This document shows, piece after piece, positions 1 to 64,000 of a DNA stretch of 64,000 bases. Below the pieces are notes generated by a model that saw only the letters and a list, made by a program, of their open reading frames with translations, had not been told where the DNA came from and did no database searches. The translations under genes were made by a program, and so were the position numbers. The stretch is from contig NC_091675.1 of the NCBI RefSeq assembly GCF_042453785.1, positions 5,530,501 to 5,594,500 on the forward strand. Reading direction: 5' to 3'. Numbering within the stretch: the stretch's first letter is position 1; the number at the start of each line of letters is the position of its first letter. This stretch comes from Malus domestica. Lineage: Eukaryota; Streptophyta; Magnoliopsida; Rosales; Rosaceae.

Positions 1-294
1 CAATGTTCTAAACAGCAATACTGGTGGGATTCTAGGTCGATGATTCCCTCAAGGCAGTGCTATCCTTTGGTGGGAAGTGGGGAGGACAAGAAACTTGATG
101 GCGTTATAGACTGAAAAGGGAAATGATAAACACACCCCTTCTCCCCTCCTACACACCCCTATTTAATTATGTCCGTTATCTCCATTTAATTGGTTTAATT
201 AATCCAAAAGCCAGGAATAAAGAGGCATGTGTGAGAGGCTAAAATGAGTGCAAAAATCAGCTCCCCATTGAAAAAAACAAATATAAGAAAGTAC
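1..294. other. Left edge, downstream of TGS1a exon 11
   Basis: No coding sequence is recognised. Similarity to TGS1b runs leftward only to about position 205 (equivalent to about 22115). The last TGS1 exon, which in copy b encodes the KNFVNGKLKG stretch at 21936-21991, has no counterpart here. It is therefore either beyond the window or was lost or displaced in copy a. Confidence 0.6.
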
Positions 295-3891
<3,597 letters not shown>

Positions 3892-4108
3892 GGCCGCTCA
3901 ACTGCTTCAAATTATTCGCCCACCTCGTTTTGTAGCACCGTCAGGACGGAAAAAGGTCAAAGCAATTAAGAAAATAAGGGTTAATTACATACTTGCCTCC
4001 TAATCTTCTGAGATTGTTTCATTGTAGTCCAATAACGCTGTTCGTTACTTTTTGGTCTTGGAACTTTTGAGATTGTGTTTAACGAGAAAACTTTCGTCTT
4101 AAAAAATA
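3892..4108. promoter_or_regulatory. Remnant of TGS1a/THO5 divergent promoter (left half)
   Basis: This spacer lies between the TGS1a start and the MULE insertion. It continues at 5840-6052 on the other side of the element. Together the halves match the sequence flanking the copia element upstream of the intact THO5 gene (31838-32240), for example the shared words caattaagaaaataagggtt and cttgcctcctaatcttctga. No clear TATA box was identified. Confidence 0.6.
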
Positions 4109-5839
4109 AGGTAAACTTAATTTACTACCTTCAAATTTCGTAGTTTTCAACATTTAGTATATGAAGTTTTTTTCATCTCAAAATCATACCTAAAGTGTTA
4201 ATTTTTGGATAGTCTCATACATTCGTTAGTCTGGTTGTTAAGTCTCCCATTAACTAATGACGTGGCGCGATAATGATTGGGCGCAACGTGTCATTAAGGG
4301 GTTCACGTGGAAATTAAAAATTTTAAAAAAACCAAATTTTCAAATTTCAAAAAAACCAAAATATTTAAAAAAAATTTAAAAGTTAAAAATCTGAACTCTT
4401 AGCAGATGAATCTCAATTTACCAAACCTAAATCTGAACCCTTCCCTATCGCCCATACCCTTTCTTCCTCCTTCGTCCTTGTTGATTCACTTTCGCTAATT
4501 TTGTATCTCATCAAGCTTTCGAGAGTCCTTATTGCAATAGGAATGCCTTGACACTTGTCTGCAATTCTTCTTCCAATTGGCACCAACATCAGGTTCTCAT
4601 CCTCCCTTCCTTTTCTGAATGCCATTTTCTTGAACAATGTCTAACACTCTTCCTCTCGTAAACGTTGTCGCACATACGGTGAATCTACATCCATAACTGA
4701 GGTATCCTTGGTGCTACGAGTTGTTACCACGATCTTGCCTCCCTTGGCACCACCACTTAACAAATCATTCGACTGAAGCCAATTATTACGATTTTCATTC
4801 CATACATCGTCAAGAACAAGTAGGTAACGTTTCCCATCCAATTTCTTTTGAAGCAAAACCTGCAATTCCTCCAATTCCATAACCATTTTTTTCTGCGGAC
4901 CATTTCACTGATGAGAAAATTTTGACTCTTGTAAGTCATCTGCATTGCCAGTACTCAAAATCTTCGAAGCAATTGACCGCACATCGAAGTTTCCATAAGC
5001 CCACACCTACATCTTAAGCTGAAAATAGCTCACTGCCCTCTCGTCATTGTACAACATTTTTGCAAAAGTAGTTTTCCCCATCGCCTAAGCCACTTCTTCA
5101 TCCCTCATGTTCTCCGTTGAGCATCACCTTTAGCCCAGCACATCACAACAACACATCGCACCAATGAAGCTCTCTGCCATTGGAATATCAGACCAAATCC
5201 AATGACCATGCACTGCAAGAAGCAGAGTTGGGCTTGGGCATCATCTCTAGTCTACGTGATCTTTCTCATCAAGGTCATAGCCTTCTAGATTTCAAACACA
5301 GGGAGACCGATATAAGTTGGGTTGGGTATGGAAGGATTAGGGGATGGATGGGTCGGGTTGGGTATGGAGGAACTAGGGGAGGGATGGATCGGGTTGGGAG
5401 AACGACAAGTGCGAGTGGGGAGAGGGACGAAGGAGGGAGACCGAGTCGGTGAGGACGAAAGAGGAAGAAAGGGTTTAGGTGATGGGGAAGAGGAAAGGTT
5501 CAGACTTAGGTTTAGTAAATTGAGATTCATCTGCTGAGGTTCAGCTGCTAAAGGTTCAGATTTTTAACTTTTTAAATTTTTTTAAATCTTTTGGTTCTTT
5601 TGAAATTTGAATTTTTTTTTTTTGAATTTTTAATTTCCACATGGACCCCTTAATGACACGTGGTGCCCAGTCATTGTCCACATGGGTGCCACGTCATCAG
5701 TTAACGGGAGACTTAACAGTTAGGATGTATGAAACTGTTCCAAAATTAACACTTTAGGTATGACTCTGGGACGAAAAAAACTTCATGTACTAAATGTTGA
5801 AAACCACAAAACTTGAGGATAGTAAACTGAGATTTACCC
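4109..5839. mobile_element. Mutator-like element with long TIRs carrying an NB-ARC fragment (Pack-MULE-like)
   Basis: The 1731-bp element is bounded by long terminal inverted repeats, about 4109-4490 and 5445-5839. The left begins aggtaaacttaatttacta and the right ends gtaaactgagatttaccc, so the outer ends read as GGTAAA...TTTACC. Flanking 9-bp direct repeats are taaaaaata (4100-4108) and aaaaaaata (5840-5848), one mismatch apart. The paralogous locus reads straight through as attaaaaaatagatagaa near 32023-32035, which gives an empty site. Long TIRs with a 9-bp target duplication are diagnostic of Mutator-like elements. There is no transposase inside. The interior holds part of a disease-resistance gene on the minus strand, so the element is non-autonomous. 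Confidence 0.85.
4491..5100 (-). pseudogene. Captured NB-ARC (NBS-LRR) gene fragment inside MULE
   Basis: Read on the minus strand, this holds a damaged nucleotide-binding domain of a CNL-type resistance protein. A P-loop remnant MGKTTFAKMLYND lies at about 5080-5040, the kinase-2 motif LLVLDDVWNE at about 4825-4795, the RNBS-B-like KIVVTTRS at about 4740-4715, and a GLPL-like CQGIPIAIRTLESL at about 4560-4520. The Trp after the kinase-2 aspartates suggests a non-TIR type. Stops and frame changes separate the motifs, and there is no start, coiled coil or LRR. It therefore cannot encode a functional receptor. It lies antisense between two inverted repeats and could be transcribed into hairpin RNA; that last point is inference. 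Confidence 0.8.
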
Positions 5840-6052
5840 AAAAAAATAGATAGAAAAGTTAGTTGTAAAAGCAGCTTGGGATATTATAGAAATTTAGGGC
5901 CAGATAAAAATATTTCGTAAAGTTAAAGGGGCACATTTGCAATAAACGCATAAATTAATTATAAAGCGATTCCTGTTTTTCCTAGGCTTTTCTTTCCCCT
6001 TTTAATAAACCATAACGAATACAGTCACAAGAAAATCAACTTGAGAGGAAAC
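5840..6052 (+). promoter_or_regulatory. Right half of divergent promoter and 5' leader of broken THO5 copy
   Basis: This matches the 213 bases upstream of the intact THO5 start (about 32024-32240). It shares the stretches aaatttagg(g/a)ccagataaaaatatt and tttcaataaaccataacga with a few substitutions. It ends directly at the ATG of the THO5 relic. Confidence 0.6.
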
Positions 6053-6425
6053 ATGGAAGACGATGAGATAGATGAGGGGATGCTGGTGGAGGAAGACCCA
6101 TCTCCACCGCCGCCGAAGAAGCCGGGAAAATCCCGTACGAAATGCTTCAGGAGAGCAAGTCATCAGTGGAGGACATAGTGACAAAGATGTTCACCATAAA
6201 AAAAGAAGCCAAACCTAAATTGGAGCTCCGTGAGCTCGTCACTCAGATGTTTCTCAACTTCGTCACCCTCCGCCAAGTTCTCAAATCTTTCTAGGGTTTC
6301 ACATTTTTCAAAAATTAGGGCTTTAGGATTTTAGGGTTATATTGAATTTGTAGGTGAATTGTTCAATCTTGGTCGAGGAAGACCGGGTGAAAACAGAGAC
6401 AAAGAGTGCGAAGGCACCGTCGATC
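6053..6425 (+). pseudogene. THO5: THO complex subunit 5, truncated duplicate
   Basis: This is a copy of exon 1, intron 1 and the first part of exon 2 of the intact THO5 gene at 32241. The start MEDDEIDEGMLVEED is preserved. One C is missing near 6131-6134 (tcccgtacg against tccccgtacg), which shifts the frame and reaches TAG at 6176-6178. The exon-1 donor remains, although the last exon base has changed (CGCCAA|GT against CGCCAG|GT). An exon-2 relic begins at about 6354 (AG|GTGAATTG) and homology stops near 6425. The remaining five exons are absent. It is the non-functional half of the duplicated TGS1-THO5 pair. Confidence 0.9.
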
Positions 6426-6550
6426 AAAAAAATTTCAACATGATTTAGAGCCCACAGTTTATATGCCCATGCAAGTCAAAGGCTTGTCACCAAGAAATGT
6501 GAGCTTGAAAACAAGCTTGGATTCTTAACATAGAGTCGGTCTCATCATTA
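6426..6550. other. Unassigned spacer after THO5 relic
   Basis: About 125 bases with no recognised homology sit between the end of THO5 similarity and the Harbinger element. They end in TTA (6548-6550), the putative target-site duplication. Confidence 0.4.
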
Positions 6551-8447
6551 GGCCTTTTCCAATCGAAGGCTGACTAGATGGCTCGTTTTAACCCTCTGAC
6601 CCTCTAAGAAATTAATATTTTAATAAACAGTACATGACCATATTTGCTTCCATCTCCAACCGAATGCCAAATGGCTCGTTTTAGCCTTGTCACAAAAAAC
6701 CATCTTTAATCGAAGGTCAAAGGGCCATAGGGTCAAACATAATTTATTATTTAAAAACTACAACTTAAATTCAAATCCAACAGCTAAGTGACGTCAGCTA
6801 GTCATTGGTAGCTAACGTCATGCTAGCCGTTGGATTTGAATTATTTTTTTGCTATAAATGGGGTGGATATTGGGCTATAATTCACACAACTTTGAATTCA
6901 ATCTATTTCAATTCAAGTTTGCAATGAATTCCAACTTTGGATCATTTTCGGATTCCAACTGGGGGTCCTTATCCAATTCCAAATTGGAAGAAAAATGGGT
7001 GCAAATGAGACGAGAAGATGAGGAGTTTGATGAAGAAGCAGAAGTAAGGCGCAACAAACAAAATAGAGCAGTAACTATGGTTGTGGCCATGGTGTGTCAG
7101 CTAACTGAGGAACAACCTCAATGGAGCGACTCTGTTGCTGATTGCTCTTACAAACCACGAAACAGAGCTGAAGACTGTGGGTTTCCTAGTATGATAGGGT
7201 CATTAGACTACATCCATTGGGATTGGAAGAACTGTCCCACCGGATGGCAATGAGGCTTTTGCAGAAGGTCGAGGAAGTCAACTATTGTGTTAAAGGCGGT
7301 TACCATGTATGACACATAGATCTGACATGCTTTCTTTTGAGTCCCTGGATCTCAAAATGACATTACAGTTCTTAGGCGTTCACCCATCTTCAATAGCCTG
7401 ACGGAAGGTAAAACACCTCAACTTGACTACTACATCAACAGTCGTCAATACAATATGGGATATTACTTGGCAGATGACATCTACCGAAAATGGGCGACAC
7501 TTGTCCAAGCAATTCCAAACCTTAGGAAGGACGCCAAAAGTTGTTTACCTTAAACCAAGAGGCATACCGGAAATATGTTGAGAAAGCTTTCGGAATTCTA
7601 CAACCACGGTGAAAGATCATCAACGAATCGGCAAGAGGGTGTAGTAGAGAAAATTGGGACTCCATCATGATGTATTGCATCATATTAATCAATATGATAG
7701 TGGAGTATAAACGAGATTGGTATATTGATGGAGAATCCGATGACGACCATAACGATCCAAATAGGTCAAGAATGGCTCATGCAAAAATATATGATAAGCC
7801 TAATTTGTTTTTCAATTCAAGAACTGGTAGTATCTCTATAAATGAGTACATGAGGCGCTATAGAATGATACGTTCCCGTGCCACAAACAAGTACCTACAA
7901 CAGGATCTTGTTGCACATCTTTGGGCCAAAAATAGTATAGAGTAGGCATTTAAGTTTTATGTTGTTAAATGTTTTTAAAAATGTTGTTAAATGTTTTTTT
8001 ATGTTGTTTAATGTTTTTTAATGTTATTTAATATTGTTTAATGTTCTTTCATGTTACTTAATGTTATGTAATGTTTAATGGTTTAGAAGTTATAGGGAAA
8101 AAAAAGAATTTTTACAATTTTTAAAACAAATTTTGTAATAAAAAAAATGTAAAAAAATAAAAAATAAAAAAAAACAGCTAGCTGACGTTAGCTAGCCGTT
8201 ATATTTGAAATTTTGGCCTACCATTCATGTCGGATATAACTGATAGAAATAAGTACAATGTTGTCGGATATAACCGACAAGAATAATGAAAATTCTAGCC
8301 CGGCCGAGGCTAGCTGGTTAAGTTGGGCTAGCTGGTTGGCCCTTTGGCTATTTTTTGTCAAATGGAGCCCACGAGCCATTTGATTTAACCCTCAATTAGA
8401 GATAATTTTCGGATTATTTTTAACCATCTAACCCTCTGGACCCAACC
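6551..8447 (+). mobile_element. Degenerate PIF/Harbinger DNA transposon
   Basis: The element is flanked by TTA on both sides (6548-6550, 8448-8450), the 3-bp TWA-type target duplication of PIF/Harbinger. The ends are weak inverted repeats: ggccttttcca on the left, and ggttgggtcca as the complement of the right end. Related subterminal words such as aaatggctcgttttagcc and ggctcgtgggctccattt occur near both ends. The interior encodes broken Harbinger nuclease sequence. The boundaries are inferred from these short matches, so they are less certain than the family call. Confidence 0.65.
6858..7945 (+). pseudogene. PIF/Harbinger nuclease (HARBI1/ALP1-like) remnant
   Basis: The open segments resemble the DDE nuclease of plant Harbinger elements. 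7150-7250 gives RAEDCGFPSMIGSLDYIHWDWKNCPTGWQ-type sequence (the family has GMLGSIDCMHWKWKNCP). 7440-7480 contains a YNMGYYLADDIYPKWA-like segment in a shifted frame, 7560-7610 a KAFGILQPR segment, and 7660-7740 the C-terminal CIILINMIVEYKRD (the family has CIILHNMIVEDE). Stops and frameshifts break it into at least four pieces. The first aspartate (SLD) is visible, and the Asp/Glu pair cannot be read in one frame. It is inactive. Confidence 0.8.
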
Positions 8448-8450
8448 TTA

Positions 8451-9450
8451 ATGCAAAATCTTTGGCCCTTCGTGTGTTAAACCCTAGCACGGCTCCACTG
8501 TAAAAGCAGAGTGTTAAGCTGGGCCCTTCCTTCCCTTCATTTCGTAACCCTGGCTGCCGCAGTTCTCAGTTCCACCCTTATCTCTCTTCCATTTCCTCTC
8601 TGCCAAAATCAATACCACATCCCAAGCGTCCATCATCAAACCCAGCTACCATCGCCTCCTTCCATCCGTTTCTCGTATCTCCAAGAAAATTGTGCTCACT
8701 CAAACCCATTGGGCAAACCCGAGCCACAAATCCCTGCCTCTCTGCAATCCATGCCCAAGCTTTCTGTAGATCAAACACATTCTTTCATTTCTTCTGCCAG
8801 CTCTCAGACTCTATTAATCCTGCAGCCGCTCTGCCTTCAATCCTCAAAACCATTTTCAAAATCCACAAACCTGCCTTCATCATCCCAGTCCAAATCCATG
8901 CCCTCATCTGTACTAAAAAAAACGCACAGCCAATCGATCCAGTGTTCTACCTCTCAGATCTGCCGCCCTCCAACATGCATGGATCATATTGTAGATCCTC
9001 GGTCAAGCTCTTCCATCACTGTGTAAGTAAGGTGCTGCAAAACCCATCCCTCTCCACTCATTCTCATTTCCAGAACATATTTATAGTGAAATCCATGTCT
9101 CTTGAAAGTCATTGGACATAGGTGTCAGAACAAGGCACAAAAAAGTCCTTATTTTGTGGACATCTTTGAGCATAAAACAGCATATTATGCCCTTAGACCA
9201 AAGGGCATGCACATAATCTAGATGCTGCACTGTTGCTATTGCTCTATGGGCACATTTTTTGTGCCATTTGGCCTCATAGCACACAAATAACTTTGTATGT
9301 GCACGTAAGTCGGGAAATAAACAAACTTTAGCTAATACAACTTATATTATTACATTTACTGTATGTTTGATGAAACTCTCATAAAGTTTCTTACATTCAA
9401 CAACTCTTTGTAAATTATTGACAACAGCAGCAAACTTAATTAATTAGCAG
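8451..9450. other. About 1 kb without a recognised gene
   Basis: There is one long plus-strand open frame (8511-9026, 171 codons). It is rich in Ser, Pro and Gln and begins just after a change from AT-rich to C-rich sequence. A second overlapping frame runs 8690-9121. Neither shows a domain I recognise. The composition resembles a 5' leader or a fragment of an old retroelement rather than an ordinary gene. No TSDs or LTRs were found. Confidence 0.35.
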
Positions 9451-11060
9451 CTAGGGCTTAAGCGATAAGAAAGAGCATACGGTTTGCATGATAGTGAGTA
9501 TGAGGAGGATAACAGCGGCAATTGTAGAAGCAGTTTTCCAAGGAGTGTCCAAATAATCGCGCTTGAGAGTCGCTGCCCACTTGTGCCAAGGGCTACTCGT
9601 GCGGTAGTCATTCAGTTGCTTACAGAGAGAGAAATAGGCGTGTGGCCAGCCCATCTTGCTGATGCGGTCGAATAAAGCCACCAGATCTCTGTTGCTGCCC
9701 AGCGTGTTAGATATAATTCCACTCTCGATGGGTATGTTCACGTCCTTTGAAGTCCTGATCATGCACCCCATGAAGAACATGTATTGGGAGACGTAATTTC
9801 CACCAGGAGGGAAATCGCTGTTTTCCTCAAACACCATCAGATTTAGGAGATGAGTTCCCGTCCGATAATCCAAGTACGGAATTTTCAGACTGCCTCTGTC
9901 GAATTTTATCTCGAGTCCAAAGCTTGTCGGAATTAATTTCTCGAACCTAACCCCGGCCTCGTGCAATGCCGTCACACTCGGCGGGATTAATTCGACAGTA
10001 ATATTAAGATCTCCATCTGATATTGGTGATGATATAATCTCACTGGGAGAGTAAAACGACCATCGTACAAGGGCAGCCAAATGATCCTTCGTATCTTTGT
10101 CCAAAAAAAGGTAACCGTCTGTTGTAGTTGCCGGAATACGATTACCAATATTATTATTGTCAACCAAATAAGCCTTGAAGAAGTCGTGTGCAAGACGTTC
10201 AAGGTTCACTTCTTTTTCATCCGGTGGAGGGTGAGGGAGGACGAGTTTTCTGTATAGCTTGTCTAGAACGAACCAGGGAAGTTGATTTTCGATCAACAAG
10301 ATGTCTCGACAAACGTCTACCAGTATCCTCGTCCGATGGAATATAGGATCAGCAACCTTGGTACTTCTGAATTTCGGAAAGCGAGACCGAAGCATCAGCT
10401 CCAACAGAAAAGCTCCATCTACCACCATCATTAATGCAAAATCGTCGTTACTTAGTTCGACGGACTCGGAATAATAAGTCCTGGCTTTTTCCACCCATTT
10501 GCCTGCCCATTTGCCCGCTAGTTCTTCGAGGACTTCTACGAACATGAATCCGGTCGGGGACGTGGACGTCGACATGTACCGTTCAGTAAAGGATAATGCA
10601 TAATACAACTTTATGCTTGCAGACCTTAAGGATTTGTAATGATACGGTCCGATTGATACTACTCGAGGTCTGTAGGATTCCTCGTTGCCTCTGCAAAATC
10701 TCTCCGGGACTCTGTAAATTAAACGATGGTCTCTCTCTGGGAACATATGACTACTGCCCAGGTCTTTATTAAAGTTTTTGTATAACACGTCACGGTAACT
10801 TGCACTCTAAAATCACATATATACAATAAACTTTATTAATATTAAGTCTTTATCAACAGAATTTTGATGTGTTTAATGAAATATAACAGAAATCCGATGT
10901 GTTAAATGCGTGTGTAATATGTATATACATGCATTGATTGAGTACGTACGTGTGAGACTCCTAGACCTAGATAAGATCATAGTAGGCCTACCTCATCTTG
11001 TGGTTCTGGCTGACTAGATGATGGCCTGCCCTCCAGCTCCGAAGATGTATCTGTATCCAT
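9451..11060 (-). CDS. DUF247 (UPF0481) protein, copy 1
   Basis: A two-exon gene: exon 1 11060-10992 (MDTDTSSELEGRPSSSQP...), intron 10991-10807 with a GT donor and TTTTAG acceptor, exon 2 10806-9451. The frame is continuous and gives 474 residues, about the usual length. Family hallmarks visible in order are a YRVPERF start motif, YRPRVVSIGPYHY, DDFALMMVVDGAFLLELM, DILLIENQLPWFVLDKLY, and a C-terminal hydrophobic anchor (TASTIAAVILLILTIMQTVCSF). Plant DUF247 proteins are probably membrane-tethered and mostly of unknown function; some grass members sit at self-incompatibility loci. Exon 1 was chosen because it supplies an ATG and a phase-0 splice; translation could also begin within exon 2. 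It lies downstream of TGS1b in the same orientation. Confidence 0.88.
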
Positions 11061-12824
11061 GCTGCAGCCAGTTGGGCAATAAGTGGAGTATGTTAAGGCC
11101 TATATATACACACACAAAACCGCAAGGATCCGTGTTCTTCAAATCAAGTATATATGCTTACTTCAAAAAGAAGTTTTCCTGCTGTATTCCTTTTATCATT
11201 TCACGGCAACCAGATCCTGCCTTCATGTATTGGAACCATTTCCACGAGTAACAGAAACAGTTGACCCCAACTCTCGCTCTAAAACTTCATTCAGCATCGA
11301 CTCATTAGACTCAGGCCTCAATTAGCATACAACCTCTGTAAACACAAAGAGAAGTGGCTACAATAAGTTCAACCTTGCCCGAGTATCTTTGTTCATCCTT
11401 TAATTTAGTAGATCTATCGTTTAAATGTACTTTTCAGCATATATTCAAGTTATTCCCAACTGTTTTCTATCTAAGAGTCCCATTTGTGCTTGAATCCGGC
11501 TAACTTAACAAATCTGTTTACATTAAGAACTTGAGGAAACGGTTTAAAGGGCTCTAGACTCCCTCCTTTTTAGACCTACAAGACTATGAACTAAAAGTCC
11601 TTATTTACAAGGCCAGGTCCCTCTTCTTGTAGCACAACAAGCAACAAGAATTCAACCAACAACACATCAAGTGCCAAGCCGTGCGAAGGGCTAGATCCAT
11701 ATTTGCCCTGAAAACTTCCGTGCGTTTTTCCCATTCTCAAATAGGCCTCCTGTCACATAAACTAAACCACATCGACGTTAATGCCGGAGCAAAAAAAGAA
11801 TTTGTCATATGAATTGAGATTTTAATTGATTTGTCATACTAAATTTTTGAAATCATTAATTGTCATTTTACTCTAACTCCATTAAGTTTTCCGTCCAAAA
11901 TAAGTCTTGTGTTCAGAGTTATTTCGAACATTTAAATATCTCACTCTCATTCTATTAAGTTGCCTTCGGCCAAAGTTTTTTTAGGGGTTCTCAAAAAAAA
12001 GAAAAAGAAAAAAGAGGTTGATCTGGTATATCGTATATGAGTATTTGAGGGTTTGTCATTCAAAAAAAAGGAACGACCTGTACTTGCTTAATTGTGTTTC
12101 GAAATGAAGATGACTAAAAGAATATAGTCACTGTAGACCCTTCAATCTATGGTAAAGTTAGATGATATTATTTATATTGAAATATCTGAAATAACCCTAA
12201 ACACAAGTCATGTGCAACGCACGTGAATTATTTTGAATGAAAAACTTAACGAAGTTAGAGCAAGATGACAAACTAATGATTTCAGAAAGTTAGCATGACG
12301 AATCGCTTAAAATTTTAATTCATATGACAAATTGAAAAAGAGTATAAATTTATATGACAATTCAAATAAATTTCCAAAAGAAAATTATCAACCTTGATTT
12401 GTCAAGCATTGCTCATCATATTGGTCAACCGGACTACACAACCGGCCGAGAGTTAACCGGACGGTGAGTATATACTGCTGGTAATCCCGGTTTTGTAACC
12501 GCGTCGAAAATCAAAGTTTTCTTGCTGTAAAAGTTATACATTTCAATCCGAACCCAACTCATTGATACATGCCTATTGCTTACCACACGACTTTCAATTG
12601 CATAAGACTAGTTTACAGGACTGTACAGTATTACAAAGCTGAAACTTTGTCTTGAGAGCCAACACAGGATTTTGGAGAGGGTAACATGTATGCAACCGCA
12701 CCTGTTTCCGGACAAACTTTTCTACTATTCGAAACTGCAACCATTTAATCGCTTTTCACAAGTCATTACCGTTGCGTTAGGTGCTGCCAAAATGTCACCA
12801 CCTAATGAATACAGCTACATTATC
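11061..12824. other. Intergenic region between DUF247 copy 1 and TGS1b
   Basis: AT-rich sequence with no coding potential recognised. It should contain the DUF247 promoter (adjacent to 11060) and the original 3' UTR of TGS1b (just below 12825). It also contains an inverted-repeat element, listed separately. Confidence 0.5.
11803..12345. repeat. Inverted-repeat (foldback/MITE-like) element
   Basis: About 165 bases at 11803-11965 are repeated in inverted orientation at about 12185-12345. For example, tttgtcatatgaattgagat and the complement tttgtcatatgaattaaaat are both followed by matching words ending ttaagtttt. The centre is AT-rich and non-coding. No target-site duplication could be fixed, so the family and exact ends are open. 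Confidence 0.55.
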
Positions 12825-12845
12825 TCATCTCCTGGCCATGTCACT
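12825..12845 (-). other. TGS1: Displaced 3' tip of TGS1b last exon with original stop codon
   Basis: Read on the minus strand, AGTGA (target-site duplication, 12845-12841) continues CATGGCCAGGAGATGA. Joined at the duplication, this completes SDMARR and a stop (12827-12825). It is separated from the rest of TGS1b by the retrotransposon at 12846-21935. Confidence 0.85.
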
Positions 12846-14640
12846 TGGTAGTAATTTATAACGTACCACAAAGTAGCACACAATAATCCTATTAATTTTC
12901 CTTATTCACACTAAGATTTGTCAATTGTAGCATATGAAAATAAGGGTCTTTCCCGCAGAAGATTGTTTTATCCAAATACTTAAAATGTCACAAAAACGGA
13001 TGGCTGTCTCCACTGATCAGCCACCAAACAATAATTATTAGACTAACTTATACTTATCCAAATGCAACGAAATTTTATACACATAAACTAGACACACCAA
13101 GCTATGCTCACACAAATTTTTGGGATTTTTGGAGTTGATTTGCTATTTAAATTAAATCGTACAAAAACAGTACAGAAACCAATCTTAAATAATACCAATA
13201 GATTTTAATTCACAAATTAAGAAAATGAGTTAGGGGACATGCTTTCCACCACCAAATAATCATGCAAACATGTTATGTTTCATTCAAATTCCTTTTATTT
13301 CCGGATGAAGATGCTCAAGTTGGCTCACTGTTAGAACTCAACCTATTACTCTTTCTTACGTAGTATGTTAAGAGAATGGCGTTTTCAACTTAACTTAGTT
13401 CCTAGCATGCAATCTAGAATGGTGTGTTCATAGATTTAACAAGTAGAAATCATTAAGAATAAAAAGAGTTTGAGTCATCACAAGGCATCGTAAGTACTGG
13501 TGTTGTCTTACTTATCCTAGAAATCGTTTCACATGTTAACCACAATTAACAAGTGCTACTCTAGAACATATGTAGGTCCTCATTCAACAAGGGCAGGCAG
13601 ACATATATTCATAGCATTAAAATCCTAGATATGCTCACTATGTATGCATCCATAGAAACACATAAAGAATTTATCAATGAGATAAGTAGTGAAACAATTT
13701 TCATCATTTCATAAAAGTCATTCAAACAAAATATCACAACAAATTTACGATCATATTCGGGGCTTCAAAACAGCCCCTAACTACTGAAAATTAGTTACAC
13801 ATTATTCTCAAATTAAACCAAAAGTAAAACATGAGTTTCGGAAGATTAAACCAAGAAAATAGAGTGAAGCCTCTTCTTTTCTCCTTCTGCTGCCGTGCTA
13901 CGTTTTTGTCTCTGTGCTTGCCCTTTGCTGCTTCTGTCGCCTGTCCCTTCTTTCTCTGCACCTCGCCTCTGACCTCCCTCCGTTTCTCCCCGCGTCTATT
14001 TCCCTTCTAGTCAGTCTGTCTCTCCCTGCTCTCCCCGTGTCTCTTTCTTATGCTCTGCGCGTTGCGTCAGTATCCCTGCCTAGTCTCTCCCTTCCCGTTT
14101 ATTCTTCTTTCTCTAAGCCCCCCAAATCCTGTCCGCCTCTCTCCCCCTCGGTTTCTTCTCGTCTCCCCCCTCTCCCCGTGTCTTTTTATTCATGCGAGCT
14201 GCCTTTTTTTCTTTTTTTATTTCCCTCTGTCAGTCCCACGTGCCTATATCCTTTCTTTCTGCGCCTGATTCTTGCTCTCTGCCTTCCTCCAGTTTTCTGC
14301 CTTGCGTTTTTTTTTATCTTTCTTTAATCCTCCATCATTCCCTTGTTTATTCCTCCATCATTCTTTTTTTTTATTCTATCTTCTCACTGCTCTTTTGCTT
14401 TCACGTTTTCTGCCTTCTGTTTTCTTTTCTTTCTGCCATCCCCGTCAGTCTCTCCACTTCCTACAACCATTTAAATTCACAATTAGTGCTCCACTTGCTC
14501 CACTTTAATGAAAACAATGCTAAAACAAAAATAATTGTATATTAACACAAGGTAAGTTAAAATGCCATAATTTTAACACAAAAACATCACAAAGACTTTA
14601 GAAATGGATGGTATAAATGCATGAAATATATGAATTATCA
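12846..14640 (-). repeat. 3' LTR of the gypsy-type element
   Basis: 1795 bp, nearly identical to the right copy. The inner edge at 14641 abuts a purine tract on the minus strand (gtttgggggtatt), the plus-strand priming site. Confidence 0.92.
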
Positions 14641-15302
14641 AATACCCCCAAACTTACATTTTTGCTAGTCCTCGAGCAAAACAAAGAAAACATGAAAAAG
14701 TAATAACATAAAAAAAAAATTAGTTTTCCCCTATGTGACCCTCATAGAATTTTATTCAAGAAAACAAATCATCAAGAACCATAGCTAGCATCAAGGAACT
14801 AACCCAAGTTCATCTTCCTTATTCAAATATTAGCAGTAATCTTTGAATCATCCTTGAAGTGTAGTGTGTGAGATAGCCATGCTAATTCAATTTCAAAATT
14901 TTTATATTTTTAAAATCATCATATGCAAACTAGCAACCTTCTCACGGGATATACACTCAATCACACATGTGTTTAGTTTAAATGGGTTTCGCTCAAAGAA
15001 TCAAATGTGAAATTTCTACCATAAGCTTGCATAAAGATCTCATCTCCACAATCGTAATTGCAAAACTTAAATCAAGAGGACTTTTATTGGATGTAATGAG
15101 GTTTAGGGAGAGGGTTATTGAAATGAAAGAATAGGTAAACACAAGTTCCAAGCTACATTGCAAGCAATTCTTTTGTTTAGATTTATAAGAACTTAAGCTC
15201 TCCAGCAATTCTTCTAGCACCTCCAACCACACCCTTAAACTGAAAAATGAACAACTTTTTTATTTCATTTGTATACAATCTTTCTTTTTCTTTTTTTTTT
15301 TC

Positions 15303-15333
<31 letters not shown>

Positions 15334-17330
15334 TTAAATACAAACATGAAATACCCCCACACTTATTCTTTTGCCAAACACCTTCAAAGTACTTCACAAA
15401 CATTTCTCATAAGACATTCTCACATTGCTCACTAGCTTGCTTGGAAAGGGTAAGGAAAAAAAAATTTCAGGCATAAGGGTAGACATATCTGGTGATAAGA
15501 AATAAAAGGCTCAACATACACGGCTCAAATTGGCAATCTAATGATATCATTTTTCTTTGGGAAACATGGTTATTTGGGCCATAGTGGTAAACCTAATGCC
15601 TCTATCATTTCCAAGTTCATGCAATCAATGACAAACATTTCGAAAGATCGTTACGTAAGTTCTAGAGATGTATCTCACATAAGTTCATCACACATGAAAG
15701 AATAGGAGTGTATGAAAAATGCACACACTTTCAATCGGCTCAAAAACTCACATAGGATGTATATGGTCACTAAATTCACATATGAAGCTTTAAGTCATGC
15801 TTTAGTTTCACATAAAAAAGGCTATGTGCATTTGGTTTTTCAAAGATGATCAAACATGTACAAAACTAACAAGAGAATTAGGAATTTCACAAAACACATG
15901 TTAACTAAGTTCTTGATGATCATGGTTCAAATTTGATCTAATTATATCATTGGGTCGGGAAACTAACAAAAATCTAATTCAAAACAATAAGGGAAACAAG
16001 ACAATATTTTTGGATTTTTAAATTATTTATTTATTTATTTATTTTAAAGAAAACAAAAAACAACAACACAGAAACAAATGAAACCAGTTCGTAGTCGAAG
16101 GTACAAAAAATTTCAAGTTGGTCATTTTTTTATACTCTTTACCCCCAAACTTAAACCGGACATTGTCCCCAATGTCAGAAAACACTATAATGCAAATAAA
16201 AATAAAATAAATAAATAATAAGAAACAAAATAAAGCAATTGGACTGAAAACTTCCCTAGTTTGCAGTAAAACCAAGCGATGACCCCCCAAGCTAAAATTC
16301 TGCAATCAACTTCAAGGGTGGAAATAACCAAAAGTTCCTGCAAAGAAAAGAAATAATTCAGTTAAGTAACGCAAGAAAATGTAAAAAAAAACAAACGAAA
16401 AATTGAAAATCACGATAAAAGACAATGAATAGAACTTATAAGTGATCATTGGTCGTGCTTGTTGACTTTCCACAGCTTTCCTCTTGAACGGGGTGACACT
16501 TAGCTTTTTACTGGCAAGTGATGATTTGATGATATTGTACGGCGAAGCTTTGCTCTTTGGTGATGTTGTTGAAGCTCTTTGAGTTCTTTAACTCAGATTC
16601 CTTCTGCTCTCGAGTTGATTGTGCAGGCTCAATTCCTTATTTGTTCTCCAAGCAGATGTGGCAGCTTCTCTAGTTCTTCATCTCAGACTCCTTCCGCTGG
16701 GATGATTGTGCAAGCTGCATTCTTCTCTGCTTGTTTCTTCTGCACGTTGTCTCCACATGCTGCTGGTATCATTTTCGCTTGCCTTATCTGTTCTTCAGGT
16801 AGATGTGGCAGCTTCTTTGGAAGTACATCAGCAGTGGAAGACGAGTACTCGAGAGCAATTTCTCCATGTCCTGCAGGTTAGAACAAAGACAAGGAAAAGG
16901 ACATGGAGAATGCATGATATGAGATACTCTTGCTTTCAACCTTTATGATATGAAATACTTTTGCTTTGAATGGGTTGTTCGCAGGAGTATCCCAAGGAAT
17001 GAGGAACACAGAAAAACTTAGGAGGATTCTTTGGGAATGCATTCTCGGAGATGAAGAAATGCTGAAAGGGTGTGCATTTGCTGTGGAAGGCGAAGGTAAA
17101 TACTTATAGGACTTTTCTTCACAACCAGAACTATTCTCTCACTCATTGTCGGCAGCCGATGGATGGATGAATAGTACAAATTACGCGCTTTCTGACAAAG
17201 CTGCCCGTAATTTCCGCAAAGCTGCAAGTTGCATGTGACGAGTGACGACACGTCTGGACAAATTGATCTTTTGAAATCCGGGGTTCGGCTCGTGGTTTCT
17301 GAGCAAGCCCAGCCTTTAAGAAATGAAACG
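14641..17330. other. Internal non-coding region of the LTR element (3' side)
   Basis: No polymerase sequence is found. It contains poly-T and TTTA-rich tracts (15284-15335, 16020-16045) and several copies of the PPT-like word ccccc(a)aactt at about 14645, 15354 and 16142. The imperfectly repeated cagatgtggcagcttct occurs at about 16653 and 16800, inside an open frame (16579-16881) that I do not trust. Confidence 0.5.
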
Positions 17331-17412
17331 CCTCTTTTGAGAAAAGAATCCGGCTTTTGAGAAAGGAAACTCCTCTTTTGAGAAAAGAATCAGGCTTTTG
17401 AGAACGGAGCCC
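17331..17412. repeat. Two 41-bp tandem repeats upstream of the antisense ORF
   Basis: The unit starts cctcttttgagaaaagaatc at 17331 and again at 17372, with a few substitutions. The word cctctttt/cgcctcttt recurs at 17445-17465 before the TATA-like box. Tandem blocks of this kind often act as promoter elements, which is untested here. Confidence 0.65.
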
Positions 17413-17476
17413 CGACTCTTCGATTTGCGAGATGACGCCTCTTTTATTTCTGAGGAGCGCCTCTTTGATTTCTTCT

Positions 17477-17597
17477 TTTTATAGAGGCGTTAATTTTGTT
17501 CCACAACACACTTGAGCTCCCTCCTGTAAACACTCCCTCTTGCACTCCCAAAATCTTAATCAGTCCGACTCTCTTCTTTCTTCACCACCTCTGAAAA
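17477..17597 (+). promoter_or_regulatory. Putative promoter and leader of the antisense ORF
   Basis: ttttataga at 17477-17485, followed by about 110 bases rich in C and T without an upstream ATG, then aaaaATGtct at 17598. Immediately upstream are two 41-bp tandem repeats (listed separately). Promoter activity is inferred from layout only. Confidence 0.4.
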
Positions 17598-18221
17598 ATG
17601 TCTGGCCCTTCCGATCGTCGTTTTGACTTGAACATTGGTGAAGAGGCAGCTCCGCCTTCACCAGACAACATATGGCGCCCATCCTTCATATCCCCAACTG
17701 GTCCCCTCACCGTTGGGGATTCGGTGATGAAAAATGACATGACCGCTGCGGTGGTGGCCCGGAACCTTGTCACCCCAAGAGATAACAGACTGCTCGCTAG
17801 ACGGTCTGATGAATTGGCGGTTAAGGAGTCTCTGGCTCTTAGCGTGCAGTGTGCGGGTTCTGTGTCCAACATGGCCCAACGCTTATTTGCTCGAACCCGT
17901 CACGTTGAATCGTTGGTGGCTGAAATACAGAGTCTCAAAGAGGAAATTAGAGGACTCAAGCATGAAAATAAACAATTGCACAAGCTTGCACACAATTATG
18001 CCACAAACATGAAGAGGAAAATTGACCAGCTGCAGGAAAATGATGGTCAGATTTTACTTGATCACCGGAGGTTTGTGGGTTTGTTCCAACCGCATCTGCC
18101 TTCGTCTTCTGGGGCGGCACCGCGTAGTGAAGCTTCAGCTGATCAACCTCCGATACCTCCTCCTTCCGTGGCCCCGCCGACTGCTGAAGCTCCGCCGACT
18201 ACTCCTAAGCAGCCTATGTGA
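17598..18221 (+). CDS. Antisense coiled-coil ORF inside the LTR element
   Basis: A 207-residue ORF on the strand opposite to gag, located between gag and the 3' LTR. It begins MSGPSDRRFDLNIGEEAAPP. Residues about 100-145 (ARTRHVESLVAEIQSLKEEI, then GLKHENKQLHKLAHNY and MKRKIDQLQEN) form a predicted coiled coil, and the last 35 residues are Pro/Ala/Ser rich. A TATA-like box (ttttataga, 17477-17485) and a C/T-rich leader precede the ATG at a normal plant promoter distance. I do not recognise a known domain. Extra ORFs, some antisense, are known from Tat/Ogre-like plant retrotransposons, and this may be one. A DLN motif near the N-terminus resembles EAR repression motifs, which is speculative. 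The frame is uninterrupted, which fits the youth of the insertion. Confidence 0.6.
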   Translation: MSGPSDRRFDLNIGEEAAPPSPDNIWRPSFISPTGPLTVGDSVMKNDMTAAVVARNLVTPRDNRLLARRSDELAVKESLALSVQCAGSVSNMAQRLFARTRHVESLVAEIQSLKEEIRGLKHENKQLHKLAHNYATNMKRKIDQLQENDGQILLDHRRFVGLFQPHLPSSSGAAPRSEASADQPPIPPPSVAPPTAEAPPTTPKQPM

Positions 18222-18485
18222 AGACTCCCTCTTGTATTTATCTGCTTAATGTTCCTTTCGTTTTCATGAATGTACAAGTACTTTGCAAGAAGTTGTGGTA
18301 GAGATTGCAACATCATTACCTGCATAAAGGAACAAAAGTAGGACTTAAACACACGAACCAGAAAACAAGAGAAAAACAGAACAAGAACATTTAAAATTAT
18401 TCAAAATAAAGATAAAAGATAGAAAGCTTGGGTTGCCTCCCAAGAAGCGCTTTAGTTACTGTCTAGAGCTAGACGAGACTTCCAT

Positions 18486-19886
18486 TCAAACTCCCCTAGG
18501 TCTCATGGCATGGAATTGATCTTTGAGTGGAAGGTGATACTTGAAATGATTCGGCAATGGTTTAAATTCAAGAGTGGGTGCCTGAATCATCAAAATCAGA
18601 AACATGTTAGTATAAATTAAAATTAAAATTGGAGAAGATGGCTTACTTTCTTTTTTCGACACAAACTCAATGACAAACACCACATCTTTGAACATTTCCG
18701 GGACTTCGAACTTGGCCAGGTTTACTATGATGGTTGTGGCTTGTCCCGTGTCATCAAACTCAACTGCTTTGGGCTTGATTGTCTCATGCACAGCCTCTTG
18801 GATGTATTCTTGATATGCTTCAACCACCTCATTCTCTTGAATCCTTCTTCTTGGTGTACAAGGTTCTTTGAACACTTCAACACAATCTGGAACTTGATTT
18901 GGTGTGCCAAGAATTGGGATATCACTTTGCACCTTTGGAATGGCTTCCAGAATTTCTTTTTCACTCTCATCTTTCATGGGAATTAAAAACCTGCGAGGAA
19001 AAGGAATGGGGACACATGAGTTAAATGAATTTTGAATTTCTTTACATACCGTATTAGAATCTTTTTTGTTCAATTCAACTGCTTTAGGAGAGTTTTCAAT
19101 TTCTGTTGAAGCTTCATCTTGCTCAAGATTTTTGGTTTGTAACTCCCCTTGTTGCATCCTTGGCTGCTCAAAAACTTCTTTTCCACTCCTTAAAGTCATA
19201 GCATTTAACTGCTCCGCATTTGGATTCACCACGGTTTGGCTAGGCAACCTTCCTGGTTGGTGTTGTTGCCCCATCAAACTTGCTAACTGACTCATTTGGC
19301 GCTCAAGGTTTTCAATTGCTTTGTCTGTTTTCTGTTGATGAGATTGAGTAGAGTTAGCTAAAGAAGCAATTAAATCCTCAAGAGACTTACTTGGAGCTTG
19401 TTGTTGTTGAGGCTGAAATGGTTCATATGGCCACTGATAGAACTCTTCCGATGGCGGCAATTGTTCTTCTTTTTGTGAACCCTGCGTCAAAGAAATTAAT
19501 CCTTCAAGAATTTCATTATAATTCACGGGCATACTTTGATTTGATTGGAATTGTTGTGGGGGATGTTGTGGTGGCTGCATAGGTCTTGAATAGAACTCGT
19601 CTTGCTGCCAATATCCACCTTGTTGAAATTGTTGAGGTTCATCCCACATATAATCTGAATTACCTCTCCAATCTAAATTGCAAGCGTTGGAAAACATGTT
19701 GCCCCTTGATTGGTTATGGCCTTGATATCCCCAAACATCTTCATTTGCAGAAAATTGAGGACTTTGATATCCTTGCCCATAGGGCACATCAAATGTAGAG
19801 GCACTTTGCATTGTGGTCCTTTCGGCATATTGTGACAATTGAGAAGTAAGATTTGCCAATTGAGCTTGAATGCTAGCAAAATCCAT
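18486..19886 (-). CDS. Gag-type polyprotein remnant of the LTR element
   Basis: 466 codons from MDFASIQAQLANLTSQLSQY. A Gln-rich low-complexity half is followed by LERQMSQLASLMGQQ, NAEQLNAMTLRSGKEV and a PFPRRFL segment, all typical of the C-terminal part of plant gypsy gag and the gag-protease linker. It ends shortly after APTLEFKPLPNHFKYHL, which resembles the linker just before reverse transcriptase, where the frame stops. The central gag capsid domain and all enzymes are absent. A short in-frame leader (MQTRRSKSIDIAPYNPEHEQ..., about 19978-19890) precedes it and is closed by TAA three bases before this ATG. The two may be remnants of one ORF1 from which the capsid was deleted. Confidence 0.8.
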   Translation of the reverse strand: MDFASIQAQLANLTSQLSQYAERTTMQSASTFDVPYGQGYQSPQFSANEDVWGYQGHNQSRGNMFSNACNLDWRGNSDYMWDEPQQFQQGGYWQQDEFYSRPMQPPQHPPQQFQSNQSMPVNYNEILEGLISLTQGSQKEEQLPPSEEFYQWPYEPFQPQQQQAPSKSLEDLIASLANSTQSHQQKTDKAIENLERQMSQLASLMGQQHQPGRLPSQTVVNPNAEQLNAMTLRSGKEVFEQPRMQQGELQTKNLEQDEASTEIENSPKAVELNKKDSNTVCKEIQNSFNSCVPIPFPRRFLIPMKDESEKEILEAIPKVQSDIPILGTPNQVPDCVEVFKEPCTPRRRIQENEVVEAYQEYIQEAVHETIKPKAVEFDDTGQATTIIVNLAKFEVPEMFKDVVFVIEFVSKKESKPSSPILILIYTNMFLILMIQAPTLEFKPLPNHFKYHLPLKDQFHAMRPRGV

Positions 19887-20114
19887 GTCTTACTTCTCTA
19901 GTACCTTTCGAAGTATTTGTTCATGCTCAGGATTGTAGGGAGCTATATCAATGCTCTTGGACCTTCGCGTCTGCATATACTACAAAAAGTACCTGAAATA
20001 AACCCAAAACCAAAAACACTAAATAGACAAGAAATAGAAAATAATAAAAATAAATAACACTAAAAATAAAAATAAAAATAATAAAAATAAAATATAAGCA
20101 ATCAGAAATAACAA

Positions 20115-20134
20115 TCCCCGGCGACACGGCGCCA
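20115..20134 (-). other. Primer-binding site (Asp-tRNA type)
   Basis: The minus-strand sequence TGGCGCCGTGTCGCCGGGGA begins a few bases inside the right LTR. It resembles the complement of a tRNA-Asp 3' end, the usual primer of Athila/Tat-like plant elements, but carries two extra bases in the middle. Confidence 0.7.
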
Positions 20135-21892
20135 AAAATTTGGTAGTAATTTATAACGTACCACAAAGTAGTACACAATAATCCTATTAATTTTCCTTAT
20201 TCACACTAAGATTTGTCAATTGTAGCATATGAAAATAAGGGTCTTTCCCGCAGAAGATTGTTTTATCCAAATACTTAAAATGTCACAAAAACGGATGGCT
20301 GTCTCCACTGATCAGCCACCAAACAATAATTATTAGACTAACTTATACTTATCCAAATGCAACGAAATTTTATACACATAAACTAGACACACCAAGCTAT
20401 GCTCACACAAATTTTTGGGATTTTTGGAGTTGATTTGCTATTTAAATTAAATCGTACAAAAACAGTACAGAAACCAATCTTAAATAATACCAATAGATTT
20501 TAATTCACAAATTAAGAAAATGAGTTAGGGGACATGCTTTCCACCACCAAATAATCATGCAAACATGTTATGTTTCATTCAAATTCCTTTTATTTCCGGA
20601 TGAAGATGCTCAAGTTGGCTCACTGTTAGAACTCAACCTATTACTCTTTCTTACGTAGTATGTTAAGAGAATGGCGTTTTCAACTTAACTTAGTTCCTAG
20701 CATGCAATCTAGAATGGTGTGTTCATAGATTTAACAAGTAGAAATCATTAAGAATAAAAAGAGTTTGAGTCATCACAAGGCATCGTAAGTACTGGTGTTG
20801 TCTTACTTATCCTAGAAATCGTTTCACATGTTAACCACAATTAACAAGTGCTACTCTAGAACATATGTAGGTCCTCATTCAACAAGGGCAGGCAGACATA
20901 TATTCATAGCATTAAAATCCTAGATATGCTCACTATGTATGCATCCATAGAAACACATAAAGAATTTATCAATGAGATAAGTAGTGAAACAATTTTCATC
21001 ATTTCATAAAAGTCATTCAAACAAAATATCACAACAAATTTACGATCATATTCGGGGCTTCAAAACAGCCCCTAACTACTGAAAATTAGTTACACATTAT
21101 TCTCAAATTAAACCAAAAGTAAAACATGAGTTTCGGAAGATTAAACCAAGAAAATAGAGTGAAGCCTCTTCTTTTCTCCTTCTGCTGCCGTGCTACGTTT
21201 TTGTCTCTGTGCTTGCCCTTTGCTGCTTCTGTCGCCTGTCCCTTCTTTCTCTGCACCTCGCCTCTGACCTCCCTCCGTTTCTCCCCGCGTCTATTTCCCT
21301 TCTAGTCAGTCTGTCTCTCCCTGCTCTCCCCGTGTCTCTTTCTTATGCTCTGCGCGTTGCGTCAGTATCCCTGCCTAGTCTCTCCCTTCCCGTTTATTCT
21401 TCTTTCTCTAAGCCCCCCAAATCCTGTCCGCCTCTCTCCCCCTCGGTTTCTTCTCGTCTCCCCCCTCTCCCCGTGTCTTTTTATTCATGCGAGCTGCCTT
21501 TTTTTCTTTTTTTATTTCCCTCTGTCAGTCCCACGTGCCTATATCCTTTCTTTCTGCGCCTGATTCTTGCTCTCTGCCTTCCTCCAGTTTTCTGCCTTGC
21601 GTTTTTTTTTATCTTTCTTTAATCCTCCATCATTCCCTTGTTTATTCCTCCATCATTCTTTTTTTTTATTCTATCTTCTCACTGCTCTTTTGCTTTCACG
21701 TTTTCTGCCTTCTGTTTTCTTTTCTTTCTGCCATCCCCGTCAGTCTCTCCACTTCCTACAACCATTTAAATTCACAATTAGTGCTCCACTTGCTCCACTT
21801 TAATGAAAACAATGCTAAAACAAAAATAATTGTATATTAACACAAGGTAAGTTAAAATGCCATAATTTTAACACAAAAACATCACAAAGACT

Positions 21893-25752
<3,860 letters not shown>

Positions 25753-25806
25753 GGCCGCTCAACTGCTTCAAATTAATCGCCACCTCGATTTTTAGCAACG
25801 CCGAAA
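25753..25806. promoter_or_regulatory. TGS1b proximal promoter, cut by copia insertion
   Basis: Only 54 bases of the original divergent promoter remain next to the TGS1b start before the copia element. The rest is at 31838-32240 beside THO5. The last five bases (CGAAA, 25802-25806) are the copia target-site duplication. Confidence 0.6.
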
Positions 25807-26084
25807 TGTCAACAATGCAAAAGCTTAGGAACTAAGCAAACTAGGGAGAGAAAGAAGAGAAGGAAAGGTTGCGAAGATACCATAGGAACTAAGCAAACGA
25901 GAGAGAGAAAGAAGAGAGGGAAAGGTCGTTCGAACTGAATATTCTCTTTCTATTCAACTTGTATAAAATAATTACAACTATTGATATTTATACATTAGTG
26001 AGACACCTCTTTACTAATGCACTACCAATAACACATAGACACTTGTCATAATCCTATGCACTCATAATCTTATCAACTCTATCA
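25807..26084 (-). repeat. 3' LTR of copia element, with PBS-containing duplication
   Basis: 278 bp. Its outer end contains aggaactaagcaaac... twice, separated by gcgaagataccat, which is the sequence lying immediately inside the other LTR. The LTR therefore carries a short LTR-PBS-LTR rearrangement. Confidence 0.85.
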
Positions 26085-26089
26085 TCCCC

Positions 26090-29000
26090 CCGCAAGCTCA
26101 TGCGACAAACTGCCAAGCATGAGGTTGGAGCAATTCCGAGTAAACCGACGTGAACACAAGCTTTTAGTAAACATGTCTGCATACTGATATGTAGAGGTAA
26201 CAAATTGCAATCACAATGAAGAACTGGGACATTCGAACACTTCGCATGCAAATCGTGAAGAAGTTGTTGTATCCAGATAACCTCAGCAGTGGTTGTAGCC
26301 ATTGCCCGATATTCAGCATCAATGGAAGACCTACTATGTGTGTGTTGTTTTTTAGAACTCCAAGAGATGGGACTATCACCCAGAAAAATGACAAACCCTA
26401 TAGTTGAACGGCCATCATTGGGATCCTCTGCCCAATCAACATCTGTGTATGCTTTTAATTGAGAAGAACCTGATGTAAAACATAATCCCAAATGCATAGT
26501 ACCTTGGAGATATCGCACAATACGTTTCGCAGCAGCAAAATGAGTTTCTAAGGGTGAATGCATAAACTGACACACTTGATTAACTAAGAAAAAAATTTCT
26601 GGTCTCGTAAATGTAAGATACTGTAAGGCCCCAACAATACTTTTGTAAGTGCTGGGATCAGAAACAAGGTCACTACCATGATTCATAAGCTTTTGATTAG
26701 GATTACAAGGTGTAAGACAAGGTTTACAGTCAAACATGTGCATCTTTTGGAGCAATTCTTTAACATACTTGGCTTGGTGAACAATGAGACCTTGATCTTG
26801 ATACTCAATTTGTAAACCAAGAAAAAAAAATGCAAGAGACTCAAGTCTTTCATTTCAAACTCTTTGGTTAATTGAGAAATAATACTTTGAACCTTCACAT
26901 CATCACTGCCAGTTAGGATTATATCGTCAACATATAGTAGCAGTTCAATGACTAAAGAACCATCACACTTGACAAAAAGATAAGGATCTGCATATGAGGA
27001 CTTGAACCTTAACTTCAGTAAAAAAACCTGCAAAACCTTTCATTCCAAGCTCTGGGAACCTGTTTAAGACCATACAAAGATCACTCCAATTTGCACACAT
27101 AATCTAAACAACTCGAATCCATAAACCTTTGAGGTTGAGACATATACATTTCTTCCTCAAGAAAATGATGCAAGAAAACATTCTTGACATCTAGTTGTTT
27201 AAGCTTCCAGTTATGAGATACACCTAAGGCCAGAACCAATCTAAATGTGGTTGGTTTAACCACATGACTAAAAGTTTCATAGTAATCGAGACTAGCCTCT
27301 TATGAGTACCTCTTGGCTATAAGCCGAGCTTTGTACCTAGCCACTGAACTATCCGGAATTTTCTTAATCTTGTAAATCCATTTGCAACCAACAAGGTTTT
27401 TGTCAGGTGGTAAAGGAACAAGCTTCCAAGTTTGTTAGTGAACTAGAGCATCCATTTCTTCTTTCATGAGCCACTGAGTAAACTTGACTGCAGTAGAAAA
27501 AGATTGAGGTTCCATGAGTGCAGACTCCTTATATATTTAAACAGAGAACACCTTCTTTTTAACAATTCCAGACTTAGACCTGGTTTGCATTAGATGTGTT
27601 CTGTGAAGTAATACACACTGGTTGCAGATCATTAACTTTAGACACTATAGTATTTGGATGAACTTCGAAATATACAGTAGGTAAGATCTCTGAAGAAGAA
27701 CCAACACTTGTGGATGAAGGAACAAGATCACTAGAATGATTGTGTGGAAAAGATGTAGATTGAGTAACATGCTGAGTTTGAGATGTAAAAGTAGTGGAAT
27801 GTGGTGAACCAAGAAAAGGAAAAGTTTTTGGAACACTAGTGGTATGAATGAATGTATTAGGATGCACATGTAGAGAAACAGAATGACCAGACATATTTCT
27901 GGAAATGTAAGACAAGTTATCAAATAATGTATGAAATCGGGATTCATAAAAAACTACATGTCTATACACCAACAGCTTATGATTTTTGAGAGAAAAACGT
28001 ATATATACTTTGTATTGTGCATCATACCCCAGAAAGATACATTCAGTAGTCTTCGGGTCAAGTTTATTGGTTATGTAGAGTTTTAGAGAAAGATAACACA
28101 AACAACCAAATGTTCTCAAGTGTGCAAAGCTAAGGTGGGGAATGATGTAACATTTCAAAGGGAGACTTCATATGTAGGACATGTGTATGCATCTTGTTTA
28201 TTAAAAAAATAGTAGTAGCACATGCATGAAACCAGAACTTTGAAGGTAAAGAGGCTTGTTGTAAAAGGGTGATAGCGGTTTCTACAACATGTCTATTTTT
28301 TCTCTCAGCCAACCCGTTTTGTTATGGGGTATAAAGACATGATTTTTTATGAACAATGCCTTTGGTAAGGAGAAATTGTTTAAACCGAGTACTAATATAT
28401 TCCCCACCACCATCACTTTGCAGTATTTTCACATGAGCAGCAAAGGAATTTGAGACAAAAGCAAGAAAGTTGACAAAAACATCGAACACTGCAGCTTTAT
28501 TATTTAATGGAAAAATCCAAGTATACCTTGTACATTCATCTATAAATAAGACATAGTACATGTAACCTTCTATAGACATACTAGGTGAGGTACCCCAAAC
28601 ATTAGTGTGAATCACTTCAAAAGAAGTACTAGACTTTGAAGCAATTATAGGAAAATGTAATTTTGTAAACTTGCCTTGCAAACAAGCTTTACATGTACGA
28701 GGAGGATAATTACAAGGAAAAGAGATATGAGATTTACTAAGTGATGCAGTAACTATTGACTGTGCAGGATGTCCTAACTTGCAATGCCACAATGCAGAAG
28801 TAACCTTTTGACCTACATATGCAACTGGAGAAGATAATGGGAAATAGACCTCGGTTGATTAAGTATGGGAAAAGGATAGACAACATTCTTACTCAGTCTT
28901 TGGAATAGCATTCTCCTGTATAAAGAGAGAAACATCATTAATTACACACTGACACTTATTATCTTTGCGCAACTGATTAATGGGTAGCAAGTGTTGAGAC

Positions 29001-30713
29001 AATTTTGGAACATGCAACACATAATTCAACTTAAACTCATGTGACTTAGTGGAAAGAGAAGACGAACCAATGTGTTTGATAACTAAACCTTAACCACTAG
29101 CACTGGTCATTGATCATTTGACGGATAAGCAAGTTGTCATGTGTAAATTTGATAAGTCTGAAGTCATATGATTGGTTGCCCCAGAATCAAGCAGCCATAA
29201 ATCTTGCTGAAGTACTGAGACAGTTTGTGCTTGTATAGCAAGAAGAGTATATGACTTATTCATATAAGATTGATGCATCTAAGACATGGCAAAATGTTGA
29301 AATTGTGAATTTTAATACCACTGAACCATGCCTTGCGTAGATCCAAATTGATTCCACACAGGAGCTTGACCATATTGTCCATGAGGCATGAGACCAGACA
29401 TAGGTGTAGAAAAAACTGGAGAAGAATGTCCTGGAAATCCTAAAGAATTCTTGTTCCTGTCAAAGCACGTAGCAGCAACATGACCAATTTTGTGACATAT
29501 TTTGACACCCGTGTTGAAAATAGTTCAATGCAGAATGGCCTTTGCGATCACAAATTTAACATATCTAATTTGGATTATAAGGTTGAGATAATGACTTGTG
29601 TACCATTATGCTGAGAAGTATTGAATACATCATAAACCGGAGACTGAGAAAGACCTCATTGAGGATAAAACTGAGTATTAAACCCATTATGTTGGCCTCC
29701 AGAATTATTGCCACAAAACTTCTTCCCTTTTCCTTTGCCTTTGTAATTGCTACCCATAAAGTTGTTGTATGAACCAGAACCAAGTTGAGTGGCAAAAGCC
29801 ATGAGGACATTAGTCATATATAATATAGGTAATTGGTGAAAACCTTGAGGCACCTGTTGAAAACCTGGGAGTGACATAGATGATAATGGCATAAACAACA
29901 ATGAAGTATTAGGAGGACCAATAAAGCCTTGAGGCATTGGTGAAACATAATTTGTTCATGAGGAACCACCATGATCAAAACTAGATCCAGAAGCTTGAGT
30001 GAACATGGTAGACATTAAAGAAATTTGTTTAGTAGTTTCATCCAGAGTAGTTTCTTCTGCCTTTAATTGAGATCGCAATTCTTTGAGTGAAACAAGATTC
30101 TCCCTTCCACATATGACTGCTTTAATTGTATAATACTCACTTGGTAAGCCTCGCAAAGCAACAATTACAATATCCTCATCAGAAATTGTTACACCAGCAA
30201 CAACTAATTGATCTCTGGACTCCTTAATCTTCTGAAGATATGGATCAACAGATTCAGGGTCTTTCTTAATGTTCTGTAGATCAATCTTGAGTTGAACAAT
30301 ACTTGTTCGAGTAACACTAGAAAACTGTTATCTAAGATTCATCCACATTTCTTTGGAACTCTTACAGCCAATAATGCACGACAAAGCAGAAGGAGCAAAT
30401 GTAGCAGAAATCAGAGTCATTAAAGCCTTGTCATGAATCTTCCATACTTTGTACACATCCGAGATAGGGTGATTGTTATCAACTGTTTCTTCTCAGAATC
30501 AGAGTGCTCAAACTTATCAGGACATGGAACATAACCATTAACAAAACCAACAATTCCATTTCCTTCCAATAACAAATCCATTTGAAAATTCCATGTTACA
30601 TAGTTGGAGTAATCAAGTTTCACCGTGACAGTATTCCTAACACTCGGAGTTAATGACGAAATAGGAAACTGTGTAAAAGCTAATTGAACAGAAGTCACCA
30701 TAGTGTGCAACAA
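26090..30713 (-). pseudogene. Copia gag-pol polyprotein, broken
   Basis: Reading leftward: a gag N-terminus at 30713-30420 (VKLDYSNYVTWNFQMDLLLEG), further gag at 30156-29565, and the pre-integrase zinc-type motif and integrase at 28792-28130. The integrase includes WHCKLGHPA, SDGGGEY and, after an in-frame stop near 28323, QNGLAERKNRHVVE. Reverse transcriptase is at 27263-26683 with LLLYVDDIIL (about 26945-26915). RNase H is at about 26590-26270 (TDVDWAEDPNDGRST, then SISW-type SSKKQ and DAEYRA). At least five stops or frameshifts interrupt the order, so no complete polyprotein is possible. The integrase-before-RT order defines Ty1/copia. Confidence 0.88.
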
Positions 30714-31170
30714 TTTGTATGTAATACTTCAACAACCTTAAGACAATTTTAATACGCAAGAACAACACACAAACTCAATGGAATACACCACCACCAACAA
30801 CAACAAGCTAGGAATTGCATAAATCAACAATCTTGTGAATACGAAACAAGAAACCCTAAAATCCTAGGGTTACAGATTACCAGGAAATCGGAAAAATCCA
30901 GCAATTCAACACGCAGATCTAAAAGAATCGAAAGAATCAACAGAACCTGATGGACAACGACGACCAAGAATCCAACAAATCAACCGACTGAAAAACCAAT
31001 CAACAAAGCACCGACGATGCAGTGCGATCACCTGATACCAAAACGCAAACGAAGAAGATGAAAACGGATGATCGGAGATGATACCGCAGACCAACCACTA
31101 CCGGAGAAAAGTAAAGGAAGCACAAAGGATTGTCAACCGGAGGTGTGAGCCACTTCCGGCGAAGATACCA

Positions 31171-31832
31171 TGTCAACCATGTAAAAGCTTAAGAACTAAG
31201 CAAACTAGAGAGAGAAAGAAAATAGGGAAAAGTTGTTAGAACTGAATATTCTCTTTCTATTCAACTTGTATAAAATAATTACAACTATTGATATTTTGAC
31301 AAAAAAAAAAATACAACTACTGATATTTATACATTAGTGAGACACCTCTTTACTAATGCATTACCAATAACACAGGGCGTGTTTGGCATGCTGGATAACA
31401 CATCGGATAGTACTATTTAATACTATCCGGTGTTTGGTGCCATTCCGTATTAAATTTGCACTGGATTATTTATGATGTCCGGCCTATTTTATACAACATA
31501 TGCCGGATAACGTATACACTCCAAATTGTCGGTATTAATTAGTCATGTCGCTGAAAACAAAATCAAGCTGACTCTTTTTCCATCTCTCTTACTAGTTTTA
31601 AATTGTGAAACGCAGTGCCATAAATGTTTTTCAATCTCCTTTTGAGGAAGTAAATGAACATGATAATCTTTGATGAATTGAGTTTTAATCCGGTATTGCG
31701 GCAAACGCCTAATTAAATAGTTAGTATTATCCGATAATAAATTATCCTATCTGACTGAAATAGTCAGTATAGTCCAAACTGCCAAATGAGACCGACCCTT
31801 GTTATAATCCTATGCACTCATAATCTCTATCA
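31171..31832 (-). repeat. 5' LTR of copia element, split by nested insertion
   Basis: It matches the left LTR at 31171-31374 and 31799-31832. The interior 31375-31798 is foreign. A small duplication with an A-run (31297-31312) separates two copies of caact(a)(t/c)tgatatt. Confidence 0.85.
31375..31798. mobile_element. Tourist/Harbinger-like MITE nested in copia LTR
   Basis: About 424 bp with ends gggcgtgtttggcatgctgg and, as the complement of the right end, gggtcggtctcatttggcag. It has no coding capacity and several short hairpins such as ggatagtactatttaatactatcc. The GGG...TTTGGCA ends recall PIF/Harbinger MITEs. Seven bases of the LTR (tagacac) are missing at the junction, so no clean duplication is seen. 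Confidence 0.5.
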
Positions 31833-31837
31833 CGAAA

Positions 31838-32240
31838 TACCCGAGCGTCGCCGTTTCCGTCAGGAGGGAAAAAGGCCAAAGCAATTAAGAAAATAAGGGT
31901 TAATTAATTACATACTTGCCTCCTAATCTTCTGAGATTGTTTCATTGTAGTCCAACGACGCTGTTCGTTACTTTTTGGTCTTGGAACTTTTGGGATTGTG
32001 TTTACTGAGGAAACTTTCATATTAAAAAATAGATAGAAGGGTTAGTTGTTGTAGGAGCAACTTGGGATATTAGAGAAATTTAGGACCAGATAAAAATATT
32101 CCGTAAAGTTAAAGAGGCGCATTTGCAATAAACTCATAAATTAGTTATAAAGCAATTCCTGTTTTTACTAGGTTTTTCTTTCCCGTTTCAATAAACCATA
32201 ACGAAGACAGTCACACAGGAAAATCAACTTGAGAGGAAAC
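31838..32240 (+). promoter_or_regulatory. THO5 promoter (remaining half of divergent promoter) and leader
   Basis: The 403 bases between the copia element and the THO5 ATG are conserved with 3935-4108 plus 5849-6052 of the first copy. Before the insertion, the TGS1b and THO5 start codons were only about 460 bases apart. Confidence 0.6.
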
Positions 32241-35200
32241 ATGGAAGACGATGAGATAGAGGAGGGGATGCTGGTGGAGGAAGACGCCGCTCCGCCGCCG
32301 CCGAAGAAGCCGGGAAAATCCCCGTACGAAATGCTTCAGGAGAGCAAGTCCTCAGTTGAGGACATAGTGACGAAGATGCTCACCATCAAAAAAGAAGCCA
32401 AACCTAAATCGGAGCTCCGCGAGCTCGTCACTCAGATGTTCCTCAACTTCGTCACCCTCCGCCAGGTTCTCTAATCTTTCTAGGGTTTCACATTTTTCAA
32501 AAATTAGGGCTTTAGGGTTTTAGGGTTGTTGAATTTCGTGTTTTGTATGATTGAATATTGAATTTGCAGGCGAATCGTTCGATCTTGCTCGAGGAGGACC
32601 GCGTGAAGGCGGGGACGGAGAGTGCGAAGGCTCCGGTGGACTTGACGACGCTGCAGCTCCACAATCTGATGTACGAGAAGAGCCACTACGTGAAGGCCAT
32701 TAAAGCTTGCAAGGACTTCAAGTCTAAGTACCCGGACATCGAGCTGGTCCCGGAAGAAGAGTTCTTTCGCGACGCCCCGGCCGATATCAAGGAGCCGACG
32801 CTGTCGAATGATGCAGGGCATGACATTATGCTCAAGAGGCTCAATTTTGAGCTCCACCAGCGCAAGGAGCTCTGCAAGCATCATGAGAAGCTTGAGATTC
32901 ATAAGAAGGGTCTGTTGGAGATGATTGCCAATCGGAAGAAGTTCTTGTCCAGTCTTCCTTCGCACTTAAAGTCGCTAAAGAAGGCTTCTTTGCCGGTGCA
33001 GAACCAATTGGGGCTTCAGCATACCAAGAAGCTCAAGCAGCATCACGCTGCAGAGTTGCTTCCACCGCCTCTGTATGTAGTTTACTCGCAGTTCATGGCG
33101 CAGAAGGAGGCATTTGATGAACAGATTGAGTTGGATATAGTGGGGAGTGTGAAGGACGCTCAAGCTTTTGCCCATAAGCAAGCAAATAAGGAGCCTGGTA
33201 AGTACTGCTTGACTCTTACTGCGTAGAATCGTAGATTCGGATATAAATTTTGATGCTTTATGGTGGTTTGCAGTTGCCCGGTTGAAACTAATCGATTTTC
33301 GACTGATTTGGTTTTCGTTTTGGATTTGGTTTAGGCCCGCTTATCATTAATGTTGTGTAATGGAACAGGAGTGTCTACCAGTGTAGAGACTAGTAGGGAT
33401 GATGATGCACTGGATGAGGAAGATGATGGGCAGAGAAGGAGAAAGCGGCCAAAGAGGGCTCCGGTCAAGCAAAACCTTGAACAGTCAGGACTGTATCAAG
33501 TTCATCCGCTGAAAATCATCCTTCATATTTATGATGATGAGGTTTCTGATCCCAAGTCGGCAAAACTTATCACCCTCAAGTTTGAGTTTTTGTTGAAGTT
33601 GAATGTTGTATGTGTTGGAATTGAAGGATCCAATGATGCAGCGGAAAATAGCACCTTATGCAACCTATTCCCAGATGACACTGGCCTTGAGCTTCCCCAT
33701 CAGGTTATTTCTCCTCTGTTTGTTTTTTTTGGTGGTCTTCTGTTATCTATATGCCTCTTCTATTGATGTCTATTATATTAAGTATTCATAATCCTCGGTA
33801 CTTTTTTTGTTTTTGTTGATACAGTCAGCCAAGCTCGTTATGGGTGATACTCTTGCATTTGATGAAAAGAGAACTTCCCGTCCATATAAGTGGGCCCAGC
33901 ATTTGGCGGGAATTGATTTCTTGCCTGAGGTGGCACCTTTGCTTGCTGCCCCTGAAACTCCAAGTTGTGATACTGCTAAAAGTGATGCTGTTATATCTGG
34001 TCTGTCACTTTACCGCCACCAGAACCGAATACAGACAGTTGTGCGAAGAATTCGCTCTCGGAGAAAAGCTCAGATGGCTCTTGTGTGAGTCACCAGTATA
34101 TTTAGAGTCTTGAATCGTCAAGAACATTCTAGAAACTCTATAGGATAAGGATAAATGTGATCAAATCCTAATGCTAGCAATTGTGTTTTGTTTTACCTGG
34201 TTGCAACTGCTTTGGTATTTTTCCTGATATAAAGTATGAGTATGTGTTATGCTTCTTTCTTTGGTGCTTGCTCCTTTCTTTGGATCTTAGCTCCGCTCTA
34301 TCTGTCTACCACTTGTATGCCTATTAGAGAAATTTTATTTCTTTTGCAAATCCCTTAGTGTTTTGTTTGCGAGTGTGGTTAGGTATGCCTATGTTGAGAA
34401 GTTTGGCATTCTTTCATTGGCTTACAGGGAACAGATCGAATCACTTATGAAGCTTAAATGGCCGTCTGTGTCTTGTGAAAGTGTTCCATGGGCTTTGCAT
34501 ACCCCTTTGTGCAAATTGCATGGTTTTTCACCTGTTGGGCCTCCACCTAATGTGGCATCATCTTTGTCTGTCCTAGATAAGGAGCAGGGTCAGGAGCCTA
34601 TGGATGTTGATTTGGTTGGACGATCTGGTTCTTCAAAGGAAGAGCTGGAGAGTATCAGAGAAGATGGGGAACTTCCATCTTTAGTTCCAGCTGCATCCAT
34701 TGCCAATGATAGTAAACTTGCTCACCATAAAGGAGCTATTCTTGACCACCCCAGACGGCCGTCCTTAGTTCCAAAAAGACCTCCAATCAGCAAGGCCAAA
34801 TCGCTAAGTTATAAGAAACTTGATGAAGATTTAGATCTTCTTCTGGATACAGAGAGTGATCAGGACGAACCTGCACATGTGCTAGAGGAAGAAAATTTAG
34901 CGTATGTTGAATGCTTTGGGGTGGCTGGAACGTCATGGGTGGATTTTGGGGTCAGAGAATATTGTCTTGTTTTAACCAGGAGAGTTGACAAGGATAAGAG
35001 GAATGTGAAGTTAGAAGCCAAGGTAGCTAGTAATTCATAGAGTCGTACTTGGTCATGCTTTTGCTTCAAATATAAACCTTTTCACATTGCTTATCATTCT
35101 GTTCTGGCAGATTAAGATCAGCATGGAGTATCCATTAAGGCCTCCCTATTTTGCACTCAGTCTTAGCACTATATCTGGAGAAAACCATAAAGAGAGCGAT

Positions 35201-35706
35201 GACTCTGAGTGCTTCAATGAACTTCGTGCAATGGAAGCAGAGGTAAGCAGTTGATAATATAGGAATTACTATCATGATTAAATCAGTAGGGGGTGGCTTT
35301 TGCTCTGCACTTTCACAAGCAAACTGTCTAGACTGCATTTATTATCTGATCACCTTACCCTTTTTTTTGTGGTGACTACATTATTCATTCCTCTGCGGAA
35401 CTGGAATTCACAATTTCCTTTTCGTTCTTCTAGGTCAATCTGCACATGGTGAAGATGTTACCTCAAACTCAAAGTGAAGAAAATAATATCTTAGCTCATC
35501 AGGTTTGTTGTCTGTCAATGTTATTCGACTATTACATGGACGAAGCATCCCCATCTTCTGAAAAGAGACGGAGCACTTCTGTTGTTGATGTTGGTTTGTG
35601 CAAGCCCATCAGCGGTCAGATTGTTGCCAGATCATTTAGAGGAAGGGATCGCAGGAAGATGATATCCTGGAAGGACATGGAATGCACTTCAGGCTATCCT
35701 TACTAG
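32241..35706 (+). CDS. THO5: THO complex subunit 5 (THOC5/FMIP homologue)
   Basis: A THO/TREX component that couples transcription to mRNP packaging, export and small-RNA precursor handling in the nucleus. Seven exons: 32241-32465, 32570-33197, 33369-33703, 33825-34084, 34428-35022, 35111-35242, 35434-35706. All phases agree and give 815 residues, the usual plant length. Recognisable pieces are the N-terminal MEDDEIEEGMLVEED, KSPYEMLQESKSSVEDIV, LVTQMFLNFVTLRQ, a coiled-coil central part around HHEKLEIHKKGLLEMIANRK, an acidic/basic linker (DEEDDGQRRRKRPKRAP), EQIESLMKLKWPSVSCESVPWALHTPLC, and SWVDFGVREYCLVLTRR near the C-terminus. The exon-5 acceptor at 34427 was chosen because it restores MALVEQIESL. 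Intron 1 contains agggttttagggtt telo-box-like words. It is convergent with the bZIP gene. Confidence 0.93.
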
Positions 35707-36247
35707 ACCTGTAGTTTTGGAATCTGAATGCGTCACTTAAACCATTTTGAGTCTGGAGTTTGTGAAGGGAGCATCAATGACCTTTGTGACCATTGGCACA
35801 GTATCTTAACGGAAATAGAGCGAGCAACATTCTGGTGGTATCGAGGTCAGCTGGTAACTTCTCGTTTGATGAGTCTTACGTTCGGTTTGCAGTAGAAGAA
35901 ACACGCGGTAGTTGGGAGTAGGATTTGTGTTGATCTCAAGGGCCACAGCATATTTGTTTAAACTTGTAAAACGCTCATGATCACTGTACGAATGAGATTT
36001 ATCGATTGAGGATTCGTTCATTAACGGTTTCCTTATTGTTTTAATTGTCTCACTTCTTTCGTGTACATAAATATTTGAAACATTAACATAGGAAAAAGGT
36101 AACAGAAACCAAGGATCCCACAAATGTTATGATGCTCAAATCTACAGCACACGCTAAACTCTCAAAAAATCTACACCACAAGACGAATGTCCCCTTGGAA
36201 TATTTACAGCACCCCTTCTAATCACATTCCTCTTCCCTCCCGGCCCT
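35707..36247. other. Convergent 3' region between THO5 and bZIP gene
   Basis: 540 bases that must contain both 3' UTRs (THO5 from the left, bZIP from the right). No other gene or repeat was recognised, and the two transcripts may overlap here. Confidence 0.5.
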
Positions 36248-38724
36248 TCACCACGGACCCGTCATCGTTCTTCTCAAGCATCGCTTCTTCCCGCGTTGAA
36301 GGTTTAAAATCTCCATGTCCTGCAAAGTGATCAAATTCCAAACGATTCATCAAACTATAAAACGTCGATGTATCCAGAGTCGTAAAAGATTGTTAAGCAG
36401 CAATTTTAATGCAGTTTTGAGCCTTTTTCGGTGTGATGGCCTGTATATAAACATTCTTCAACCCCAAGTAATAATATTAGGGCAACTGGTTACACCAGAT
36501 TGCAGAAATGTCTTAAATTTATTCAGATTAGGAACGGTACAGCAACTGATATAGTCTTAATTTTGACAAAAAATAAAATAAAATTGTTCATGTACTGATT
36601 CGAAAAAGAAGTAAGAACAATCGAAGTACCTGATTCTTCTGCACTTCCGCCATTTGAGCCTGTTTGTTCTGCAGCTCTTGGTTCTCCTCCTTCAGTTTTG
36701 CAACTTCTGCTTCCAATTCCATTGTGTAAGCCTGGCAGAAGCACAAAGGCAATATATTAGAAACACGGAAAAATGATGAGATGCCATAAAATGCAATTAT
36801 ATAGTCTTCTTCTTTTCTTCCCATGCGGTTCAATCTTAAAGCAGAACTAACCTCGGCTAATCCTTACTAATTCAATGTTTTAACGATTCGACGCCATACA
36901 CACGACTACTTAACGTTACTTTTCCTTAAAACAAGCGTTTCCATTACCTTGTAATAAACTGGATCCTTAAAACTTGTCATGACTGTAACTTCTCAAAATC
37001 TTTCATCTCTTTGACACGTCGAATCGCTATCAACATTTACCATTCTCCCGCATGAATCTTTCATGAAGTTTCGGGATACAAAAAATCATTAGATGATAAA
37101 TGCAGAAAGGTAAATGTCTAGCAAAATTGATATAATTCGACAACAAGATGAAACTAGTTTAATTTTGATGTCACTCTCCAGAACTACTTTTAAATACTAA
37201 ACACACAAAACTTAATTGCATCTGCATCCACAAGCATTAAACCTATTAAGATGTTAAACTAAAACCTGATCTTAGCCAAAGAGACAAGAAATGTATAACT
37301 GTTAGTGTTAAGAATCAGCCATGACTTTCGATTTAAGTTCAGGATCTCCAAATCGTATCAAAGATAGCGGCTTAACGCAGATCTATAAGCTTAAACTTTT
37401 AAGATGGCATCCACAATCTCTTTAGTTCAAATACTAACTCTTACAAACATACCATTTTCAAACACAATTAGTGAGCTAATAAAATTTCATACTTCCATTC
37501 AATGTTTGTTTATTTACATTTTACATTTCAGAGCTTGAACTTCTGTATTCTCGTAATTAATATCTCAAATTTACCATAAACTGAAACTACAATATATGTA
37601 TGCATGACAAAGCAGCAAAGAATGGAAGAGATATTCACCTGCTTGCGAGCTCTGGACCTGGCAGCTGATTCTCTGTTCTTAATCATTCTCCTCTGCCTTC
37701 TCTCAACAACCTTCTCCACAGGCCCGCCGCCTTTCCTACCCCTAAAACCGCCATTAAACACATAAGGCACGGGTGACACGGATGACGTATCAGTACCATT
37801 ACTCTTCCCAACCCCATCAGATGACAACTGGTTCGCAGGTGAAGGCGTCGCCACACGAATAGCTCCTGCAGCTCCTAATCCAACCATTCCCATCCCTGAA
37901 CTCGGAGCCAAAGTGCCATTCATACCCTGATCACCGATTCCCATCATCCCACCCCTCATTCCAGGACTACCCAACTGAGTATTTGGCCCAATAGGCAACT
38001 GAGAAGTGTTGAAAGTCACAGGCTGCTGCTTGGGAAATATTTGGTGCTGCTGCTGCTGCTGTGGCATCTGTTGCTGTTGCTGATGCTGATTTGATCTAAC
38101 CCCATTAGCATTCAATGGCAAATTTGAACCCTGATTCGGAACCAGATTATTATTGTTCTCGGGAACTCGATTCCCCATCACGCCAATCCCGCGATTCAGT
38201 TGCTGAAACTCGAATCCCAAACTACCAGAATTACCAAAACGAGACAAATCACCATAAAAACTAGCACCATTAGGCTTTGGAGCCATTTGTGCATCTTCTC
38301 TCACAACCCCAGCTCTTACCAAAAACTCCTCCAAAGTCATCTCCCCCAAAGTCTGCTGCCTCTGAGGCATATTAAACCCGCCGGCACCCGTTCCTTCTTT
38401 TGAAAGGTTCTTCCACACTTCATCCACAGTTTTCTGGCTTAGGGTCCGGGGCAGGGTCAGAGAGCCCTGCCTCTGCAGTGACCCACCACCGCCGTGGCCA
38501 AGCCCCTCTTGGCCACCAGCGGCTCCGCCAGCCGGCGCCATAATCTGAGTCTCTTCAGCAGTCCATATGCTCTTCAGAAGCTCATCCATGTTCATAGACC
38601 CAAAATCCTTCCCTGGGCCTCCAATGGTGTTCTGCAACTCCTCAAACGTCAGCGAATAGATCGACGACTGCCTCGCTAACGGCGGCTCGTTCCCAAATCC
38701 CTTGAAGTTCATATTGGTCCCCAT
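36248..38724 (-). CDS. ABF/AREB-type bZIP transcription factor (ABI5-like)
   Basis: Group A bZIP factor expected to bind ABRE (ACGTG) promoters in abscisic-acid and osmotic-stress signalling. Three coding exons: 38724-37639, 36731-36630, 36319-36248, all phase 0, giving 419 residues. Conserved phosphorylation blocks are visible: C1 (ARQSSIYSLTFEELQNTIG), C2 (KTVDEVWKNLSKE), C3 (GEMTLEEFLVRAGVV), and the C-terminal CLRRTMTGPW. The basic region (VVERRQRRMIKNRESAARSR) ends exon 1, and the leucine zipper (MELEAEVAKLKEENQELQ) is exon 2. Gln-rich tracts sit at 38035-38095. The C1 motif has RQSS where RQGS is common; either can fit an R-x-x-S kinase site. A 5' UTR intron (about 39221-38740) is suggested by its splice signals. 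Which ABF paralogue this is cannot be settled from sequence alone. Confidence 0.92.
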
Positions 38725-38739
38725 TTTTCTGTGAAACCT

Positions 38740-39240
38740 GATCCAACAAACAGAGAGCCAAAAAAAAAAAAAATTCAGATTTTTACTTGTCTTTCCCTAT
38801 GACTCAGAGCTTCCCTTCAGCTCACGGAACTCAACATTGTCAACTTTCACCCATAAAAAACCAGAGTTTGAAAAACACAGACCAAAATCTCAGCTACCCC
38901 TCATCAATTCACACTCCAAAGCTCAGATTTTTTTAATTAAATTACAAAAATCCTGAAAACCCCACCTAAAAAAAAGTCACAAAATCAAAGTTTTGTGAAA
39001 AATAAAAAATACCCAGATCAAAAAGCACAACACTTAAACACATATCAGCAAGAACTAAGAAGTAAGGACTGAAACTTTGAAGAACCATACTGTCCAAAAA
39101 CACTAAAAATAATTATAAATTATAAATTAAGATGAACAACAAAAAGGAGGGGGAGAGAGAGAGAGAGGGAGAATCGGGGGTTTTTTTGTTTTTTTTATTT
39201 TTTTTTTTTAATAATTTACCTTTGTTACTACTTTGGGAAT
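38740..39240 (-). other. Likely 5' UTR intron and leader of the bZIP gene
   Basis: On the minus strand, an AAAG|GTAAATT donor near 39220 and a GATCAG|GTTTCACAG acceptor near 38740 bracket AT-rich sequence just before the ATG. A GA-run (about 39150-39172) and T-runs lie inside. Confidence 0.5.
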
Positions 39241-39764
39241 TTTTGGGAAAATGTTGGTGGCTCCTGGTGGCTGCGGCTCCTCCTGCTTGTTAGGGATCTG
39301 GTGGAAGCGCCAAGTGTCTGCTGCCCCTTTGCCCTTTCGCCTTTGCCTTTTAAGACACCCGGCACTGCGGAAGGTGCGGGATTATCATTATTTAATTTCT
39401 TAAATTATTAAAGTAATGGGCTGCGTGGACCAATCGGATGAGAGTGGGGAGGATTTGATGCGACTGCTGGCCAATGAGATTGCGCGATGTGGGGATATCT
39501 GGGCCGTCCACGTTTTCTTGAATGGAGGGTCGGATTTGGTGGTTTGAATTTTAATGGTGGTGGCGACGGGATAAGAATAAGAACTGGTGGATTGTAATAC
39601 CCTCACAGAAAAAGCGTTTGGTCCACTAACGTTAGGTCCGGGGCAATTTCGTCCATAAAAAATGTTTTTTTATTTTTTTTTGTTTGGTGCATGTGAAGGC
39701 TGTGAGCCGACAACGGTCGGCCTTGAGGACAAAATTCTAGATATTTCTTTTTATGAACTGGGGG
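39241..39764. promoter_or_regulatory. Probable promoter of the bZIP gene
   Basis: GC-richer sequence upstream of the leader. It includes ccacgtttt (ACGT core) near 39506. No TATA box was assigned with confidence and no competing gene was seen. Confidence 0.35.
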
Positions 39765-40615
39765 TAAAATTAGGGGTGCAATTCGAGTGGGTTGAGCGGG
39801 TTATGGTCAATCCAATCTGAATTAGACATTTTTAATTTGAGTTTGTGTTGAGTTCAGATTTATGCGAGTTTTTTCAGATTTAGATTTGAATTGGGTTCGG
39901 ATTTACTCGGGTTGGGTCTGAGTTTGTCCAACTTTAATAAGTTCAATCTTGTTACGTATTATTTTATACGGTAAATCTCAAATTTTGAACCATATTATGT
40001 GAAAACCATTTAGAAATCAATTTTACACATCACCATTTGTAGAAAAATCAAATAGTGTGGGACGTATTTCTAAAGTTTCAGCCATGCAAATTGAAATTAT
40101 ATTACAGGACAATACAAAAGAAACGTAAAATATCACTATCATTTATTGTTCAAATGAAATTCAGACAATAAATTTAAGTATAGCGCATCCAAACTTGTAC
40201 TTATAGCTTATACGAAATGAAGTGGACAAATAACATGCATGAGCAATTCGGGCTAAAATTGGATTGAGTTTTGGTTAACATGAGTGGCCAAATCACCAAC
40301 CCAACTCAATCCAATAAATAAACGGATTAAAGTTAGGTTGAATTTGAGCAAGTTTTTACTTTATTCTAATTCGTCCGATTGAATTTGAAATCAAAATAGA
40401 CATAGACCTATTCAAAATAAAGAACTTTAATAAAAAACACCCGGTATTGTTCACTTTAACGAAAAACCACATTTTTACACTAAAAAGTCAATCCTGATAC
40501 TATTCACTTTACCATTTATTTTATTCTTATCATTAAAACTCAAAGTTTTCAAATAATTTTCATTAGTTTTCCTTTCAAAATAACTCAATCCAAATTACAC
40601 CCTAACTGAAACACC
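39765..40615. repeat. Probable composite MITE-type repeat
   Basis: The left end ttaggggtgcaattcgagtg and the complement of the right end ttagggtgtaatttggattg look related. Arms rich in gggtt(g)gg/ccaaccc words (39785-39930 and 40240-40420) point in opposite directions. A separate-looking block, 40425-40575 (ttgttcactttaacg, ccacatttttacac), may be nested in it. No TSD was established. Confidence 0.35.
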
Positions 40616-43600
40616 CCAAAAAAGAACCAACAAACACTCAACTAGTAAGACAAATCAAACGGGTCTTCGCAGCCGCTGCGATATCATCCATCACCAGCGA
40701 CCCAATCCAAGCAGGCCGGTCCAAGATTTCAGATATTTTCTATCAGATAAAACCTGCAATTTAAGTTTAACTGGTTGTACGATAATACCCTTGTTATTGT
40801 TCGTAATTTTCGTTAATGGACCATGGGCTTCGACCAAATGGAGGAGCGGGATGCGAACGGCTCGCGGCGGGCCTTGTACTGTGGGGGAAACGCCGTCAGT
40901 CAAGCTAGTTGTGCACTATTATTTTTTGGTAAAACAGAAATAAGTAGATCAAATCAGAATAAATGAAAGTAAATAACCAAGTATTGAACGAAAAATGAGG
41001 AACTAAGGACTCGTCTGAAAATATCTTTAAAATATATGAAAATATTTTTGATGAAATTAATTTTAAGTTCCAAAAATACTTTAAATGTTTTTTTTTTTTT
41101 TTAAGAAACACAAGATATGTAATTCCTGCATTAAGTACTTAAAGAACTTTTTCGGAATCTACTTGGATTTTACCAAGTATCGGTTTCAAAAATATTTTTA
41201 CGAAAAGCGTTTTCGGTCATTTTAAAATCACTTTCAAATGAGCACTAAAACAAAAATGAGGGGAATAAATTTTATAAACTCTTTTTTTTCGCACATTAAC
41301 ATTTTTGTTAATTCTTCCAATGTTAATAATTTTTTTAATTTGTTAAAAGGCCAAAAAAAGAAGTTAATCGAAAGAAAATTAAGAATTTTTGAAGTAAGAA
41401 AAGTAGATCTAGATGTAGTTTAGTTGTTGGCTAGAGTATTGTGCTATTATTTGTACGCCAAGTCAACATTCTCAAGTAATTTAGTTTGTATTAGTATACT
41501 ACGACAAGTATTTTGATCTCGGAGCATCCAGTTTTATTTGTATCAATGAAGATTCTTAGATTTTATTTTACGTCATTAACCATACTTTAATCAAAACTTA
41601 AATTTTACAGAATCGTGAATTAAGTACAAGAGTCTCGTAATTAGTGAGTCATGTTAATATGATGATTGATACTGAAAGTCAGCTAAAGTATGTCATGTAA
41701 TTATATTTTGTAATGTGATTAGAAAAATAAATTTTCATATAGTTTAATTGATCGTTACATTGTAGCACACGCAATTATAGAAAGTTGTATGGCTGTAATT
41801 GGCTAGCCGAATCTTTATCCATTATAATTTGAGCAAATGAAGAAAGTTAGAAGGTCATGGAAGCTCTTGATTTTGACAATCTAGTCCCATTGTCTCACCC
41901 TATAAAATAATCAATGGACGGTGTGGGTTCTTTAGACCTTGATTGTGTAATCATACCACCTCACTCACTTTTTTTTTTTAATATCAGATAGTTTTGGTTG
42001 GTAAACTTAATGTTCTGGCCGTTGTGATGAATTTCTAAATGCAGAAATTAAGCTGGCTACATCGAATAAGTTTAACAAATTTTGTCTTACATTTCTAGTC
42101 CAGAAGGGATGAGACTCTATAAGAATTGTTTTTACTCGATTCTAATTTTATGTTATCATACATCAGTTTTTTTTACCTAAGAAAGTGTTGGTTACCAAGG
42201 TTCAAAATAAACTACTATTTCGAGTGCCCGGTGAGCTTTTGAATGTATGCAACCGGTTTATTAAATTGAACAATAGTTTGACATAATATGTCTTACAAGT
42301 CATATGTAGAGAGGCGAGACTTTATAAGATTGATTTCGACTCAATTCCGATCTTATCCAGTTCTGAACAGCTGCCTAAAGGAAATCCATCAAGAGGAATG
42401 GTCTTTTCAACTAAATGTCCAAAGAGCCATAAAAATGGAAATACTTCAGTGTATTTGTCATATATAGTGGACTTTTCAAGTGAAGACGTGGACGTTGGAA
42501 GTGAAGTTTTTGCTTAAGGACTAAGGCCATTTATGTAAAGGACAATTAGTACTTTGCTATCTCCACATCCAAGGCATGCACTTTGATTCTTTTAGGGTAA
42601 GAAAGGGAGGCAAGAAAGGGAGGCAGATGAATTGACGATGGAAAAGAGAGGCACATGGTGCTGGCACTATGCAAATTCACACAAAAATTCAATCGATAAA
42701 CATCATATGTTGCTGCTGGCAGTCTAAGATTGGAAGCAAAGACAATGGACAAAAGTTGTCAAGCATGTGCCCCTCCTCCTAAAATATTGCCTTAACAGAA
42801 CACTTTGTTGCAATGCTTTGTTTTCTAGTTTTCCTCTTTTTGGTTAGTCTTTATCCTTTGCGAAAGATTAGTTTTAAAACATGATGAACTTAGTGCATGT
42901 GAATTCTCGAAACACAACTCAACAAGTTATGATTAAGATAAATGATTTCTGGCACGACGCAGAAATTACTTATGATGATAATGTAGAAATCACTCCTAAT
43001 GATAATATATATGTTATTATAAAAACAAAACTAGAACAATGGTAACAGCCCTGCCTACCATTTAGGTTAACGAAACAAGTGTTACAGATGACATACTGAT
43101 TCATTACTTCATTTTACTTATAAGCTTTTTCTGTTAATATAGAAAATTAAACTCTAAGCTTTTTCTGTTAATATAGAAAATTAAACTCATCTATCAAATA
43201 ATTATAAACGCGTTTTCAAACGGTATGACTATGAATTACATAGCAGACTAGTTGTCATTCATCTGTCATATATGCGTCTATCGCAGTCAAAAGACTCAAA
43301 AGGAATTCTCCAGGTGCTACTTATTTGAATTAACATCCTCTAATTGGTAGTAGTAGTTGTACTTTAAATTTAGCTACTTTTTAGGAGTGGTTGGAGTCTT
43401 TGCTTAAAAAAGGTATGGTTTTTAATAGCTAGTTATCTCTGTTCATGGTATGGTGCCACGTTCCCTACAAAAAACCACCAATTCTGGAGGATAAAAAACA
43501 CCAGAAAACGAAACATTCTAGAGAAGTATTGGTAATGCTTTCGCAGATGTGAGTGCATAACTGCACAATGCATACGTGTTGTTCAATCGGATGCCTGCGC

Positions 43601-45535
43601 AGCACTTGTGGTTATTACTATAGTGACTGGTAAGAGCACAACAGTTCTTCAAAGTTGAAAACCTCATCCCATTCAATTATTTCTTGGCCGAAAATGGCAT
43701 CGGATTTAGTTGTGGGAACACAAAACAGCAGTTGGTTTTTTTGGTGTGATAAGATTCAGAATTTGATTGATGCGCCACAACTCGAAAGGAATAGAGAGAA
43801 GATGACATTTGCATTTGGGAATGCTACGTAATGCTTATCTTACGATTGTATAATGAATCAATGATCGCAATGAAGAGGTTTCTGGTTTACCCTCTAAGTA
43901 TATCTAATATGTTTGGATGTTAAGAGGAAAAATTATACGGTAGTGCAATAGCACCGTTGGCGTTGAGTGGTGTTCCACTAGAACTTTGCCATTTATACAA
44001 CTTAATACATGTCAACAATAACTTAAACTCTGACGTTAATTAATACAAAAAACGTTACCGGATTCAATTTTGAGCCAAAGATATCAATTTGCCTAGACCA
44101 TAAGGCTTTGATTGGATTATCGTTTAGTTATCTAAGGTTATCAAATAAAAAAACGTATTGTTGGATGATTAAACATAATGAATAAGAAAATATATTGTTG
44201 TGTGTAACATTGCAAGATATGAATCGACTGCTTGAAGATAGAACAATAAAGTTCAAATAAGTAGATTGTAAACATTCATATTTGCTCGGAGAAAATCAAT
44301 CTTGTAATTGTTTTTGTATTTTCTCATGTCGTAACAAGAGAGACGCAATCCAATCGGAAATAGCCAAAGTTGACACATTTAGCTACAACCGAGAGGTGAT
44401 GTGATAGCTGTTGTTATAGCACTCGTCCACGCGACGTCTCGTTTGCTTGGCACTTGGCAGATATCAGTTGGGGATCACCCCGGCAGTGACACGAAACTGA
44501 AAGTGTAGGTTAAAGATTGAATGCCTTTTGGGTGCTCTCTAACTAATCGCATAATGCTTGATATCATTGTCGCTGAATTTGGAGCAGTCGATAACGATAA
44601 TGATACGGGACAGCTGTTGGTTATTGACGGCGATACGACCAATCTGTTTTCTTCTGCTAAAAAATCTCGTTAAAATGCCGTTATATATGCTTTTCATTCA
44701 CATTTCTTTTCCTTTTTCTTGTAAAAGAAAAAATAATAATAATAATAATCTCAATGTTTCCAATTTCGAGCAAGATTAATTTTAATACTGCCTCCCATTT
44801 ATTGTCTTATGTGTAAAAAGCGACAGCATTTCAGAGTACGGGTGGGCACAATCCGGTTCACTTCACCTTTAAAATCGAGAATCAAAGTGAATAATATAAT
44901 TGACTTAATTCAGTATTTGTTTGGTCTGATCGGTTCTATTCGATTCAGAAAAGAGAGGAGGGGAAGAGAATGGGGAGAGAGAGAGAGAGAGACGTGGGAA
45001 CTGGGAAGGACGTGGTGAAAGCAAAGTGGGAAGAGAGTGAAGAGAGGGGAAAATGGACCTAAGTGCAACGGAACTATGATTTGTGTGACAAAACCAGGGC
45101 CAAAACTGACTCCATTTTTTCAGCTCGATTCAACCTAGTTCATCATGTGAGTCACTCCCATTGCAACTCCAAATCACTCTGGAAACTATGAAACATAGTT
45201 TGAAGTTACGAAATGTGTTAGGATGGTCGGGCATGTGCATGAGTGACTCTCCATCATTGATGCAAGTGTTAGTTCTGTTGCATCACAACATCAATGACTA
45301 GAAGCCACTCACGTGCATAAACGACTGTCCTAGGCAACTCCTCTTTAAGTTACTAACCGGAAGAACATAATCATAACCACAAGCTTTTTAAGATTTCTTG
45401 GTCCATTTTAACCAAGATTATTTCATAGCCTACGCACACAGTAGGAATTCGCACAGAAACAAGAGACTAAAAAGAGTTGGGACTGGATGATTTTATGAAT
45501 AATTTTGTAAATTCAAATTACTGGAGTGAATAATA
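40616..45535. other. Long intergenic stretch without recognised genes
   Basis: About 4.9 kb of AT-rich sequence. Open frames are short and in no family I know. Notable items are a 34-bp tandem repeat (43121-43188), an AAT run near 44730-44750, and a GA-rich tract near 44945-45000. At about 45120-45350 there are short repeated words (cactcccattgcaactcc, catcaatgactagaagccac). The last of these resembles catcaatggctggaagccac at about 47970-47990, so both are probably pieces of a dispersed repeat. Confidence 0.5.
43121..43188. repeat. 34-bp perfect tandem duplication
   Basis: taagctttttctgttaatat plus the following 14 bases occurs at 43121-43154 and again at 43155-43188 without change, in non-coding sequence. 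Confidence 0.9.
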
Positions 45536-45725
45536 GCAAGAATTTACCATATCTACTAATACTTTCCAACATCTTGCTCTTAATAATTTAAAATTGACAT
45601 ATAACAAGCAATATTTCCTTGACATACAAGTTATACAAAGTTGGATGATTCGACAAATCTAGCTTCATAAACTGCGTCCGCGCTTTCGAAAATGTCTGAG
45701 AACGAATCTAACTTATGCTTAAGAA
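45536..45725 (-). pseudogene. Relic of DCL exon-2 end and 3' UTR
   Basis: About 190 bases match 48590-48790, the 3' end of the DCL gene. On the minus strand it still reads FVLRHFRKRGRSL and a stop (DCL: FILRHFRKRRRGL), and continues into matching 3' UTR (taatttaaaattgacatata against caatttaaaattgacatata). No upstream DCL coding sequence accompanies it. Confidence 0.8.
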
Positions 45726-45928
45726 AGATAATTTCGAATTATTTCATAACTGAATGGGAGTGCGTCTTCAGTGTGAATCCTCATTTGATTGGAATACATG
45801 AAAACACATACAAACCAAGCGAACTTAACAGGAGATAACATTGAAATAAATACAAACAGAGACTTGTAATCAACACTGCATGAGCATGACATTAATGGGG
45901 AAAAAGCAATTGCAAACTGGAAGCCGGT

Positions 45929-47314
45929 CTACTGCTGCGGCTTGTAGTATGACGCAACGGAATACGTTGTTTGTATCAATGTCAAAAGTGTAACAATGAA
46001 GACAGCATTAGTAAAATTCATCAATTCAAAGGGATTTCTGAAATAAATTCGAAACGCAGCACGCACGTAAGCATGCCACCTGTCCCAGCGTGTCCCACAA
46101 AATGTATTCAGATTCTCGTAGATTCTTCGGTAAGTAAAATTGTAAACGATGATACCATTGGAAAGATTATTCAAGAGCCAGGCCATGTCATCGCCAAAAT
46201 TTTCTATAACTCCCCTCTTGACAAGAAGCTCTACATCTTCCTTGGACTTAATGAGGTGATCCAACAACACAGCATAAGAGGCATATTTACTCACACCGGT
46301 TGTTGTTTCACACTGTTCATAAGCGACGAGATTTCTAAACAGCGATTCTCCGTTCTTACAAACCCTTATTGGTGGAATTCGCAACACTCCGTCTTCGAAG
46401 GTTATGTTGAGCATGCCATCATATTTTCGACCCGTAGTAAGAATGATTCCTGATCCTGCAAGCTCCGTCGCAGAGGGAATCTTGAACAGACTTAAGGGCA
46501 TATGCGCATCATCTGATTGATACCATCCGATCAAAGAGTTTCTTATGAAGTCGAGTAAATGTTTGCTTCCCGATGCTCGATAGGTCCGTGAAAGCATCCC
46601 CAAGCTATACACCTCAAAATATCGTAGAGTAATCTCAGGAAGTGAAATATGGTTATTGTTACCTGCACTGGTTTCCAGCGTGAGATCAAATAAACGGTCA
46701 AGAACTATCCAAGGAAGCTGGTTTTCAAGAAGAAGCAAGTCATTTATAAGTGGCGTGTGTATCCATGACTTGTGGAACACAGGATCTTCCTCCTTTGTTG
46801 GCACCTCTCCTGAAGACTTCCTGAAGAGTTCGATAATGAAGCATCCATCAACCACCAGCATTTCTACAAAATCATCACTGCTCATATCAATTTGTTCTTC
46901 ATAGCTATCCCGACAATCTTGTTCTATATCTCTAATAGCTTCGACAAAGTGCTCTAAACCAGTTTTTCGAGTCTGATCTCGCTGAAGCAGGCAATGCAAA
47001 TACCACAATTTAATTCCTTCCATGGTTTGCAATTTCGATCCACGGTGCAATGGTCCAATTGAGATCAAACGTGGAACATAAACTCTTTCGTTATCATTAC
47101 GTAGCACATTAGGGACTCTAAATATGGAATGATGACTGCGTAACGGGGACTGCTGCTGAAGTTTTCCTTGAATCGAGGACGCTAAATTTTTATTTCTCAC
47201 ATTATTTGCTTCCATTTCATGCGCGTTCGCGTCGATTAATTGAAAATCTGCTTTAAACAAGGAGAAAACAGAAATATAACTGCTACTACTGCCTGCAACT
47301 CTAATATGCTTCAT
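45929..47314 (-). CDS. DUF247 (UPF0481) protein, copy 2
   Basis: A single long frame of 461 residues, the usual DUF247 length. Visible family blocks are HHSIFRVPNVLR, YVPRLISIGPLHRG, a DDFVEMLVVDGCFIIELF block, NDLLLLENQLPWIVLDRLF, and a C-terminal membrane anchor (FTNAVFIVTLLTLIQTTYSV). The first in-frame ATG is at 47314. The second, MEANNVRNKN at 47215, is a plausible alternative because the first 33 residues look unlike the family. Function is unknown, with a probable location at a membrane. It differs strongly from copy 1 at 9451-11060, so the two are old paralogues rather than a recent tandem pair. Confidence 0.9.
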   Translation of the reverse strand: MKHIRVAGSSSSYISVFSLFKADFQLIDANAHEMEANNVRNKNLASSIQGKLQQQSPLRSHHSIFRVPNVLRNDNERVYVPRLISIGPLHRGSKLQTMEGIKLWYLHCLLQRDQTRKTGLEHFVEAIRDIEQDCRDSYEEQIDMSSDDFVEMLVVDGCFIIELFRKSSGEVPTKEEDPVFHKSWIHTPLINDLLLLENQLPWIVLDRLFDLTLETSAGNNNHISLPEITLRYFEVYSLGMLSRTYRASGSKHLLDFIRNSLIGWYQSDDAHMPLSLFKIPSATELAGSGIILTTGRKYDGMLNITFEDGVLRIPPIRVCKNGESLFRNLVAYEQCETTTGVSKYASYAVLLDHLIKSKEDVELLVKRGVIENFGDDMAWLLNNLSNGIIVYNFTYRRIYENLNTFCGTRWDRWHAYVRAAFRIYFRNPFELMNFTNAVFIVTLLTLIQTTYSVASYYKPQQ

Positions 47315-47392
47315 GTAAGACTTCTTCCCTCAAATTTACAGTGACTTTTCAAGTTCTTGAGTGCTATAGCTTAACATATTTCTGATTCACCG

Positions 47393-47428
<36 letters not shown>

Positions 47429-48068
47429 TATATACAGACCTACTATTTAACTGGTAATTGACAGAATAAGAGACAAGAACATGTTTGAGACATAATTATA
47501 TAAGTTTTTGTAGAAGAAACTTACAAAGATGATCGGTTTTGATGTAATTAATTCTCCTCGGCCTGCAGGTTCTTGCTCGGATATATGTTCTGAAAATATC
47601 TCAGTATTTTATACAAAATGAGATTTTTATATATTAGTATATAAAAAGACTTGGAATTGGGCAAGTAAAGGGGCATGTGATTCTTGACTTGGAAATAGCC
47701 AAGACGTGATTCTTGCAAAAACCTATTTGGTGATTCGTTTCTTCATTTGCTTGGTTTCCTTCAAACTTTTAATGTCTTTTATGTCTCTCAAGTGTCGGAT
47801 ATTAAAGTAGTAATCCATATGTCAAATACAAGTGGAGGAAATTTTACCAGTTGAACACGTTTGGAATCCCAAAAGACCCACTGCATCAAGGGATGGAACC
47901 CAATATTGTATGTGGAGTGAATGGACTCCCAACCAACCGTTGGTACAAGTGTTTGCCCCCTCTGCATCAAGCATCAATGGCTGGAAGCCACTCGCCCCAC
48001 AGGCGCGAGAATGTTCTGTACTTGAAGGATTCATGGTTCTAAGATTGACATAACTCTTCATTTTGGTT
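47315..48068. other. Intergenic region upstream of DUF247 copy 2
   Basis: Presumed promoter of the DUF247 gene. It contains an (AC)n microsatellite at about 47395-47425. No gene was recognised; the plus-strand frame at 47832-48053 overlaps a suspected dispersed repeat. Confidence 0.45.
47395..47425. repeat. (AC)n microsatellite
   Basis: About 15 AC units, roughly 80-110 bases upstream of the DUF247 copy 2 start. Confidence 0.95.
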
Positions 48069-48077
48069 AAAATCAAG

Positions 48078-48223
48078 GGGTGTGATATCCACACACTCCT
48101 TTTTACTTTTCCCACATCTTTTTGGTTTTCAACCGTCATATCAGATGAGTTGAAGAAGATCAACGAACAGAAATTAACAAGAGGTGTATGAAAAGTAAAA
48201 AAATGTGTGTGGATATCACACCC
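48078..48223. mobile_element. 146-bp MITE with 9-bp TSD
   Basis: Terminal inverted repeats gggtgtgatatccacacac (left) and gtgtgtggatatcacaccc (right) match perfectly over 19 bases. Flanking direct repeats are aaaatcaag (48069-48077) and aaaatcaat (48224-48232), eight of nine bases identical. The TSD length fits Mutator-type, or 8-bp hAT-type if the last base is excluded. Non-coding. Confidence 0.85.
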
Positions 48224-48232
48224 AAAATCAAT

Positions 48233-48742
48233 AGAACTTGAGTTTGTACACCGTCAATCATTTTGATACTTTCATGAAAAATATGTTACATAAGAATAAA
48301 ATAACAAAAATACTCTCAAAATTTGTCAAACTCATTTTAGCTCAACCATTTATCGAATTGAAGAGTATTTTTGTCCTTACTTAACAAAGATTCACATAAG
48401 GACCAAAACGATTGACAGTAAAAAAACTCAGGAACCACTTTTATCAATTTCAAATTTCCGGATTATAGTGAGGAGTTATCAATATCAGAGACTATTTTGG
48501 CTAAAATGCCGAAAGAATAATAGCTAGCCAATACAATTTTATTCACCACAGCATTTACTCCCGCATTTTTACTGAAGTCGCATCATGTACCTTGAAAGAA
48601 TCTACCATATCTATTACTACTACTTTCCAACATCTTACTATGTAACAATTTAAAATTGACATATAACAAGCAATGCGGAACGAACAAAAAATTTTCTTTG
48701 ACATACAGTTATACAAAGTCAGACGATTCGACAAATCTAGCT
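48233..48742. other. Region downstream of DCL
   Basis: DCL 3' UTR (matched by the relic at 45536-45725) followed by AT-rich sequence. Phrases such as tattttggctaaaatgcc resemble the repeat entering at the right edge of the window (about 63950). No gene. Confidence 0.4.
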
Positions 48743-50384
48743 TCATAAACCGCGTCTGCGCTTTCGGAAATGTCTGAGAATGAAGCTGTCTGCGTATAAA
48801 GGATAATTCTTCCTTATCAGCCCCTTTATGCATTTCCAATATGAAAAGTCGACTAGTGTTCCGTCCTTTTGAACAATGAACAAACATCTTGAGCTTTCAA
48901 AATCCGGGTGATAACCAACCTGCCAACCCAAAACGAGAAAAACGCATCATTTAACAAGCATATTTACTTTTAATACAAATATAGCATGCTTGAGAAAAAA
49001 CCCCAAATCACTCATCTTTGATAAAGTGTTGGATGCAGAAAAAGTTTTTAGTATTTGGTTTTAAATTGCAAAAACAACTATCTGAAGCCAAGTTCCATCA
49101 TTTTGGAAGCATGTACGCTTCTACATGCACTGCGATCCTTTCGGGATACTAGGGGTGGATTAGCATTTCTTTGGTCAGTTCATTATATTCCTTCTAAACA
49201 CCGTATATTAACTAGTAAGAATTGTTACTTATCGTTCACCGGTAAAAGCCATATCAGAAACAATACAGATAACTAGATATCTAAGGGGAACTAGAAAGAT
49301 TGAGCTCCAACCCCCTTCCACAAAGGAGTGTAAAACACTCCCACATTGGAGTGCGGGTGTTTGGAGGGGAAGCGATACTAAAATATGACGAAGGAAGAAG
49401 ATCACACTTGTGGCTGCCATCCCCAAGTTCTCCTAGCTCAGTTTGGAGGATAAAAGATTGATGATGCTTTATGAGTCAGACTTGAATCAAAATTAAATTT
49501 AAAAAGTAGTCAAAACCCGAAAGCAATCAAGTCTGATCAATGCCAAAACAGAAATGACAATCAGCTAGCAGAAGCTATCCAGCAACAGGCATATCCAAAC
49601 AGATACTATCATGTTTCTCTAGATGCTCAGTTGCCAAAATCCTCTCACTCAAAAAAGCACTTCTATAGTAAACGAAAGTTATAGAGATCGTACAAAAAAA
49701 AGGGCAATCGGGTAATCGATCCACAGAATTGTAAAGCAGCTTAATTCAAAAGCTCCAAAACACTAAAATGGGCAATCAAGATTCAAGACCAACATCCAAT
49801 AACCAAATTTGGCACCAAAACACTAAACCCCAGAATTGCAAACCAGCTTAATTCAAAAGCAGCTTAATCCAAAGGCAGCTTAATCCGCGACAATTGAACA
49901 AAGAAACAGAATTTACCGTGATATAATCGATCCCAGAACCGATCTTCTTCTTAGCATCAGGATGAAACGGAAGCAGCCTTTGGAGAACAGTCTTCTGATG
50001 TTCAGGACTCAATCTATCTCCACTCTCATACTTCCCCGAATGAAGAATCATCCTCACAAACCCTACCAGCGGAACCGTGTCCTCCAAAATCTTATCCTCC
50101 CAATCGACCCACTTCCCGTCTTCTCCCTCATCTTCCTCCGAATTCCCATCCATGTCCTTCCCAGACGACACCACCGGCTTCCGGAGCAGTTCCGGGTCGG
50201 GCCCCGGCGTCTCGGGCCTCCCAATTCTGCTTCCCCCGTCGGCTCCGGTCTTCAGGGCGCAGAGGCGGGGGTGGGGCGACTTCGCTTTGAGGAAAGGGAA
50301 GGATAGAGTTAGGGGGCAGGGGTGGAGGATGAGGGAGTTTATGTGGTGGTGGAGGAGCGGCGGTGATCTGGAGAGAGATGCCAT
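48743..50384 (-). CDS. DCL: DCL-like plastid protein (DUF3223)
   Basis: Two exons: 50384-49917 and 48919-48743, joined in phase 0 (DYIT|VGYHPDFE), giving 214 residues. The N-terminus (MASLSRSPPLLHHHINSLIL...) is Ser/His/Leu rich and poor in acidic residues, as in a chloroplast transit peptide. The C-terminal half is a DUF3223 domain: LLPFHPDAKKKIGSGIDYITV, then SRCLFIVQKDGTLVDFSYWKC and FILRHFRKRRR. DCL (defective chloroplasts and leaves) proteins are needed for chloroplast rRNA processing and plastid development. An acidic linker (EEDEGEDGKWVDWEDK) lies between. The intron is about 1 kb and holds nothing recognised. Fragments of this gene occur at 45536-45725, 51300-51400 and 52270-52370. 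Confidence 0.9.
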
Positions 50385-51180
50385 GGCTGCGCGCCCTGAG
50401 GTACTAGTTGCTAGTTGCTGTGACTAAAAGGTGCTTTTCTGGTAATCACTTTTTCTCATAGTTGTTCTTCAAAGTTGAAGGCTTGCAGACCCATCATCAG
50501 TTACAGTCAGCGTCTGTAGAGCTTAGCAGATAAACAAGGAAATGCCTGCGAGGTTCTCCACTCTCCACCTCCGCTTCTGGTTTTTGGGCCAAAAGCCCAA
50601 GCCCAATATAAAAATAACTTTTTGAGCTTGGATTTTGCTTCGGTAAGGTGCTTGTGCTGGCGCCTGTTGAGTTCTGACCGTTGATGTATTGTCCACCTAA
50701 ACCAATAGGTCAGAATACAACCTAGATGATATGCAATTGTTAATACGTTACCATGCATATATCTACTCATCTTGTATTTCTATTTCTCTTACACTATGTT
50801 TGGATAAGGGAAATAAATTTTGAATTTGAATAAAAGTTAAAATTTGTAAATTAACATGCACCAATTCCCTTGTTTGGATTCATAAACATAGAAATTTAGA
50901 ATTTCGACGTGAAAAAAAACTTGGAATTTGGGACCTCTAATTCCCAAGTTTAAATTCCATGTAAATAGGTATCATTTCCCAATTTCTATGATTGAGAGCT
51001 TAAATATAACAAATTCTGTATTTAATTACATTATTTGTTTAGGTTAACCAAACAAGAAAATTCACAAATTTTAGAATATAAAATCCCGTCAATTCAATTT
51101 CCGTCATTTTAAAATCATCCTATGCTCACTTTATATTTGTTTAGATTAAAGATATTACTCGTATCGAGATTAAAAAGTAA
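50385..51180. other. Intergenic region upstream of DCL
   Basis: This holds the probable DCL promoter next to 50385, then AT-rich sequence (about 50790-51130). Words such as tgtttggat(a/t) and caaacaagaaaattcac on opposite strands look like a worn MITE; the ends could not be fixed. No gene. Confidence 0.4.
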
Positions 51181-51304
51181 AGCAGGAAGGCCTAGAGTTG
51201 AAATTTGGAGACCTCAAACATGTGTGGAGCTCTTTGCATTATATATATAAGTAGCATATTGAGCAGTATCTATCAGTCTATGCAAAGCAACAATTTCAGC
51301 TGTC

Positions 51305-51400
51305 CAATACCACCGGTTTTCTATTCTGCTGCCACCGACCAGCCCAGTCTTCAGCCCACAAAGACGAGCACGGTTCGTAGTACAGGGAATGAGAGCGAGG
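51305..51400 (-). pseudogene. DCL exon-1 relic (unit A)
   Basis: The minus-strand reading ARLCGLKTGLVGGSRIE matches DCL residues PRLCALKTGADGGSRIG (50265-50215). It is a short fragment without a start or the DUF3223 domain, and cannot encode DCL. Confidence 0.65.
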
Positions 51401-52269
51401 GAGGGGAGAGGCCATTGCACTGCCGTAGCTACTAAGCTACTGCTGTAATTAAAGCATGATTTTTAACTTCTCAGCTCTAGCACCATAGCTAGATTAAGTT
51501 AAATTTTAAGGACTTTTGCGTGGTCAGTTGTCAATTTCTTTCGTAGCATGGACCTTGGTGGTATGAATTTCTCAGAATCTGCATATATACATATACATTA
51601 TATATGTATATATGTATTATTCTGGGAAGTTAGCAAGTAGCAGTCTGGTACAAACGCAGCCCGAATTCTTCAAATGAAATTCGTGTGATGAAAATGTAGG
51701 GTAGTTAAGGCACCTATACTCACGGATTTTTAGTTCAAAGACCAAAGCTCTAATCAAGATAAAGTCCAACGACCTACGCTGTAGTTTCTTAGTTGAGGAC
51801 TTGAAACAAGTGGGGAATTCTTTGCATTATATAATACATATTATTCCCAGTTCTCCAGTATTATTCCTTGTTTCTTGCTATGACTTTAGGGTATGTGCCA
51901 CCTACTTGCGGAGGCTATTACTCTATTGGTTGAGTGCTGACTTCCATAAAATACTACACCCAGAAAACCAAGATGTTATGTAAACAAATACGGTCAAATA
52001 AAAATTTCAGAAAAATTCCAAATTTGAATTTTTCCTGATTCCACGCTGTGCCTAAGTCAAGTCATCAAGCTCTCAATAAAATTCATGATTCTGTATATTC
52101 TCGGAGGCCAAACCATCTGTATTAAGTGTAATCTAAGAAAATTAAGGAGACCAAAGCTTGTGTGCTCAATTTAGATTGGAAGACCTCAAACAGTCAAACA
52201 TATGCGGAGCTCTTTGGATTATGTATAAGTGCCATATTGGGCAGTATATATCAGTCTATGCAAATCAAC

Positions 52270-52370
52270 AATTTCAGCTGTCCAAGACCACCGGTTTTCG
52301 ATTCTACTGCCACCATCCGGCCCAGTCTTCAGCCCACGAAGATGGGCGCGGTTCGTAGTAAAGGGAAGGA
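52270..52370 (-). pseudogene. DCL exon-1 relic (unit B)
   Basis: The minus-strand reading HLRGLKTGPDGGSRIENR matches the same DCL segment as the unit A relic. It was evidently carried along when the block was duplicated. Confidence 0.65.
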
Positions 52371-53275
52371 GAGCGAGGGAGAGAGGCCATTGCATTCCTT
52401 AGCTACTAAGCTACTGCTGTAATTAAAGTACGATTTTTAACTTCTAAGCTCTAGCACCACAGGTAAATTAAGTTAAATTTTAATAACTATTGCCTGGTAA
52501 GTTGTCAATACAATTTTTTTGACTTCGATATCAAACCAATTTTTACCTGAGAATTAATATTTCCTCTCCCATTTAACAATTCATCATGTCGCTATCATAT
52601 ACAACATCAAGTTTATCTTCAAATCTGTTTCCGAGAATCTACATATATTCTTCCGAGTCAAATGCAATTTGTATGATGTAAATGTAGGTAGTTAAGACAC
52701 TTATTCTCATAGATTTTTAGTTCAAGGATCAAAGCTTCAATCGGGTCAAAGTCTGAAGAAAGTTGAGGTTACACCATAAACCAATTGGCAGTATGAGGAG
52801 TAGCCCAACCTCTTGTAAGCCCTTGCATGGTTTGGTCTCTCAGTGACGTGAGACTTTGTCTTCACATTCTTACAAAGTCCAAGACCTATGGTGTACTTTT
52901 TTAGTTGAGGACTTGAAACAAGTGGGGAATTCTTTGCATTGTATAATACATGTTATTCTCATTTCTCCAGTAATATTCTTTGTATCTTGCTATGACTTTA
53001 GGGTATGTGCCTCCTACTTGGGGAGGCTTATTGGTCCCATGGATCTGTTGAGTGTTGACTTTCACAAAATATTGCACCCAGAAAACCATAAAAACAAGTT
53101 AGGAGAAAATCGTCGTTGAAATGTTATGTAAAACAAATTCGGTAAAATATAAATTTCAGAAAAATCCCCCAACTTTGAATTTTTCATGATTCCTCCTGTG
53201 CCTAAAGTCAAGTCATCAAGCTCTAAATACCATGAATGCTGTATATTTCGGAAGGACTAACAACGAAAAGCAAGA

Positions 53276-56200
53276 ATGCTTCGTGGTCTTTCCTTCTTTC
53301 TGGTATTGCTATCGTTTGTGAGTTCAGCCAAGGCTAATGGAAGAGAGGAAAAATGTCAAGTAACTCAACAGATAACTGCAAGAATCGGTTGTGTCATCGA
53401 TCTCAGCTCTCGCGTGGGTAAAGAACAAAAAATAGCCATGGAAATGGCTGTCCAAGATCTTTTTAAGTCGACCTGCGCTAAAGTGGACTTGCACCTGAAA
53501 GATTCTCAAGGGAACTCAGCTCGAGCAACAGCTGCAGGTAAATTTATATTTGCAGTACCAATTTGTAACCTTATATTTGAATGCCGATATCAGGGGTTTG
53601 TTTTTGTTTTGCAGCAATCAATCTCCTCAGCAGCAAACAGGTTGTGGCCATTGTCGGAGGACTGACCGTGCAGGAAGCAGCTCTTATCTCTGAGATTGAT
53701 AATATCACCGAGAGTATTGTTCCCATCATATCCCTTACTTCCACTGCAACGATCCCGCGATCAGCGTCACTTCAAAGGCCAATTTTCATCCAAATAGCTA
53801 ACGATATCGTCTTTCACATGCAATGCGTTGCAGCCTTAGTTGGTCATTTCCAATGGCGAAAGGTGACTGCAGTTTACGAGCGCAACAATGAATTTTCTTC
53901 CACTTCAGGGATCATAGCTCTCCTCTCTCATTCACTTAGCTTGGTCAACTCAGAGATTGAACACCACCGAGATTTCCCATCCTTGTCTTCTCTCTCTAAC
54001 CCGGATGCCTTCGTTGAAGAAGAGCTAAAGAAGTTGAGAAGCAAGAACAATAGGGTCTTCATAGTCATGCAATTCTCTTTGCAGTCAGCTGTCGTTTTCT
54101 TCGAAAAAGTGAAGCAGATGGGCATGATGGACAAAGGCTATGCGTGGATTGTCACAGATGAGATTGCAAGCCTTCTCGATTCTGTTAACACTTCTGTCAA
54201 GTATAATATGCAAGGTGTTATTGGTATTAAAACCAATTTTTTCGAGACAACTGCGTCATTCAGACAGTTCAAAACCAGATTTCGCAGGATATACGGACTA
54301 CAGTACCCTGACGAAGAAGAAACTTCTAGTCCTAGTATCTTCGCTCTCCGAGCTTATGATGCAACTGGGGCCATTACTCGAGCAGTGACAACATTGCAAC
54401 AGGGAAATGCTACCTCAGAAGAATTGTCTCAAAAAATTTTGTCTACTGCTTCCCTAGGTCTCAGTGGCATGCTAGAATTCAAGAACGGTATGCTAGCACA
54501 ACCACCGACGTTTCAAATCATTAACGTGGTTGGGAGAAGCTACAGAGAGATGGCATTTTGGTCGCCAAGATACGGTTTCTCAAAGAGCTTGATGGAAAAG
54601 GGGATGGATAATAGTTTTTCTGAAGTTTTGGGTTCAACCTATTGGCCTGGTGGCTTACAAACAACCCCAAATTGGTGGACTCCGGTCAATGTGGATCGAC
54701 CCTTAAAGATAGGGGTTCCTGCCAGGGGTGCATTCAAGCAGTTTGTGGACGTAAAACATGATCCTGGCACGAATGAAACACGCATCTCGGGATTTTCAAT
54801 CGATGTGTTTAAAGCAGCTGTCGAATATCTTCCTTATCAGTTGCCTTACGAGCTAGTTCCCTTCAATGGCTCGTATGATGAAATGGTGAAACTGGTCTAC
54901 AATAAGGTAGAGATTCTTTTCTTCTGGCTTTTCGTATTGACACTGTTTTCCTAGGGCTCTATTCTACAGACACTGATGACCATTTTAATCTATTTAAAGC
55001 AGAGCCTTGATGCAGCTGTTGGTGATTTCGAAGTCATATCTGATCGGTATCATTATGTTGAATTCACACAGCCATACATAAGCTCGGGGCTTGAGATGGT
55101 TGTTCCAGTGAAGCCAGATAAGCTGAAGGAAAAATGGATGTTCATGCGTGCCTTCACCACGGAAATGTGGTTCATGTTGTTTGTTACACACCTTGCTTTA
55201 TGCTTCGTTGTCTGGTTAATTGAAAATGAACATGGAGACAACCCCGAAATAAAGGGAATTGGGGCAATGCTTTGGTTCTCTGTCACCATCCTCTTCTTTG
55301 CAAACAGTAAGTACTCTCATAAAAAAAGAAAACAACCATACTGCTTTGTCGCAGTCCCTCCATCGCATACAGCCTAACATGTTTTTGTATATACGCAGGA
55401 GAACAAGTTCATAACAATTGGGCTCGGTTGGTTCTGGCTCCATGGTTAGTTGTGATTCTAGCTGTAACGGCCACTTTCACTGCAAGCCTCACCTCCATGA
55501 TGACTCTCTCTCAAGTCCACCCGTCCATGCTTGATATTGGCACACTTCATAAACTGAATGCAACCGTTGGTTGTAATGGCAACTCATTTATTGTTAGATA
55601 TTTGACCGATGTTTTAGATTTTAGACCCGAAAACATCAAAAGTATTGCCTCCATAGGTGACTACCCAAATGCCTTTGAGAAGCAAGATATTGCTGCGGCT
55701 TTCTTTGTTGTGCCTCATGCTAAAGTCTTCCTCGCAAAATACTGCAAGGGCTACGTGACAACAGGGCCTGTTTACAAGCCTAGCGGTTTTGGATTTGTGT
55801 GTTTCTCCCCTCCCTTCTTTAAACATTGTGTAGTCGTGTTTAATTTGTTTCTGCATAGCTTACATGTACCATACTTACGGATCATGCTGTGCACATAAAA
55901 TCCTTTTGAAAGGATAGTAATGCTAGAGGTAACTGAGTGAGTCATGTTTTTCTCGTTGTCTGCTGCAGGTTTTTCCAAAGGGTTCTCCTCTGGCTATTGA
56001 CATCTCGGAGGCAATGCTAGAGGCAACTGAGAATGGACAAATCGAAAAATTGGAAAAGCAAATGCTGGCCGGGCTGTCCTCTCCCAACTGTACTTCTTCA
56101 AACAACTTGAATGGTGGTCCAGTAGGAATAGGTCCTGGTCCTTTCTCTGGCCTATTTCAAATTTCTGGTCTTGCTTGTTCATTGGCATATTTGGTTATAG

Positions 56201-56295
56201 TTGCACGTATAGTGCGTAAGCATCTGCGGGACTTGAGCTACACGCGACTACAAGCAATGTTAACCGACACAAAAATGTGGAGACACTTAGCCTAG
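53276..56295 (+). CDS. Glutamate receptor-like channel (GLR, clade II type)
   Basis: Ligand-gated cation (calcium) channel subunit of the plasma or inner membranes. Five exons: 53276-53537, 53615-54906, 55003-55306, 55399-55796, 55969-56295. Phases agree and give 860 residues. A signal peptide ([20 protein letters not shown]) is followed by an ANF/LIVBP-like amino-terminal domain (about 30-400) and the S1 ligand lobe ([13 protein letters not shown], residues from about 475). M1 lies at about 573-594 ([20 protein letters not shown]), the M2 pore loop at about 605-620 ([17 protein letters not shown]), M3 at about 630-655 with [18 protein letters not shown], then S2, then M4 at about 811-835. 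M3 has TFTASLTSM where SYTA(N/S)LTSM is usual in plants. Length and exon plan fit a functional GLR2-type gene. The promoter lies within a duplicated block. Confidence 0.92.
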
Positions 56296-56551
56296 AGCTA
56301 TCGGAATTATAAGCATCATTGTTCCAGAAACACATACCTGAATTTAGCTGATTAAACAAAATTGTAAGCTCAGTCAGTGGCACAAGACTTGTTGCCGGTG
56401 AATGTGAATTTACCTGTTTCTGCATTCTTTCCTTTCAATGATTTTCATATCCGGCCAAAGTCAGTTCCGTTGTTTGGTTTCAGTTTATTTCAGGCAGGAT
56501 TGTTTGTAAACCCTGCAACTGCTAGCTGCTAAATAAGAGCACCGGGCGACC
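56296..56551. other. GLR 3' region
   Basis: Probable 3' UTR of the GLR gene (256 bases). Nothing else recognised. Confidence 0.5.
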
Positions 56552-57112
56552 TTAATGAACCCAGCCACTTGAATTTTGAGGTCTGCCAGCCTCCTTCCGA
56601 AAGCGTGCTCGCGAAACTTGGTTACATCCTCGGTCTTTTTTGATATTTCGCTCGCACTTTGGACGCGGCTGTGTGTTTTCAGTAATCCAATCTATATTAT
56701 CAATGCATTCTATATTTTCCAACTCATCTTTGTTCTTCAACATCATCCACTTTGCCACAATATCGCAGTTCATGGGACTGAGACCTTCCTCGTTATAATT
56801 TGAACAAAATCTGTAAGAGCAGAGGCAAGAAACATCACAAGTTCCGTAGCCACCAATAAAGTCTACAGCACAGTTGCAACCGGGAGCAGGGCACCACTTT
56901 CTCTTCCCGTTACTATCTTCCACATAAAACCTCAGAAGGTACCGCGAATACTTAGCCTTATCGGCATCACCATTGCCTTTGGTTACCGACACTGAGAGGA
57001 CCAAATCTTCGCCAACAGTAGCGCCACAGCGCAGATGAGGACATTTTAGAGACAAACATCCAACACCATCTTTGCCAATCGATTCGCTTACATAAGCTGC
57101 CCAACATGCCAT
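56552..57112 (-). pseudogene. ARIADNE-type RBR E3 ubiquitin ligase fragment
   Basis: A 186-codon open frame corresponding to the region after RING1 and the IBR domain of plant ARI proteins: CPHLRCGATVGEDLV, YLLRFYVEDSNGKRKWCPAPGC, AVDFIGGYGTCDVSCLCSYRFC, VAKWMMLKNKDELENI and TQPRPKCERNIKKDRGCNQV. The IBR reads CSNYNEE where the family has CWNCTEE, so one zinc-binding Cys is lost. RING1, the rest of RING2 with the catalytic Cys, and the C-terminal domain are missing; after KDRGCN the sequence leaves the family. No introns interrupt it, so it may be a retro-copied piece. It is unlikely to have ligase activity. Confidence 0.75.
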
Positions 57113-58286
57113 GTTATGCCACTCAAATTTTAGTTAATTTTAACGTACAATAGTGGGCAAATGTAGGTTAAGTTTGTTGACCAATTAATAAGTATGTTGT
57201 CTTTGCGTTTAAACTTCTTTCAACATAAATTTGAGTCGTGTTTATCGCATTATTATTGATTTGTTTTGTCATTAACTATAAAGAAAATATACGGTGGAAT
57301 GTAATTAGAGAACAACTTATAAAATACAAGTTCACTGTTTATCGTAACATCATATACTAACAATACAACCTCATACACAAAAAAACTCGTCATTGTATTA
57401 CTAATGTAAAACGAGCATGAAAGTTTTGTACCCGTGCTAAGCAAGTCATTTTTACATAGTTGGCCCACCACCGTCACATCATTCCAAGTACAAAATGGTT
57501 TTCCTCTCCAAGTCCAGCCAAAACCCGATCAAAACCCGTACGGTCCAGCAATATTCAGATTCAGCCTTTGCTTGTCAAATATGCAATGTATAGATCTTCG
57601 CCGACAAACCTAGTCGTTTGTACACTCGCCTTTTCCTCTCGGAGGCAGATTGTTCTGCCCTCCTGTTATTATCCTTTCTTATTTTGTTCAATCACGATTA
57701 AATCACGTCAATATTTTATATTAATTTTTTTATAAAGATAATAAAACAAAAAATAATAAGAATATAAAATGATGATATGATTCAATCGTGATCGTATAAA
57801 TAAAAATAAAATAAAAATGATATTCAAACAGGAAGACAGGCAAACTGCTACTCTCCTCTCTCTCTCCTCTTTTTCTCTCTCTAAAAAGTCAGAAACGAAA
57901 TTAATAAAATAAAAATTAAAAATCCTGCCTCTAAGATTCCAGTTCATGCGAGGAAGACGGTGGCGTCGATTGCACTCCATTCCCATTAAATCCATCGAAA
58001 ACCAGAATATTAATTAAGTAATTAATTAATTTATCCAGCTAAGCATATATAAATAGTGAATATTATTTATAAATTTTGTACTCTCACCGTCCCACGCATA
58101 TGCCAGTGCAGACTCCCTAGTATCCCTTCTGAACTCTTACTCTGTCATTTTCGCAAGCACTTGGTGCGCTAGATCTCTCCTCGAATTCCTGCCACGGGAA
58201 GCTTCTCTTCGCCGCCGCTGAAATGTTGAGCTTTTGAACCGTTTTGATCGGGTTCGAGCTTGATTTGATAGGGTTCGTCGGTGGAG
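57113..58286. other. Intergenic region and NDR kinase leader
   Basis: AT-rich with CT runs (57850-57890). No gene recognised. The final 150 bases are GC-richer and are probably the 5' UTR of the kinase gene. Confidence 0.45.
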
Positions 58287-62364
<4,078 letters not shown>

Positions 62365-62940
62365 ATTTTGTACTGCACCGCGTGTACTTATTTTTCTTCA
62401 TGCACGTAATCTGCAACAGAAGGCGTCGTTACTATTCAAGATTAGATTCGGCAACGTGCTTACACGAAGACATGAATAACAAGGTCAGCTCAAAGTTGAT
62501 ATGATCTTGGGTGCTATTTCTTTTATGACACCACCCCAAATACGCCTTTGATGTGTAACTGTTGTAAAATCCATCACTCTTAAGCTAAACATTTATTCCC
62601 GCTCCCCCTATTTTTCGGAGATCTGTTGTTTTAACATATAGAGATCCCCCTTTGGTACAAACTATCATTGTACATTAACAGGTTAATTCAGTTTTGTCTA
62701 TCAGAATGGATACATGTTTGAACTTTGTATCACATTAGCAAGTTGTACGGATGCTGTGGCAAATTGAATTTGATACCAACGATACATTATTTTGATCGGT
62801 GCGATGTTCTAACTGAGGGAGGAGGATTTGAACTTAGAATGTAAGGTGGGCAGGCACATTGTTCTGTTCAATTGGCCTTTGCTCACATTACGCCTCCATT
62901 TGTTGTTGACAAAGTGGATAAGAGGACAAAAAATGAACTT
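62365..62940. other. NDR kinase 3' region
   Basis: Presumed 3' UTR and downstream sequence. No gene recognised. Confidence 0.45.
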
Positions 62941-62949
62941 ATTTTGGGG

Positions 62950-63147
62950 TAATGAGGATCCTCTCCGGATCCTCAAATTGTGTTCGTTCATCGTACATGG
63001 TGCGGTCATAAATCATTTAAAATATTTTTATTTAAAATTAAATATGAATAATACTTAACGAAAACTGATCGCATGATGTACGATAAACGAACATGATTTG
63101 ATTATCCTTAGATCCTCATATAGAGGATCCGGAGAGGATCCTCATTC
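62950..63147. mobile_element. 198-bp Mutator-type MITE
   Basis: Inverted ends aatgaggatcctctccggat (from 62951) and atccggagaggatcctcatt (to 63146) are perfect complements. The 9-bp duplication attttgggg flanks it exactly (62941-62949, 63148-63156), which indicates Mutator-type transposition. Subterminal words (cgttcatcgtaca / tgtacgataaacga) extend the inverted symmetry. Non-coding. Confidence 0.9.
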
Positions 63148-63156
63148 ATTTTGGGG

Positions 63157-64000
63157 GGCTTCACCTGTCCATTTGTTGTAGCAAAGAAAATCACTTATTC
63201 ATTTGTACACTCATTATTTTTGTGACAAGTGGCACCGCCAAACTTTGATGAATGCATATCTGTTGGCTTGCAATTATCAATGGTAGCTACATGCTCTTGG
63301 TGCCTTTCCCTTCTTTCTTTCTATGTTAGCTACTCATTTAATTAACTATGTAGTAACATAATATTTAGCCAAAACAATGTTTATAACTTTATGTGGTTAA
63401 GAACAATTAGATGATTACACGATTTTTGATAGATTCATTTTTCTAAAGATATTTTACAAGATATGATCAATTTTTATAAAGACGTTTTACATGGTAGATG
63501 GTTCCTAACTTCCTATTTTAAAGTTACATTGCATAATGTGAAAAAACGAGAAAAAATAAAAGAAATGCGTGCAAAGGTAATGTGGCTAGCTTTCTCAACC
63601 AATACAAATGATCTTGTAGATCTGAGTTTAACCAAGTTGACTATTGCAGTGTGCTACACCATTTACATTCAAGTTTGAATCTCCTCCTTATAGATTAGAT
63701 GAATTTAGTATAATAATCTTATCCTTTGTCAAAAAAGAATATTGAAGTGGTGAGTTCAAATTTTCTGCACTCAATTTGTGTATGTGGCTTCTCTGTTGTC
63801 TCTATCATTGATTGACACGAGTTATAAACTTAGCCCTCCTTATTTTTATTATTATAAACTTAACACGTGTCATTAATAATAATAATCAACGTCACAAATA
63901 AGCCACACGCAAAATGCGTGCATAGATTTGATCTCTGAATGGCTTTTTAGCTAAAATGGTCCATGAGATTTGCATAACTCCTCACTTTAATCCTTGAAAT
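63157..64000. other. Right edge, no gene recognised
   Basis: AT-rich sequence. The last 60 bases (gctaaaatggtccatgagatttgcataactc...) look like the start of a dispersed repeat cut by the window edge. Confidence 0.4.

Follow-up and report, generated by a model that had tools for sequence, protein, structure and literature searches.

An antisense open reading frame as candidate accessory gene of a young, probably Athila-like LTR retrotransposon of Malus domestica lacking detectable pol domains

A young LTR retrotransposon with two long open reading frames

The window, that is the whole analysed stretch of 64,000 nucleotides of Malus domestica DNA, contained a complete and young LTR retrotransposon of 9,090 bp at 12846-21935, with the minus strand as sense strand. 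Self-comparison of the 64-kb window revealed a single LTR pair of 1,796 nt with one mismatch and one copy of the element. One T common to both sides was trimmed, yielding LTRs of 1,795 bp each with TG...CA ends: the 5' LTR in element orientation at 20141-21935 and the 3' LTR at 12846-14640, both on the minus strand. Perfect 5-bp target site duplications, TCACT, flanked the element at 12841-12845 and 21936-21940. If substitutions accumulate at 1.5e-8 to 7e-9 per site per year, rates that are assumed here, a single difference over 1,795 bp of LTR dates the insertion to about 19,000-40,000 years ago. The sequence TAAGTTTGGGGGTATT (14641-14656, minus strand), adjoining the 3' LTR, was read as the polypurine tract. 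Motifs of the form AAGT(T/G)TGGGGG, resembling this tract, were present three times on the minus strand (16142-16152, 15354-15364 and 14645-14655), only the last adjoining the LTR; the two inner motifs may act as internal primers for the second strand, or may be relics. A tRNA-Asp-like primer binding site, TGGCGCCGTGTCGCCGGGGATT (20113-20134, minus strand), was located 6 nt from the 5' LTR. Two 9-nt blocks of it match the 3' end of tRNA-Asp, with 3 nt between the blocks where the tRNA has 1; the 64-kb window held no tRNA gene for this comparison.

Only two ORFs exceeded 123 codons in the internal region of 5,500 bp: a gag-side ORF on the minus strand (18486-19886; 467 codons stop to stop), encoding a glutamine-rich protein of 466 amino acids, and an intact antisense ORF on the plus strand (17598-18221; 208 codons), encoding 207 amino acids. 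The antisense ORF occupies part of the 3,845 bp that separate the stop codon of the gag-side ORF from the 3' LTR. Its GC content of 51.8 % stood out from the 31-43 % measured in six other stretches of the element.

Gag-side ORF and missing enzymes

The element comprised 25 stop-to-stop ORFs of at least 80 codons, 22 of them distinct, with three recurring in both LTRs. Pfam matches to gag, protease, reverse transcriptase, RNase H or integrase were obtained for none of the 22 distinct ORFs; as positive control, an integrase fragment was detected elsewhere in the window at 28325-28792. Besides coiled-coil matches of the antisense ORF, the 22 ORFs gave a single sub-threshold Pfam match (E 0.047), in a plus-strand ORF at 17743-18009 that overlaps the antisense gene, and this match was attributed to chance. 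The element is thus supported as a non-autonomous LTR retrotransposon in which no pol domain was found, as the sequence-only reading had proposed. The gag-side ORF showed no Pfam gag, protease or pol domain and no Pfam match at all up to E = 10, a listing from which the filters remove most matches above 0.1; an NCBIfam match at 0.023 was sub-threshold and was taken as chance. TR-GAG elements are LTR elements with a GAG domain only. Assignment to this class was rejected, the gag-side ORF having no GAG domain recognisable by Pfam up to E = 10. We take the gag-side ORF to be a capsid-protease linker that runs into the start of the reverse transcriptase, as in elements of the OTA clade. A hairpin, TTGGGAGGCAACCCAA (18428-18443, minus strand), was noticed by sequence reading, and TVTKALLGRQPK can be read at its position in one of the three minus-strand frames, which is not the frame of the gag-side ORF. 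Presumably the lost polyprotein of an OTA element once ended here, and this is its remnant. A literature text search for such motifs, as DNA and as peptides, returned only an unrelated paper. Within the gag-side ORF, an intron-like stretch of 65 nt, GTAAG...TATACTAAC...TTCAG (18582-18646, minus strand), has a length that is not a multiple of 3. Its removal by splicing would soon lead to a stop codon, as read from the sequence, and it may be an intron relic or a site of regulated splicing.

Coding signal of the antisense ORF

The antisense ORF extends from ATG to TGA over 624 nt including the stop codon and is not extendable at its 5' end because an in-frame TGA is located two codons before the ATG. 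When the ORF body was dinucleotide-shuffled 2000 times, no shuffle contained an ATG-initiated ORF of at least 207 codons; one of 2000 shuffles of the region 17300-18485 and none of 400 shuffles of the whole internal region did. The period-3 signal amounted to 0.0464 bits, compared with a maximum of 0.0268 bits in 2000 shuffles. In the same test, the gag-side ORF and a DUF247 gene of 445 codons (9451-10788; Pfam E 2.3e-84) each exceeded all 300 of their own shuffles, and for non-coding stretches the observed signal was reached by 248 (18222-18485), 19 (16400-17000) and 274 (14700-15300) of 300 shuffles. Codon usage identified the true frame as the best of six with both references, though weakly. 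Against the DUF247 gene combined with the ORF 23898-25082, which has no Pfam match and whose identity is unproven, the fit was 0.068 bits per codon, with 0.017 for the next frame; against the gag-side ORF even the best frame was negative with -0.102 bits per codon, followed by -0.14. Since length and codon periodicity exceed the shuffles, the antisense ORF is confirmed as genuine beyond chance, and the uninterrupted, coding-like frame of 207 codons described earlier opposite to gag, in the place of the missing pol, was found as such.

Predicted protein

AlphaFold2 on the single sequence modelled one long helix of 103 residues (60-162) with an overall pTM of 0.38. The block means of pLDDT were 93-98 over residues 81-160, and confidence was low in the first 60 residues and in the proline-rich tail; the N-terminus is probably disordered. 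Zipper-like heptads span residues 88-129, with V103, I110, I117 and N124 in a positions and L106, L113, L120 and L127 in d positions. In tests with 1000 permutations each, the heptad score was reached 2, 2 and 0 times for the whole protein and 6, 0 and 0 times for residues 85-165, at window lengths of 28, 35 and 42 residues. Coiled-coil-like helices are common in proteins. From model and permutations, the protein is probably a rod-shaped coiled coil, in agreement with the coiled coil and the lack of a known domain noted before: no Pfam family was matched above its cut-off. The best sub-threshold matches, ZapB in Pfam (0.0013; 19.6 bits against a cut-off of 31.5), the coiled-coil protein TrbJ in NCBIfam (6.7e-05; 22.4 bits against 100.55) and PDB entries (best E 0.36), were judged to be generic helix matches. 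A match to an archaeal SMC-related model of NCBIfam, at 0.037, remained far under the cut-off of that model. Coiled-coil families were matched weakly in large number, never above cut-off, which points in the same direction as the heptads.

A DNA-binding domain was not found in the protein, nor was a clear localisation signal shown. bZIP proteins have a basic region N-x7-R/K, a leucine nine residues further on and then heptads. N91 and R99 fit this pattern, but the first zipper leucine, L106, follows R99 after only six residues and is out of register; in Pfam, PF00170 reached 13.1 bits against a cut-off of 27.6, with the zipper half only. HBZ of HTLV-1 is a zipper protein, and its likeness to the antisense ORF product, which fails the bZIP test, is a functional analogy that claims no relationship. 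The EAR motif DLNxxP requires its proline. The suggestion that a DLN motif recruits co-repressors is not borne out: the only D-L-N comprises residues 10-12, and residue 15 is E instead of P.

The collections searched for homologues contain, by their descriptions, no plant genomes, and little can be concluded from the absence of matches. Among genome contigs, plant-free by the description of the collection, 68 stretches matched a pattern of the antisense ORF, and four did so among viral contigs, none of them confirmed (by tblastn for the genome contigs). In the viral contigs, the gag-side protein had no pattern match, and no match was obtained with a pattern for the LTR or with a degenerate pattern for the ORF; blastn of 17300-18480 against plasmids gave no match. 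Five peptide strings, four of them from the antisense ORF, were without match in a text search of 5.39 million papers.

Upstream region and borders of the cassette

A tandem repeat array with a 41-bp unit (17315-17408, plus strand; 2.3 copies, 90 % matches, sub-period of 20-21 bp) precedes the antisense ORF. It is followed by a weak TATA-like box, TATAGA (17480-17485), as putative core promoter, and by a putative 5' leader with 68 % C+T and no ATG (17510-17597), for which the transcription start is a deduced one. Of 2000 shuffles of the region 17400-17597, which itself lacks the strict TATAWA, 43 contained the motif TATA[ATG]A, a pattern picked after TATAGA had been seen. The ATG-free stretch upstream of the ORF comprises 166 nt, a length equalled in 683 of 2000 shuffles, and 205 of the 5,411 overlapping windows of 88 nt across the internal region were as rich in C+T as the leader. 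The promoter cassette of the sequence-only reading is present in its parts, the 41-bp repeats, the TATA-like box and the ATG-free, C/T-rich leader, but the TATA and leader signals lie near chance in shuffles and windows. The upstream features plausibly fit the promoter of an antisense gene, at a strength close to chance.

An 18-nt direct repeat (16 of 18 identical) brackets the antisense ORF, with one copy in the putative leader (17525-17542) and the other across the stop codon (18217-18234). Four offsets with 16/18 matches were present in 16300-18700, the other three being local repeats at 31, 41 and 147 bp. The bracketing repeat is possibly the footprint of a cassette capture, or else a product of chance. 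A nested element was considered and rejected: three inverted repeat pairs were found, none of which brackets the antisense ORF as terminal inverted repeats.

Comparison with known elements

Antisense ORFs of the aORF-3R (or eORF-3'R) type are reported to be widespread in plant retrotransposons, and their function is unexplained (PMC7264820, PMC11963269). In recently active Retand elements from 617 genome assemblies, antisense ORFs occurred in all clusters, with Transposase_28 (PF04195) in the antisense ORFs of 97 % of the clusters; tandem repeats were present in about half of the clusters, and some were non-autonomous (PMC11963269). In bean, 15 Ty3/gypsy families carry an antisense ORF2, and two of these, pvRetro137 and pvRetro143, have no reverse transcriptase (PMC4093653), as is the case in the apple element. 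Like gene23 of maize Grande and the antisense ORFs of RIRE2, Retand (ORF4) and PvRetro (ORF2), the apple ORF is antisense to the gag side and lies before the 3' LTR, the position and orientation that characterise aORF-3R. With 624 nt it exceeds the 600 bp cut-off of one survey (Vicient 2025), and with 207 codons it stays below the 250 codons of another (Neumann 2019); the bean ORF2 proteins cover 211-939 aa (PMC4093653). It differs from its aORF-3R relatives in that no Transposase_28 or SMC Pfam family was matched above cut-off. Among the extra ORFs of Ty3/gypsy elements, 314 groups have been distinguished, and new sequence types are therefore to be expected (PMC6317226). The antisense ORF may thus be filed as a further member of aORF-3R, in an arrangement that is already known, with a different protein and an apparently Athila-like backbone. 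The link drawn before to antisense ORFs of Tat-like elements is borne out by the published aORF-3R literature (PMC7264820, PMC11963269).

The lineage itself appears to be another one. Assignment to Retand by Transposase_28 was rejected, PF04195 being absent from the filtered Pfam matches up to E = 10. The LTRs of surveyed Retand elements measure 315-1,194 bp (PMC11963269) compared with 1,795 bp here, whereas the Retand region between polyprotein and 3' LTR that holds the antisense ORF, 2,933-6,566 bp (PMC11963269), includes the 3,845 bp found here, with the gag-side stop standing in for the end of pol. In Diaspora and Calypso a tRNA-Asp primer site is found at a distance of 5 bp from the LTR; the tRNA-Asp-like candidate site of the apple element lies at 6 bp, and the LTRs of Athila1-1 (1,539) and Cyclops-1 (1,504) are similar in size (PMC1142308). 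A sense env-like ORF is present in Athila and Calypso and missing in Diaspora (PMC7264820, PMC1142308). No such ORF was found between the gag-side ORF and the 3' LTR, where the longest sense ORF has 123 codons stop to stop and no Pfam match; because Diaspora also has no env, this is compatible with the Athila lineage. From primer site and long LTRs, the element is probably an Athila-like member of the OTA superclade of Ty3/gypsy. Among the titles and abstract openings listed, none reported an antisense ORF in Athila elements, and we do not claim that none has been reported. HODOR, a high-copy repeat of apple (KX869746), is an LTR element of similar size, given as 9.2-kb and 9,716 bp against 9,090 bp here, a comparison of size only (PMC6901071, PMC13334179, PMC8558331, PMC11197308).

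Possible role of the antisense ORF

With a probability of roughly one half, we regard the antisense ORF as a genuine accessory gene of a non-autonomous, Athila-like element, with its own promoter, a self-associating, trans-acting nuclear product and helper-supplied enzymes. Its plus-strand transcription would start from a Pol II promoter of its own, formed by tandem repeats, TATA-like box and pyrimidine leader, in what may be the former space between pol and the 3' LTR. The antisense position may free its expression from the LTR promoter, as for gene23 of Grande, which is transcribed in antisense from a promoter upstream of the gene and has a nuclear product (PMC7264820, PMC11963269), and by analogy for HBZ, the antisense gene of HTLV-1 with a nuclear product (PMC11963269). 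The protein is predicted to self-associate through its coiled coil and would act in trans, most likely in the nucleus, tuning the expression or handling of the family's sense transcript. Capsid and enzymes would be provided by an autonomous relative, to judge from the missing domains. ORF length, period-3 signal, helix, heptads, the weak preference of codon usage for the true frame, and the position and orientation shared with the published aORF-3R of Grande, RIRE2, Retand and the 15 bean families argue for this reading, as do the own promoter and nuclear product of the Grande gene; it is weakened by the lack of a homologue in the plant-free collections, by promoter signals near chance, by the absence of a DNA-binding domain and of a clear localisation signal, by the pTM of the single-sequence model, by the commonness of coiled-coil-like helices and by the negative codon fit to the gag-side ORF. 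Taken as a whole, the interpretation drawn initially from the letters is partly supported.

The main rival, held to be less likely, is that the ORF is a passenger, selected in an autonomous parent and still contained, without present benefit, in a derivative that lost pol. From a single intact copy, selection in the past cannot be told from selection now, and the single LTR mismatch lets the intactness follow from the young insertion. Because an ORF intact in the source is expected to be still intact after so short a time, retention in this copy does not imply the benefit to the element that had been proposed. Against the passenger, the gag-side and antisense ORFs are the only long ones left, at most a hint that repeated rounds of copying preserved the two.

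The accessory-gene reading has a more specific form, in which an Athila-type backbone, of a lineage known for env-like genes in sense orientation, gained by itself a self-associating coiled-coil regulator that is encoded in antisense and has a promoter of its own. A family devoid of enzymes would then have kept this gene since the product regulates or recruits the helper machinery, and the gene would resemble HBZ as an accessory in an element with hardly any other content; this we consider unlikely. It is improbable that the useful product is the antisense RNA, by promoter interference or by double-stranded RNA with the sense transcript, and that the ORF matters little. Such a role has been raised for aORF-3R transcripts in a review (PMC7264820), but an RNA does not need a coding periodicity of this strength. 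No better placed is a captured host gene, in which case a cellular coiled-coil gene would have been taken up, as a fragment or as a retrocopy, together with its promoter. The GC island and the bracketing 18-nt repeat would suit a capture, but coding DNA is often richer in GC than non-coding DNA, the repeat is one long-range pair whose quality was also reached in one of 10 shuffles, and published aORF-3R are described in reviews as having no relatives outside elements (PMC7264820, PMC11963269). A chance open frame, for which the weak codon fit to the two ORFs of the window and the lack of a homologue in plant-free collections could be quoted, is very improbable in view of the length and periodicity shuffles, the helix and the heptads.

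As accessory gene, a 207-residue antisense ORF in a young, pol-less element offers a compact and clean test case for aORF function. Selection on the ORF, considered apart from selection on the enzymes, would reveal whether proteins of this kind are of use to the element, and self-association and localisation should be easy to examine for a protein with so simple a predicted helix.

Further repeats in the window

A perfect 45-bp tandem duplication (two copies, 100 %) was present at 23777-23867, near the ORF 23898-25082. A second, older LTR-like element may be located at 25806-31374, where repeats of 88-94 % identity lie about 5.3 kb apart around the integrase fragment. This fragment also had a sub-threshold GAG-pre-integrase match, a domain typical of Ty1/copia.
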